Assembly: GCA_028709215.1 (NCBI GenBank)
Contig: JAQVXI010000008.1
Coordinates: 1-51,022, forward strand
From: Bacteroidales bacterium
GTDB lineage: Bacteria > Bacteroidota > Bacteroidia > Bacteroidales > UBA1402
DNA length: 51,022 nucleotides
Direction of reading: 5' to 3'
Shown here: one piece after another, positions 1-51,022 of the stretch
Layout: every line of letters starts with the position of its first letter
How positions within the stretch are numbered: the stretch's first letter is position 1
Program-made: the position numbers and the translations under genes
Notes under the pieces: model-generated
What the model was told of the DNA's origin: nothing
The model's database searches: none
What the model saw: only the letters and a program-made list of their open reading frames with translations

Positions 1-1371
1 CTTCTGTTTTCTTTGTGGACACAAAGTGCCTGGTGGCTTTTGGCCATTCCCTTCTTTTTGGACGTGTACATCACACGATTCATTCCCTGGGGGTTTTGGA
101 AAACATCCAAAAATGCGACGTTTCGATCGATTATGGATTGGGCCGATGCAATTGTATTTGCATTGGCTGCCGTTTATGTCATCAATCTGTATTTCTTTCA
201 GAATTATCAAATACCTTCCTCCTCCTTGGAAAAATCGTTGCTGGTAGGTGATTTTCTTTTTGTGAGCAAGGTTCATTACGGGCCGCGTGTACCCAACACC
301 CCCATCGCTTTTCCATTGGCTCAACATACCATCCCTTTTCTAAACGTCAAGTCCTATTTGGATAAACCCCATTGGGATTACAAACGGGTACGGGGACTGG
401 ATACCATCAAGCACAACGATATCGTGGTGTTTAATTTCCCAGCAGGAGATACAGTCCCTGTAAATATGAGCAATCCGGATTATTATACGCTGAGTTACTA
501 CCTGGCAACCAACCACGGAATCAGCGTAGAGCAAGCCGGTTCGTACATCCGTACGCATCCCGAAACCTACGGTAAAGTCGTCTATAGACCGGTAGACAGA
601 CGTGAGAACTATGTCAAACGCTGCATCGGTTTGCCGGGAGACTCCTTACAGATCATACAAAACCAGGTCTACATCAACGGGCAAAAACTAGAAGACAGGC
701 CAGGGGTTCAGTATAATTATCTTGTACAGACCAAAGGAGGATACTTTGGTGAGAAACAGCTCAAAGACTGGGGAATCAGCAAAGAAGATCAAACTCTACT
801 GCCTCCCGATCATTTTTACAGTCACTACTTGCCGTTTCGTACGCCTACTTCCTCCAATCCGGCTCCCATCTATCACCTGCCACTGACGCATGAGATGTTC
901 CTAAAAATGCAGCAAAATCCGATGGTCGATACCATTATGATTGAACCGGATGTGGTCGGTAATTTTAATACCGGTGGACCGACCTATCCCTTAAACGATA
1001 GCATTCAATGGACTCGTGACAATTACGGGCCCATTTGGATTCCACGCAAAGGATCGAGCATCGAGCTCAACGAACACAATCTTGCTCTATACGAACGTGT
1101 TATACGCAATTACGAGCAAAACGAAGTGGCCTTGCTGGATGGTTTGGTTTACATCAACGGAGCATTGGCTACACAGTATACCTTTAAAATGGACTATTAC
1201 TGGATGATGGGCGACAATCGCCACAATTCAGCAGACTCCCGTGCCTGGGGTTTTGTTCCGGAAGATCATGTCGTAGGTAAACCCCTGCGGGTGTGGCTCT
1301 CGTTGGACAAAGACAAAGGCTGGTTTAATGGAAAAATTCGCTGGAAGCGCTTCTTCAAAAAAGCAGATTGA
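1..1371 (+). CDS. lepB: Signal peptidase I (5'-truncated by window edge)
   Basis: Type I leader peptidase, a membrane serine protease that removes signal peptides from exported proteins. The reading frame is open back to base 1 without a stop, so the true start lies outside the window and about 456 residues are visible. Counting codons from base 1, the nucleophile is Ser75 in PSSSLEKSL and the general base is Lys206 in YVKRCIGLPGD; the C-terminal box is GDNRHNSADSR. Hydrophobic segments precede Ser75. There is a long insert between the conserved boxes, as I recall for Bacteroidales LepB. A second, divergent paralog follows after 9 bases and is probably co-transcribed. An in-frame TTG at base 13 exists but would cut into the conserved N-terminal membrane region, so I do not take it as the start. 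Confidence 0.95.
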   Translation, partial: LLFSLWTQSAWWLLAIPFFLDVYITRFIPWGFWKTSKNATFRSIMDWADAIVFALAAVYVINLYFFQNYQIPSSSLEKSLLVGDFLFVSKVHYGPRVPNTPIAFPLAQHTIPFLNVKSYLDKPHWDYKRVRGLDTIKHNDIVVFNFPAGDTVPVNMSNPDYYTLSYYLATNHGISVEQAGSYIRTHPETYGKVVYRPVDRRENYVKRCIGLPGDSLQIIQNQVYINGQKLEDRPGVQYNYLVQTKGGYFGEKQLKDWGISKEDQTLLPPDHFYSHYLPFRTPTSSNPAPIYHLPLTHEMFLKMQQNPMVDTIMIEPDVVGNFNTGGPTYPLNDSIQWTRDNYGPIWIPRKGSSIELNEHNLALYERVIRNYEQNEVALLDGLVYINGALATQYTFKMDYYWMMGDNRHNSADSRAWGFVPEDHVVGKPLRVWLSLDKDKGWFNGKIRWKRFFKKAD

Positions 1372-1380
1372 TCTACGTTT

Positions 1381-2304
1381 ATGAAAACAACACGACTGCT
1401 GCTACTGGTGGGGCTGGCAGTGTTGCTGGCAATCATCCTACGGCTTTTCCTCATGGAAACCATCCGTGTGGGCTCTCCGGCTATGGAATCCAGCTTGCAG
1501 GAAGGAGATCGGGTTTTTGTTGAAAAATGGAGTCTTGGGGCCAAGATTCCTCAACGCATCCGAAACCCCTTTTCCAAAGCGGGAAAACCCGATTTTTTGA
1601 CGGTTCAAAACAAAATCTCCTCCCTGCCCGGACTCGCTCAGGTGCACCGCAACGATGTTCTGATCTATCGTCAACCCGCCCAGGAAGTGCCTACGCCAAT
1701 CGATGAATTGCCTTTGCTGATCGGACGTTGCCTAGGACTTCCGGGGGAGCGTCTGCAAATGCAGGATCAAGACATTTGGATCAACAAGAAGCTCATTGAA
1801 ACCCTACCCGATATTCAACGTTGCTATGTGTACACGGATAGCACATCCGGAAATTTACAATCGTTTATTCAATCGGAATTTCCGAACAAAACCTTTTATC
1901 CCGGTCAGCAAAACCAACATTTTGTCTTCCTGAGTCATTTTGAATCCCTATTCCTTCTTCAAAAACATCCCATACTGGAAAAGAAACTCCAATTATTTAT
2001 GGGAGATCAACAAAAAAACTTTGATGTCTATATTCCTTACAAGGGATTTACCATCGACTTAAACCGACACAACGTGGAGCAATGGAAAGCCTTGGTTTAT
2101 GCGTACGAAAACGTACAACTGACCGAAAACCCGCATGGTCAATATACATTCAAACACAATTACTATTGGATATTAAACGATCATAGAGGCTTCACCAACG
2201 ATTCAAGGAGCTTGGGGCTTCTGCCCGATACGCATCTATTGGGTAAAGCCAAAATGATTCTTTACAGTCCGAAACTCAAACGCATGCTGATACCCATTCG
2301 TTAG
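1381..2304 (+). CDS. Signal peptidase I paralog lacking the Ser-Lys dyad
   Basis: Peptidase S26-like protein of 307 residues with one N-terminal membrane segment (residues 5-25). It aligns with the upstream LepB through AMESSLQEGD, RCLGLPGERLQM, and the end YYWILNDHRGFTNDSR. The residue matching the catalytic serine is Ala34 and the residue matching the catalytic lysine is Gly115. Both dyad positions are therefore lost while the fold boxes and the DSR motif persist. It lies 9 bases after lepB, so the two are probably one operon. It may be a non-catalytic partner or regulator of LepB, or use a different mechanism. From memory, the second paralog in Bacteroides also deviates at these sites, which I could not check. 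The open frame is intact, with no sign of decay. Confidence 0.85.
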   Translation: MKTTRLLLLVGLAVLLAIILRLFLMETIRVGSPAMESSLQEGDRVFVEKWSLGAKIPQRIRNPFSKAGKPDFLTVQNKISSLPGLAQVHRNDVLIYRQPAQEVPTPIDELPLLIGRCLGLPGERLQMQDQDIWINKKLIETLPDIQRCYVYTDSTSGNLQSFIQSEFPNKTFYPGQQNQHFVFLSHFESLFLLQKHPILEKKLQLFMGDQQKNFDVYIPYKGFTIDLNRHNVEQWKALVYAYENVQLTENPHGQYTFKHNYYWILNDHRGFTNDSRSLGLLPDTHLLGKAKMILYSPKLKRMLIPIR

Positions 2305-2306
2305 GA

Positions 2307-3695
2307 TCAGCGGTATAAAGCTTCAATCTCATCCGGACGGATGGGTAAGCGATTTTGTCCCAATCGGATGGCACCGGTTTCTCCCACCCATACATCGTCC
2401 TCCAAACGTATGCCGCCCGTACCGATAAAACGCTCTACCTCCCCGTAACAAATAAAATCAGAATGAATCTGTTCCGCTTTCCACTTACGAATCAAATCCG
2501 GAATAAAGTATAAACCGGGCTCAATGGTCAAAACGAAGCCGGTCTGTAGACGACGTCCCAAACGCAAACTCCTCAATCCAAATTGCGCACTTCGTTGGAT
2601 TTCATCGTCGTATCCTACATACGCTTCACCCAAATCTTCCATATCGTGCACATCCAGACCCATCATGTGTCCCAAACCGTGCACCATAAACAAAGCATGC
2701 GCTCCACTTTGGACAGCCGCCTGCATGTCTCCTTTCATTAAGCCCATTGATTTCAATCCTTCAGCCAATACCAGGCATGCTTCCAGATGTACGTCCCGGT
2801 ACAATACACCAGGACGAATGCATTCAAACGCACGGTTGTTTGCATCCAAAACCAACTGATACAATGCCCGTTGTACCGTATTAAACCGACCTCCAACAGG
2901 AATGGTGCGTGTAAAATCAGAAGCATAGTGTAGGTTGGATTCTGCTCCTGCATCACACAGCAATAATTTTCCTTTTTCCAACACGCCGCTGTGGTCGTGA
3001 CCGTGCAAAACCTCGCCTTTTTGACTCAAAATGCTGGCAAAGGAAACGCCCGACCCTTTGCTCCATGCGATGCCTTCAATCCTTCCTGCCAGATCTTGTT
3101 CCCGAACACCGGGATGTGCTCCCTTAAGCACTGCCATGTGCATCTCGTAACCGATGGCCGAAGCCTCCTGAAGGGCCTCAATTTCCTCAGGGCCTTTGAT
3201 GGATCGCAGGTTCACCACTGCCTTAATAAAGGGAACGGAGACACAGGCATCTAATTGATGATGAGAAAGACCGGTCAACTCAAGCAAGCGCATTCGGTTT
3301 TCCATGCGATATGGTGGAAGGAAGTGAAGTGCTTGTCCGCGTTTGATACGAGAGGAAACGTACGTATTCAACGCAGAAAGCGGCCTGACCGAGTCTATGT
3401 TAGAGCGATAAGCCCGTTCGGACAAAGAAGGTACCGGACCTGTCCAAATGATATCATCCATTGTCCAATCATCTCCAAACAAAACAACCTCACCGGCATC
3501 CACATCCATAACCACCCACAGATCCGGTTGATCCAAACCGACAAAATACAGAAAATGACTGTCCTGTCGAAACGCATACGTGTTGGAAAAATAGTTTCTG
3601 GGAGCATCAACATTGCCCGGCAACAAAAGAAGCCCTGAGCCCATTTGATTCATCAATCGCTGACGGCGTTGGCTGTAAATATGACCTTCAAACAT
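2307..3695 (-). CDS. pepP: Xaa-Pro aminopeptidase (M24B, aminopeptidase P)
   Basis: Cytosolic metallopeptidase that removes the N-terminal residue ahead of proline. The 462-residue protein has an N-terminal creatinase-like domain and a C-terminal pita-bread domain. The five metal ligands are visible: two Asp in LLLCDAGAESNLHYASDFTRT, His in HGLGHMMGLDVHDM, Glu in TIEPGLYF and Glu in GIRLEDDVWV (first segment abbreviated to its two Asp). I chose the ATG giving MFEGHIYSQRRQR because it matches the usual start of the family and a Bacteroidota -7 element lies 24 bases upstream. A longer frame reading through that promoter was rejected. It converges on the signal peptidase paralog with only 2 bases between stops and is divergent from the WbqC-like gene. 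Confidence 0.92.
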   Translation of the reverse strand: MFEGHIYSQRRQRLMNQMGSGLLLLPGNVDAPRNYFSNTYAFRQDSHFLYFVGLDQPDLWVVMDVDAGEVVLFGDDWTMDDIIWTGPVPSLSERAYRSNIDSVRPLSALNTYVSSRIKRGQALHFLPPYRMENRMRLLELTGLSHHQLDACVSVPFIKAVVNLRSIKGPEEIEALQEASAIGYEMHMAVLKGAHPGVREQDLAGRIEGIAWSKGSGVSFASILSQKGEVLHGHDHSGVLEKGKLLLCDAGAESNLHYASDFTRTIPVGGRFNTVQRALYQLVLDANNRAFECIRPGVLYRDVHLEACLVLAEGLKSMGLMKGDMQAAVQSGAHALFMVHGLGHMMGLDVHDMEDLGEAYVGYDDEIQRSAQFGLRSLRLGRRLQTGFVLTIEPGLYFIPDLIRKWKAEQIHSDFICYGEVERFIGTGGIRLEDDVWVGETGAIRLGQNRLPIRPDEIEALYR

Positions 3696-3718
3696 ACACT
3701 TGCATTTTGGTATAGCAA

Positions 3719-3726
3719 CAAAAATA
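3719..3726 (-). promoter_or_regulatory. Bacteroidota -7 promoter element for pepP
   Basis: TATTTTTG on the minus strand matches TAnnTTTG and ends 24 bases before the pepP ATG. No good -33 TTG was found at 19-21 bases. Promoter use is inferred from position only. Confidence 0.5.
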
Positions 3727-3746
3727 CGAATTCCTCCTGAAAAGAC

Positions 3747-3754
3747 TATCTTTG
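3747..3754 (+). promoter_or_regulatory. Bacteroidota -7 promoter element for the WbqC-like gene
   Basis: TATCTTTG matches TAnnTTTG and ends 18 bases before the chosen ATG, implying a very short leader. An alternative in-frame TTG lies inside this element, which argues against that upstream start. Confidence 0.5.
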
Positions 3755-3772
3755 CATGCAAAAACCAACGTC

Positions 3773-4396
3773 ATGTCAGTCGCTTACTTTACAACTGCTT
3801 GGTTTGCACCCATACCTTACTACATTGCACTAAACCGATATAAAACCCGTTGCATAGACGGTGCAGAGCACTTTGTCAAACAAAGCTATCGCAACCGCTG
3901 CGTCATTGCCACTGCTAACGGCCCGATGAGTCTTAGTTTGCCCATCGAAAGCGGGAGATCTCCTCGAATGCCGATTCAGGATGTGCGCGTATCCGATCAT
4001 GGAAATTGGCAATCTTTGCATTGGAACAGCCTTCTTTCCGCATACAGATCCAGTCCGTTTTTTGAATACTATGCGGACGATATTCGCCCCTTTTTTGACG
4101 AAAAAAAACCTTTTTTATTTGACTACAACGAACGCATACGTCGCTGTATTTGCGCGCTGATTCCCTTAGACGCATCGGCGATGATTACAGACCGATATCG
4201 CTCAACCGATCAACTACCCGAGGACTCGGTCGATTTTCGATCGCGTCTAAATGAAAAAGTCCTGCCGACAACGCAACTTCAATTGACATCCAAACCTTAT
4301 TATCAAGTCTTTGAAGGTAAATTCGGCTTCACACCCGACCTAAGTATACTGGATTTGCTCTTTAATATGGGGCCCGAATCCATCCTTTATTTGTAA
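3773..4396 (+). CDS. WbqC-like family protein
   Basis: A 207-residue soluble protein of the WbqC-like family. Recognisable parts are the N-terminal AYFTTAWFAPIPYY block, the QSYRNRCVIA segment and the run VSDHGNWQSLHWNSL followed by SAYRSSPFFEYY. The name comes from a gene in an O-antigen cluster, but the biochemical role is not settled, so I assign none. In Bacteroidales I recall this gene next to lepB paralogs. Here pepP lies between them on the other strand. The 3' end overlaps the convergent M16 protease gene by 10 bases. Confidence 0.85.
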   Translation: MSVAYFTTAWFAPIPYYIALNRYKTRCIDGAEHFVKQSYRNRCVIATANGPMSLSLPIESGRSPRMPIQDVRVSDHGNWQSLHWNSLLSAYRSSPFFEYYADDIRPFFDEKKPFLFDYNERIRRCICALIPLDASAMITDRYRSTDQLPEDSVDFRSRLNEKVLPTTQLQLTSKPYYQVFEGKFGFTPDLSILDLLFNMGPESILYL

Positions 4397-5610
4397 ACCA
4401 ACAAAGACATTGTCCTGGGATCAAAAACACGTTCGGCAATCTCCATCAGTTGTTTGGCTTGAAAGGCTTCGATTTTGTGAAAAACCTGATCCAATGGCTC
4501 AAACGTATTAAAATAGAGCATGCTTTTTCCCATACTTAACGTCTGGCTTTCCTTATTCTCTGACGAAATGCGCAGTTGTCCGTACAATTGCTTGCGCGCC
4601 GATCGCAACGTCGCATCACTCAAAGGCTTGTTGCGCAGTCTTTTTAATTCCTTTTCAACCAAATCCAGACATCGATCCACTTGATCGGGATCCGTTCCAA
4701 AGTAAATCGAAAATAAGCCGCTATCGGTAAACGAGGTGACCGAAGATTCCACACCGTACACCAAACCGGAACGTTCACGCAAAGCGATGTTTAACCGGCT
4801 ATTCATACCCGGACCACCCAGAATGTTGTTTAAAAAATACAATCCCAATCGGTCACTGTCAAAAAAGGAATACGCAGCATTCCCAAGCATTACGTGCGCT
4901 TGATGCGTGTCTTTGGATATCGTAGACCGTTGCGCGATGGCTGGATTGGGCTTTTCTTCACCAAAAGCTTCCCATTGGCTTGACGTTTTGACCGAACCCA
5001 AATAGCGTTCAGCCAGACGCAAAACTTGCTTGAACGGTAAGGCAGATTGAGAATAAAAGACCACCCGTTCCGGATGGTATGCACGCGCATGAAAGGCACG
5101 TACACGATCCGAATTAAATGTTTCCAAACTTTCCGGATGCCCCAAGATGCGTTGCCCCAATGGGTGATCCGGAAAGATTAATTGATCAAAATCGTCAAAA
5201 ATTAATTCAGAGGGACTATCCTCATACGAATTGATCTCATCCAACACAACGACTCGTTCTTTGGCAATTTCCGATTCGGGAAAAGACGAACGAAAAAACA
5301 AATCAGACAGCAATTCCAATGCACGTCCAAAATCCTCTTTCAAAAACAAAGAATACACAAAAGTTTCTTCTTTGGTCGTATAGGCATTTAATTCTCCACC
5401 AACCCGCTCCATTCGATTAAGAATGTGATGCGAGCGGCGTTTCTGAGTTCCTTTAAACAAAAGATGCTCCGTAAAATGAGCCAGACCAAGCTCATCCGGC
5501 TGTTCGTGACGTGAACCGGCATGAACCACCAGCCCACAACAAGAAACAACACCTTCTCCGGCTTTGTGAATCAAACGAATACCATTCGAAAGCGTATGTG
5601 TAGTGATCAT
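4387..5610 (-). CDS. M16 family zinc peptidase (insulinase/processing-peptidase type)
   Basis: A 407-residue single-unit M16 protein. The inverted zinc motif is HFTEH within GLAHFTEHLLFKGT (about residues 43-56). The downstream glutamates and the KERVVVLDEINSYEDSPSE segment are those of active M16B peptidases. The C-terminal half carries the second, inactive-type M16 domain. No signal peptide is evident, so it is probably cytosolic. Substrate is unknown. It is preceded by a TACTTTTG -7 element. Its last codons overlap the end of the WbqC-like gene on the opposite strand. Confidence 0.92.
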   Translation of the reverse strand: MITTHTLSNGIRLIHKAGEGVVSCCGLVVHAGSRHEQPDELGLAHFTEHLLFKGTQKRRSHHILNRMERVGGELNAYTTKEETFVYSLFLKEDFGRALELLSDLFFRSSFPESEIAKERVVVLDEINSYEDSPSELIFDDFDQLIFPDHPLGQRILGHPESLETFNSDRVRAFHARAYHPERVVFYSQSALPFKQVLRLAERYLGSVKTSSQWEAFGEEKPNPAIAQRSTISKDTHQAHVMLGNAAYSFFDSDRLGLYFLNNILGGPGMNSRLNIALRERSGLVYGVESSVTSFTDSGLFSIYFGTDPDQVDRCLDLVEKELKRLRNKPLSDATLRSARKQLYGQLRISSENKESQTLSMGKSMLYFNTFEPLDQVFHKIEAFQAKQLMEIAERVFDPRTMSLLVYK

Positions 5611-5632
5611 AAGTCAATATAAAAATGGACAA

Positions 5633-5640
5633 CAAAAGTA
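5633..5640 (-). promoter_or_regulatory. Bacteroidota -7 element for the M16 peptidase gene
   Basis: TACTTTTG on the minus strand, 22 bases upstream of the ATG. It matches TAnnTTTG. No clear -33 partner. Confidence 0.45.
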
Positions 5641-5647
5641 GTGTTTT

Positions 5648-5679
5648 TTTGCAGAATCCTGTTTAAAAACAGATCTTTG
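5648..5679 (+). promoter_or_regulatory. Candidate promoter of the LOG gene with internal palindrome
   Basis: TTTG (5648-5651), 20 bases, then GATCTTTG (5672-5679), a near match to the Bacteroidota -33/-7 arrangement with a variant -7. Within the spacer is a perfect palindrome CTGTTT-AA-AAACAG (5659-5672), placed where an operator would block polymerase. Inferred from sequence only. Confidence 0.4.
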
Positions 5680-5710
5680 CATCGAATAGAAACACGACAA
5701 CTTTTTTACT

Positions 5711-6268
5711 ATGCCCTCAATTGGAATTTATTGCTCTGCAAGTGAACACATACGTCCCATCTTTCGTGAAAAAGCCGTAGAGCTGGGCGAATGGATGGGA
5801 CAAAAACAATATACCCTAGTCAATGGAGGATCCAGTCAAGGTCTAATGTTGCTCTTTTCTAAAACGGTCCAAGCGTCTGGTGGCAACAGCATCGGAGTCG
5901 TACCCCGGTCATTCAAAGAAAAAGGATGGTTTAGCTACAGCAACGATTCGCTCATCTTTGTAGACAACCTGAGTGATCGCAAAGAGGTGATGAAAGAGAA
6001 AAGTGATGTACTGCTTGTCTTTCCCGGTGGCGTCGGAACGATGGATGAATTTTTTGATGCGTGGGCCTCGTTCAATCTGGGTTTTCATCATAAAAAGATC
6101 ATCCTATTCAACCTGGACGGATTTTATCAGCCCTTGTTGGACCTTCTCGAACACATGAGATCCGAACAATTTCTGCACGATTTCCTACCCAACCCCCTAC
6201 TCGTCGTTGACAACATGGAATCCTGCAAACAAGCGCTGGAAAACCTTTTGACCGAAAAAACCGCTTAG
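5711..6268 (+). CDS. LOG family protein (TIGR00730; nucleotide 5'-monophosphate phosphoribohydrolase-like)
   Basis: A 185-residue Rossmann-fold protein. The family signature PGGVGTMDEFF is at residues 105-115 (PGGxGTxxE), and an N-terminal GG(S) turn lies near residue 40. Characterised LOG proteins cleave the N-glycosidic bond of cytokinin nucleotides or AMP-like nucleotides. In bacteria without plant hormones the real substrate is usually unknown, so only the chemistry is inferred. The gene ends overlapping the sugar kinase gene on the other strand by 4 bases. Confidence 0.9.
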   Translation: MPSIGIYCSASEHIRPIFREKAVELGEWMGQKQYTLVNGGSSQGLMLLFSKTVQASGGNSIGVVPRSFKEKGWFSYSNDSLIFVDNLSDRKEVMKEKSDVLLVFPGGVGTMDEFFDAWASFNLGFHHKKIILFNLDGFYQPLLDLLEHMRSEQFLHDFLPNPLLVVDNMESCKQALENLLTEKTA

Positions 6269-7194
6269 AATTGAGTGTTCAATCGCTGCGCAAAATCCTT
6301 GGGAACACTGTTTTCATAGGAAAGGCAGACTTCAGAAGCAAACTCCAGACCACATTGAATGACACGATCCCAGTCCGACTCGGTCATCTCAAGCAAATCA
6401 GCCTTACGTATGCGCATTTTTAATAAACCATACAAAATACCGGCATTAAAATTATCACCGGCACCAATTGTACTGACCGGCTGAATGGTATGAGCCTCAT
6501 AATGCTTGCGTACCTTCTGACTACACAATTCAACACCCTGATTTGCCTTGGTATAAATGAAGGTGGGCGTATAATAGCGGATTCGGTCTTTGTAAATTTT
6601 ATCTACATCCTGGAGTTGGAACAAATGCTTAAAATCTTCATCCGAACCCCGAATAATGTCAGCAAACTCAAAATTTTCAATCAAAGACGGTCCCAATTTT
6701 AATGCTTCGTGTTGATGCGTCTGACGAAAATTCACGTCGTAATAAATCAAAGCACCCCGATCGCTGGCCATTTGAAGAAAATCAAACATTCTGGATCGGA
6801 TGGCAGGATTGAGTGCATAGTAGCTACCAAACAAAACGATGTCATCGGCCTCTATTTTGGGAAAAAACTGATCCAGTTTAGCGATGGATGCCTCTTTATA
6901 AAACACATATTCCGCATCCTGACGATCGTTTAGAAAGGCCAAGGATATGGCCGTTTTAGCATCCGGATTGACCTCCAGATAGTCAGATGGCAAACCATTA
7001 TCACGCATATAATCCCGCACGAGTTCACCCACCCGATCCGCTCCGACCTCACTTACAAAAAGCGTAGGCACCTGCATACGCGACAAACTAATCAATGCGT
7101 TAAACGAAGAACCTCCCGGCACCGCTGCAACGGGTTGATGATCGCGGAACAACACATCGACAATCGTTTCTCCAATACCAATCACCTTACGCAT
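6265..7194 (-). CDS. PfkB family sugar kinase (probable fructokinase)
   Basis: A 309-residue ribokinase/PfkB-fold kinase that phosphorylates a sugar with ATP. The N-terminal substrate-binding GGSSFNALISLSRM block is near residue 28, and the catalytic signature GAGDNFNAG near residue 245 contains the conserved catalytic Asp. Length fits the family. The exact sugar cannot be read from sequence; fructokinase is the usual call for this Bacteroidales group. It is transcribed alone, from a well-formed promoter, and converges with the LOG gene with a 4-base overlap. Confidence 0.88.
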   Translation of the reverse strand: MRKVIGIGETIVDVLFRDHQPVAAVPGGSSFNALISLSRMQVPTLFVSEVGADRVGELVRDYMRDNGLPSDYLEVNPDAKTAISLAFLNDRQDAEYVFYKEASIAKLDQFFPKIEADDIVLFGSYYALNPAIRSRMFDFLQMASDRGALIYYDVNFRQTHQHEALKLGPSLIENFEFADIIRGSDEDFKHLFQLQDVDKIYKDRIRYYTPTFIYTKANQGVELCSQKVRKHYEAHTIQPVSTIGAGDNFNAGILYGLLKMRIRKADLLEMTESDWDRVIQCGLEFASEVCLSYENSVPKDFAQRLNTQF

Positions 7195-7235
7195 AAGCTC
7201 TTACTTTTTGGGGTCTGTATACATTTTTGTTGATT

Positions 7236-7265
7236 CAAAAATACATAATCCTATAAAACAGACAA
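7236..7265 (-). promoter_or_regulatory. Promoter of the PfkB kinase gene (TTG-N19-TATTTTTG)
   Basis: On the minus strand TTG (7265-7263) is followed after 19 bases by TATTTTTG (7243-7236), a full match to the Bacteroidota housekeeping promoter. It lies 42 bases upstream of the ATG. Confidence 0.65.
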
Positions 7266-7286
7266 GTTAAATCCAAAAATAATCTT

Positions 7287-7294
7287 TACCTTTG
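7287..7294 (+). promoter_or_regulatory. -7 promoter element and leader hairpin of the DEAD-box helicase gene
   Basis: TACCTTTG matches TAnnTTTG. Just downstream, GCTGTT (7300-7305) and AACAGC (7312-7317) form a perfect 6-bp inverted repeat that would fold in the 5' leader shortly before the ATG at 7333. Confidence 0.5.
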
Positions 7295-7332
7295 CAGCCG
7301 CTGTTGCTGATAACAGCCATTAACTCATATAA

Positions 7333-9159
7333 ATGAAGACATTTGAAGAATTGGGAATCCAACCGGCTATCTTGAAGGCGATTTCCGAAATGGGATTTGT
7401 GCAACCCATGCCCGTACAGGAAGAAGTAATTCCGTATCTTTTGGGCGAAGAAAACGACGTAATTGCACTCGCACAAACCGGGACCGGTAAGACTGCCGCA
7501 TTTGGTTTGCCCGTCATCCAAAAAATCAAGATCGATCAAGTATATCCCCAAGCCTTGATATTGTGCCCTACCCGGGAGCTTTGCTTGCAAATAGCCGATG
7601 ACCTGAACGAATACTCCAAATACATGGAAGCACTGAAAGTCTTGCCCGTATATGGAGGTTCCAGCATTGAAAGTCAAATCAAAACACTTCGAAAAGGTGT
7701 TCACATTGTTGTAGCCACTCCAGGTCGCCTACTCGACCTGATGAACCGTCGTTGTGTGGATCTTTCTAAGGTTGCCAACGTCGTGATGGACGAAGCAGAC
7801 GAAATGCTCAACATGGGCTTTACCGAAAGCATTGATGCCATTTTGGCTGCCGTTCCCTCCGAACGCAACACGTTACTCTTCTCGGCCACCATGCCTTCAG
7901 AGATTGCTCGCATCACCAAAAAGTACATGAAAAAAGCCAAGGAAATAACCATTGGCAACAAAAACGAAAGTACTGCAAACGTCAAGCATGAGTATTACAT
8001 GGTTAACGCCAAAGATAAATACCTGACGCTTAAACGTATTGCTGATTTTTATCCCAACATCTACGGTATTGTGTTTTGCCGTACAAAAATTGAAACACAG
8101 GACATTGCCGATAAATTGATCAAAGACGGATACAATGCCGATTCTTTGCACGGCGACCTGTCGCAACAGCAACGTGACTACGTCATGAACAAATTCCGGG
8201 TACGCAACCTACAACTGCTCGTGGCTACCGACGTAGCTGCCAGAGGCTTGGACGTTTCCGATTTGACACACGTAATCAACTTCAGCTTACCGGATGATCC
8301 CGAATCGTATACCCACCGTAGCGGTCGTACCGGACGTGCAGGAAAAACGGGGATTTCCATTTCAATTGCACACGTCAAGGAAAAAGGTAAAATCAAACAG
8401 ATTGAACGCACCATCAACAAAACGTTTGAAGTTGCGAAAATACCGACCGGCAAAGCCATCTGTGAAAAACAAGTATTTCACTTTGTAGACCGCATCGAAA
8501 AAGTAAAGGTCGATGAAAGTGAAATCGAAGCGTTGTTGCCCAGCGTTTACCGCAAATTGGAATGGCTTGACAAAGAAGACCTCATCAAACGCATGGTTTC
8601 ACTTGAGTTTAACCGCTTAATTGACTACTACAAAGAAGCGGCTGACATCAGCACCGTTCAGGATTCTGATCGTCGCTCAGCCAGCGTAGACAAGCCCGAG
8701 GCCGGATACAAAAAGGTCTTTATTGGCTTGGGCAAAATGGATGGCATCAATCCAAAAAACCTGATGGATCTTATCAACGACTACGTTGAAGGACGCGTCC
8801 AGATAGGAAAAATCGATTTTTTCACCCGCTATTCACTCTTTGACGTCGAAGAACAATCGGCTCAAAAAGTTGTCTCTGCACTTCGCGAACTGGATTTTCT
8901 GGGACGCAACGTACGGGTTGATTTTGCAACCGAAGAGCAAATGGCTCGGGGTAGCCAGGAACGTTCTGCAAACGAACGTCCGTTTGCTCGTGGTGGTGAC
9001 CGCAAACGCAGCGGAAGTTACTCTGGGTCAAAACGTAGTGGAGGTTATTCCGGCGGCGACTCGCGCGCTGCTTCTTCCGGATATGCCGGCAAGAAACGTC
9101 CATCGACCCCCAAAGCAGGAGGTGCACGCAATGAAGGCTACAAGCGCAAACGCTATTGA
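7333..9159 (+). CDS. DEAD-box ATP-dependent RNA helicase with DbpA-type RNA-binding domain
   Basis: A 608-residue RNA helicase that remodels RNA, probably in ribosome assembly or mRNA turnover. Motifs in order: Q motif in the first 30 residues, AQTGTGKT (47-54), PTREL (79-83), DEAD (153-156), SAT (184-186) and HRSGRTGRAGK in the second RecA domain. A DbpA-like RNA-binding domain follows (about 457-535). The last 70 residues are a basic, Gly/Ser/Arg-rich low-complexity tail typical of cold-shock type helicases. CshA/DeaD-like is the best description, and I do not pick one symbol. The end overlaps the next gene by 29 bases. Confidence 0.95.
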   Translation: MKTFEELGIQPAILKAISEMGFVQPMPVQEEVIPYLLGEENDVIALAQTGTGKTAAFGLPVIQKIKIDQVYPQALILCPTRELCLQIADDLNEYSKYMEALKVLPVYGGSSIESQIKTLRKGVHIVVATPGRLLDLMNRRCVDLSKVANVVMDEADEMLNMGFTESIDAILAAVPSERNTLLFSATMPSEIARITKKYMKKAKEITIGNKNESTANVKHEYYMVNAKDKYLTLKRIADFYPNIYGIVFCRTKIETQDIADKLIKDGYNADSLHGDLSQQQRDYVMNKFRVRNLQLLVATDVAARGLDVSDLTHVINFSLPDDPESYTHRSGRTGRAGKTGISISIAHVKEKGKIKQIERTINKTFEVAKIPTGKAICEKQVFHFVDRIEKVKVDESEIEALLPSVYRKLEWLDKEDLIKRMVSLEFNRLIDYYKEAADISTVQDSDRRSASVDKPEAGYKKVFIGLGKMDGINPKNLMDLINDYVEGRVQIGKIDFFTRYSLFDVEEQSAQKVVSALRELDFLGRNVRVDFATEEQMARGSQERSANERPFARGGDRKRSGSYSGSKRSGGYSGGDSRAASSGYAGKKRPSTPKAGGARNEGYKRKRY

Positions 9160-9838
9160 GCAGATAATCTTTTGGAAAGACATTCCCATTCGCTTGCTAC
9201 GCAAACACATGCGTAGCTTGCGATTGAGCATACAGCCTGGCGGAAACGTCAGGCTTTCCGTTCCTCTACACCTTGCTGACAAAGAGTGGCAAACCTTTCT
9301 TGAAAAAAAGGAAGTATGGCTGCGCACCCACCTTCAACAGCAGGCTACACGTCCCCAAAACCAACCCATCAATCGTTGTACGTGCTTATTCTTAGGACGG
9401 GAAAAAGCCTTAAAGTATGAACCAGGTACCATTGGGCATCGCATTTTTACCGGAGACGACGAAGCCATTCACATTCAGGGACCTGAGATTGAATCCGATG
9501 AGCTCTTTGTCAAAATCCTTGACTTTTGGTACAAGAAACAACTCCAACCGCTTGTTTCATCACAAATCCCCTATTGGGAAAAACGCATGCAAGTCTGCGT
9601 ACAAAAACTACGTTTTCGCCGAATGAAAACGCGCTGGGGTACGTGTAAATGGACAGAGGGCGTCATTACACTCAATACAGAATTGGCAAAATACCCGCTT
9701 GAATGCATTGAATACGTACTCATTCATGAAATGGTCCATCTACTAGAAAGGGGGCACGGAGCCCCCTTTAAAAAATGCATGGATCAATTCCTTCCCGACT
9801 GGCGTACTCGAAAAAAACGCCTTCAAACGGGCATCTAG
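9131..9838 (+). CDS. YgjP-like metallopeptidase domain protein (DUF45)
   Basis: A 235-residue protein of the YgjP/DUF45 group (SprT-like, M48-type fold). The zinc site HEMVHLLERGH lies near the C-terminus, preceded by the family signature RMKTRWGTCKWTEGVITLN. Function is poorly known. I chose the ATG at 9131, inside the helicase 3' end, because it gives the usual family length. A longer frame only reads helicase sequence out of frame. A GC-rich perfect hairpin lies in the coding sequence just after the zinc motif. It probably depends on helicase transcription, and ends 3 bases from the convergent pectate lyase gene. Confidence 0.85.
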   Translation: MKATSANAIEQIIFWKDIPIRLLRKHMRSLRLSIQPGGNVRLSVPLHLADKEWQTFLEKKEVWLRTHLQQQATRPQNQPINRCTCLFLGREKALKYEPGTIGHRIFTGDDEAIHIQGPEIESDELFVKILDFWYKKQLQPLVSSQIPYWEKRMQVCVQKLRFRRMKTRWGTCKWTEGVITLNTELAKYPLECIEYVLIHEMVHLLERGHGAPFKKCMDQFLPDWRTRKKRLQTGI

Positions 9839-9841
9839 TTC

Positions 9842-11170
9842 TTACAAGGAATTTGCGTAATTCTCTATGTTACTGTAACCGTTCTTTGAGATCAACACGG
9901 CATCCGAGGCATCCTTCGGATTCAACCCATTATCCAATTCCCAAGCATCCGGAATGCCATCCGCATCTGTATCCAACGGGCTTTCACCCGGTTTCAAGTA
10001 TCCTGTACCCTTATGAGGCAATTCTTTCTCGCTGTGAATCCCCCCGATTGACCCCAAGACCCCATTGGAACGAAGCATATCAACGAGGTAGGCATCCACT
10101 TCATCACGAACCGGCTTCACTGGGCCAACGCTGTCCAACATCCAAGCAACAACTTCATCCGCAGACAGGATTGTTTGAATAACGGGGTGTGGCTTAGGAA
10201 GCGTGCTGTCACCATCCCATGTCGTTGGGTTCTCAACCCGCCGACTATCAGAATATTGATCGTCACGCAAGAGATAACCGTCCAGAACGCCGTTACGATT
10301 GTCATCATAGTAGTTTCCGGCTGCGTAGAACGAGAATTGTTGATTTCCACGAATGAACGGCTCGGAACCATTCCATGGACCCTGAATAAAGTAATTATTT
10401 TCAATATGAGCCCAAGATAAAGCCTGGGATCCTCCCATAATGAAGGCGCCTCCACCTCCCCAATTGTACACCACGTTGTTTACAAACTGATGCAGACCTT
10501 TTACCTTGGGATTACGGGTATTGTTCTCAATATATAAGTTTCGATACAAGGTTACACCACCGTTGGTTTGAATCAAACCTCCACACGAGTGCGTCTGCAA
10601 CCCTTGTCCCAAAATTGAATTTTGAATGGTGATATTCTCTGGACCGACACCGTCTCTACCCCATGAGACCGAGAAGTTCTCATCTTTGCCCCACAGCACG
10701 GATAAATGGTCAAAAATCATGTTTTTACCCATCGCAATGCCGGCAGCATCCTTCCCTTTTGGACCATCAATGCCCATCCGTATGCGCAAATGACGCACAA
10801 TTAAATTGTCTGCATGGGTAAACGAAACGCGTCCACCATACAGTTGTACCCCATCTCCTGGAGCAGTCTGTCCCAAAATGGTTAAGTTTTTTGAGAAGAT
10901 CAACGGGCGATCTGCCGGGACACGAATGATTCCGGAAACGTCAAAAATAACGATGCGATTGGAATCGGAGATAGCATCACGAAAAGATCCGGGGCCTTCG
11001 TCACTCAAATTGGTTACCTTATAAATACTGCCACCTCTTCCCCCAACGGCATAACGGCCAAAGCCCTCCGCTCCGGGAAAGGCAAGCATTTTTTCAGCAT
11101 TGGGAGCATTGCAAGCACATAAAAAAGCAACAAACAGGACAATGGATCCTCTAAAAAATATTTTTTTCAT
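9842..11170 (-). CDS. Pectate lyase-like lipoprotein (polysaccharide lyase, PL1-like)
   Basis: A 442-residue exported protein with a right-handed beta-helix of the pectate lyase type. It starts with a lipoprotein signal (MKKIFFRG..., Cys19 after FLCA), so it is probably membrane-anchored. The mature N-terminus carries PGAEGFGRYAVGGRGG and GPGSFRDAI, typical of Bacteroidota pectate lyases, followed by helix-rung repeats such as NLIVRHLRIRMG and NITIQNSILG. The C-terminus has a calcium-loop motif DTDADGIPDAWE. It would cleave polygalacturonate by beta-elimination. Own -7 element TATATTTG lies in the 54-base gap after the flippase gene. No SusC/SusD pair is nearby. I chose MKKIFF as start because it begins the signal peptide. 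Confidence 0.82.
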   Translation of the reverse strand: MKKIFFRGSIVLFVAFLCACNAPNAEKMLAFPGAEGFGRYAVGGRGGSIYKVTNLSDEGPGSFRDAISDSNRIVIFDVSGIIRVPADRPLIFSKNLTILGQTAPGDGVQLYGGRVSFTHADNLIVRHLRIRMGIDGPKGKDAAGIAMGKNMIFDHLSVLWGKDENFSVSWGRDGVGPENITIQNSILGQGLQTHSCGGLIQTNGGVTLYRNLYIENNTRNPKVKGLHQFVNNVVYNWGGGGAFIMGGSQALSWAHIENNYFIQGPWNGSEPFIRGNQQFSFYAAGNYYDDNRNGVLDGYLLRDDQYSDSRRVENPTTWDGDSTLPKPHPVIQTILSADEVVAWMLDSVGPVKPVRDEVDAYLVDMLRSNGVLGSIGGIHSEKELPHKGTGYLKPGESPLDTDADGIPDAWELDNGLNPKDASDAVLISKNGYSNIENYANSL

Positions 11171-11192
11171 GATTTCATGGTTTGATACGTGA

Positions 11193-11200
11193 CAAATATA
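11193..11200 (-). promoter_or_regulatory. -7 promoter element for the pectate lyase gene
   Basis: TATATTTG on the minus strand, 22 bases before the ATG, matches TAnnTTTG. It suggests the lyase can be transcribed independently of ruvB and the flippase. Confidence 0.5.
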
Positions 11201-11224
11201 CACGGTACAAACCAAAAGCAGGTG

Positions 11225-12715
11225 CTACAAATGTACGGAACCTGTAGACCGTTTCCATTTCAGGTCCGGGAATTCACGTCTCCATACATACAGCAGAAAC
11301 AGGAGTAATAGAAAACTACGATAAAGCATGCGTAGCACCACAGAGTCGATGGGCATCCACATGCCGGCCATATACAGCAAGGCTCCTACAAGCACGTAGC
11401 GCCCCAGTAAGATCAAATTGTATGGAATCGGATAATACGTTCGTCCCAACCACCAAGAGACCAACATCATCCCCAAAAAACACAAAAAAGAGGTCCATGC
11501 TGAAGCGATGTAGCCATACATTGGAACAAAGATCAAATTACCCAAAACCGTCACCACCAAACCCAATATGGAGATGTACGCACCCCACTGCGTCCGATCG
11601 GTCAGCTTATACCAAAAAGACAAATTGAACGTGATGCCTTGAAAAATATAACAAAGCAGCACCACCGGAACGATAATCAATCCCTCTCTGTAATCTGCAC
11701 GGATCAGATATTGAAGCAGATCCAAATAATACATGACACCCAAGAAAACAAACACCGAAAAGATGACATAAAAATGCATGGCCTGCGCATACGTTTTGGT
11801 ATGGTCTACTTCCTTTTGTTTAGAAAAGACAAAAGGTTCGTAGGCATAGCGAAAAGCCTGCGTAAACATCATCATGACGACACCAATCTTAAAACAAGCC
11901 GTATAAATACCCAGTTGATGCATACCAGCCTCCGCAGAGCCGTACAGATGTTTGAGTAGCACCTTATCCAACGATTGATTCATTATACCTGCCAAACCCA
12001 ACCACATCAATGGAATGGAATAATGCAATACAGACTTGATCAGACGAAAATCAATTTTCCAAACCTTTTGAATGATTTGAGGCAACAGCGCCAGCAACAC
12101 AGCAACCGATGAAAGCCCATTGGCAACAAAAACATAGCCCACACCAAAGTCTGGGCGATAAAACCAATCAATCCACTGAGGATTTTGGCTGTAAATCTTG
12201 GGGCAAATCCACAAAAAGAAGAGATTGAAAAAGATATTCACAAAGATCATTCCCAATTTGAGATAAGCAAACTTCAAGGGGCGTTTTTCAAATCGCAACC
12301 ATGCAAACGGAAGGGCTGTAAACGCATCCAAGGCGACGATTGCTCCCATCATCCATACAAACTCCTTGTGTTCAGCATACCCAAGAAATCCAGCAATGGA
12401 AGGCAAAAACAGGCTTAAAATCAAGACAAACAGCGAAGAGGTAAGCAATAGGATGCTCATGATGGACGTATAGGCCACCTGGGGTTGCACATCCGATTTG
12501 TTTGCATATCGAAAAAAACCGGTCTCCATACCATACGTCAAAAGAACCAGCAAGATGGCCGTCCAGGCATACAATTCTCCCACCATACCAAAATCAGCAG
12601 GGGTTCCCAGCACATAGGTATAAAACGGGGATAGCCCCCAATTGAGAAAGCGGCCCACAATACTGCTCATTCCATAAATTGCAGTCTCCTTAGCCAAGCG
12701 CTTCATATCTGCCAT
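11225..12715 (-). CDS. Polysaccharide/lipid-linked oligosaccharide flippase-like membrane protein
   Basis: A 496-residue integral membrane protein with a MATE/Wzx-like pattern of about 12-14 hydrophobic segments; the first follows KETAIYGMSSIVGRFLNWGL. Such proteins translocate lipid-linked glycans across the inner membrane for surface polysaccharide assembly. The substrate cannot be told. The start MADMKRLAKE is preferred: it lies 8 bases after the ruvB stop, whereas a longer frame would overlap ruvB. From memory, a flippase next to ruvB recurs in Bacteroidales, suggesting transcriptional coupling rather than shared function. Confidence 0.85.
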   Translation of the reverse strand: MADMKRLAKETAIYGMSSIVGRFLNWGLSPFYTYVLGTPADFGMVGELYAWTAILLVLLTYGMETGFFRYANKSDVQPQVAYTSIMSILLLTSSLFVLILSLFLPSIAGFLGYAEHKEFVWMMGAIVALDAFTALPFAWLRFEKRPLKFAYLKLGMIFVNIFFNLFFLWICPKIYSQNPQWIDWFYRPDFGVGYVFVANGLSSVAVLLALLPQIIQKVWKIDFRLIKSVLHYSIPLMWLGLAGIMNQSLDKVLLKHLYGSAEAGMHQLGIYTACFKIGVVMMMFTQAFRYAYEPFVFSKQKEVDHTKTYAQAMHFYVIFSVFVFLGVMYYLDLLQYLIRADYREGLIIVPVVLLCYIFQGITFNLSFWYKLTDRTQWGAYISILGLVVTVLGNLIFVPMYGYIASAWTSFLCFLGMMLVSWWLGRTYYPIPYNLILLGRYVLVGALLYMAGMWMPIDSVVLRMLYRSFLLLLFLLYVWRREFPDLKWKRSTGSVHL

Positions 12716-12723
12716 AGATTCGC

Positions 12724-13746
12724 TTAAAATAGATTCCGATCCCCATTCATAGGCTGCAAACCAAGATGTGTCCAAGCCAACGGTGTCACTTCCCTCCCTC
12801 TTGGGGTTCGTTTAAGGAAGCCTTCTTGAATCAAAAAGGGTTCATAGACTTCTTCCAACGTACCCGGATCTTCTCCCAAAGCCGTTGCAATCGTTGTGAT
12901 CCCAACCGGACCTCCTTGAAATTTATCGATCAATGTACGCAAAATTCGATTATCTATTTCATCCAAACCGTACTTGTCAATATTCAGTGCTTCAAGAGCA
13001 AAGCTGGCAATAGGCAAATCGATGACCCCCGAACCTTTCACTTGAGCAAAATCGCGCACACGTCTCAACAACGCATTGGCAATACGTGGTGTACCTCTAC
13101 TCCTACCGGCGATTTCTGCAGCCGCTTCGTGCGTACACTCGATGTGCAACAAACGGGCAGATCGCAGCACAATACCACAAAGGACATCCGATTTATAGTA
13201 TTCCAAATGGCAATTGATGCCGAAACGAGCACGCAAGGGAGCCGTAAGTAAGCCGCTTCGCGTGGTGGCTCCTACCATGGTAAACGGATTAATCTCCAAC
13301 TGAATGGAACGGGCAGAAGGACCTTTATCGATCATAATATCAATGCGATAATCCTCCATTGCCGAATACAGATATTCTTCAACAACCGGACTTAAGCGAT
13401 GAATTTCATCGATAAACAACACATCGTTGGGTTCGAGGGCTGTTAAGACCCCGGCAAGATCACCGGGTTTATCCAACACCGGACCGGAGGTTACCCGAAA
13501 ACCGACTCCCAACTCGTTTGAAATAATGTTGGACAGCGTGGTTTTGCCCAAACCGGGAGGGCCGTGCAACAAAACGTGATCCATCGCTTCGCCCCGCATT
13601 TTTGCAGCAGAAACAAAGATACCCAGATTTTCTACGATTTTGTCTTGCCCCCTGAAATCAGAGAAGCGTAACGGGCGCAAGGCTCTATCAGCCTCTACAT
13701 CGACTTCCATCGATTGATTGTTGCGTATGTCAAATGTTTCGGCCAT
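12724..13746 (-). CDS. ruvB: Holliday junction branch migration ATPase RuvB
   Basis: The hexameric AAA+ motor that, with RuvA, drives branch migration of Holliday junctions. The 340-residue length is normal. Walker A is GPPGLGKT (62-69), Walker B/sensor FIDEIHRL, then the RuvB signature [19 protein letters not shown] and a C-terminal winged helix. I chose the ATG for [10 protein letters not shown], which matches known RuvB starts; the upstream frame extension crosses a promoter. A -7 element TATTTTTG lies 16 bases upstream. It is divergent from the SpmAB-like gene and first in a leftward unit with the flippase. Confidence 0.97.
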
Positions 13747-13762
13747 ATTGTATGAGTCGCAA

Positions 13763-13770
13763 CAAAAATA
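13763..13770 (-). promoter_or_regulatory. -7 promoter element for ruvB
   Basis: TATTTTTG on the minus strand, 16 bases upstream of the ruvB ATG, matching TAnnTTTG. Confidence 0.5.
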
Positions 13771-13832
13771 CGACCAATCGCCCTCATTCACAAACCCTGC
13801 AAGGGAAAAGAACCAATCCAAACGTTTTTTTG

Positions 13833-13840
13833 TATTTTTG
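13833..13840 (+). promoter_or_regulatory. -7 promoter element for the spmAB-like operon
   Basis: TATTTTTG, 19 bases before the ATG at 13860. It probably serves the long rightward gene run that ends with deoC. No clear -33 element is visible. Confidence 0.55.
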
Positions 13841-13859
13841 TGCATTCAACTTAGGCAAC

Positions 13860-15104
13860 ATGGTGCTTCATTACATCTGGATTGGTTTTTTTCTGATAGC
13901 CTGCATCGTAGGTTTGGTACAACTTGTGTTTTTTCAGGATGTACACATCTTCGAACGTATGATGTCAAGCAGTTTTGACATGGCCAAACTAGCCGTTATG
14001 GACATTGCCTTGCCTCTTGCTGGAATCATGACACTGTGGCTGGGTATCCTGCACATTGGCGAAAAAGCCGGAGCCATTCGCGTCTTATCCAAATGGACCC
14101 GCTCGTTTTTCGCGACTCTTTTTCCTGAAATTCCGGACGGTCATCCGGCACAAGGTGAATTATTGATGAACTTTTCGGCCAATATGCTCGGATTGGATAA
14201 TGCAGCGACTCCAATGGGGCTCAAAGCCATGCAAAGCCTACAGGAAATCAACCCCCACAAAGAAACAGCGTCCAATGCTCAGATCATGTTTCTTGCACTT
14301 AATACCTCCGGGTTAACCATCATACCCGTTTCCATCTTGGCACAACGCGCAATCTTGGGCGCAGCAAACCCCACCGATATCTTTCTTCCCATACTGATTG
14401 CAACCTATGTATCTACGATAACAGCCATCCTCTTTGTCGGTCTTAAACAAAGACTAAACCTTTTCAAACCGGGTTTCCTAACCTGGATGCTGGGTTTAAG
14501 CCTGGGCTTGGGACTTCTGGTCTATTGGTTTTCAGGATTGGATAAAGATCAAATGCACGTTGCATCCTCACTCATAAGCAACCTCAGTCTTTTTGCAATC
14601 ATCATCGCCTTTTTGGGCGGAGCAGCCTACAAACGAATCAACGTCTGGGATGCCTTCATTGAAGGAGCCAAAACGGGTTTCGAGACCTCAGTCAAAATCA
14701 TCCCGTACATGGTTGGCATGTTGGTTGGTATTGGCGTCTTTCGTGCATCCGGTGCCATGGAGCTACTCACCGATGGCATCCGATGGATCATGGAAGCATT
14801 CAACATCCAAACACAATTTGTGGACGCACTCCCTACGGCATTCATGAAACCCTTAAGTGGTAGTGGAGCGAAATCCATGATGGTTGAATCAATGATCAAC
14901 TACGGTCCGGATTCGTTCACCGGAAGACTCTCCTGTATGTTTCAGGGGGCTGCCGACACAACCTTTTACATCATTGCACTTTATTTTGGTTCCGTCGGAA
15001 TCCGCAAAACAAGGTATGCTGTAACAGCAGGTCTGGTTGCCGACTTGGCCGGAGTAATCACTGCTATTATTTTGGCTTACATTTTTTTTAATCCAACCGT
15101 ATGA
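13860..15104 (+). CDS. Nucleoside-recognition (Gate) domain membrane protein, SpmA-SpmB fusion
   Basis: A 414-residue polytopic membrane protein in which two Gate domains, separate as SpmA and SpmB in spore formers, are fused. The SpmA-like half includes NMLGLDNAATPMGLKAMQ and the SpmB-like half GSGAKSMMVESM and GAADTTFYI. In Bacteroidota, which do not form spores, the role is unknown; transport is possible. I chose the ATG for MVLHYIWIGF, just after a -7 element. Upstream frame would run through the promoter region. The stop overlaps the ybeY start (ATGA), so translation is likely coupled. Confidence 0.85.
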   Translation: MVLHYIWIGFFLIACIVGLVQLVFFQDVHIFERMMSSSFDMAKLAVMDIALPLAGIMTLWLGILHIGEKAGAIRVLSKWTRSFFATLFPEIPDGHPAQGELLMNFSANMLGLDNAATPMGLKAMQSLQEINPHKETASNAQIMFLALNTSGLTIIPVSILAQRAILGAANPTDIFLPILIATYVSTITAILFVGLKQRLNLFKPGFLTWMLGLSLGLGLLVYWFSGLDKDQMHVASSLISNLSLFAIIIAFLGGAAYKRINVWDAFIEGAKTGFETSVKIIPYMVGMLVGIGVFRASGAMELLTDGIRWIMEAFNIQTQFVDALPTAFMKPLSGSGAKSMMVESMINYGPDSFTGRLSCMFQGAADTTFYIIALYFGSVGIRKTRYAVTAGLVADLAGVITAIILAYIFFNPTV

Positions 15105-15529
15105 TCGAATTCCATACAGATGATGTACCCATGCCCATACTTGAAGAACGCCTGTTGAAACGGTGGATCAAAGACGTAGCCCGTCAGTATGGCAAAGAGA
15201 CCGGAGATTTGCATTACATATTCTGTTCCGATCAACGCATCACAGAAGTAAACATCTCCTTTTTGAATCATACGTACGCGACCGATATCATCACCTTCGA
15301 TTATGGACTGGCGGATCAAATATCCGGTGATCTGTACATAGGATTGGAAACGGTCTATAGCAACGCAATGGAACGAACGCTTTCCAAAAACGAAGAGCTT
15401 TTGCGCGTCCTCATACACGGCGTGCTGCATCTGTGCGGCTTTGGTGACAAAACGGAAGAAGCGGCGGCCCTTATGCGAAAAAGAGAAGATAACGCACTGA
15501 ATTTGTTACACTTAATGAAACAAGAATGA
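15101..15529 (+). CDS. ybeY: Endoribonuclease YbeY (rRNA maturation factor)
   Basis: A 142-residue metalloprotein of the UPF0054 family, involved in 16S rRNA 3' maturation and ribosome quality control. The metal motif reads HGVLHLCGFGD. The canonical form HGxLHLxGYDH has a third histidine at position 11, and here that position is Asp. The acidic residue can still bind metal, and I recall similar variants in other Bacteroidota, so activity may be kept. The N-terminal half contains the ATDIITFDYG segment of the family. The gene overlaps both neighbours by 4 bases (ATGA), which fits tight translational coupling with mnmG, another translation-quality gene. Confidence 0.93.
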   Translation: MIEFHTDDVPMPILEERLLKRWIKDVARQYGKETGDLHYIFCSDQRITEVNISFLNHTYATDIITFDYGLADQISGDLYIGLETVYSNAMERTLSKNEELLRVLIHGVLHLCGFGDKTEEAAALMRKREDNALNLLHLMKQE

Positions 15530-17400
15530 ATTTTTCATACGACGTCATCGTAATCGGTGCCGGACACGCCGGCTGTGAAGCCGCTGCTGCTTCTGCCCAT
15601 ATGGGAGCAAAAACCTTGCTCATCACGATGGACATGAATAAGTTTGCACAAATGAGTTGCAATCCGGCCATTGGAGGGATAGCTAAGGGGCAGATTGTCA
15701 GAGAAATAGATGCTCTTGGTGGCTATACTGGAATTGTTACGGACAGAACAGCCATCCAATTCCGTATGCTCAACCGCTCGAAAGGACCTGCCATGTGGAG
15801 CCCTCGTTCACAAAGCGACCGAATGCGATTTTCCGAAGAATGGCGCAACATGCTGGAACAAACCGACCGGGTCGATTTTTGGCAGGATACGGTGCGACAA
15901 CTGACCGTAGAGGCCGGAAAGGTAACCGGAGTTCTCACCAACATGAACGTGCATTTTAAAGCCAACAGCGTCATTCTTACGGCCGGTACATTTCTTAACG
16001 GACTCATGCATGTAGGCAAAACTCAAATGGCCGGGGGACGCATCTCCGAACCAGCTTCGTACGGTTTGACGGAACAACTACGCGAACTGGGATTCACAAC
16101 CGATCGAATGAAAACCGGAACACCGGTACGAATCGATGGTCGAAGCGTGCATTTCGAGGAGATGGAGGAGCAACAGGGAGAAAATGATTTTCACAAGTTT
16201 TCCTTTTTGGATTACAAACCCAGACCCTTAACGCAACGCAATTGCTGGATTTGTTACACCAACGAAACCGTACACGAGATTCTTCGCAACGGTTTACCGG
16301 ATTCACCGCTATACAACGGACAGATTCAAAGCATCGGACCACGCTACTGCCCAAGCATCGAAACAAAAATCATCACATTTGCCGAAAAAACAGCCCATCA
16401 ACTGTTCCTTGAACCCGAAGGAGAAAACACCGTGGAGTATTACCTAAATGGCTTCTCTTCTTCACTCCCACTCGAGATTCAGCTGGCTGCATTAAAAACG
16501 ATCCCCTGTTTTAGAGACGTCCGAATCTTCCGACCCGGATATGCCATCGAATACGACTTTTTCGACCCCACACAATTGATGCATACACTGGAAACCAAAC
16601 GGATTCAAAACTTATTTTTCGCAGGACAGGTAAACGGAACCACCGGCTACGAAGAAGCCGCCGGACAGGGAATGATTGCAGGGATCAATGCCGCCATAAA
16701 ATGCCAAGGAGGCGAAGCATTTACGCTTAAACGCGACGAGGCCTACATCGGTGTGCTCATTGATGATTTGGTGACAAAAGGTGTGGATGAACCCTATCGC
16801 ATGTTTACTTCCAGAGCGGAACATCGTATTTTGCTAAGACAGGACGACGCCGATATGCGACTGACCGAAAAGGCATACGCCATGGGACTGGCCACCCAGG
16901 AGCGCTACGATCTTATGAAAAGCAAACGCGAACGCATCAATCACCTCATCGATTTCTGTACAAACTATTCCATCAAAGCCAAGTACATCAATCCCGCACT
17001 GGAACAATTGGGTACAGCCCCGTTAAAACAAGGCGTTCGACTGATCGATCTTCTTGCACGTCCACAATTGACCTTCGAAAATCTTAAGCCACACATTCAA
17101 GCCCTGGCTGTTGAACTGGACAGCATTCAGGATCGAAAAGAAGAAATCATGGAAGCAGCCGAGATTAAGATAAAATACCAAGGCTACATCGAACGCGAAA
17201 AAGGAATTGCCGAAAAAATCAGCCGGCTGGACAACATACGCATCGCCGGCAAATTTGACTACAATTCGATTCAATCACTCTCCATTGAAGCACGGCAAAA
17301 ACTAACCCGCATCAATCCGGAGACCATTGGGCAAGCTAGCCGCATACCCGGCATCTCCCCCAACGACATCAACACTCTTTTAATTCTAATGGGACGATAA
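15526..17400 (+). CDS. mnmG: tRNA uridine-5-carboxymethylaminomethyl(34) synthesis enzyme MnmG (GidA)
   Basis: FAD enzyme that, with MnmE, modifies wobble uridine 34 of several tRNAs. The 624-residue protein begins with the FAD-binding GAGHAGCEAA (residue 11 onward). It also carries the family blocks AQMSCNPAIGGIAKGQIVREIDALGG (abbreviated here as CNPAIGGIAKG) and GQVNGTTGYEEAAGQG, and the C-terminal helical domain ends with ISPNDINTLLILMGR. Length is normal. mnmG is often close to bacterial origins, which agrees with the parS-like site just after its stop and the putative origin about 12 kb downstream. Confidence 0.98.
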   Translation: MNFSYDVIVIGAGHAGCEAAAASAHMGAKTLLITMDMNKFAQMSCNPAIGGIAKGQIVREIDALGGYTGIVTDRTAIQFRMLNRSKGPAMWSPRSQSDRMRFSEEWRNMLEQTDRVDFWQDTVRQLTVEAGKVTGVLTNMNVHFKANSVILTAGTFLNGLMHVGKTQMAGGRISEPASYGLTEQLRELGFTTDRMKTGTPVRIDGRSVHFEEMEEQQGENDFHKFSFLDYKPRPLTQRNCWICYTNETVHEILRNGLPDSPLYNGQIQSIGPRYCPSIETKIITFAEKTAHQLFLEPEGENTVEYYLNGFSSSLPLEIQLAALKTIPCFRDVRIFRPGYAIEYDFFDPTQLMHTLETKRIQNLFFAGQVNGTTGYEEAAGQGMIAGINAAIKCQGGEAFTLKRDEAYIGVLIDDLVTKGVDEPYRMFTSRAEHRILLRQDDADMRLTEKAYAMGLATQERYDLMKSKRERINHLIDFCTNYSIKAKYINPALEQLGTAPLKQGVRLIDLLARPQLTFENLKPHIQALAVELDSIQDRKEEIMEAAEIKIKYQGYIEREKGIAEKISRLDNIRIAGKFDYNSIQSLSIEARQKLTRINPETIGQASRIPGISPNDINTLLILMGR

Positions 17401-17401
17401 C

Positions 17402-17417
17402 TGTTCCACGTGGAACA
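17402..17417. promoter_or_regulatory. parS: parS-like centromere site (perfect 16-bp palindrome)
   Basis: TGTTCCACGTGGAACA is a perfect 16-bp palindrome and fits the general bacterial parS pattern TGTTnCACGTGnAACA, bound by ParB/Spo0J. It lies 1 base after the mnmG stop and 19 bases before the apt ATG. It is about 12 kb from the putative origin at 29.1-29.5 kb, and parS sites cluster near origins. No other full copy was seen in the window, and no parA/parB gene is present here. Confidence 0.8.
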
Positions 17418-17436
17418 ACTTCAAATAACAAACGCT

Positions 17437-17961
17437 ATGACACTGGAACACATCAAGAAAGCCATTCGAAACATACCTGATTTTCCAATCCCGGGTATTC
17501 AATTCAAAGACATTACAACAGCCATTTCAGACGGTGCTATCCTGAAAGAGATCGGTCAACGGATGTACGATCAATACAAAGATAAGGGCATCACGAAAGT
17601 CATTGGAATCGAATCCAGAGGATTCATTATGGGGGGTATCATCGCAGAAAAACTGGGTGTTGGATTTGTACCGATTCGGAAAAAAGGGAAATTACCCGCT
17701 ACAACCCTCTCCGTAGTATATGGAAAAGAATACGGTGAAGACGAAATCGAAATGCATCAGGATTCATTATCAGAAACGGATATCGTACTGGTACACGATG
17801 ACCTACTTGCAACCGGTGGAACCATGCAAGCCGCAGAAAAACTCATAAAAAAATTCGGTGTTCAGACCATTTATTTCCATTTTCTAATCGAGCTGGATGA
17901 TCTGAACGGACGAGAAAACTTCATAAGTCCCGAAAACGTCAGTTCGATGATTCACTTCTAA
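17437..17961 (+). CDS. apt: Adenine phosphoribosyltransferase
   Basis: Salvages adenine to AMP using PRPP. The 174-residue protein has the N-terminal IRNIPDFPIPGIQFKDITT, the IGIESRGFIMGG loop, the flexible-loop KKGKLPATT and the PRPP-binding signature VLVHDDLLATGGTMQA. The ATG giving MTLEHIKKA is chosen. A GTG further upstream lies inside the parS-like palindrome and would add residues the family lacks. The uvrC start follows after 3 bases, so it belongs to the long rightward operon. Confidence 0.95.
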   Translation: MTLEHIKKAIRNIPDFPIPGIQFKDITTAISDGAILKEIGQRMYDQYKDKGITKVIGIESRGFIMGGIIAEKLGVGFVPIRKKGKLPATTLSVVYGKEYGEDEIEMHQDSLSETDIVLVHDDLLATGGTMQAAEKLIKKFGVQTIYFHFLIELDDLNGRENFISPENVSSMIHF

Positions 17962-17964
17962 GAC

Positions 17965-19776
17965 ATGGTAGAAAAAGGACGCTCAAAAAACGTTGAAAGC
18001 ATTCTGGATCGTATTCCGGAAGTACCCGGTGTATACCAGTATTTTGACGAAGAAGGGAGTATTTTGTACGTTGGAAAAGCCAAAAACCTCAAAAAGCGCG
18101 TTCTATCCTACTTTAATAAAAACCATGAAGACTCGCCAAAAACACGCATTCTGGTTCGGAAGATAAGGGATATAAAATACATTGTTGTTTCTACCGAACA
18201 GGATGCACTATTACTTGAAAACAACTTAATCAAGCAGTACAAGCCCAGATACAACGTACTGCTAAAAGACGATAAAAGCTATCCGAGCATCTGTATAACA
18301 AAAGAGCCTTTTCCAAAAGTTTTCCAAACACGAAATCTAGAATTAAATGCAGAATACTTCGGACCCTATAGCTCTGTATATATGGTTCGTTCGATTCTCG
18401 GACTAATTCGACAACTGTATCCCATTAGAACGTGCAAACTTGCTATGTTGGAATCGGAGATTCAATCCGGAAAATACAAAGTTTGCCTGGAATACCACAT
18501 AAAAAAATGCATGGGGCCTTGTGTCGGATTGCAGAGTAAAGAGGATTACAATAAAGATATCGTAGAAATTCGAGAAATCTTAAAAGGAAATCTTCAAAGT
18601 ATAATGCGTGATTTGCGTTCAGAAATGAAGAAAAGAGCCGATGAACTTGCCTTTGAGGAAGCACAGAAAATCAAAGATCGTATTGCACAATTGGAGTTAT
18701 ACAAAAGCAAATCAACCGTTGTAAACGCTGGTCTTCACAACATAGAAGTGTATGCATACGAAGAAACAGAACAATCAGCAATCGTGAACAACCTTTTCTT
18801 AATCAATGGCTCAATTGTAAGAGGGTACACACTTGAATACCGAAAAAGAGTCGAAGAAAACAAAGAAAATTTGTTTGCAATGGCGATCTTTGAACTCAGA
18901 CAACGCTTTCCAAACACCAGTAGGGAAATCATCGTTCCCTTCATGCCCGAGGGTTTGCCGGAAGACATCCTGGTCAGCATACCTCAACGTGGAGATAAAA
19001 AGAAAATTCTCGATTTATCCGTCCAAAACGTTCGTCAATATAAACTCGATCTTCTGAAACAGGCAGAAAAACTAAATCCGGAACAACGGGTTACACGCAT
19101 ATTAACGCAGGTAAAGAAAGATCTGAGACTGCACGAACTGCCCTTTCACATAGAATGTTTTGACAACTCCAACATTCAAGGGGCATTCCCGGTGTCCTCC
19201 TGTGTGGTATTTAAAAATGCAAAAGCCAGTAAAAAAGACTATCGGCATTTTAATGTAAAAACAGTCGAAGGACCCGACGATTTTGCCAGTATGCAAGAAG
19301 TCATTCTACGCCGCTACAGCAGACTCGTGGAAGAATCACAAAGTCTCCCACAACTCATTGTAGTAGATGGCGGCAAAGGGCAATTATCGGCATCTGTTGA
19401 CGCATTACGGCAAATGAATTTATTCGGAAAAATCGCGATTGTTGGTATTGCAAAAAACCTTGAAGAACTCTTCTTCCCGGGCGACTCTGTTCCTTTATAT
19501 TTGGATAAGAATTCTGAAACGCTCAAGCTAATCCAGCAAATGCGTGACGAAGCACATCGATTTGGCATTTCGCACCACCGAAACCGCCGAAGCAAACAAC
19601 AAATACACTCCGAACTCGATGAAATTAAGGGGATTGGAGACAAAACAAAAAGTCAGTTATTGAAGGCATTTAAAAGCGTCAAACGAATACGTGAATCAAC
19701 GATGGAAGAGTTGATTGAATGTGTTGGATCCAGCAAAGCAAGCCTCTTATTTAATCACTTTAATAAAAACGAATGA
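17965..19776 (+). CDS. uvrC: Excinuclease ABC subunit UvrC
   Basis: Makes the dual incisions of nucleotide excision repair together with UvrB. The 603-residue protein shows the GIY-YIG domain (VPGVYQYF...ILYVGKAKNL, residues 15-45), a cysteine cluster, a UvrB-binding helical segment near residue 220, the RNase H-like endonuclease domain with HIECFDNSN and VVDGGKGQL, and C-terminal helix-hairpin-helix repeats (IKGIGDKTKSQLL). Complete and of normal length. The stop overlaps the dtd start (ATGA). Confidence 0.97.
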   Translation: MVEKGRSKNVESILDRIPEVPGVYQYFDEEGSILYVGKAKNLKKRVLSYFNKNHEDSPKTRILVRKIRDIKYIVVSTEQDALLLENNLIKQYKPRYNVLLKDDKSYPSICITKEPFPKVFQTRNLELNAEYFGPYSSVYMVRSILGLIRQLYPIRTCKLAMLESEIQSGKYKVCLEYHIKKCMGPCVGLQSKEDYNKDIVEIREILKGNLQSIMRDLRSEMKKRADELAFEEAQKIKDRIAQLELYKSKSTVVNAGLHNIEVYAYEETEQSAIVNNLFLINGSIVRGYTLEYRKRVEENKENLFAMAIFELRQRFPNTSREIIVPFMPEGLPEDILVSIPQRGDKKKILDLSVQNVRQYKLDLLKQAEKLNPEQRVTRILTQVKKDLRLHELPFHIECFDNSNIQGAFPVSSCVVFKNAKASKKDYRHFNVKTVEGPDDFASMQEVILRRYSRLVEESQSLPQLIVVDGGKGQLSASVDALRQMNLFGKIAIVGIAKNLEELFFPGDSVPLYLDKNSETLKLIQQMRDEAHRFGISHHRNRRSKQQIHSELDEIKGIGDKTKSQLLKAFKSVKRIRESTMEELIECVGSSKASLLFNHFNKNE

Positions 19777-20228
19777 GGGTTGTACTACAACGAGTGTGTC
19801 AGGCATCTGTAGAGATTGATCAATCAATCGCTGCTGAAATCGGAAACGGCCTATTGATTCTCCTTGGTATCGAAGCGAGCGATAATCAAAGCGATATTGA
19901 TTGGCTCACTCGAAAAATCACACAACTTCGAATCTTCTCGGATCAACATCATCGTATGAATCTAAGTTTGGAAGATATAAATGGAAGCATTCTGATCGTA
20001 AGCCAGTTTACCTTGTACGCAAATACACAAAAGGGGAACCGACCTTCCTTTATTCAAGCGGCTGATCCATCGATCGCCATCCCCTTGTACGAAGGATTTT
20101 GTCAACGGATGCGTGAACGCTTGGAGCATTCACGTGTTAAAACAGGAGTGTTTGGCGCAGATATGAAAATAAACCTTTGTAACGATGGTCCGGTAACCCT
20201 TGTTATAGACAGTAGAAACAAACAGTAA
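19773..20228 (+). CDS. dtd: D-aminoacyl-tRNA deacylase
   Basis: Hydrolyses D-amino acids mis-attached to tRNA. The 151-residue protein has the start MRVVLQRVCQASVEI, the active-site strand SQFTLYANTQKGNRPSF and the C-terminal NDGPVTLVID with the Gly-Pro chirality motif. It overlaps the uvrC stop by 4 bases and is followed after 1 base by the MazG-like gene. Together with mnmG and ybeY it gives this operon a translation-fidelity flavour. Confidence 0.96.
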   Translation: MRVVLQRVCQASVEIDQSIAAEIGNGLLILLGIEASDNQSDIDWLTRKITQLRIFSDQHHRMNLSLEDINGSILIVSQFTLYANTQKGNRPSFIQAADPSIAIPLYEGFCQRMRERLEHSRVKTGVFGADMKINLCNDGPVTLVIDSRNKQ

Positions 20229-20229
20229 T

Positions 20230-20568
20230 ATGAAACCATCTACCAGTTTACAGGAATTACAACAACAGGTTGATCAATGGATCAATCAACACGGAGTACG
20301 CTATTTTAACGAACTGACCAATATGGCCATTCTAACAGAAGAAGTCGGTGAAATCGCTCGGATAATGGCCAGAAAATACGGAGAACAGAGTTACAAAAAT
20401 AGTGATGAAAACGCTGATTTGGCAGATGAAATCGCAGATGTATTATGGGTTCTAGCGTGCATAGCCAACCAAACCGGCATCGACTTGGAAGACGCCTTTC
20501 AAAAGAACCTGTCCAAAAAAACGAATCGCGATAAAAATCGCCATAAGCAAAACAATAAACTGCAATAA
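20230..20568 (+). CDS. MazG-like nucleotide pyrophosphohydrolase
   Basis: A 112-residue all-alpha NTP pyrophosphatase. The acidic metal motif is split between EEVGEIARI (about residues 37-45) and ADEIADVLWVL (about 63-74), the E-x-x-E...E-x-x-D arrangement of the MazG/dUTPase fold. It probably removes non-canonical or surplus nucleoside triphosphates. The tail is short and basic. Its place between dtd and deoC is a gene order I recall from Bacteroides. Confidence 0.88.
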   Translation: MKPSTSLQELQQQVDQWINQHGVRYFNELTNMAILTEEVGEIARIMARKYGEQSYKNSDENADLADEIADVLWVLACIANQTGIDLEDAFQKNLSKKTNRDKNRHKQNNKLQ

Positions 20569-20569
20569 A

Positions 20570-21442
20570 ATGGAAGCAAAAATCAAACAAGTTATTTCTG
20601 AATACCGACTGCTAAACGCAGAAGAGATCAAAGAGATTCAAGCCGATGTAATTCTGCCGACGCAATCCGAATTGCGAAGAAAAGCGCTGATTGACTGCTT
20701 TTCATGCATTGATTTGACGAGTTTAAATACAACAGATAACGAGGAGAACATCAGCAATCTGGTGGAGAAAGTCAATTCGTTTGGAGAAAGTTTTCCCGAC
20801 TTCCCCTCAATTGCCGCCCTTTGTGTATATCCTTCCTTTGTTGGTCTGGTGCGGGAACTGCTCACAGAAGGAATCGATATTGCATCGGTATCTGCCGGCT
20901 TCCCGCACGCGCAAACATTTATGGAAATAAAAATTGCTGAAACATCCCTTTGCGTGATGGAAGGAGCGAGTGAGATTGATATCGTCCTTTCAATTGGGAA
21001 GTTGCGTGAAAAAAAATATGCCGAGATCATCGAGGAAATCCAAGAAATCAAACATGCCTGCAAGGATGCGAAGCTTAAGGTTATTCTGGAATCCGGAAGT
21101 TTAAGTCTGGAAGAAATTCAAATTGCTTCGATTCTATCGCTTGAATCCGGTGCAGATTTTATTAAAACATCGACCGGTAAGCAACAGCCGGCAGCTACTC
21201 CGGAAGCTGCTGTTGCCATGTGTCACATACTGGCAGAGTACGAACGAATCAATCATAAAATTGCAGGATTCAAAGCAGCCGGTGGCATTGTAGAAGCAAA
21301 CGATGCACTACTGTATTATTCCATTTTCAAACACATACTTGGTAAAGATGCCATTGAGAAAGAACGCTTTCGATTGGGAGCCAGCCGACTTGCGAATGCC
21401 ATTCTTTCCGAATTAACGGGTAGAGCGGTTCAATTTTTCTAA
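20570..21442 (+). CDS. deoC: Deoxyribose-phosphate aldolase
   Basis: Splits 2-deoxyribose 5-phosphate into glyceraldehyde 3-phosphate and acetaldehyde. The 290-residue protein is of the longer form. Key residues are visible: Asp in EIDIVLSIG, Lys in KVILESGSL and the Schiff-base Lys in DFIKTSTGK. It is the last gene of the rightward operon. Its stop directly abuts the stop of the convergent polyprenyl synthase gene, leaving no room for a terminator. Confidence 0.95.
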   Translation: MEAKIKQVISEYRLLNAEEIKEIQADVILPTQSELRRKALIDCFSCIDLTSLNTTDNEENISNLVEKVNSFGESFPDFPSIAALCVYPSFVGLVRELLTEGIDIASVSAGFPHAQTFMEIKIAETSLCVMEGASEIDIVLSIGKLREKKYAEIIEEIQEIKHACKDAKLKVILESGSLSLEEIQIASILSLESGADFIKTSTGKQQPAATPEAAVAMCHILAEYERINHKIAGFKAAGGIVEANDALLYYSIFKHILGKDAIEKERFRLGASRLANAILSELTGRAVQFF

Positions 21443-22411
21443 CTAAATGCTGCGGCGGATAAAATATTCGACGCTATCCACCAATGCTTGCTTATAAGGA
21501 GATTGCTTAAAGGAATTCAATTCCATCAATGCTTTTTCCTTGTATTCAAGCATCTTGGATTCCGTGTAGGCAATCCCTTGATATTGATCTACAAAGCGAT
21601 TGATACGCTCCAAATTGATCGATGTATACGCATGATTGCGCAAAATGTTTAGGATCGGAGCCGATGCGCGTTTACCTGCTTTTTGCAAAGCAAAAATCAT
21701 CGGCAAAGTCATTTTACCTTCTTTTAAGTCGTTGCTGGTAGGTTTTCCTACATCCGAACCGCTTCTAAAATCAAAGATGTCATCTTTCATTTGGAAAATC
21801 ATCCCCAAATAGGTTCCATACGCTCTTAAGTGCAGTTCGTCTTCTGAACTTGCTCCGGCGGACAAAGCGCCCACCTGGGTACAAAAAGCAAACATCGCAG
21901 CCGTTTTCTTCCGTATGACCTCCAAATAAACCTCCTCATCAATAACCAAACGACTTTCATTACTCATCTGCAACAACTCACCATCGGCCAACTCTACAGC
22001 CACTTCAGCCAACAGCGTAGATACCCTACGATTGTGCATTTGAGCAGAAACCAAGGCTGACTTAGCAAGAAAATAATCACCCGATAAAATCGCAGCTTTG
22101 TTATTCCACAAGGCCTTTACAGAAAACCCAGAACGTCTTTTATACGTATCATCCACCACATCGTCGTGCATAAGGCTAGCTGTATGCAAAAGCTCCAAGG
22201 AAACCGCTGCTTGAATACTTTCCGTTGAGATCTGACCCACCATTCCGGCAGAAAGTAACAACAGGATCGGACGTACCTGTTTGCCCTTTTGAGAACGAAC
22301 ATACTGCAATATTTTGTCGAGCAAATACTGATTGGTTTGCACCGTTTCTAAAAACAGCTTTTCGTACTGTGCAAACTCAGTTTCTATCGGATGTTTGATG
22401 CGGTCTATCAT
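21443..22411 (-). CDS. Trans-polyprenyl diphosphate synthase (octaprenyl type)
   Basis: Builds the long isoprenoid side chain of respiratory quinones from IPP. The 322-residue protein has both aspartate-rich motifs: MHDDVVDDTYKRR (first) and FQMKDDIFDF (second). Also present is KGKQVRPILLLLSAG. The ATG for MIDRIKHPIE is chosen because it matches the usual start; a longer frame reads through the -7 element. Product length cannot be read from sequence. IspB-like octaprenyl synthase is the usual call, and in Bacteroidales the product would serve menaquinone. Confidence 0.92.
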   Translation of the reverse strand: MIDRIKHPIETEFAQYEKLFLETVQTNQYLLDKILQYVRSQKGKQVRPILLLLSAGMVGQISTESIQAAVSLELLHTASLMHDDVVDDTYKRRSGFSVKALWNNKAAILSGDYFLAKSALVSAQMHNRRVSTLLAEVAVELADGELLQMSNESRLVIDEEVYLEVIRKKTAAMFAFCTQVGALSAGASSEDELHLRAYGTYLGMIFQMKDDIFDFRSGSDVGKPTSNDLKEGKMTLPMIFALQKAGKRASAPILNILRNHAYTSINLERINRFVDQYQGIAYTESKMLEYKEKALMELNSFKQSPYKQALVDSVEYFIRRSI

Positions 22412-22429
22412 GACGTCTATATAACATTG

Positions 22430-22437
22430 CAAAAGTA
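22430..22437 (-). promoter_or_regulatory. -7 promoter element for the polyprenyl synthase gene
   Basis: TACTTTTG on the minus strand, 18 bases upstream of the ATG, matching TAnnTTTG. Confidence 0.45.
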
Positions 22438-22511
22438 ATAATAAAAACGCTGCATGCTTAATTTTTTGTACTTTTACCAACCGATCATACTGTTAACAAT
22501 TATCAACGCAC

Positions 22512-25304
22512 ATGAAACGATTGTTTTTACTGGATGCCTACGCTCTCATCTACCGTTCCTATTACGCCTTTATAAAAAACCCACGCTTCAATTCCAAAGG
22601 TGAAAACACCTCTGCCATCTTTGGTTTTGTCAACACATTGGAAGATGTGTTAAAAAGAGAACAACCAAGCCACATGGCTGTTTGTTTTGATCCTCCGGGT
22701 CCTACCTTCAGACACGAAGCCTATGAAGCCTACAAAGCTCAACGCGAAGAAACACCGGAAGTAATCCGCTGGTCCATACCCAAAATCAAGGAAATCATTC
22801 AAGCCTATCAAATCCCTATCTTAGAAGTAACCGGTTTTGAAGCAGATGATGTCATTGGTACGTTGGCAAAAAAAGCGGCAAAAAAAGGTTATGATGTGTA
22901 CATGATGACTCCTGATAAGGATTATGGTCAGTTGGTCGAAAAGAACATCCACATATACAAACCCAAATATGGAGTCAATGATTTTGAGGTGTTGGGTCCC
23001 GATGAAATCATGAAAAAGTACGAATTGGAAAATCCCTTACAGGTCATCGATCTTCTGGGACTCATGGGCGACAGCTCGGATAACATACCCGGTTGTCCGG
23101 GTGTAGGAGAAGTCACCGCCAAAAAGCTACTGAAAACATTTGGCAGCATTGAAGCGATGCTTGAACGAAGCGATGAACTAAAGGGAAGTTTACACGATAA
23201 AATCACACAAAATAGTGAACAGATACGTTTCTCAAAATTTTTGGCTACCATCAAAATCGATGTTCCCATCGAACTCAACGAAGAAGCATTGACGCTTCGG
23301 GAAAAAAACGAATCGGAGCTACTCGCCTTGTATGATCAATTGGAGTTCCGCAGTAGAATTCAAAAAATTCAGCGTGAAAATCCAAAGCAAACTCAATACG
23401 ACTTATTTGGCCAAGTTGTAGATCAAAAAAATGCGCCTGAGATTTCAAAATTTGAAGACAAGGATACGGGTGAAACAGAAAATTCGACGCTCGCAAGCTA
23501 TAATCCAAGCATCCAAACCTATCATATCATTGATAATCAGGATAAACTGTCTGATTTTTTAGACAAACTTAACGCACAAAATTCTGTTTGTCTGGATACC
23601 GAAACCACACACATCGATGCGATGCGCGCTGAATTGGTAGGAATGTCCTTTTCGTGGAAGAAAAATGAAGCATGGTACCTCCCATTTCCATCCGAGCGAA
23701 AAGAGGCCATTCAATTGCTCGAAAAAATGAAACCGTTTTTCGATCGAAGTGATTTGGAACTGGTCGGTCAAAATCTAAAATATGATTTACTGGTGTTGCG
23801 TTCGTATGGTATACAAATAAACGCATCACTTTTTGATACCATGCTTGCCCACTATTTGATTCAACCCGAACTGAGACATGGAATGGATTATCTTGCAGAA
23901 ATCTATCTGCGCTACCAAACCATTCACATCGAGGATCTGATTGGATCAAAAGGCAAGAATCAGGGAAACATGCGTGACGTATCCTTGGATAAAATTGGAA
24001 TTTATGCAGCAGAGGATGCAGACATTACCTGGCAACTCAAAGAGATCCTCAAAAAGGAGTTGCAGGAGCAACAACTGGAAGCGTTGTTTTATGATATGGA
24101 AATGCCCTTGGTTCAAGTGCTCGTGGACATGGAATACCAAGGGGTTGAATTGGATACATTCTCCCTTGCTCAGTCTTCTGTGCGATTGAATCAACAACTT
24201 TCGTTGCTTGAACATGAAATTCAGCAACTTGCCGGCACTTCTTTTAATGTGAACAGTCCCAAACAGATTGGAGAAATCTTATTTGATGTACTCAAAATAA
24301 ACGCCAAAGCAAAAAAAACAAAAGGGGGTCAATATTCTACATCAGAGGATGTGCTCGAAAGCCTTCGGTCGGAACATCCCATTATTGAAAAAATACTGGA
24401 GCAACGCAAATTAAAAAAATTGTTGAGTACGTACATCGATGCGTTACCCAGTTTGATTAATCCCAAAACAGGCAACATACATACATCCTACAATCAAGCG
24501 GTGACAGCAACCGGTCGATTGAGTTCAAGCAATCCCAATTTGCAAAACATACCCATACGGGAAGCGCTTGGACGAGAAATTCGAAAAGCGTTTACTGCCG
24601 GACAAAATGCTTGGTTTTTGTCTGCAGATTATTCACAAATAGAATTGCGGTTAATGGCGCATTTGAGCGAGGATCCACATATGATTGAAGCGTTTCGCAA
24701 CGATCTGGACATCCATACCGCCACCGCTGCAAAACTCTTCAACTGCGCCTTGGATGAAGTGAACAGTGACATGCGACGCAAAGCAAAAACAGCCAATTTC
24801 GGCATCATTTACGGCATTTCCGTCTTTGGCCTAGCCGAACGTATGGGTGTGAGTCGAACGGAAGCCAAGGAGCTAATTGATGGCTATTTTGCCAATTATC
24901 CACAAGTAAAAGCCTATATGGATTCTGCCATAGAAAAGGCCAAAAAGAATGGTTGGGTTGAAACACTCTTCAAACGCAAACGTTTCCTGTCCGATATTCA
25001 CTCAAAAAATGCAGTTGTGCGTGGCTATGCTGAACGGAATGCCATCAATGCACCCATTCAGGGAACGGCAGCCGATATAATAAAAATAGCCATGATTCGC
25101 GTATGGAAGCGCATGAAAGCCATGCAACTCCAATCGACCATGATCTTGCAAGTACACGATGAGCTCAATTTTATTGTGCCGGAAAACGAACGCAGCATTA
25201 TGCAACAATTGGTACAAGAGGAAATGGAACATGCAGTCACACTGAACGTTCCTTTAAAAGTAGAAGCTGCCTTTGGAAAAAACTGGTTGGAAGCCCATAG
25301 TTGA
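22512..25304 (+). CDS. polA: DNA polymerase I
   Basis: Repair and Okazaki-fragment polymerase of 930 residues with all three domains. The 5'-3' exonuclease domain spans about 1-290 (LLDAYALIYRSYYAF, FEADDVIGT, GDSSDNIPGCPGVGEKTA-like block). The proofreading domain retains its acidic residues: DTETT, NLKYDLLVLRSYG and YAAEDADITWQL. The polymerase domain has DYSQIELRLMAHLS, KTANFGIIYGIS and QVHDELNF. Nothing is missing. It lies between the polyprenyl synthase (divergent) and ychF. Confidence 0.98.
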   Translation: MKRLFLLDAYALIYRSYYAFIKNPRFNSKGENTSAIFGFVNTLEDVLKREQPSHMAVCFDPPGPTFRHEAYEAYKAQREETPEVIRWSIPKIKEIIQAYQIPILEVTGFEADDVIGTLAKKAAKKGYDVYMMTPDKDYGQLVEKNIHIYKPKYGVNDFEVLGPDEIMKKYELENPLQVIDLLGLMGDSSDNIPGCPGVGEVTAKKLLKTFGSIEAMLERSDELKGSLHDKITQNSEQIRFSKFLATIKIDVPIELNEEALTLREKNESELLALYDQLEFRSRIQKIQRENPKQTQYDLFGQVVDQKNAPEISKFEDKDTGETENSTLASYNPSIQTYHIIDNQDKLSDFLDKLNAQNSVCLDTETTHIDAMRAELVGMSFSWKKNEAWYLPFPSERKEAIQLLEKMKPFFDRSDLELVGQNLKYDLLVLRSYGIQINASLFDTMLAHYLIQPELRHGMDYLAEIYLRYQTIHIEDLIGSKGKNQGNMRDVSLDKIGIYAAEDADITWQLKEILKKELQEQQLEALFYDMEMPLVQVLVDMEYQGVELDTFSLAQSSVRLNQQLSLLEHEIQQLAGTSFNVNSPKQIGEILFDVLKINAKAKKTKGGQYSTSEDVLESLRSEHPIIEKILEQRKLKKLLSTYIDALPSLINPKTGNIHTSYNQAVTATGRLSSSNPNLQNIPIREALGREIRKAFTAGQNAWFLSADYSQIELRLMAHLSEDPHMIEAFRNDLDIHTATAAKLFNCALDEVNSDMRRKAKTANFGIIYGISVFGLAERMGVSRTEAKELIDGYFANYPQVKAYMDSAIEKAKKNGWVETLFKRKRFLSDIHSKNAVVRGYAERNAINAPIQGTAADIIKIAMIRVWKRMKAMQLQSTMILQVHDELNFIVPENERSIMQQLVQEEMEHAVTLNVPLKVEAAFGKNWLEAHS

Positions 25305-25330
25305 TGTACAGTATATTTTTTGTATTTTTG
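25301..25330 (+). promoter_or_regulatory. Promoter of ychF (TTG-N19-TATTTTTG)
   Basis: TTG (25301-25303), overlapping the polA stop codon, is followed after 19 bases by TATTTTTG (25323-25330). This is a full match to the Bacteroidota promoter, 34 bases before the ychF ATG. Confidence 0.65.
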
Positions 25331-25364
25331 TGCCCTCTAAAAAAGTACTACTAAAATATACACT

Positions 25365-26468
25365 ATGTCTTTGCAATGCGGCATCATCGGCTTGCCTAAC
25401 GTCGGTAAATCAACTCTGTTCAACTGTTTGTCCAATGCGCGTGCACAGGCAGCAAATTTTCCTTTTTGTACCATTGAACCCAATGTCGGGGTGATAACCG
25501 TACCGGATGATCGTTTAAACAAACTGGCAGAATTGGTCAAACCCAACCGAATTGTACCGACTACCGTCGAAATTGTGGACATTGCCGGTTTGGTAAAAGG
25601 TGCCAGCAAAGGCGAAGGCTTGGGCAACAAATTCCTGGCAAACATACGCGAAACCGATGCAATTCTGCATGTCTTACGTTGCTTTGAAGACGAAAATGTA
25701 ACCCATGTTGATGGAAGTGTTGACCCGGTTCGTGACAAGGAAATCATTGATTACGAATTGCAACTAAAGGACTTAGAAACAATCGAAAGTCGCATTCAAA
25801 AGGTACAAAAACAGGCGCAAACCGGTGGAGACAAACAAGCAAAGCTGGCTTACGAAGTCTTGGTGAAATTCCGCGAAACCTTACTCGCCGGAAAACCCGC
25901 CCGTACCGTTTCTTTTGAAACCAAAGACGAAGAAAAAATCGCGAACGAGCTTTTCTTACTAACAACCAAACCGGTAATGTACGTATGCAATGTTGACGAA
26001 GCATCAGCTGTATCCGGAAACGCTCACGTAGAACGACTCAAGGAGGCGGTCAAAGAAGAAGGTGCAGAAATCCTGATTATTGCGGCAAAAATTGAATCGG
26101 AAATCGCCGAATTTGAAACCTACGAAGAACGCCAACTCTTTTTAGCTGAATTGGGTTTGGAAGAATCCGGTGTTGCCCGACTGATTCGCTCCGCATACAA
26201 ATTATTGAATCTCAGCACGTATTTTACAGCTGGCGTACAAGAAGTTCGTGCATGGACCTTTTTGACCGGTAGCAAAGCCCCTGTTTGCGCCGGTGTGATT
26301 CATACCGATTTTGAAAAAGGATTTATTCGTGCCGAAGTCATTCAGTACGAAGATTTCCTAAAATACGGTTCAGAAGCCGCTGTAAAAGAAGCCGGTAAAC
26401 TTTCCGTAGAAGGAAAAGAATACGTCGTGCAGGATGGAGACATCATGCATTTTCGCTTCAACGTCTGA
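25365..26468 (+). CDS. ychF: Obg-like P-loop ATPase YchF (redox-regulated)
   Basis: A 367-residue P-loop protein of the Obg/YchF group that binds ribosomes and hydrolyses ATP. The G1 motif is GLPNVGKSTLFN (residues 8-19), and the G3 block VDIAGLVKGASKGEGLGN is present. The G4 position reads NVDE instead of NKxD, the feature linked to ATP preference. The C-terminal TGS domain includes TFLTGSKAP and the conserved GVIHTDFEKGFIRAE. It has its own promoter and abuts the convergent mutS stop with no gap. Confidence 0.96.
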   Translation: MSLQCGIIGLPNVGKSTLFNCLSNARAQAANFPFCTIEPNVGVITVPDDRLNKLAELVKPNRIVPTTVEIVDIAGLVKGASKGEGLGNKFLANIRETDAILHVLRCFEDENVTHVDGSVDPVRDKEIIDYELQLKDLETIESRIQKVQKQAQTGGDKQAKLAYEVLVKFRETLLAGKPARTVSFETKDEEKIANELFLLTTKPVMYVCNVDEASAVSGNAHVERLKEAVKEEGAEILIIAAKIESEIAEFETYEERQLFLAELGLEESGVARLIRSAYKLLNLSTYFTAGVQEVRAWTFLTGSKAPVCAGVIHTDFEKGFIRAEVIQYEDFLKYGSEAAVKEAGKLSVEGKEYVVQDGDIMHFRFNV

Positions 26469-29114
26469 TTATTTTCCCCGCAAAATTCGCTTAATATCGT
26501 TGAGCTTGTTCAAGGCCTCCAGTGGAGTCAATCGATCCACATCGACCTTGAGCAGCTCATCGCGTATTTGAGATAAAACGGGATCATCCAATTGGAAAAA
26601 ACTCAATTGCAAACCGGAACGTTCCTCAGCCATTCTTTTTGTTGGTTTGGCCAAACTTCCTTTGCGGTTCTCAGCCTCCATTTGCGCAAGTATCTGATTG
26701 GCTCTGTGAACAATGCTCTGTGGCATACCCGCCATTTTTGCCACATGTATACCAAAACTATGTTCGGTACCACCCCGCTTCAGTTTCCTCAAAAACAAAA
26801 CTTTTCCATCCGCTTCCTGAACAGTCACATGATAATTGCGTATGCGTGAAAAACTCTTTTCCATCTCGTTGAGCTCATGGTAATGCGTTGCAAAAAGCGT
26901 TTTTGCACGTGCTCTGGGGTGCTCGTGAATGTATTCTACAATGGCCCAAGCAATGGAAATCCCGTCGTACGTACTGGTTCCCCTACCCAATTCATCAAAT
27001 AAAACAAGACTTCTGAGTGAAACGTTGTTAAGAATGTCAGCAGCCTCGTTCATCTCAACCATAAACGTAGACTCACCGGCCGAAATATTATCGGAAGCGC
27101 CTACCCGCGTAAATATTTTATCCACACAGCCGATCTCGGCTTTTTGGGCGGGAACAAAACTGCCAATTTGTGCCATCAAAACAATTAACGCAGTCTGACG
27201 CAGCAAGGCTGATTTACCGGCCATATTCGGACCGGTAATGATCATGATTTGCCCATCGTTACTATCCAATCGAACACTGTTTGGAATATACGGTTCACCT
27301 GCCGACAACTGTTGTTCAATGACCGGATGTCTACCTTCTACGATATCCAAGACGTCGTTATCTTTTAGAACCGGACAAACATATTGATTGGAAAAAGCGA
27401 CGTGCGCAAATGAAATCAAACAGTCTAAACTGGCAACTTGTAGGGCATTTTTTTGAATATGAGTGATGTAAGGCATCAAGCTGTCCAATAAATCCTGATA
27501 CATTCGCTGCTCCAAAGCGGATATTTTTTCTTCAGCACCCAAGATCTTTTCTTCATACGTTTTAAGTTCCTGTGTGATGTAGCGTTCGGCATTGACCAAC
27601 GTTTGCTTGCGAATCCAATCTTCCGGTACCTTATCCTTTTGAGAGTTACGCACTTCAATATAATAGCCAAACACGCTATTGAAACTTATTTTTAGGTTAC
27701 TTATACCGGTACGATTGGTTTCACGTTGCACAATGCTCTCTAAGTAGGCTTTTCCTGAAGTAGATAAAGCACGTAATTCGTCCAATTCTATGTTGATACC
27801 GGATCGAAACACTTCCCCACGATTGAGTGCCAAAGGCGGTTGATCCACAATTTCACGTTCAATTCGATCACTGATTGCCGTACAAGCGTCCATGCGATGA
27901 ATCAATTCCAGTAAAGCAGGGTAACCCGAATGTGTTCCTTCCAACTGGGAAAAATCATCGATTACAAGATGAATGATGCGTTCAATGGCTTTGAGGGAAT
28001 TCTTTAAATATACAACATCACGCGGTCCGATTCGTCCTACAGAAATTTTGGAAACAATGCGCTCCAGATCCCCTATTTGACTCAATTGCGTTCCAATGGC
28101 ATCAATCCAATCCACTTGCTTATAAAACAAATCCACGACTTGCTGCCGTTTCTCAATCGCTTCTACTTGTTTCAGAGGAAACAAAATCCATCGTCGCAAC
28201 AAGCGAGCACCCATTGCACTCTTGGTTCGATCCAAGACATTCAACAAACTGACACCTCCCTCTTGCATGGTATTACACAATTCCAAACTTCGAATGGTAT
28301 ACCGATCCAATCGAACGTATTTTTCCTCGTCAATTCGAGAAACATTCTGAATATGTGCTAATTGCAAATGTTCAGTCAAATCCATATAGTACAATACACT
28401 GCCCGAAGCAATGACTGCTGCAGGTAGATTGTGTATTCCAAAACCTTTTAAGTTGCTGGTTTGAAATTGTTTTAACAAACGTTTTTGCGCAGCATCCTCC
28501 GTATAGACCCAATCATCCAATTCGAAATGTGCTCCGGACCATTGAAAGATTTCAGATACTTGAGCACGTTTGTTACGCTCATACAACAATTCCTTCGGTG
28601 CAAAAGAAGCCAATAATTTACCAATATACTCAAATGGACCTTGTGCAGTATAAAATTCTCCGGTAGATAAATCCAAAAAGGCAACACCGGCCACTTGCTT
28701 TTCGATGTGCAAACCGGCCACAAAATTGTTTTCTTTTTGATTCAATACATGCTCATTGGTAGAAACACCGGGAGTAACCAACTCGGTAATTCCTCGCTTG
28801 ACCAACTTTTTGGTCATTTTTGGGTCTTCCAATTGATCACATATGGCTACCCGTTTTCCGGCACGAACCAAACGAGGTAAAAAATTATCCAAAGCATGGT
28901 GCGGAAATCCAGCCATTTCGATGGGTCCGGAAGCACCGTTGGATTTTTTTGTAAGCGCAATACTCAGTATATTTACAATGAGGATCGCATCCGACCCATA
29001 AGCTTCGTAAAAATCACCTACTCGAAACAACAAGACGGCATCCGGATGCTTGCTTTTCATTTCCAGATATTGTCGAATCAACGGTGTATCTTCTGATGTA
29101 ATCTTTTTTGCCAA
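26469..29114 (-). CDS. mutS: DNA mismatch repair protein MutS (TTG start)
   Basis: Mismatch-recognition ATPase. The mismatch-binding Phe-x-Glu is FYE at residues 35-37 (RVGDFYE), and the ATPase has Walker [26 protein letters not shown] and [11 protein letters not shown]. No ATG is available near the expected N-terminus. The TTG at 29114 gives [20 protein letters not shown], the right length (881 residues) and register, and lies 22 bases downstream of a -7 element. Longer frames from another TTG read into non-coding origin-like DNA. The gene is transcribed away from the putative origin. Confidence 0.95.
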
Positions 29115-29136
29115 AACTCTACAATTTGTGTGTTGA

Positions 29137-29144
29137 CAAAGATA
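29137..29144 (-). promoter_or_regulatory. -7 promoter element for mutS
   Basis: TATCTTTG on the minus strand matches TAnnTTTG and lies 22 bases before the TTG start, supporting that start. No -33 TTG at the right distance. It overlaps the first weak DnaA-box-like sequence (29131-29139). Confidence 0.45.
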
Positions 29145-29553
29145 AAAAAGACGGTTGATAACTTGTGTACAACCCTTGATAACTTTTGAAAACTTTGTCT
29201 TGCACCGTTCAAAGATTTCCTTGTATAACAAAGCTTTCGACGTAAACAAAAATACTTTCAATTACTTGTCGTAAAAAATCACACCATGATTGAGCAAGTT
29301 GTCAACAATGATCCAAAATGAAAATCATCAACAGCCCGTTATCAACACATCACTTCAAATTCTAGTTTAAACGCTGACTATCTAGTAATTACATTGTGTA
29401 TAAACTGTTGATAACATCCTTATAAGTACCAAAAAAAAGTGCATAACTTTTCCATTCGATGCCAACCGAAAAATTATCAACCGTATCAACACTCTATTAT
29501 TATCCTCATTTAACTTTTTAAAAAATTAAATAATGAAGAATAAGAATGGTTGA
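29145..29553. other. oriC: Candidate chromosomal replication origin (oriC)
   Basis: Gene-free, AT-rich stretch holding a cluster of sequences close to the DnaA box TTATCCACA. One-mismatch copies are TTATCAACA (29339-29347) and its reverse complement TGTTGATAA (29406-29414). Two-mismatch copies are at 29153-29161 (reverse), 29299-29307, 29325-29333, 29474-29482 and 29483-29491 (the last two directly adjacent). A weaker one is at 29174-29182. A block made almost only of A and T follows (about 29491-29545), a possible unwinding element. The + strand changes from C-rich to G-rich around here in sampled counts, and a parS-like site lies 12 kb away. No dnaA gene is visible in the window. Confidence 0.65.
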
Positions 29554-30096
29554 TTACAACTGTAGAAGAGATCGAAGCTCGTTAAAAAAATGCCAGATTA
29601 CAATGCCACCGGCTACCGATACGTTCAGCGAATGTTTGGTACCAAACTGAGGAATTTCAAGGCATGCGTCACAGGCATCTACAACCGATTGTTGAACTCC
29701 TTTTACTTCATTACCCAAAACAAGTGCGTATTTTTGATGGGCTACACAACGATGCATTTCCAGCGAAATACTTCCGTGAGCCTGCTCAATGGCAAAAACT
29801 TTGTAGCTTTCAGATTTTAAAGTATTTACCACATCGATTGCTTCTTTTTCATACTGCCAGCTAACGGAGTATTCAGCACCCAAAGCAGTTTTATGAATTT
29901 CAGGATGAGGAGGTGTACATGAAAGACCGCATAGGTAGATGCGTTCAACTCGAAAAGCATCCGAACTTCGGAAGATGGAACCGATGTTGTGTAAGCTTCG
30001 TATATTATCCAAAATAAGAACCAAAGGAATTTTATCGGTTTGTTTAAAGTCTTCAGGGCTCAGACGTTGCATTTCCGGAATGGTCAGTTTCTTCAT
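29554..30096 (-). CDS. TrmH/SpoU-family RNA 2'-O-methyltransferase
   Basis: A 180-residue SPOUT methyltransferase that transfers methyl groups from SAM to a ribose 2'-OH in tRNA or rRNA. The three family blocks are present: LDNIRSLHNIGSIFRSSDAF, the YALVLGNEVKGVQQ strand-turn and IPQFGTKHSLNVSVAGGI. These form the trefoil-knot cofactor site. It lacks an N-terminal RNA-binding extension. I chose MKKLTIPEM as start; an ATG two codons upstream is possible. The exact RNA target is unknown. Transcription runs toward the putative origin. Confidence 0.9.
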   Translation of the reverse strand: MKKLTIPEMQRLSPEDFKQTDKIPLVLILDNIRSLHNIGSIFRSSDAFRVERIYLCGLSCTPPHPEIHKTALGAEYSVSWQYEKEAIDVVNTLKSESYKVFAIEQAHGSISLEMHRCVAHQKYALVLGNEVKGVQQSVVDACDACLEIPQFGTKHSLNVSVAGGIVIWHFFNELRSLLQL

Positions 30097-30115
30097 ATTC
30101 ATCCAATTTAACACA

Positions 30116-30123
30116 CAAAATTA
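30116..30123 (-). promoter_or_regulatory. -7 promoter element for the TrmH-family gene
   Basis: TAATTTTG on the minus strand, 19 bases upstream of the ATG. It is back-to-back with a similar element for nadA. Confidence 0.45.
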
Positions 30124-30135
30124 CAATATTATATC

Positions 30136-30143
30136 TAATTTTG
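30136..30143 (+). promoter_or_regulatory. -7 promoter element for nadA
   Basis: TAATTTTG, 19 bases before the nadA ATG, matching TAnnTTTG. It likely drives nadA-rdgB-porZ. Confidence 0.5.
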
Positions 30144-30162
30144 TTTTTCAAACCTCGTAGAT

Positions 30163-31107
30163 ATGAATAAGGTACAAATCGTGTCTGAAATCAAACGTCT
30201 GAAGGCAGAAAAGAATGCAGTCATCATGGCGCATTATTACCAGGAGGACGATATTCAGGAAATTGCAGACTTTATCGGAGATAGTCTGGCTTTGGCTCAG
30301 CAAGCGGCAAAAACCACCGCAGATATCATTGTATTGTGTGGAGTCCATTTTATGGGAGAAACGGCAAAAATCATCAGTCCGGATAAAATGGTACTCATTC
30401 CGGATTTGGAAGCCGGATGTTCCTTGGCAGATAGTTGTCCTTCGGATGCGTTTGAAGCATTTGTAAAAGCACATCCGGATCATACCGTGATCAGTTACGT
30501 CAATACAACGGCTGCAGTAAAAGCATGGACGGATGTGGTCGTCACTTCTACCAACGCCGTTGCTATTGTAAATAGTTTTCCAAAGGATACGAAGATTATT
30601 TTTGGTCCCGATCGGAATTTGGGAAATTACATCAATGGTCTAACCGATCGATCCATGCTTCTTTGGGATGGTGCATGTCATGTTCATGAACAATTTTCGG
30701 TCGATAAAATCATAGAACTCAAACAACAACATCCGAATGCTAAAATCATCGCCCATCCGGAATGTAAAAAAGTATTGTTATCACTGGCTGATTTTATCGG
30801 CTCCACGGCGGCCTTGTTAAAATACGTACAACGATCTGATTTTGATACATTTATTGTCGCAACTGAGTCGGGTATTTTACACGAAATGAAACGTACTTGT
30901 CCTGGAAAAACGTTTATTCCAGCACCTCCCAATGATTCAACCTGTGCTTGCAACGAATGTGCGTTTATGCGCTTGAATACGTTGGAAAAATTACGGGATT
31001 GCTTGTTGCATGAATCACCGCAAATTCAACTCGATGATGCGTTGATGAAACAAGCCTATCGCCCGATAAAGAAAATGTTGGAAATATCTGAACGTTTGGG
31101 TTTATGA
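30163..31107 (+). CDS. nadA: Quinolinate synthase A
   Basis: [4Fe-4S] enzyme that condenses iminoaspartate with dihydroxyacetone phosphate to quinolinate for NAD synthesis. The 314-residue protein has the three repeat domains typical of NadA. Cluster cysteines fall in LCGVHFMGETAK and the C-terminal CACNECAFMRLN region. AHYYQEDDIQEIADF and DLEAGCSLADSCP are family blocks. The partner nadB is not in the window. It overlaps rdgB by 4 bases (ATGA). Confidence 0.96.
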   Translation: MNKVQIVSEIKRLKAEKNAVIMAHYYQEDDIQEIADFIGDSLALAQQAAKTTADIIVLCGVHFMGETAKIISPDKMVLIPDLEAGCSLADSCPSDAFEAFVKAHPDHTVISYVNTTAAVKAWTDVVVTSTNAVAIVNSFPKDTKIIFGPDRNLGNYINGLTDRSMLLWDGACHVHEQFSVDKIIELKQQHPNAKIIAHPECKKVLLSLADFIGSTAALLKYVQRSDFDTFIVATESGILHEMKRTCPGKTFIPAPPNDSTCACNECAFMRLNTLEKLRDCLLHESPQIQLDDALMKQAYRPIKKMLEISERLGL

Positions 31108-31688
31108 ATAAAAAAGAACTCGTTTTTGCGAGCAACAATGCCCACAAATTGGGTGAAATACAGCAACTTTTAGGGGATCGTTTTGTGATCAAAAGCCTGC
31201 GTGATTTGGGATGTACGGAAGATATACCTGAGAACGAAGCCACGCTTGAAGGGAATGCACAAGCAAAAGCACGATTCGTACACGAAAAATATGGTTGTGA
31301 TTGTTTTGCTGACGATACCGGATTGCTGGTAGAGAGTTTGGATGGGGCTCCCGGTGTCTATTCAGCGCGTTATGCAGGTCCGGAATGCAATTCCGTTAGA
31401 AATATTGAAAAGCTACTGAAGGAATTGGAAGGTAAAAGCAATCGTAAAGCTGCTTTTAAAACCGTGATTGCTTTGATCCAAGGAGAAGAAGTCTATTTTT
31501 TCGAAGGTTCGGTAAAGGGTTCAATAGCCAGTGCATGTCTTGGTAACGACGGATTTGGATACGATCCTGTATTTATTCCCGAGGGAAGCGATTTGAGTTT
31601 TGCTGAGATGTCATTGAGTGAAAAGAATAAAATTAGTCATCGAGCTCGTGCCGTACGTGCACTGGTCGATTATTTGAATACAGATTGA
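31104..31688 (+). CDS. rdgB: Non-canonical purine NTP pyrophosphatase (RdgB/HAM1)
   Basis: Removes dITP, XTP and similar deaminated nucleotides to keep them out of DNA and RNA. The 194-residue protein starts with the family signature LVFASNNAHKLGEI and contains ADDTGLLVESLDGAPGVYSARYAG, abbreviated to its DDTGL and PGVYSARYAG parts. Near the end are FGYDPVFIP and SHRARAV. Complete. It follows nadA with translational overlap and precedes the porZ gene by 3 bases, so these three are likely one transcript. Confidence 0.96.
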   Translation: MNKKELVFASNNAHKLGEIQQLLGDRFVIKSLRDLGCTEDIPENEATLEGNAQAKARFVHEKYGCDCFADDTGLLVESLDGAPGVYSARYAGPECNSVRNIEKLLKELEGKSNRKAAFKTVIALIQGEEVYFFEGSVKGSIASACLGNDGFGYDPVFIPEGSDLSFAEMSLSEKNKISHRARAVRALVDYLNTD

Positions 31689-31691
31689 TCT

Positions 31692-34013
31692 ATGCATCGA
31701 ATTAACGTCCTATTGTTCTGTGTTTTCGCCGTTTTTTTGCTCCCAAAGGAGATCCATGCGGAAATACCCATTGGAAAATGGCGCACGCATTTTTCGTATC
31801 AGGACGTACAATCCGTTGCTGTTGGAACGGATGTAACCTATGTACTTGCCAATCAAAAGTTATTTGAGATTGATTCCGATAATCAGGTAACTACCTGGAC
31901 GTCGCTCAATGGTTTGAATGGTCATGATCTAAATTGGATCGAATGGTCTGATGCAACGCAAACGTTGTTGTTGGTTTATTCGGACGGAAATATGGATTTG
32001 TTATCGAACCGTCAAATCGTCAACATGCCCGATTACAAGAACAAAGCCATGACAGCCGATAAAAGCATACATAACGTGTGTATCATCGATGGTTTTGCTT
32101 ACCTCTCAACGGGCATAGGTTTGTTGAAAATTAATTTAAGCAAACGGGAAATCACAGAAACGTTCAATCCGTCGGTCAACCAGCGAACGATGCCGATCTA
32201 TGATGCAGTTTTTGTAGACAATCGATTGGTTTTACTGACGGATGAAGGCTTGTTTGAGGGCGATTTAAGCCTTAATCTGGCCGATCCGAGTAATTGGCAT
32301 GCCCTACCTTCTCCTGTGTTTACAGAGCCTTTAAAAATAGCTTTTTTTTCAAATCGGTTGTTTCTTTTAGCAGACAAGAGCGTATATAGCCGGTCTGTTG
32401 ATGCGTTGGAATGGCAAACGGAGTGGAGCAATCGTACGTTGAGCGGATTCAAACAGGATGCAAATCACTTGTATGTTTACGGGAGCGACGGGATTTTTAT
32501 TTTAGATGAATCTCTTCAAAAACAGGAAATTAAGGTAGCAGCGCAAGATATAGCGTTTGTTGAAAAGGAGGCGTTTTTGTTGACGGCATCGGGTAGTGAA
32601 GGTCTTTTGCGTTTGCATTCAGAAGCGGGTACGTGGAGTCAGGAAGTTTGGGATGTTCGTCCGGAGGGGCCGGATTATTCGATTGCGTGGAATGGTTTAT
32701 TTTATGACAATGCCTACTATACCAGTACAGGTGGTCGTTGGGGTGATCGGTATTTTAAACCGGCCAATATTCTTCGATTTGATGGAAATAATTGGACGAC
32801 CCTTGTCGATCGAGCAGCGGTAACGGCACAAACCGGATTACCCTTTTGGGATATTCTAAACGTTGCCATCGATCCCTACGATTCCAATCACTATTTTGCC
32901 ACGAGTTGGGGGGAAGGCTTATACGAGTTTCGTGAAGGATCATTTTATGCATTGCACACCAATTCAAACAGCGCATTGAGGGATTATTATTCGAATTATA
33001 CCAAACCGAGATACATCCGTATAGATGGGGCAACGTTTGATGCATCCGGCAATTTATGGATGCTTAATTCTCTGACAGATAGCGTTATAAAAATTCTCAA
33101 ACCCGATGGAACCTGGCTGAGCCCCTATTATTCGACCATGCCAAAAAATGCACCTACCTGGAACGGTATATGCATGACCAGTCGGGGTCAGATGTGGATG
33201 AATTCCCTTCGGGTTAAGCCGGGTGTGTTTGTTTTGGACAACAATCGTACACTGGAAAATACATCCGATGATCAAACTCGCTGGTTTTCTTCTTTTACGG
33301 ATCAGGATGGGAACACCATTAGCCCATGGGCAGTTACGTGCATAACAGAAGATCAGAACGGTAGCATTTGGATTGGAACTCAGTTGGGTCCTTTTGTGGT
33401 TGGAAATCCATCGTCCGTTTTTGCTTCGAATTTTCGATTTAGTCGCATCAAAATACCCCGCAACGATGGTACAAACAATGCGGACTATTTAATGGAAAAC
33501 GTGCACATCAATTGCATCGCTGTAGATGGTGCCAATCGAAAGTGGATCGGTACCGAAGGCAACGGTGTTTATTTGTTGTCGGCGGATGGTGTTTCGACCC
33601 TCCATCAATTTTCAACACAAAACAGCCCGCTTCCCTCCGATTACATACTTTCCATTGCCATTCATCCGGAAACCGGTGAAGTTTTTATGGGCACAGATCA
33701 AGGTTTGGTGTCGTATCGCAGCGATGCTACAGAAGGAAAATCGGATTACGAGCAGGTATACGTTTTCCCCAATCCTGTGCGTCCCGAATATCAGGGTGTG
33801 ATCACCGTGACCGGATTGATGGAAAACTCTCAGGTTCGGATAACCGATTTGAAGGGTAATGTAATGAGTACCGGTACTTCACTGGGCGGACAGTACGTTT
33901 GGGATGGCCGGAATCGTTCCGGTAATCGTGTTGCCACCGGAATCTATTTGGTCTATTGCGCTTCAGAAGATGGATTGGAATATGCCAATACCCGCTTTAT
34001 GGTGTTGAATTGA
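31692..34013 (+). CDS. porZ: Type IX secretion attachment-complex protein PorZ-like
   Basis: A 773-residue exported protein resembling PorZ, the two-beta-propeller surface component that delivers anionic LPS to the PorU sortase. The signal peptide is residues 1-23 (ends EIHA). Propeller blade repeats are frequent, for example GSIWIGTQLGPFV, RKWIGTEGNGVYLL and GEVFMGTDQGLVSY. The last 85 residues form a T9SS-type C-terminal domain beginning YVFPNPVRPEYQG and ending GIYLVYCASEDGLEYANTRFMVLN (start and end only quoted in part). The 3' end overlaps the convergent folK by 17 bases. No other T9SS gene is in the window. A generic two-propeller surface protein is the alternative. Confidence 0.82.
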   Translation: MHRINVLLFCVFAVFLLPKEIHAEIPIGKWRTHFSYQDVQSVAVGTDVTYVLANQKLFEIDSDNQVTTWTSLNGLNGHDLNWIEWSDATQTLLLVYSDGNMDLLSNRQIVNMPDYKNKAMTADKSIHNVCIIDGFAYLSTGIGLLKINLSKREITETFNPSVNQRTMPIYDAVFVDNRLVLLTDEGLFEGDLSLNLADPSNWHALPSPVFTEPLKIAFFSNRLFLLADKSVYSRSVDALEWQTEWSNRTLSGFKQDANHLYVYGSDGIFILDESLQKQEIKVAAQDIAFVEKEAFLLTASGSEGLLRLHSEAGTWSQEVWDVRPEGPDYSIAWNGLFYDNAYYTSTGGRWGDRYFKPANILRFDGNNWTTLVDRAAVTAQTGLPFWDILNVAIDPYDSNHYFATSWGEGLYEFREGSFYALHTNSNSALRDYYSNYTKPRYIRIDGATFDASGNLWMLNSLTDSVIKILKPDGTWLSPYYSTMPKNAPTWNGICMTSRGQMWMNSLRVKPGVFVLDNNRTLENTSDDQTRWFSSFTDQDGNTISPWAVTCITEDQNGSIWIGTQLGPFVVGNPSSVFASNFRFSRIKIPRNDGTNNADYLMENVHINCIAVDGANRKWIGTEGNGVYLLSADGVSTLHQFSTQNSPLPSDYILSIAIHPETGEVFMGTDQGLVSYRSDATEGKSDYEQVYVFPNPVRPEYQGVITVTGLMENSQVRITDLKGNVMSTGTSLGGQYVWDGRNRSGNRVATGIYLVYCASEDGLEYANTRFMVLN

Positions 34014-34467
34014 GTTCGTCCAGCAACTCAAACATGCGTTTTCCCAATGTGGGATGGATCAACATGGGTGCAATTTCTGTCATGGGTTCCAAAACAAACC
34101 GACGTTCGCTCATTCGGGGATGGGGTATTTCCAATCGTTCCGTTTTGAGTTGTAGGGATTCGTATAAAAGTATATCCAAATCAATCACACGGTCTGAATA
34201 ACCGTCTATGCTTGTTTTCAGCCTTCCCATTTCTTTTTCTATTCGCTTCAGGCTAAGGAGAACGTTGATGGGCGAAAGTGTCGTGCTGACGCGCAAACAG
34301 GCATTTAGGAAGAGGTGTTCAGAGACAAATCCCCAGGGTTTGGTTTCAAAGAAAGAAGATCGAGCCTGAACGGGCCCGATCTGATGTTGTATGTGCACGA
34401 TGGCTTCTTCCAGAAAGGCTTCTCTCCTACCCAGATTGGAACCCATTCCGATGTATACATCTGCCAT
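33997..34467 (-). CDS. folK: 6-hydroxymethyl-7,8-dihydropterin pyrophosphokinase
   Basis: Transfers pyrophosphate from ATP to hydroxymethyl-dihydropterin in folate synthesis. The 156-residue protein begins VYIGMGSNLGRREAFLEEA and contains the magnesium-binding RVIDLDILLYE and the IPHPRMSERRFVLEPM block. It is the last gene of the leftward ftsX-to-folK run, 1 base after queA. Its C-terminal codons overlap the end of porZ on the other strand. Confidence 0.96.
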   Translation of the reverse strand: MADVYIGMGSNLGRREAFLEEAIVHIQHQIGPVQARSSFFETKPWGFVSEHLFLNACLRVSTTLSPINVLLSLKRIEKEMGRLKTSIDGYSDRVIDLDILLYESLQLKTERLEIPHPRMSERRFVLEPMTEIAPMLIHPTLGKRMFELLDELNSTP

Positions 34468-34468
34468 A

Positions 34469-35518
34469 TCAGATAATCAGCATGGCATCTCCGTAAATAC
34501 CAAAGCGGTACTTTTCTTTCATTGCCAATTCGTATGTATCCATAATTAAATCGTAGCCTCCAAAGGCGGATACCATCATCAATAAAGTTGAATAAGGTTG
34601 GTGGAAATTGGAAATCATGCAATTGGCCACACTGAAGTCGTAGGGTGGAAAAATAAATTTGTTTGTCCATCCATCGAAGGGCTTTAAATGTCCGGCAGCT
34701 CCTACGGAGCTTTCGATGGCACGCATGACCGTTGTACCGACCGCACACACTCTGTGACCTTGTTCTTTGGCTTCGTTCACCCGTTTTACCGCTTCTTCGG
34801 TGATGATCATTTGCTCGGAATCCATTTTATGTTTGGTCAAATCTTCGACATCAATGTCGCGGAAATTGCCCAAACCGGCATGGAGTGTAATGTAAGAAAA
34901 ATCAACGCCTTTGATTTCCAACCGTTTCAGTAATTCTCGGCTGAAATGCAAACCGGCACCTGGGGCCACAACGGCACCTTCGTTGCAAGCAAAAATGGTC
35001 TGAAAGCGCAGTTCGTCTTCCGGTTCAACAGCACGAAGAATGGTTTTGGGCAGTGGCGTTTCACCCAAAGCATACAAGGCTTTTTTAAATTCATCGTGTG
35101 GTCCATCGTAAAGAAAGCGCAATGTACGACCTCTGGATGTGGTATTATCGATGACTTCGGCAACCATGGAATCGTCTTCTCCGAAGTAGAGTTTGTTACC
35201 AATACGAATCTTTCGTGCCGGATCAACAAGAACGTCCCACAAACGCAAATCTTCGTTTAATTCGCGCAGCAAAAAGACTTCAATTTGAGCGCCGGTTTTT
35301 TCTTTGTTACCAAATAAACGAGCCGGAAAAACTTTTGTGTTGTTAAAAATCAGCACATCTTTTTCGTCGAAGTAAGCAGGCAATTCTTTGAAAAGCTTGT
35401 GCTCGACCGTCCCCGTCTTACGATCCAAAACCATCAAACGAGATTCATCCCGATTTTGAGTAGGATGCTGTGCGATCAACTCTTCCGGAAGTTTAAACTT
35501 GAATTTTGAAAGTTTCAT
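34469..35518 (-). CDS. queA: tRNA preQ1(34) S-adenosylmethionine ribosyltransferase-isomerase
   Basis: Adds the cyclopentane ring precursor of queuosine to preQ1 in the anticodon of tRNA. The 349-residue protein has the family features [23 protein letters not shown] (start PEELIAQ), [42 protein letters not shown] and the C-terminal FPPYDF...[16 protein letters not shown]. Length is normal. It is positioned between truB and folK with gaps of 1-3 bases, so co-transcribed. Confidence 0.97.
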
Positions 35519-35521
35519 ATG

Positions 35522-36208
35522 TTATGGATTTAATTGTAATTTTTCTATAAAAGCTTCGAGACTCATGCAATTTTCCAGACGAATATCCCCAATACGCGTA
35601 CGAACCAAGGCCGTCAAGTGTGCACCGCATCCCAGAACTTCTCCCAAATCGCGTGCGATGGAACGAATGTAAGTTCCCTTGCTGCAAACAATTCGAGCTT
35701 CCACCAAAGGCAGTTCGCAACGAAGCATTTCGATTTCATCAATCACCAACACCTTGGCTTTTAAGGGTACCTCCGCTCCTTTTCGAGCCAATTCATAGGC
35801 TCGCTGACCATCAATTTTGCAGGCTGAAAAAGCCGGTGGTACTTGTTCGATTGTTCCCACAAAACCCTGTAAAGCCTTTTCGACCATTTCACAGCTTACG
35901 TGACTGAAGTCAAATCGTTGGTCAATCGGCTTCTCCAAATCATGAGACGCCGTCGTTGCACCCAGTTCAAACGTTGCAACATACTCTTTTGTTTGCTGTT
36001 GCATGCGTTCCATCTGTTTTGTTGCTTTTCCGGTGCCTAGAATCATCACACCCGTAGCCAACGGATCTAAGGTGCCAGCATGACCTACTTTCAACTTTTT
36101 GATATTTAATTTTCTACAAATCTGATACCGTACTTTGTGAACCAATTGAAACGAAGTCCAGGTCAGCGGTTTGTTGAAATACAAAATTTCTCCTTCGATA
36201 AAATCCAT
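35522..36208 (-). CDS. truB: tRNA pseudouridine(55) synthase
   Basis: Converts U55 to pseudouridine in the T-loop of tRNAs. The 228-residue protein has the catalytic Asp in HAGTLDPLATGVMIL, an N-terminal NKPLTWTSF block and the RIVCSKGTYIRSIARDLG strand. The C-terminal PUA domain is short or absent. I chose the ATG for MDFIEGEIL, 1 base after the uppP stop; the longer frame overlaps uppP without family match. Confidence 0.95.
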   Translation of the reverse strand: MDFIEGEILYFNKPLTWTSFQLVHKVRYQICRKLNIKKLKVGHAGTLDPLATGVMILGTGKATKQMERMQQQTKEYVATFELGATTASHDLEKPIDQRFDFSHVSCEMVEKALQGFVGTIEQVPPAFSACKIDGQRAYELARKGAEVPLKAKVLVIDEIEMLRCELPLVEARIVCSKGTYIRSIARDLGEVLGCGAHLTALVRTRIGDIRLENCMSLEAFIEKLQLNP

Positions 36209-36209
36209 G

Positions 36210-36998
36210 TTATATATACAAAATGACGGCTGTGATTCCAATCACAGCACAATATAGTGCAAACCAAATCAGTTTGCCTTTGCGAACCAGTGCAAGCATC
36301 CATTTGCAGGCAACGACCCCCGATAGAAATGCAGCCAAAAACCCTGCGACGAGCGAACTCAAGGGAATATGGGTTCCGGAGATAAAATCACCTCCTATCA
36401 AATCCAAAATGGCTTCGCCCAAAATGGGGATAATGACCATCAAAAAAGAAAACTGAGCCACACGTTCTTTTTTATTACCCAAAAGCAATCCGGTAGCGAT
36501 GGTTGATCCGGATCGGGAAAGTCCCGGCATCACTGCACAGGCTTGTGCAACACCAATAATCAATGCATCTTTCCAGCCGATGTTTTCCTTGGGTCTGGGT
36601 TTGGCGAAGTGTGAGAAAGTCAATAGTACAGCGGTCAGTATCAGCATAAATCCGACAACCAACAAGCCGTTTCCAAAAAACTGCTCCACGTAATCTTTTA
36701 GAAAAACACCTACGACAAAAACCGGTATCATTGAAACTGCAATTTTTAACAGATAGATGGTTTCCTCATTCTTTTCGAAACGGAAAAATCCAAGGATCAG
36801 TTTTTTTATTTCGGGCCACAGTACGACCAAGGTACTCATCACGGTTGCTGTATGAACCGCTACGCTAAAGGTCAGATTTTCAGCACTCGTTGTGCCGAGC
36901 AACTGATTGCCGATTTCCAGATGCCCACTGCTGCTCACCGGAAGGTACTCGGTCAATCCCTGAACAAGTCCCAAAATAATCGCTTCCCAAATACTCAT
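36210..36998 (-). CDS. uppP: Undecaprenyl-diphosphatase (BacA)
   Basis: Integral membrane phosphatase that recycles undecaprenyl pyrophosphate, the carrier for peptidoglycan and surface glycans. Both signatures are visible: [15 protein letters not shown] (about residues 14-28) and [17 protein letters not shown]. About seven to eight hydrophobic segments. The 262-residue length is normal. It overlaps the upstream DUF3098 gene by 4 bases and precedes truB by 1 base. Confidence 0.97.
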
Positions 36999-37237
36999 GA
37001 ATGCTTTTTGGATTTATACAGTATGCCGAAGATGACAAAAACAAATCCTGCTAAGGCTACACCCGGACCCAGAACGATGCGTCTAAAGCTGAAAATATCC
37101 GGATTATAAACGGTTTCACCCGATGGAGCCCCCATCATGAGTACAAAACCTATGAGGACAATGACAAAACCGATGGCGATTAATATCAAGTTTTGTTTGC
37201 CGAGCGCAAACGGTTCGAAGGTGTCTTTTTGTTCCAT
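36995..37237 (-). CDS. DUF3098 small membrane protein
   Basis: An 80-residue protein with two hydrophobic segments (about 16-36 and 54-73), separated by a polar loop with [10 protein letters not shown]. It matches the Bacteroidota-specific DUF3098 family, which sits between ftsX and uppP in many relatives. Function unknown; the neighbourhood suggests a role at the cell envelope or division site. The stop overlaps the uppP start. Confidence 0.88.
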
Positions 37238-37255
37238 TTTTTGGTATGCTTTTTA

Positions 37256-38134
37256 CTAAACAAAATATAGATCGTTGGTGTTCATTCGGATGAATCGATT
37301 GACTGCCAGTAGGGTAGATGTCATCATTATGAGCATTCCAAACACCAGAATGATGGCAAAAATGATTCCCATATGTACCCAATCGAGCATCATGGCAACC
37401 GAAACGACCCGTTGATCCAAGTAAAGCAGCAAGCCGTATAATAGTCCCATGGCCAGCACACTGGCAGCGATACCACTCCATAGGTTTTCCAGCAAAAACG
37501 GCTTCATGATAAACGATCGATCGGCCCCAACCAGCTGCATGGTGCGTATGATGAAGCGCTTTGAGTAGATCATCAATTTGACCGTGTTGCGAATAAGAGA
37601 ATACGTGATAAAAGTCATCAGGACAGCAAGTAACGATAAAAACAAACTGATGCGCTTGACGTTATCATTGACCATCTGAACCAAATCTTTTCGGTAGATA
37701 ATATCTTGAATGTGTGATCGTTTTTTGAGTTGTTTCTCAATGAGGCTGATGCTGTCTGCGTGGGCATATTCGGCCGTTAGATTGACTTCGTAGGAGGCAA
37801 GTGTCGGATTGTAACCCAACAAATCTTCCGGATTTTCACCCAACTCTTCAACCAACTCTTTTAAGGCGGTTTCTTTGTCAATGTATTGAACAGATTTGGC
37901 CCATACCGAATTTTTCAGGTGTTTTTCCAACATCTTTGCATCCGGCAAGGGCATTTCATCGTCGATAACGACCGAAATGGATATATGCTCTTTTACGTAA
38001 TTTGATAACTGACGTGTGAGCAATCCCAATGCCAACATCACACCTACCAAAAAAAGTACCAAGCTGATACTCAATGTAGAAGTGAATTTGGAATTGAAAA
38101 CTCTTGCCGTGCTAACCGATTTATTTTTATTCAT
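37256..38134 (-). CDS. ftsX: Cell division protein FtsX
   Basis: Permease-like partner of the FtsE ATPase, which signals across the membrane to septal peptidoglycan hydrolases. The 292-residue protein has a short cytoplasmic N-terminus, TM1 (about 20-40), a large periplasmic domain (about 45-165) and three C-terminal TM segments around MTFITYSLIRNTV and the FIIRTMQLVGA motif typical of FtsX. ftsE is not adjacent, as I recall for Bacteroidota. Start chosen at MNKNKSVSTARV. It heads the leftward six-gene unit ending with folK. Confidence 0.94.
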   Translation of the reverse strand: MNKNKSVSTARVFNSKFTSTLSISLVLFLVGVMLALGLLTRQLSNYVKEHISISVVIDDEMPLPDAKMLEKHLKNSVWAKSVQYIDKETALKELVEELGENPEDLLGYNPTLASYEVNLTAEYAHADSISLIEKQLKKRSHIQDIIYRKDLVQMVNDNVKRISLFLSLLAVLMTFITYSLIRNTVKLMIYSKRFIIRTMQLVGADRSFIMKPFLLENLWSGIAASVLAMGLLYGLLLYLDQRVVSVAMMLDWVHMGIIFAIILVFGMLIMMTSTLLAVNRFIRMNTNDLYFV

Positions 38135-38206
38135 GTGATGACAGTACCCCCAAATTTGCAGCAAAAATGCAAAAAATTTGACGTAATAACAATTATTTGC
38201 TCAAAA

Positions 38207-39550
38207 TCAATGGGAAACTTCGATCAATTCTCCCAATAAGGTGGCAGATGTATGTGATTGTATCTGAACCTGCACATATTGACCGATTCGGGCTGTTCCC
38301 TTGTTGAATACGACCATTTTATTTTTTTCGGTCCGTCCGGACAGTTGTTCACGAGATCGTTTGGAAAAACCTTCGACCAATACTTCGACCGTTTTGCCCA
38401 CCTCTTTGGAATTGCTGATCTCGGAAAGTTGATTTTGCTTGGCAATCAACTCGTTGAGACGTTCGATTTTTACAGCTTCCGAAACCGTATCCGGAAGGTG
38501 CTTGGCTGCATATGTGCCGGGACGTTCCGAATATTTGAATAGGAAGGATGAATCAAATCCGACCGCTTCCATTAAACTCAGGCTTTGCTGGTGATCTTCT
38601 TCGGTTTCCGAATGAAAGCCGCAAAACAAGTCGGTCGTGATGCCACAATCCGGCATGCGTTCCCGGATGGCGGCAATGCGTCCCAGATACCATTCCCGAT
38701 CGTACCGTCGATTCATCAGTTTGAGAATGCGTGAGCTACCCGATTGGACGGGCAAATGGATGTGCTTGCAAATATTGGGTTTGGAGGCCATTACATCCAG
38801 CACGTCGTCTGTCATATCTTTTGGATGTGAGGTAGAGAATCGAATGCGCATTTCGGGTGCGGCGTCTGCGACAAAGGCCAGTAGTTGGGCAAAATTGATG
38901 CCGGCTGCCTCTTCGCTTTCAACAAAATTGTATGAGTTGACGTTTTGCCCCAATAGGGTTACTTCCTTGTAGCCCTTGGCTTTTAGATCGGTCACTTCTT
39001 TTAGGATACTTTGCAGATCCCGGCTGCGTTCTCTTCCGCGTGTGTAGGGTACAATGCAATAACTGCAGAAGTTGTTGCATCCGCGCATGATGGAAACAAA
39101 ACCACTTATTTTTCCCATTCCAATGCGTGATGGCAGTACGTTTTCGTACGTTTCGGTCGTGGATAGTTGAACGTTGATGGCCTTTTCACCCTGTTGTACC
39201 GCCCCGATCAGGTTGGGTAAATCCAGGTATGCGTCCGGACCGGCAACCAAGTCAACGTTAAACGCTTCAATGAGTGTTTCTTTGACGCGTTCAGCCATAC
39301 AACCTAAGACACCCAGGATGGGTTTTTTTCCTTTGTTTCGTTTGAGGGAATTGAAATAGGCGAGGCGAGAAGCAACCTTTTGTTCGGCGTTGTCCCGGAT
39401 GGAACACGTGTTGACTAGGATCAAATCGGCTTCCAGTACGTGTTCGGTGAGTTCAAAGCCATCCATTTCCAGGATGGAGGCGACTACCTCGCTATCGGCT
39501 ACATTCATTTGGCAGCCATACGTTTCAATAAATACTTTTTGATTGTGCAT
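38207..39550 (-). CDS. miaB: tRNA-2-methylthio-N6-dimethylallyladenosine synthase MiaB
   Basis: Radical SAM methylthiotransferase acting on A37 of tRNAs. The 447-residue protein has the N-terminal methylthiotransferase domain with Cys in ETYGCQMN, NTCSIRDNA and GVLGCMAER. The radical SAM motif is CNNFCSYCIVPYTRG, and a C-terminal TRAM domain follows. All six cluster cysteines are visible. It lies 72 bases upstream of ftsX and 9 bases downstream of the LytTR gene, both on the same strand. Confidence 0.97.
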   Translation of the reverse strand: MHNQKVFIETYGCQMNVADSEVVASILEMDGFELTEHVLEADLILVNTCSIRDNAEQKVASRLAYFNSLKRNKGKKPILGVLGCMAERVKETLIEAFNVDLVAGPDAYLDLPNLIGAVQQGEKAINVQLSTTETYENVLPSRIGMGKISGFVSIMRGCNNFCSYCIVPYTRGRERSRDLQSILKEVTDLKAKGYKEVTLLGQNVNSYNFVESEEAAGINFAQLLAFVADAAPEMRIRFSTSHPKDMTDDVLDVMASKPNICKHIHLPVQSGSSRILKLMNRRYDREWYLGRIAAIRERMPDCGITTDLFCGFHSETEEDHQQSLSLMEAVGFDSSFLFKYSERPGTYAAKHLPDTVSEAVKIERLNELIAKQNQLSEISNSKEVGKTVEVLVEGFSKRSREQLSGRTEKNKMVVFNKGTARIGQYVQVQIQSHTSATLLGELIEVSH

Positions 39551-39559
39551 GTTGAGAAG

Positions 39560-40405
39560 TTAAGCCGGATACTCTGAAAAACGCGCCATCACCTTACCGG
39601 CATAGGTTTTGGACACCTGAAAATCTGGAATGTTTTCTAAATCGTAGCACAAAAACACGCCATCTTTTTCTTTTTTCAATACTTTGACTTTTTCAAAGTT
39701 GACGATGGTTGAACGATTGCAACGCAGCAGATTGCTGCCGGCAAATTGTTCTTCAATCGTTTTCAAAGCGTTTCGAATCATAAACGGGTATATTTTACCC
39801 TTGTTTAAGTAATTAATCTTTATGTAGTTATCGGCAGATTCAATCCAAAGTACCTGATCAGAACGGACCGAAAGCTTCAATTCTTTTTTCTCATCATAAA
39901 AATTCATGATGCTGGTTGGGCTTGGCTCAGAAGGATTTTCCTTCTGTATGAACTGTTCGAGTTTTTTGTTGCGGTCACGCAGGGTGAAGTACAACCAAAG
40001 AGTTGTGTACGGTAATAGGAGTACCAAAGCGGTGTTGATGCTGGACTCCTTCATCATTTCCCGAAAGGGTCTGGCATCGTGTAATATTATTTTTTCAAAT
40101 AGGGTGTAAAATAAGGCCATGGAGACGATTTCTGCCAAAATCCAGCATGCGTATTGCCAAACGAATATCGAACCTCGTTTGCCACGGTAGAACATGATCA
40201 AACGACTGACGGCTACCACAAGCATTCCGGTCAAAATAATGAGGCTTGAAAACACAAAATACATGAATTCAGACACTTCAAACCAGTCTTTTGAGTCGAA
40301 GGGTTGGTAGATGTTGATGAATATTAGAGCAAAAAGGGCTGTATACAGCACCAGTTTGATCAGATTACTCTTATCGTGCAGATATTCCGGAATAATTTGA
40401 TTCAT
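39560..40405 (-). CDS. Membrane-anchored LytTR-family transcriptional regulator
   Basis: A 281-residue protein that joins an N-terminal membrane region of about four hydrophobic segments (roughly 15-35, 48-70, 83-105, 128-150) to a C-terminal LytTR DNA-binding domain (about 180-275). The LytTR part shows VLWIESADNYIKI, RNALKTIEEQF and LLRCNRSTIVNFEKV, the usual core. No receiver domain is present, so it is not a classical response regulator; the membrane part may sense a signal directly. A -7 element TATTTTTG lies upstream. miaB follows after 9 bases and may be co-transcribed. Target genes are unknown. Confidence 0.87.
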   Translation of the reverse strand: MNQIIPEYLHDKSNLIKLVLYTALFALIFINIYQPFDSKDWFEVSEFMYFVFSSLIILTGMLVVAVSRLIMFYRGKRGSIFVWQYACWILAEIVSMALFYTLFEKIILHDARPFREMMKESSINTALVLLLPYTTLWLYFTLRDRNKKLEQFIQKENPSEPSPTSIMNFYDEKKELKLSVRSDQVLWIESADNYIKINYLNKGKIYPFMIRNALKTIEEQFAGSNLLRCNRSTIVNFEKVKVLKKEKDGVFLCYDLENIPDFQVSKTYAGKVMARFSEYPA

Positions 40406-40429
40406 AGGTGTTATACAAGAATTTGAATG

Positions 40430-40437
40430 CAAAAATA
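40430..40437 (-). promoter_or_regulatory. -7 promoter element for the LytTR gene
   Basis: TATTTTTG on the minus strand, 24 bases upstream of the ATG, matching TAnnTTTG. The rest of the 205-base gap up to 40610 shows nothing else I can name. Confidence 0.45.
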
Positions 40438-40610
40438 GCTTATTCCAAGCGAATCAGCAATTTATTTCCTTCGCTTTCACTGCTGACTTTGCCCCTGTAT
40501 GCGCATTTTTGTCCCATTTACGTCCGTTTTGAACCCATTCCATCGCTGTAAGGACCTTCTATTTGAATGGGATTGAATCAAGTGTTTTCTTTGTTAAAAA
40601 TGCAACGAAT

Positions 40611-41759
40611 ATGAAACTTCCTTTTTCCAACACGCAAAAGCAATTGCTCGAATGGTTTCGTACGGTCAAACTGGGTTTGACACCGGATCGGACGGTCGAG
40701 ATACAGCAATATCCCTTTGTTTCTACGCCCGTGGACGAAGTTAGTCAAAACAATCCGGAGGCACGCCAACAAGATGCAGCCATTCTTGAAAACCGGTGTT
40801 TTAATTATACGGTTTTTAGTCCTGTCGGATCGCAACCCTTTCAATCGGCCATTCTGTTACTGCATGGATTGAACGAACGCAATTGGGACAAGTATTTGAG
40901 TTGGGCTTCCTATTTGGCTGAGACCTGTCAGCGACCGGTGGTCTTGTTTCCCATTGCGTATCACATCAACCGGGCTCCGGTCAGTTGGAGCGATCCGCGT
41001 GTGATGCGGGATTGGATGCGCAAGCGTCAAAGCGAAACGGGTGCCGAGCGAAGTCTTAGTTTTGCCAATGTCGCCCTGAGTGAGCGTCTTAGTCACGATC
41101 CATTCCGATTTTACCGCTCCGGACGTCAAACGCTTGAAGACATTCGCGTGTTGGCTAGGCAGCTTTCCGCAGGAAATCATACGCTCTTCGCTCCAGGGGC
41201 AACGTTGGATATTTTTGCTTATTCCATTGGAGCGTTTTTGGCTGAAATACTCTTAATGTCTGATACAGAAGGACAGTTTGCGAAAAGCCGCTTGTTTGTT
41301 TTCTGTGGCGGATCCATCTTTAAAAGCATGTTTGGTACTTCTCGGAGTATTATGGATCAACCTGCGTACGAGCGTTTGTTTCAGTTTTACTGCTATGATT
41401 GGTTCAAACGTTTGCCGGAGGCACTCGATCGAGGTGAGATACAGATGGATGCCAGTTTAAAAGCGTTCAATGCGATGATTGATCCTTCCTTTCATCGGGA
41501 AGAACGGGAGGCTTTTTTTGATTCAGCCCGCAATCGTCTGTCCGGTATCGCCCTGCAAAAAGATCGCGTAATGCCTTTTACCGGGATAGAAGCCTGTATG
41601 GGTGAATACAATGCGGAAGCCTGTTTTGAGCAATTGGATTTCCCATTTATGTATACGCACGAGGCCCCGTTTCCGTTGCAACCCTCCGGAGTCAACGAGC
41701 CGGTGGACAAAGCTTTCCAATATGTTTTTCAACGTGCTACGCATTTTTTAGCGGGTTGA
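40611..41759 (+). CDS. Alpha/beta-hydrolase-like protein (DUF6051-like)
   Basis: A 382-residue protein with an alpha/beta-hydrolase layout. The oxyanion strand is AILLLHGLNERNWDKYLSW (about residue 80). The nucleophile elbow reads AYSIGA, so the usual first Gly of GxSxG is Ala. The probable acid is Asp in LQKDRVMPF, and a His lies near the C-terminus (ATHFLAG). I associate it, with moderate certainty, with the Bacteroidota family DUF6051. No signal peptide, so cytosolic. Substrate unknown. I chose the ATG for MKLPFSNTQ; an upstream TTG extension lacks support. It appears to be transcribed alone. Confidence 0.72.
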   Translation: MKLPFSNTQKQLLEWFRTVKLGLTPDRTVEIQQYPFVSTPVDEVSQNNPEARQQDAAILENRCFNYTVFSPVGSQPFQSAILLLHGLNERNWDKYLSWASYLAETCQRPVVLFPIAYHINRAPVSWSDPRVMRDWMRKRQSETGAERSLSFANVALSERLSHDPFRFYRSGRQTLEDIRVLARQLSAGNHTLFAPGATLDIFAYSIGAFLAEILLMSDTEGQFAKSRLFVFCGGSIFKSMFGTSRSIMDQPAYERLFQFYCYDWFKRLPEALDRGEIQMDASLKAFNAMIDPSFHREEREAFFDSARNRLSGIALQKDRVMPFTGIEACMGEYNAEACFEQLDFPFMYTHEAPFPLQPSGVNEPVDKAFQYVFQRATHFLAG

Positions 41760-41786
41760 TATGATGTGAATTTGGATCAGATGTCT

Positions 41787-41794
41787 TACATTTG
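41787..41794 (+). promoter_or_regulatory. -7 promoter element for the 169-residue unknown gene
   Basis: TACATTTG matches TAnnTTTG and ends 12 bases before the ATG at 41807; an in-frame TTG overlaps the element and is rejected as start. Confidence 0.4.
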
Positions 41795-41806
41795 AAAAAA
41801 AAAGGT

Positions 41807-42316
41807 ATGGATGTAGGTGATCTGATTTTTTATGGCATACTGATTGTTTCGGCGGTTACATCGATTCTGTCAAAAATCAAGCGAACGAAGGCTGAAAAAG
41901 TCAATCCGGATGAGGATTTGCAGGAACCTGCTACGGTTTTTGATCCGGAAAAAATTTGGCGTGAAATGATGGGTATACCGGAACCGGCCAAATCAGAGAT
42001 CGAGGACGATTTTTTGCCATCGAGCCCCAAAACGGTACAAGCGGATGCATCACCGGTTGGCAGCAGTTATCGTCGTCCGCAACCCAAAGCAAGCCCAACG
42101 TACGAAACATCGGAGCGATTCCGTCGTTCCAACGAATCGTTGGAACGTGTTGGGCGAAGTAAAACGCCGAGAACCAGTAGCCTGAGGGCTCAACACGATG
42201 AAATTCTCTATGAGGATACCAGTATGGACGGCTATTTTACCCTGGATGCCTTGGACTCCTCGGAGGAACTAAAAAAGGCGGTTATTTACCACGAAATCTT
42301 GCAACGAAAATTTTAA
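41807..42316 (+). CDS. Unknown membrane-anchored protein
   Basis: A 169-residue protein I do not recognise. It has one hydrophobic segment right at the N-terminus (LIFYGILIVSAVTSIL, residues 5-20), then a long polar, Pro/Ser/Arg-rich, probably disordered region with many acidic and basic patches, and a short conserved-looking C-terminus (LDSSEELKKAVIYHEILQRKF). Such a layout suggests a membrane-tethered linker whose C-terminal helix binds a partner. GGTATGG provides a usable ribosome-binding context. It lies 60 bases upstream of the CoA-transferase, which has its own -7 element. Confidence 0.7.
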   Translation: MDVGDLIFYGILIVSAVTSILSKIKRTKAEKVNPDEDLQEPATVFDPEKIWREMMGIPEPAKSEIEDDFLPSSPKTVQADASPVGSSYRRPQPKASPTYETSERFRRSNESLERVGRSKTPRTSSLRAQHDEILYEDTSMDGYFTLDALDSSEELKKAVIYHEILQRKF

Positions 42317-42342
42317 ATTATAGGAAATGCAGCGGTTTTTTG

Positions 42343-42350
42343 TATTTTTG
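42343..42350 (+). promoter_or_regulatory. -7 promoter element for the CoA-transferase gene
   Basis: TATTTTTG in TTTTTTGTATTTTTGCAG, 26 bases before the ATG. No -33 TTG at 19-21 bases. Confidence 0.5.
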
Positions 42351-42376
42351 CAGCGCTTTCTAAAAATTTAATACAT

Positions 42377-43864
42377 ATGTCTTTATCCATCCTTACCGCG
42401 GAAGAGGCTGCCTCTTTCATACAGCACGGCGACCGAATCGGTTTCAGTGGCTTTACGCCCGCCGGATCCCCAAAAGTAGTGTCAAAAGCCTTAGCTGCAC
42501 GTGCCATTCAGGAACACGAGGCCGGTCGTCCCTTTCAAATCGGGATGTTTACGGGCGCTTCGACCGGTGATTCGCTTGATGGTGAGCTGGCCAGAGCCAA
42601 CGCGGTTTTGTTCCGTACACCCTATCAATCAAACGGAGATATGCGCGCCAGTCTGAATGGAGGCAAGGCCAACTATTTTGATTTGCATTTATCCAATTTG
42701 GCACAGGAATTGCGATATGGCTTTTATGGAAAAATCGATGTGGCTATTATTGAAGTTGCCGATGTTACGGAGTCCGGTGAATTGTTGTTGACCTCGGCTG
42801 TTGGTATTGCACCCACGATAGCCCGTTTGGCAGACAAGATTATTTTGGAGCGCAACAGCAAACATCCTAAGTTTATTGCCGGCTTGCACGATATTTACGA
42901 ACCTGCAGATCCCCCCCGTCGTCGAGAAATTCCGGTTTATGCACCGGAAGATCGAATCGGTTCTCCTATTCTTAAGGTAGACCCTTCAAAGATTTTGGGT
43001 ATTGTCGAAACCAATGAGGCCGATCAGGTCGGTGGTTTTGAACCGGCCAACGATGTAACACTGGCAGTGGGTGAAAACGTTGCCAATTTTTTGGTTGGTG
43101 AAATGAAAGCCGGACGTTTACCCAAAGAGTTTTTGCCCATCCAATCGGGTGTTGGCAACATCGCCAACGCAGTATTGGGTGCATTGGGAAGCAATCCGGA
43201 CATTCCACCCTTCAAAATGTACACGGAAGTCATTCAGGATGCGGTCATCGAGCGCATGCGCAGCGGTGATATTGTATTTGCCAGCGGTTGCTCCCTGACC
43301 ATTTCTCCTTCGGTATTGGAATCGATCTATGCGGATTGGGATTTTTTTAAAAATAAATTGGTTTTGAGACCTCAGGAAATATCAAACAATCCGGAAGTAG
43401 CCAGACGTCTTGGATTGATTACCATCAATACTGCGCTTGAAGCCGATATCTATGGAAATGTGAATTCAACACACGTGCTTGGATCAAAAATGATGAACGG
43501 CATTGGTGGTTCGGGTGATTTTACCCGCAACGCCTATTTGTCCATATTCACCTGTCCGTCGGTAGCCAAGGGTGGCAAAATCAGTGCCATTGTACCCATG
43601 ATTTCTCATCAGGACCACAACGAGCATTCGGTAAAAATTCTAATTACGGAGAATGGTGTTGCCGATTTGCGTGGAAAATCTCCTTCACAACGTGCTGAAT
43701 GCATCATAGAAAATTGCGTACACCCCGATTACAAACCGTTGATGCGTGCGTATTTACAGCATTGTAAAGGCGGACATACGCCGCATGAGATGTCTTTGGC
43801 GCATGCCATGCATGTAGAGTTTGCCAAATCGGGTGATATGCGCAATACTAAATTTGACGTATGA
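42377..43864 (+). CDS. Succinate CoA-transferase (acetyl-CoA hydrolase/transferase family)
   Basis: A 495-residue class I CoA-transferase of the Cat1/YgfH group, which moves CoA between succinate and acetate or propionate. The start SILTAEEAASFIQHGDRIGFSGFTPAGSPK is abbreviated here to its GFSGFTPAGSPK loop. Also visible are TGASTGDSLDGEL, the NGIGGSGDFTRNAY block and MISHQDHNEHSV near the C-terminus. Length fits the succinate CoA-transferase subfamily (TIGR03458). In Bacteroidales this enzyme serves fermentation to acetate, propionate or succinate. It overlaps aroK by 4 bases (ATGA). Confidence 0.92.
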   Translation: MSLSILTAEEAASFIQHGDRIGFSGFTPAGSPKVVSKALAARAIQEHEAGRPFQIGMFTGASTGDSLDGELARANAVLFRTPYQSNGDMRASLNGGKANYFDLHLSNLAQELRYGFYGKIDVAIIEVADVTESGELLLTSAVGIAPTIARLADKIILERNSKHPKFIAGLHDIYEPADPPRRREIPVYAPEDRIGSPILKVDPSKILGIVETNEADQVGGFEPANDVTLAVGENVANFLVGEMKAGRLPKEFLPIQSGVGNIANAVLGALGSNPDIPPFKMYTEVIQDAVIERMRSGDIVFASGCSLTISPSVLESIYADWDFFKNKLVLRPQEISNNPEVARRLGLITINTALEADIYGNVNSTHVLGSKMMNGIGGSGDFTRNAYLSIFTCPSVAKGGKISAIVPMISHQDHNEHSVKILITENGVADLRGKSPSQRAECIIENCVHPDYKPLMRAYLQHCKGGHTPHEMSLAHAMHVEFAKSGDMRNTKFDV

Positions 43865-44385
43865 ATTCAAAGCGCTCGCTGTTTTTAATTGGTTTTATGG
43901 GCTCCGGCAAGACGACCTATGGTCGTCTGCTGGCTAATGCCCTGGATATGCCCTTTGTGGATCTGGATGAAGCCTTGGAACAAGAGCATGGTATGAAGGT
44001 GGTGGAATTGTTTGAAGCCTGGGGAGAGACTCGATTCCGAAGGGAAGAGCGGCTGATGCTTCGCAGTGTTGCGGGAAATGCTCCGTTGGTTGTGGCTACG
44101 GGTGGCGGCACTGCCTGTTTTTTTGACAACATGGATTTTATGAATGAGGTGGGAGAGACGCTATACATGCGTACTTCGGTACGTGAATTGAAATCCCGCC
44201 TGCTTTTTTCGAAAGAAGATCGTCCGCTTTTGCGTGGCAAAACGGACGCCGAACTCAAGCAGTACATTGCAGAAACGCTTGAGAAACGGGAAGTCTACTA
44301 TTTAAAAGCACAATACATTCTCGATACGGACAACCTCAATGCACACAACCTAATGGACAGTTACGAAGCGATTCGTGCAGTTTAA
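43861..44385 (+). CDS. aroK: Shikimate kinase
   Basis: Phosphorylates shikimate in aromatic amino acid synthesis. The 174-residue P-loop kinase has Walker A GFMGSGKTTYGRLLA (residues 11-25), the shikimate-binding DLDEALEQEHGMKVVELFE block (Asp34, Asp36), FRREE, and the ATGGGTACF turn. The LID region is LLFSKEDRPLLRG. Translation is coupled to the CoA-transferase by a 4-base overlap, although the two are not in a shared pathway. A hairpin terminator lies 45 bases downstream. Confidence 0.96.
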   Translation: MNSKRSLFLIGFMGSGKTTYGRLLANALDMPFVDLDEALEQEHGMKVVELFEAWGETRFRREERLMLRSVAGNAPLVVATGGGTACFFDNMDFMNEVGETLYMRTSVRELKSRLLFSKEDRPLLRGKTDAELKQYIAETLEKREVYYLKAQYILDTDNLNAHNLMDSYEAIRAV

Positions 44386-44429
44386 GGGGGGGTATTTGTT
44401 CATTTAATTGTCTGAATTTGTGTAAAAAG

Positions 44430-44455
44430 AAGGGGGGTATTTGTATACCTCCCTT
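44430..44455. terminator. Bidirectional hairpin terminator between aroK and lipoprotein gene
   Basis: AAGGGGGGTAT (44430-44440), loop TTGT, ATACCTCCCTT (44445-44455): an 11-bp stem with one G-T wobble. Read on the minus strand it is followed by a T-rich tract (CTTTTTAC), fitting intrinsic termination of the leftward lipoprotein transcript. For aroK the tail is only weakly T-rich. Confidence 0.65.
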
Positions 44456-44495
44456 AAATAATGCCTTTCTGACAAGGTTCAAGCCTTTAAATGTC

Positions 44496-44873
44496 TTACT
44501 TTTCGGATATTTCCTTGTTGAAGGCTTCTATGCTTGCGTCCAGTGCTTTTTTCAATTGATCCGTTTCGGCTTTTAGCGCTTCTTTTTTATCCTCGGCTGC
44601 ATGGTTGTATTCTTCGAGTTTGTTGTTGAGCTCTTTTTGCTTTTTTTCAATGTCTTCCAGCTTATCCTTATAGGTCGCTTTTACGTCGTCGCTGAGTTTT
44701 TCGTATGCTTGTTTTGCGCTGTCAAATGAATCTGAGGCAAAATCTTTGGATACGTCAACAAGGTCTTGAACTTCTTGTTTTACATCTTCTACTGTGGTTT
44801 CTTTTTTAGTTTGTCCACAGGCGGCCAGTCCGATTAGGGCTGCTGCAAGAAACATTTTCATGGGAGTTTTCAT
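44496..44873 (-). CDS. Small coiled-coil lipoprotein, unknown function
   Basis: A 125-residue protein with a lipoprotein signal: MKTPMKMFLAAALIGLAACGQ, cysteine after LAA. The rest is almost wholly helical and highly charged (Lys/Glu/Asp rich, with heptad-like spacing in KLEDIEKKQKELNNKLEEYN), so probably a coiled coil in the periplasm or at the outer membrane. No known domain is recognised. A start four codons further in (MKMFLAAA) is also possible. It ends before a clear hairpin terminator. It follows the DUF4256 gene by 59 bases on the same strand. Confidence 0.8.
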   Translation of the reverse strand: MKTPMKMFLAAALIGLAACGQTKKETTVEDVKQEVQDLVDVSKDFASDSFDSAKQAYEKLSDDVKATYKDKLEDIEKKQKELNNKLEEYNHAAEDKKEALKAETDQLKKALDASIEAFNKEISEK

Positions 44874-44932
44874 CGTACATGGATTAAATTTGCGCCTACT
44901 CGTAAGGATTTTCGGCATCGTCCTTTTTTTCG

Positions 44933-45481
44933 TTAAACAAGTATTTTACCACGAAAGCCCCTGGATGCGTAATAAGATTCTGCTCCATTGTGGTATGTAA
45001 ACGTTCTTCCGTAGCGGAAATCACCAAACAGGGCACCACCGAGCGATCGGATTTCCGGAGGAGTCAACAACCAACTGGACGTTTTTGTGTCGACGGGAAG
45101 GATGCGTTGAAGTGTGGAATATTCTTGCTCCGTTAAGAGTGCTATACCCATCTCCTGAGCCATTTGTATGGCGCTGTTGAGTGGTTTGTTGTTCTTGCGG
45201 GAGGCGAGGGCATCTGAATCATAACACACGCTTCTACGGCCTTTGGGGCTTTCGATGGAGCAATCCATAAAAAGGTAGCATCCGGTCAATTTATCGTATG
45301 CGATCACATCCGGTTCACCACCGGTCTCCTCCATAGCCATCAGCGATTGGATTTTTTCGGGTTGCGCAAGGAGTTTGCTTTGAATCGCTGTCCATACCAA
45401 GCCTTTGTGTCGTTGGGGATGCGCTGCAAAGCGCATTTCCGATCGGGCTAATTGACTGTTGTATAGATCTCGTGTCATCAT
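44933..45481 (-). CDS. DUF4256 family protein
   Basis: A 182-residue soluble protein strongly resembling DUF4256. Recognised blocks include MEETGGEPDVIAYDKLTG, MDCSIESPKGRRSVCYD, MAQEMGIALLTEQEY, KTSSWLLTPPEIRSLGGALF, and FTYHNGAESYYASRGFRG. These conserved lines run through the whole length. Function is unknown, and no catalytic site is established. It begins with two consecutive Met codons, either of which may be used. The gene follows an unknown membrane protein by 10 bases, so the two are probably co-transcribed. Confidence 0.88.
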   Translation of the reverse strand: MMTRDLYNSQLARSEMRFAAHPQRHKGLVWTAIQSKLLAQPEKIQSLMAMEETGGEPDVIAYDKLTGCYLFMDCSIESPKGRRSVCYDSDALASRKNNKPLNSAIQMAQEMGIALLTEQEYSTLQRILPVDTKTSSWLLTPPEIRSLGGALFGDFRYGRTFTYHNGAESYYASRGFRGKILV

Positions 45482-45491
45482 GTCTATCGTT

Positions 45492-45923
45492 TTAGGGTTG
45501 ATACATGTCTGCTGTAATGACGACGTTGCTGACCAATGCGCCGTTTTTATCCAGATAGCGATAGGCTAGGGTTGCTTGGTTTTCTCGGTGTACGTTCAGA
45601 TCTTCCGATGTTTTGACGTTGTGTAAGATCATTTGTTGCAACTGAGGATTGAATGATTCCAGGGCGATGGAGTCTTTGACAATGTCTACTAAGGTGTAGT
45701 TGTATTGCAGGGTTTTGTTGGGCAGTGCAATCACACTGTCCAAACGCGTGTGTTCATCGATTTTCATTGGGCATTTCATGTTGATTTCCTTAGCGGATTG
45801 CAACAAGACCGCGTCAAAGGAGTCGTTTTTTTCGTTGTTTCGAAGAAGGAAAATGCCGGCAACGACGGCGACCAATAGGATGATGATCGTAGTGACCGTT
45901 TTGGTGGGTTCCGATTGCTTCAT
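45492..45923 (-). CDS. Unknown single-pass membrane protein
   Basis: A 143-residue protein I do not recognise. Residues 10-27 form one N-terminal membrane segment (TVTTIIILLVAVVAGIFLL), followed by a soluble domain of about 110 residues, predicted extracytoplasmic. That domain has two Cys-Pro-like features (MKCPMKIDEHTRLDSV) and alternating strands such as LQYNYTLVDI and ATLAYRYLDKNGALVSNVVI. It could be a small periplasmic domain, but no function is supported. It lies between the PL11 lyase (38 bases upstream) and DUF4256. Confidence 0.72.
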   Translation of the reverse strand: MKQSEPTKTVTTIIILLVAVVAGIFLLRNNEKNDSFDAVLLQSAKEINMKCPMKIDEHTRLDSVIALPNKTLQYNYTLVDIVKDSIALESFNPQLQQMILHNVKTSEDLNVHRENQATLAYRYLDKNGALVSNVVITADMYQP

Positions 45924-45961
45924 TTGTTATAAACAATTCAAAATCACATAAGTTCATTCGC

Positions 45962-47797
45962 TTATTCTCCCAAGTAGAAGGAGGGTACCGGAGCCTGGTC
46001 GTATCCCATCGAGCGATGTGCAACGTAATTGCGATACAGCGGATCCTGCATCAGGCATGCGCGACGATCTTTGGCGGGCAGGTTCGTTTGGTAGATGCGC
46101 AATTCACCGGGCAGACTGGTGATGATTTCTTCACGCCAATCTCCCGTGAGGTCTGCGATCATTAAAATACTTCCTTCCAGTGGATTCAACAGGGTTTTGC
46201 CTTTCCATTTTCCAATCATGGATTGCCAACGAGCTCCTTGTTCGTTCCCGGTGCGCGGGGCGGAACCTACGTATTCTCGTAACAAATCGGCATCCCACCA
46301 AACCCAGTTGCGACAGGGGGGGACGTCTTCGTTTTGACCGAGCTTGCGACCGTCAGCGCTAAGCAGATATTTGTCGGTGCTGCCACCTTTGCGGTCTTCC
46401 GAGGCAAAACACTCCAAACCGGCTTGTTCCGGATCAAAATCGGCAATCATACCATCACCCACGTGGTAGGTGTTGTGACCGATGTTCCAAATGGGAGAGC
46501 CGTCTTTGGGGTCAATCATGGCTACACCTCTGCCATTTGTGTGGTACGGCTCCAAAACCAGAAACATCTCCATGCCCGGACGGTTTGGGTCGATGTCGCT
46601 GATGTAAATCTTGTCCGGATGTCCCAGCCCCACGGACCATAGTAGGGTGCCGTCGTCATCCAGTGTACACGATCCGAGCACGATTTCGTCTCGACCATCC
46701 CCATCCACATCGGTGCATATCATGTTGTGCGCCCCTTGGCTACGCACGACCGGATTCTCTTCGTCACCGTCCCAGCTCCAGGCCTTTTCCAATTTGTTTC
46801 CGTTCAAACTCCATGCTTCTACGGTCATGAGTTTGTAGGTTCCTCTTGCTGTCAGAATGTAGGGGGTTTTTCCGTCCAAAAAGGCCATTCCCATCTGGTT
46901 GCGACTTTGTCGATTTAAATCTCCGTAGCGATCGTTTCGTTCCGGCCAGGCTACGCGATCCAATTCTTTGCCGGTCATACCATCCAGGATGGAGAGATAT
47001 TCTGCTCCGGAATCAACACGACCTTTGGCATTGCGTACAATCCGTTCGTCTGCCGTTTTTACGGCAACCTCTGCTTTACCATCTCCGTTGAAGTCGTAAC
47101 AGACAAAGGGGGAATACCACACGCCAGGCTCAATGCCTTGGCCCAAATCCTTAGACCAAAGATAGGTTCCATCGCTTAAGTAGGCTTCTATTGTGTACGT
47201 CAACCCAGTCGTATTGCCGGGCATTCCGGGGTCAACGTTTGAGCTGGGTGTTCGAACAATGTAGTCGTACACTCCGTCTCCGTTTAAATCGGCGACAGCC
47301 AGTTTACCAACCCTACTTCCTTCCTTGAGCGGTATGGATCGGTAGTTGTTGGTATTCATTTTTTCGAGATTTGCTTCGATCATCTCGGAAGCATTTCCTT
47401 GCTTGCGTCCCGTAACAGGAACCACATAGTAGCTTGCGTTTGCGAGTGGTTTCGTATCCATAAAATCAGTCGTGTTGCGGATCGGAGAGGAGGTGAGTCG
47501 TTTGCTCCGGTTGTTGGATCGTCGATAGACGTGGAAGCCTACCGTTGTATCGTCGGAGGTGAGCAAACGCCAGCTGAGATAGACCGAAGAACCGTCTTCT
47601 GCTTTCATGGCTTGTAAGCCTCTGTTGAGTGTTTCGTGAATGCGATCGTGCGCAAAACCGTCTATTTTGGGTTTGGCTGCGTGGCTGGGTTGCAGGATTT
47701 CGTAGTAATAATTGCGTTCACGGGGATCCTGAGCATACAGGGAGGTGGCAAATAAGCCAACCAATAGCCCCAAAAGGGTGATTCGATTTGTTTTCAT
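45962..47797 (-). CDS. Rhamnogalacturonan lyase (polysaccharide lyase family 11)
   Basis: A 611-residue secreted lyase of the YesW/PL11 type that cleaves rhamnogalacturonan I by beta-elimination. A signal peptide ends at ...FATSLYA (residues 1-22). The N-terminal module has NRGLQAM and VYLSWRLLTSDD, then a fibronectin-like part. The catalytic eight-bladed propeller carries repeated calcium-loop strings: DLNGDGVYDYI, DFNGDGKAEVA, DVDGDGRDEIV, and DLTGDWREEI. MKTNRITLLGL is chosen as start since it begins the signal peptide and follows a promoter. No SusCD genes flank it. It is the second pectin-active enzyme in the window. Confidence 0.9.
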   Translation of the reverse strand: MKTNRITLLGLLVGLFATSLYAQDPRERNYYYEILQPSHAAKPKIDGFAHDRIHETLNRGLQAMKAEDGSSVYLSWRLLTSDDTTVGFHVYRRSNNRSKRLTSSPIRNTTDFMDTKPLANASYYVVPVTGRKQGNASEMIEANLEKMNTNNYRSIPLKEGSRVGKLAVADLNGDGVYDYIVRTPSSNVDPGMPGNTTGLTYTIEAYLSDGTYLWSKDLGQGIEPGVWYSPFVCYDFNGDGKAEVAVKTADERIVRNAKGRVDSGAEYLSILDGMTGKELDRVAWPERNDRYGDLNRQSRNQMGMAFLDGKTPYILTARGTYKLMTVEAWSLNGNKLEKAWSWDGDEENPVVRSQGAHNMICTDVDGDGRDEIVLGSCTLDDDGTLLWSVGLGHPDKIYISDIDPNRPGMEMFLVLEPYHTNGRGVAMIDPKDGSPIWNIGHNTYHVGDGMIADFDPEQAGLECFASEDRKGGSTDKYLLSADGRKLGQNEDVPPCRNWVWWDADLLREYVGSAPRTGNEQGARWQSMIGKWKGKTLLNPLEGSILMIADLTGDWREEIITSLPGELRIYQTNLPAKDRRACLMQDPLYRNYVAHRSMGYDQAPVPSFYLGE

Positions 47798-47821
47798 CGT
47801 AGGATGTTTAGGTTGTAAACA

Positions 47822-47851
47822 CAAATATAGAAAACAACCTGTAACATTCAA
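47822..47851 (-). promoter_or_regulatory. Promoter of the PL11 lyase gene (TTG-N19-TATATTTG)
   Basis: On the minus strand TTG (47851-47849), overlapping the end of the upstream ATPase gene, is followed after 19 bases by TATATTTG (47829-47822). A full Bacteroidota promoter match, 24 bases before the ATG. Confidence 0.6.
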
Positions 47852-49350
47852 CAAAAACCCTTGTTAATATCGTTCAATCGATATTGCATGGCTTCTGCAA
47901 CATGGGTTTCGTTGACGTGTTCAGAATTTTCCAAATCGGCGATGGTACGGGCAACCCTCAGCACTTTTTCATAGGTACGGGCAGAAAAGAATTGGGTTTC
48001 CATGCGTGACTTCAAAAGCAACAAGGCTTTTTCCGTGGGTTTTATCCACTGCATCAAGGGCTTTCCATGGGCCTGAGCGTTGACCCTCCAGCGTTGTCGA
48101 TCGCGTATTTGAAGGATTTGTTCCCGCATTTCGAAGCTGGATTTTCCTGTTTTTTGTTGCTGCAGTTGTTCAAAAGTGAGTGCCGCTACGCCGAGTTGTA
48201 GATCGATGCGATCCAACAACGGTCCGGAGATGCGATTGTGATAGGTTTGTATTTGACCGGGTTTGCAGTGGCAGGTATGGTTGGGGACGCGATAATATCC
48301 ACAGGGACAGGGATTCATGGAGGCGACTAACATAAAACTGGCCGGATATTCAACTTTGTGCAAGGCACGGCTGATGTGCACTTTGCCTTCTTCAAGGGGT
48401 TGACGGAGCATCTCCAATACGTGTCGTTGGAATTCTGGGAGTTCATCCAGATAAAGTACGCCGTTGTGAGCCAAGGAAATTTCTCCCGGTTGAATGCGAC
48501 TGCCGCCACCCAAGAGCGCCAGCCCGCTGACGCTGTGATGCGGACTTCGAAAAGGACGTTCTTCGATCAGGGACTGTCCCGCTTTAAAAATGCCCGCTGC
48601 AGAATGAATACGGGTCGTTTCGATGGCCTCCTCTGTATTCATCTTAGGAAGAATGCCGGGTATGCGTTTGGCGATCATGGTTTTACCGGTTCCGGGTGCA
48701 CCACACATCAGCACGTTATGTCCACCCGCACAGGCGATGGTGATGGCTCGTTTGACCCATTCGTGCCCTTTTACCTCTGAGAAATCCGGAATTTCACCTT
48801 TGGCGGGTGCTTGGCTACACGCTTGAACGGGTTTGCATGAATCGGGTTGACGAAGAAAATCAACGACTTCTCGGATGTGATCAAATCCATAAACGTCCAA
48901 CCCCTCCACCGCAGCGGCCTCGTTGGCGTTGACCCGTGGAACCAGGATGCGTTTTTGGCCGGTTTCTTTGGCCATGAGCGCTGCCGAGAGTACACCGCGT
49001 TGACTTCTAAGGGTTCCGTCTAGCGACAATTCACCCATGAACAAAGTCTTTTCCAGTGATTCTACGGGAACGTATTGGTTGGCAGCAATGATGGCAACGG
49101 CCAAAGGCAAATCAAACTGTGTTCCTTCTTTTTTCAGATCTGCCGGAGCCATATTGATCACAATCTGTTTACGGGGAACATCCATACCGTTGGTCTGCAG
49201 GGCTGATTGTATTCGTTCATGACTTTCACGGACTGAATGATCCGGAAGCCCGACCAATGTAAATCGGAAGCCTCGTGAAATGCGCAATTCTATATGTACC
49301 GGGTAGGCATGGATGCCTAGGATTGCAGGAGCTAAAATATGTACCAACAT
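47848..49350 (-). CDS. YifB/ComM-family Mg-chelatase-like AAA+ ATPase
   Basis: A 500-residue protein of the YifB group. The N-terminal domain (1-170) resembles Lon-type S5 folds with RFTLVGLPDHSVRESHERI and VINMAPADLKKEGTQFDLPL. Then comes the MCM-like AAA+ ATPase with Walker A GAPGTGKTMIAKRI, the Walker B region YLDELPEF, and an arginine-rich sensor. A four-cysteine cluster, CPCGYY...CHCKPG, lies within NPCPCGYYRVPNHTC. ComM in other bacteria drives branch migration in natural transformation. The same role here is an inference. Length is normal. Confidence 0.92.
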   Translation of the reverse strand: MLVHILAPAILGIHAYPVHIELRISRGFRFTLVGLPDHSVRESHERIQSALQTNGMDVPRKQIVINMAPADLKKEGTQFDLPLAVAIIAANQYVPVESLEKTLFMGELSLDGTLRSQRGVLSAALMAKETGQKRILVPRVNANEAAAVEGLDVYGFDHIREVVDFLRQPDSCKPVQACSQAPAKGEIPDFSEVKGHEWVKRAITIACAGGHNVLMCGAPGTGKTMIAKRIPGILPKMNTEEAIETTRIHSAAGIFKAGQSLIEERPFRSPHHSVSGLALLGGGSRIQPGEISLAHNGVLYLDELPEFQRHVLEMLRQPLEEGKVHISRALHKVEYPASFMLVASMNPCPCGYYRVPNHTCHCKPGQIQTYHNRISGPLLDRIDLQLGVAALTFEQLQQQKTGKSSFEMREQILQIRDRQRWRVNAQAHGKPLMQWIKPTEKALLLLKSRMETQFFSARTYEKVLRVARTIADLENSEHVNETHVAEAMQYRLNDINKGFC

Positions 49351-49363
49351 CTTTTTTTGTTGG

Positions 49364-49393
49364 CAAAGTTAATGTAAAAAAATAAAAAACAAA
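49364..49393 (-). promoter_or_regulatory. Candidate promoter of the YifB/ComM-like gene
   Basis: On the minus strand TTTG (49393-49390), 18 bases, then TAACTTTG (49371-49364), 13 bases before the ATG. The -33 spacing is one base short of the usual range. Confidence 0.45.
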
Positions 49394-49396
49394 ATA

Positions 49397-50065
49397 TTAC
49401 CAAGATTCAATGCCGGACCGAATTCGGTCGGTAGCCGGATATTTGGATGCTTCACCTTCCAACACACTTAATAATTCACGTGTGATTGGATCGTATTCCT
49501 GATAAAAGAAATCTTGAATTAAAACCACGCTCGCAAGAGATGAAGGATGCTCGATGATAAATTCCTTTGCTTTGCGTTTGAGTGCCAAATCGATGGCGGC
49601 AAGTCGTATTTCGCTTTCTTCCTTTTCCGTTGCATATTTGCCGTCGAGAATTGCCTGACGTTCACGGTATAAGTTGTGAATTTGCTTTTTGAAGGCATTC
49701 AGATCGTTGTTGACGGTTCCACCGCTAATCAACAGTAAATCAACCATGGCAATGTCTCCGGATAGATGGATTTCGTCTCCTGCCGCAGCATACACTGTGG
49801 TCCAGCAATTGTGTTCCTGAAAGTAAATACTAATTGGGTTGATGCTTCGAGAGGCATTCAATTTGAATCGAAAGTGTCCGTTCTGGTTGGAATAGATGGT
49901 ATCGTAGGCTAGTATGTGTCCGGTTTGGTGGTATGAAATGTAAAGCGGGCTCTCTCCAAGGTGTTCAATCTCTCCGCTAATGATCACACGTTCATCCGTC
50001 TGTTGTTGACAGCCAGCCAGCAGCAGAGCGATGCATACGTAGACAGTGAGGAGCGCTTTATTCAT
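49397..50065 (-). CDS. DUF4369-like lipoprotein without thioredoxin domain
   Basis: A 222-residue lipoprotein with a signal MNKALLTVYVCIALLLAGCQQQ (Cys19 after LAG). Residues 25-115 resemble the DUF4369 domain found at the front of Bacteroidota TlpA-type thiol oxidoreductases: IISGEIEHLGESPLYISY, and AAAGDEIHLSGD. The helical stretch that follows (120-215) usually leads into a thioredoxin domain, but here the protein ends, and only 46 bases separate it from the next gene. So it is a short form, not a frame-shifted one. Function unknown. A TATTTTTG -7 element is at 50092-50085 on the minus strand. Confidence 0.75.
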   Translation of the reverse strand: MNKALLTVYVCIALLLAGCQQQTDERVIISGEIEHLGESPLYISYHQTGHILAYDTIYSNQNGHFRFKLNASRSINPISIYFQEHNCWTTVYAAAGDEIHLSGDIAMVDLLLISGGTVNNDLNAFKKQIHNLYRERQAILDGKYATEKEESEIRLAAIDLALKRKAKEFIIEHPSSLASVVLIQDFFYQEYDPITRELLSVLEGEASKYPATDRIRSGIESW

Positions 50066-50164
50066 AAAAAGTGTTAATATATGGCAAAAATACAAAAAAT
50101 AATCCAAGTATGAAACAAGCACCTGAATAAGATTTGTTTATAGAACGGTGGAAGACCGGATATG

Positions 50165-50185
50165 ATATGCGGACGTGACGCATAT
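50165..50185. promoter_or_regulatory. Inverted repeat in divergent lipoprotein/peroxiredoxin promoter region
   Basis: ATATGCG, 7 bases, CGCATAT: a perfect 7-bp inverted repeat centred about 110-130 bases from both gene starts. It has no T-run, so it is not a terminator. An operator for a dimeric regulator is possible. The rest of the 234-base intergenic region shows no clear -7 element for the peroxiredoxin gene. Confidence 0.35.
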
Positions 50186-50299
50186 TAACATGAATTAAGA
50201 GAATCGCTTGGTTTTAACCCATCAAAAATGAACTTTTAATGGGGCGGGTTGTTTTATGCACATACGTTCAATATTAACCACTTAATTTCAATAGAAACG

Positions 50300-51007
50300 A
50301 TGGAAACAAACGAAGTTACTTCTATGCCACGCATTGGCGATCAGGCACCCGCTTTTAAGGCAGTTACAACCCAAGGAGACATCAATTTCCCAGCGGATTA
50401 TGCTGGAAAATGGGCCATTCTTTTCAGTCATCCGGCCGACTTCACACCCGTATGTACCTCTGAGTTTATGACCTTTGCCTCCATGCAAAAAGATTTTGAA
50501 GCATTAAACTGCCAGTTGGTCGGATTGTCTGTGGATGGTTTATACAGCCACATCGCTTGGTTGCGTACGATCAAAGAAAAAATTGAATACAAAGGGATGA
50601 AAAATGTGGAAGTAACCTTCCCGTTGATCGAAGACATTACCATGGAGGTTGCCAACAAATATGGTATGTTGCAACCGGGAGAAAGCAATACCAAAGCTGT
50701 TCGTGCGGTCTTCTTCATTGATCCCAAAGGCGTAATCCGTACCATTATTTATTATCCACTGTCGCTGGGACGTAATTTTGACGAACTCAAGCGCGTGTTG
50801 ATGGGTCTTCAAACGGCAGATGCGTTTGGTGTAGCCCTTCCTGCCGACTGGCGTCCGGGTGACGATGTGATTGTACCTACAGCCGGATCTTGTGGTGTTG
50901 CCAAAGAGCGAATGGAAAGCAAAGACGAAGGTGTTACTTGTTACGATTGGTTCTTCTGCACCAAGAAGCTTTCAAAAGACGCCGTCGAGAAGGCTTTGTA
51001 CAAATAA
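50300..51007 (+). CDS. Peroxiredoxin (AhpC/TSA family, Prx6-like with C-terminal cysteines)
   Basis: A 235-residue peroxidase that reduces hydrogen peroxide and organic peroxides. The peroxidatic Cys is in HPADFTPVCTSE (about residue 50). PxxxT/SxxC and the Prx6-type RAVFFIDPKGVIRTI and YPLSLGRNFDE blocks follow. The C-terminus has three more Cys in SCGVAKERMESKDEGVTCYDWFFCTKK (quoted for its SCGVAK and TCYDWFFC parts), the archaeal-type 2-Cys pattern, so a disulphide can form with a resolving Cys. I chose the ATG for METNEVTS; the longer frame has no family match. Confidence 0.94.
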   Translation: METNEVTSMPRIGDQAPAFKAVTTQGDINFPADYAGKWAILFSHPADFTPVCTSEFMTFASMQKDFEALNCQLVGLSVDGLYSHIAWLRTIKEKIEYKGMKNVEVTFPLIEDITMEVANKYGMLQPGESNTKAVRAVFFIDPKGVIRTIIYYPLSLGRNFDELKRVLMGLQTADAFGVALPADWRPGDDVIVPTAGSCGVAKERMESKDEGVTCYDWFFCTKKLSKDAVEKALYK

Positions 51008-51022
51008 GTCGTTGAATGGAAT

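Follow-up and report, generated by a model that had tools for sequence, protein, structure and literature searches.

The gap between mutS and a trmH-family gene in the window, i.e., the 51,022-bp stretch of DNA analyzed here, is predicted to be the chromosomal replication origin (oriC) of a Bacteroidales bacterium, with a probability of about 0.9. It contains a cluster of DnaA boxes at a switch in GC skew, and its core is conserved and accompanied by a mirrored DnaA box in relatives. An origin at this position had been suggested in an earlier note, and the skew minimum at the gap and the conservation of the box cluster and core support this reading. More tentatively, and with slightly less than an even chance of being correct, these sequences suggest that Bacteroidales origins consist of two face-to-face DnaA unwinding modules on opposite strands around an AT-rich center of ~50 bp, with which DnaA alone would set up both helicases symmetrically. 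That DnaA binds and melts this DNA, that helicases are loaded from both sides, and that replication actually starts here is what we infer from these features.

The window is contig C70 of the 80-contig, 2.63-Mb genome of an uncultured Bacteroidales bacterium. Its MutS is ~65% similar to the best-matching group among named genomes, i.e., Bacteroidales. The locus is organized as follows:

26469-29116, minus strand: mutS, flanking gene, true start at ~29116; Pfam MutS I-V
29118-29556, no strand: predicted oriC, consisting of DnaA-box array and AT-rich unwinding core; based on box count and GC-skew minimum at 29881
29554-30114, minus strand: trmH-family (SpoU) methylase gene, flanking gene; Pfam PF00588
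30163-31107, plus strand: nadA, Pfam PF02445; usual right-hand neighbor of the core in other Bacteroidales families

The mechanically called mutS open reading frame extends to a TTG at 29261 (26469-29261). The resulting N-terminal extension of ~48 codons reaches into the origin region, and homologs do not align there. Since the alignment of homologs begins near residue 36-58, the true start is at ~29116. Thus, the gene-free stretch reported earlier at 29145-29553 exists, but its real limits are ~29118-29553, and the box cluster begins slightly to the left of the start given then. A search of the window against Rfam matched no family.

If any sequence that deviates from TTATCAACA or TTATCCACA by no more than one base is counted as a box-like site, the 436-bp gap contains 10 of them, whereas 0.57 would be expected on average; two are exact copies of TTATCAACA, and the other eight deviate by no more than one base. 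A DnaA-box cluster in a non-coding region, one of the marks of an oriC, is therefore found between mutS and trmH. Outside the core, which is described below, the sites are:

29131-29139, minus strand: DnaA box TTGTCAACA, 1 mismatch
29153-29161, minus strand: DnaA box TTATCAACC, 1 mismatch
29299-29307, plus strand: DnaA box TTGTCAACA, 1 mismatch
29325-29333, plus strand: DnaA box TCATCAACA, 1 mismatch
29339-29347, plus strand: DnaA box TTATCAACA, exact local form
29395-29403, minus strand: DnaA box TTATACACA, 1 mismatch to TTATCCACA
29406-29414, minus strand: DnaA box TTATCAACA, exact local form

A further DnaA-box-like site with at most one mismatch is located at 29500 on the plus strand, inside the core. 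The gap has a G+C content of 30.5%, and AT-rich DNA may be rich in such motifs by chance. The probability that chance explains the array is negligible, however, as none of 1000 dinucleotide shuffles, which preserve composition, reached 10 sites, and the spacing is conserved in the family. The two opposed boxes at 29339 and 29406 that had been noticed before are both present and are exact copies of TTATCAACA, and the weaker copies mentioned with them were recovered as the abutting pair at 29474 and 29483 plus six others that deviate by no more than one base. The suspicion that the local DnaA box differs from the textbook form was borne out by the preference for TTATCAACA. In the genome, the exact pattern TTATCMACA occurs 77 times vs. 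39 times for the pattern read backward. The box-reading motif of the organism's own DnaA (P0003, contig C1) is RDHATVLHA, the counterpart of which in Escherichia coli DnaA is RDHTTVLHA. Possibly, RDHATVLHA is linked to the TTATCAACA form of the box.

Along the window, the cumulative GC skew decreases to a minimum at 29881, within 0.4 kb of the gap, and then rises. In a congener (G002), the skew minimum of a contiguous stretch of 400 kb (C6:203496) is located within 0.6 kb of the mutS start at 202925, with trmH at ~203311-203841, and in G003, G006, and G010 it is found 0.15-0.6 kb from the mutS start, on short stretches of 27-80 kb. The skew analysis that had been proposed as a check thus turned out in favor of the gap, with minima that are contig-scale rather than chromosomal because the genome is fragmented. 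Against the origin reading, G004, G005, and G011 have their local minimum in a flat stretch at a distance of 13-27 kb.

Location next to dnaA is a common, but not a defining, trait of origins; here, dnaA is found on contig C1. The true origin could be at dnaA, where oriC is located in many phyla, or at one of the other box pairs, which are present on contigs C44, C73, C36, and C3. The chance of this is very slim: the skew of the dnaA contig is uniformly negative across 57 kb without any switch, and the rival pairs reach at most three sites in 300 bp. In the own-genome sequence examined, no 300-bp segment outside the gap contains more than three box-like sites. Because of the uniform skew of its contig, dnaA was rejected as the origin site. 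Its absence near the gap had been considered not unusual, consistent with an account according to which oriC is commonly distant from dnaA in Bacteroidetes (PMC4755523). Contig C9 of G002 shows negative to near-zero skew at ~300-720 kb whilst being positive otherwise. This second minus-to-plus switch, which likewise weighs against the origin reading, could stem from an inverted or misassembled segment or belong to the terminus arrangement; the other contigs of G002 were examined by sampling only.

The core of the gap (29474-29511) consists of two abutting boxes, 2 bp, and CTATTATTAT, which is the layout of the known BUS, i.e., DnaA boxes with DnaA-trios:

29474-29491, plus strand: left core, abutting DnaA boxes TTATCAACC and GTATCAACA; gapless conserved family block, matching the order-wide pattern with 1 mismatch
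29494-29511, plus strand: left run of DnaA-trio-like sequence, CTATTATTATCCTCATTT, with 3'-GAT AAT AAT-5' on the bottom strand beside the boxes, according to the profile of PMC8287927
29512-29527, no strand: AT-rich center, probable first melting site as judged from its sequence

The BUS is known from Bacillus subtilis oriC, and of the DoriC origins searched, 85% were predicted to have one; its profile comprises a tandem box pair and 10-13 bp from the better box to the trios, with GAT first (PMC8287927). The core resembles it in its tandem DnaA boxes, short spacer, 3'-GAT-5'-type trios, and ~11 bp between upstream box and trios (PMC8287927). A BUS has a DnaA box, commonly in tandem, within 16 bp of the trios, and this distance is 11 bp from the upstream box here. 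It also has at least three 3'-NAN-5' trios with GAT nearest the box, and the core contains this minimum number, 3'-GAT AAT AAT-5' from 29494. As three trios are easily found in AT-rich DNA, the conservation of the core constitutes stronger support than the trio count. Both core boxes in the window match TTATCAACA equally well (one mismatch each), and in most relatives the upstream box equals or surpasses the other. An AT-rich unwinding element is located beside the boxes: the segment at 29491-29545, previously described as AT-only, is in reality ~80% A+T and includes a single run of pure AT, near 29515-29534. The core fits the published BUS profile, and strand separation by DnaA is predicted here.

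In the mutS upstream regions of nine genomes of the family, the core is found as one gapless block, [TTATCAACA][NTATCAACA]NN-CTATTAT(T/C)AT, with variation (29474-29505 in the window); the core and boxes of G002 are weak. A 27-base core pattern was detected with at most three mismatches in 37 of 295 Bacteroidales genomes, vs. ~10 matches for a reversed control, and the best matches are located ~80-165 bp upstream of nadA in many of the Bacteroidales families examined. The comparison with relatives thus revealed conservation of the box cluster and core in the family and beyond. Within the family, only the genus of the window has trmH and nadA on the right-hand side of the core, this place being taken by other genes in the other genera. 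In G005, the core adjoins mutS, and nadA, located elsewhere, is devoid of boxes. The changing neighbors of a constant core argue for assigning the box array to the origin rather than to the regulation of mutS or nadA. DnaA can act as a transcription factor, and the gap is upstream of mutS; hence, the boxes might be regulatory sites of the mutS promoter without any origin. This explanation is most unlikely, as the mutS upstream regions are box-poor in most other Bacteroidales families, whilst the core recurs beside nadA, and as the GC skew switches at the gap. The core form, its link to nadA, and the mirrored box go beyond the earlier note, in which the abutting boxes were noticed without the core built from them.

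The right half of the core region appears as a mirror image of the left half:

29528-29547, minus strand: mirrored run of trio-like sequence on the right, reading ATTCTTATTCTTCATTATTT (six NTN triplets) on the minus strand
29548-29556, minus strand: right mirrored DnaA box TAATCAACC, 2 mismatches; overlaps the trmH stop codon

At most loci, an opposite-strand DnaA box is present to the right of the core, followed by a trio-like sequence, in the reading of that strand, that points back at the core. The two mismatches in the mirrored box of the window, like the weak core and boxes of G002, count against this picture. In the family, the best inverted boxes have 16 summed mismatches vs. 23.6 in shuffles (a fraction of 0.0005 being as low), and the right trio-like runs sum to 43 vs. 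20.4 (0 of 2000 shuffles). For 25 loci of the wider order, including L285, which was anchored on a chance match, the summed mismatches are 46 vs. 62 (0 of 1000 shuffles). Among 29 loci, the same flank contains boxes with at most one mismatch in inverted orientation in nine and in direct orientation in none; with at most two mismatches, these numbers are 22 and five. Eight of the nine inverted boxes are located 46-53 bp beyond the core, and the ninth at 61. In a table of 27 representatives, in which L302 and L309 were mis-anchored and L285 was again placed on its chance match, 10 inverted vs. 0 direct boxes were counted at offsets of 52-64 from the start of CTATTAT. The real matches of L302 and L309 were recovered in a search for the exact pattern, which yielded 27 inverted vs. 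14 direct raw matches; these numbers are too noisy alone, as many matches clearly fall in coding sequence, and support was drawn only from matches in origin context. Across the center, the 27 representatives turn from pyrimidine-rich to purine-rich, as two facing trio runs would give. In these comparisons, related genomes do not count as independent, the loci had been found by their left core, and the flank test was set up once the family alignment had been inspected.

Alternatively, the oriC may contain a single, ordinary BUS, in which case the mirrored box would be an additional binding site for DnaA and the right half, rich in A, would mainly be the leader of the downstream gene. This possibility, which has a nearly even chance of being right, is favored by the better conservation of the left core, by the lack of a good right box in several families, and by the position of this box inside the first nadA codons in some others (such as f118, f30, f44, and f22). 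It does not readily explain the ratio of nine inverted to zero direct boxes at a narrow distance, also in families where the inverted box is intergenic (it is so in f1, f20, f29, f31, and f54), or the right trio-like runs in excess of shuffles. The mirrored core is a probable new variant, with an inverted box that is apparently undescribed.

In a BUS, a DnaA filament starts from the boxes, forms on one trio strand, and stretches it, whereby the duplex opens. At the predicted origin, DnaA, encoded elsewhere, would bind the box array and, starting from the tandem boxes at 29474-29491, oligomerize into the trio-like sequence (29494-29511), following one of its strands. The left module would open rightwards, as in the BUS, and melt the AT-rich center, whilst the mirrored box and trio-like run (29528-29556) probably open leftwards on the other strand. 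As the mirrored module would act from the other side, each strand would have its own DnaA filament, and each filament in the single bubble could recruit a helicase. We know of no two facing trio modules around one short AT-rich center in the oriC of Helicobacter pylori. This bipartite origin is similar in having two DnaA-box clusters and trio motifs, as far as the accessible part of its description goes (PMC8235120). In B. subtilis, trios are described on one strand, whereas here a second box with a trio-like run faces the first across ~50 bp. The DnaD recognition element opposite the DnaA-trios of B. subtilis likewise concerns how a second helicase comes to be loaded onto the opposite strand; there, DnaD reads this strand, whereas here DnaA itself could do so via the second facing module (PMC10201434).

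Origins that coincide with a skew switch at a distance from dnaA are already known in kind in Bacteroidetes: the accessible part of the account of the predicted oriC of Prevotella intermedia OMA14 describes multiple DnaA boxes, a GC-skew switch, and a large distance to dnaA, but does not mention the core, the nadA neighbor, or the mirrored box (PMC4755523). Searches of the literature outside DoriC and most subscription journals brought up neither an oriC linked to nadA nor mirrored trios; both may have been noticed before. How two helicases are loaded, one per strand, at bacterial origins has been described as unclear (PMC10201434). The layout of facing halves could explain the loading of two copying machines in opposite directions, and a mirrored module, if indeed conserved in this major gut order, would offer a simple, testable answer. 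The core with its usual nadA neighbor would also provide a sequence signature for Bacteroidales origins, where dnaA is no guide, and estimates of replication rates from metagenomes depend on the position of the origin.

In family f109 (L230, L231, L288-L290), the box-like sequences TGTAGATA and TGTGGATA are located in conserved N-terminal nadA codons, where coding constraint and origin function may overlap. In a different lineage, the 430 bp preceding mutS on a contig of a Prevotellaceae metagenome-assembled genome (L064, CAMJFC010000056.1) include four exact copies of TTATCCACA plus two near matches, at the edge of the contig.
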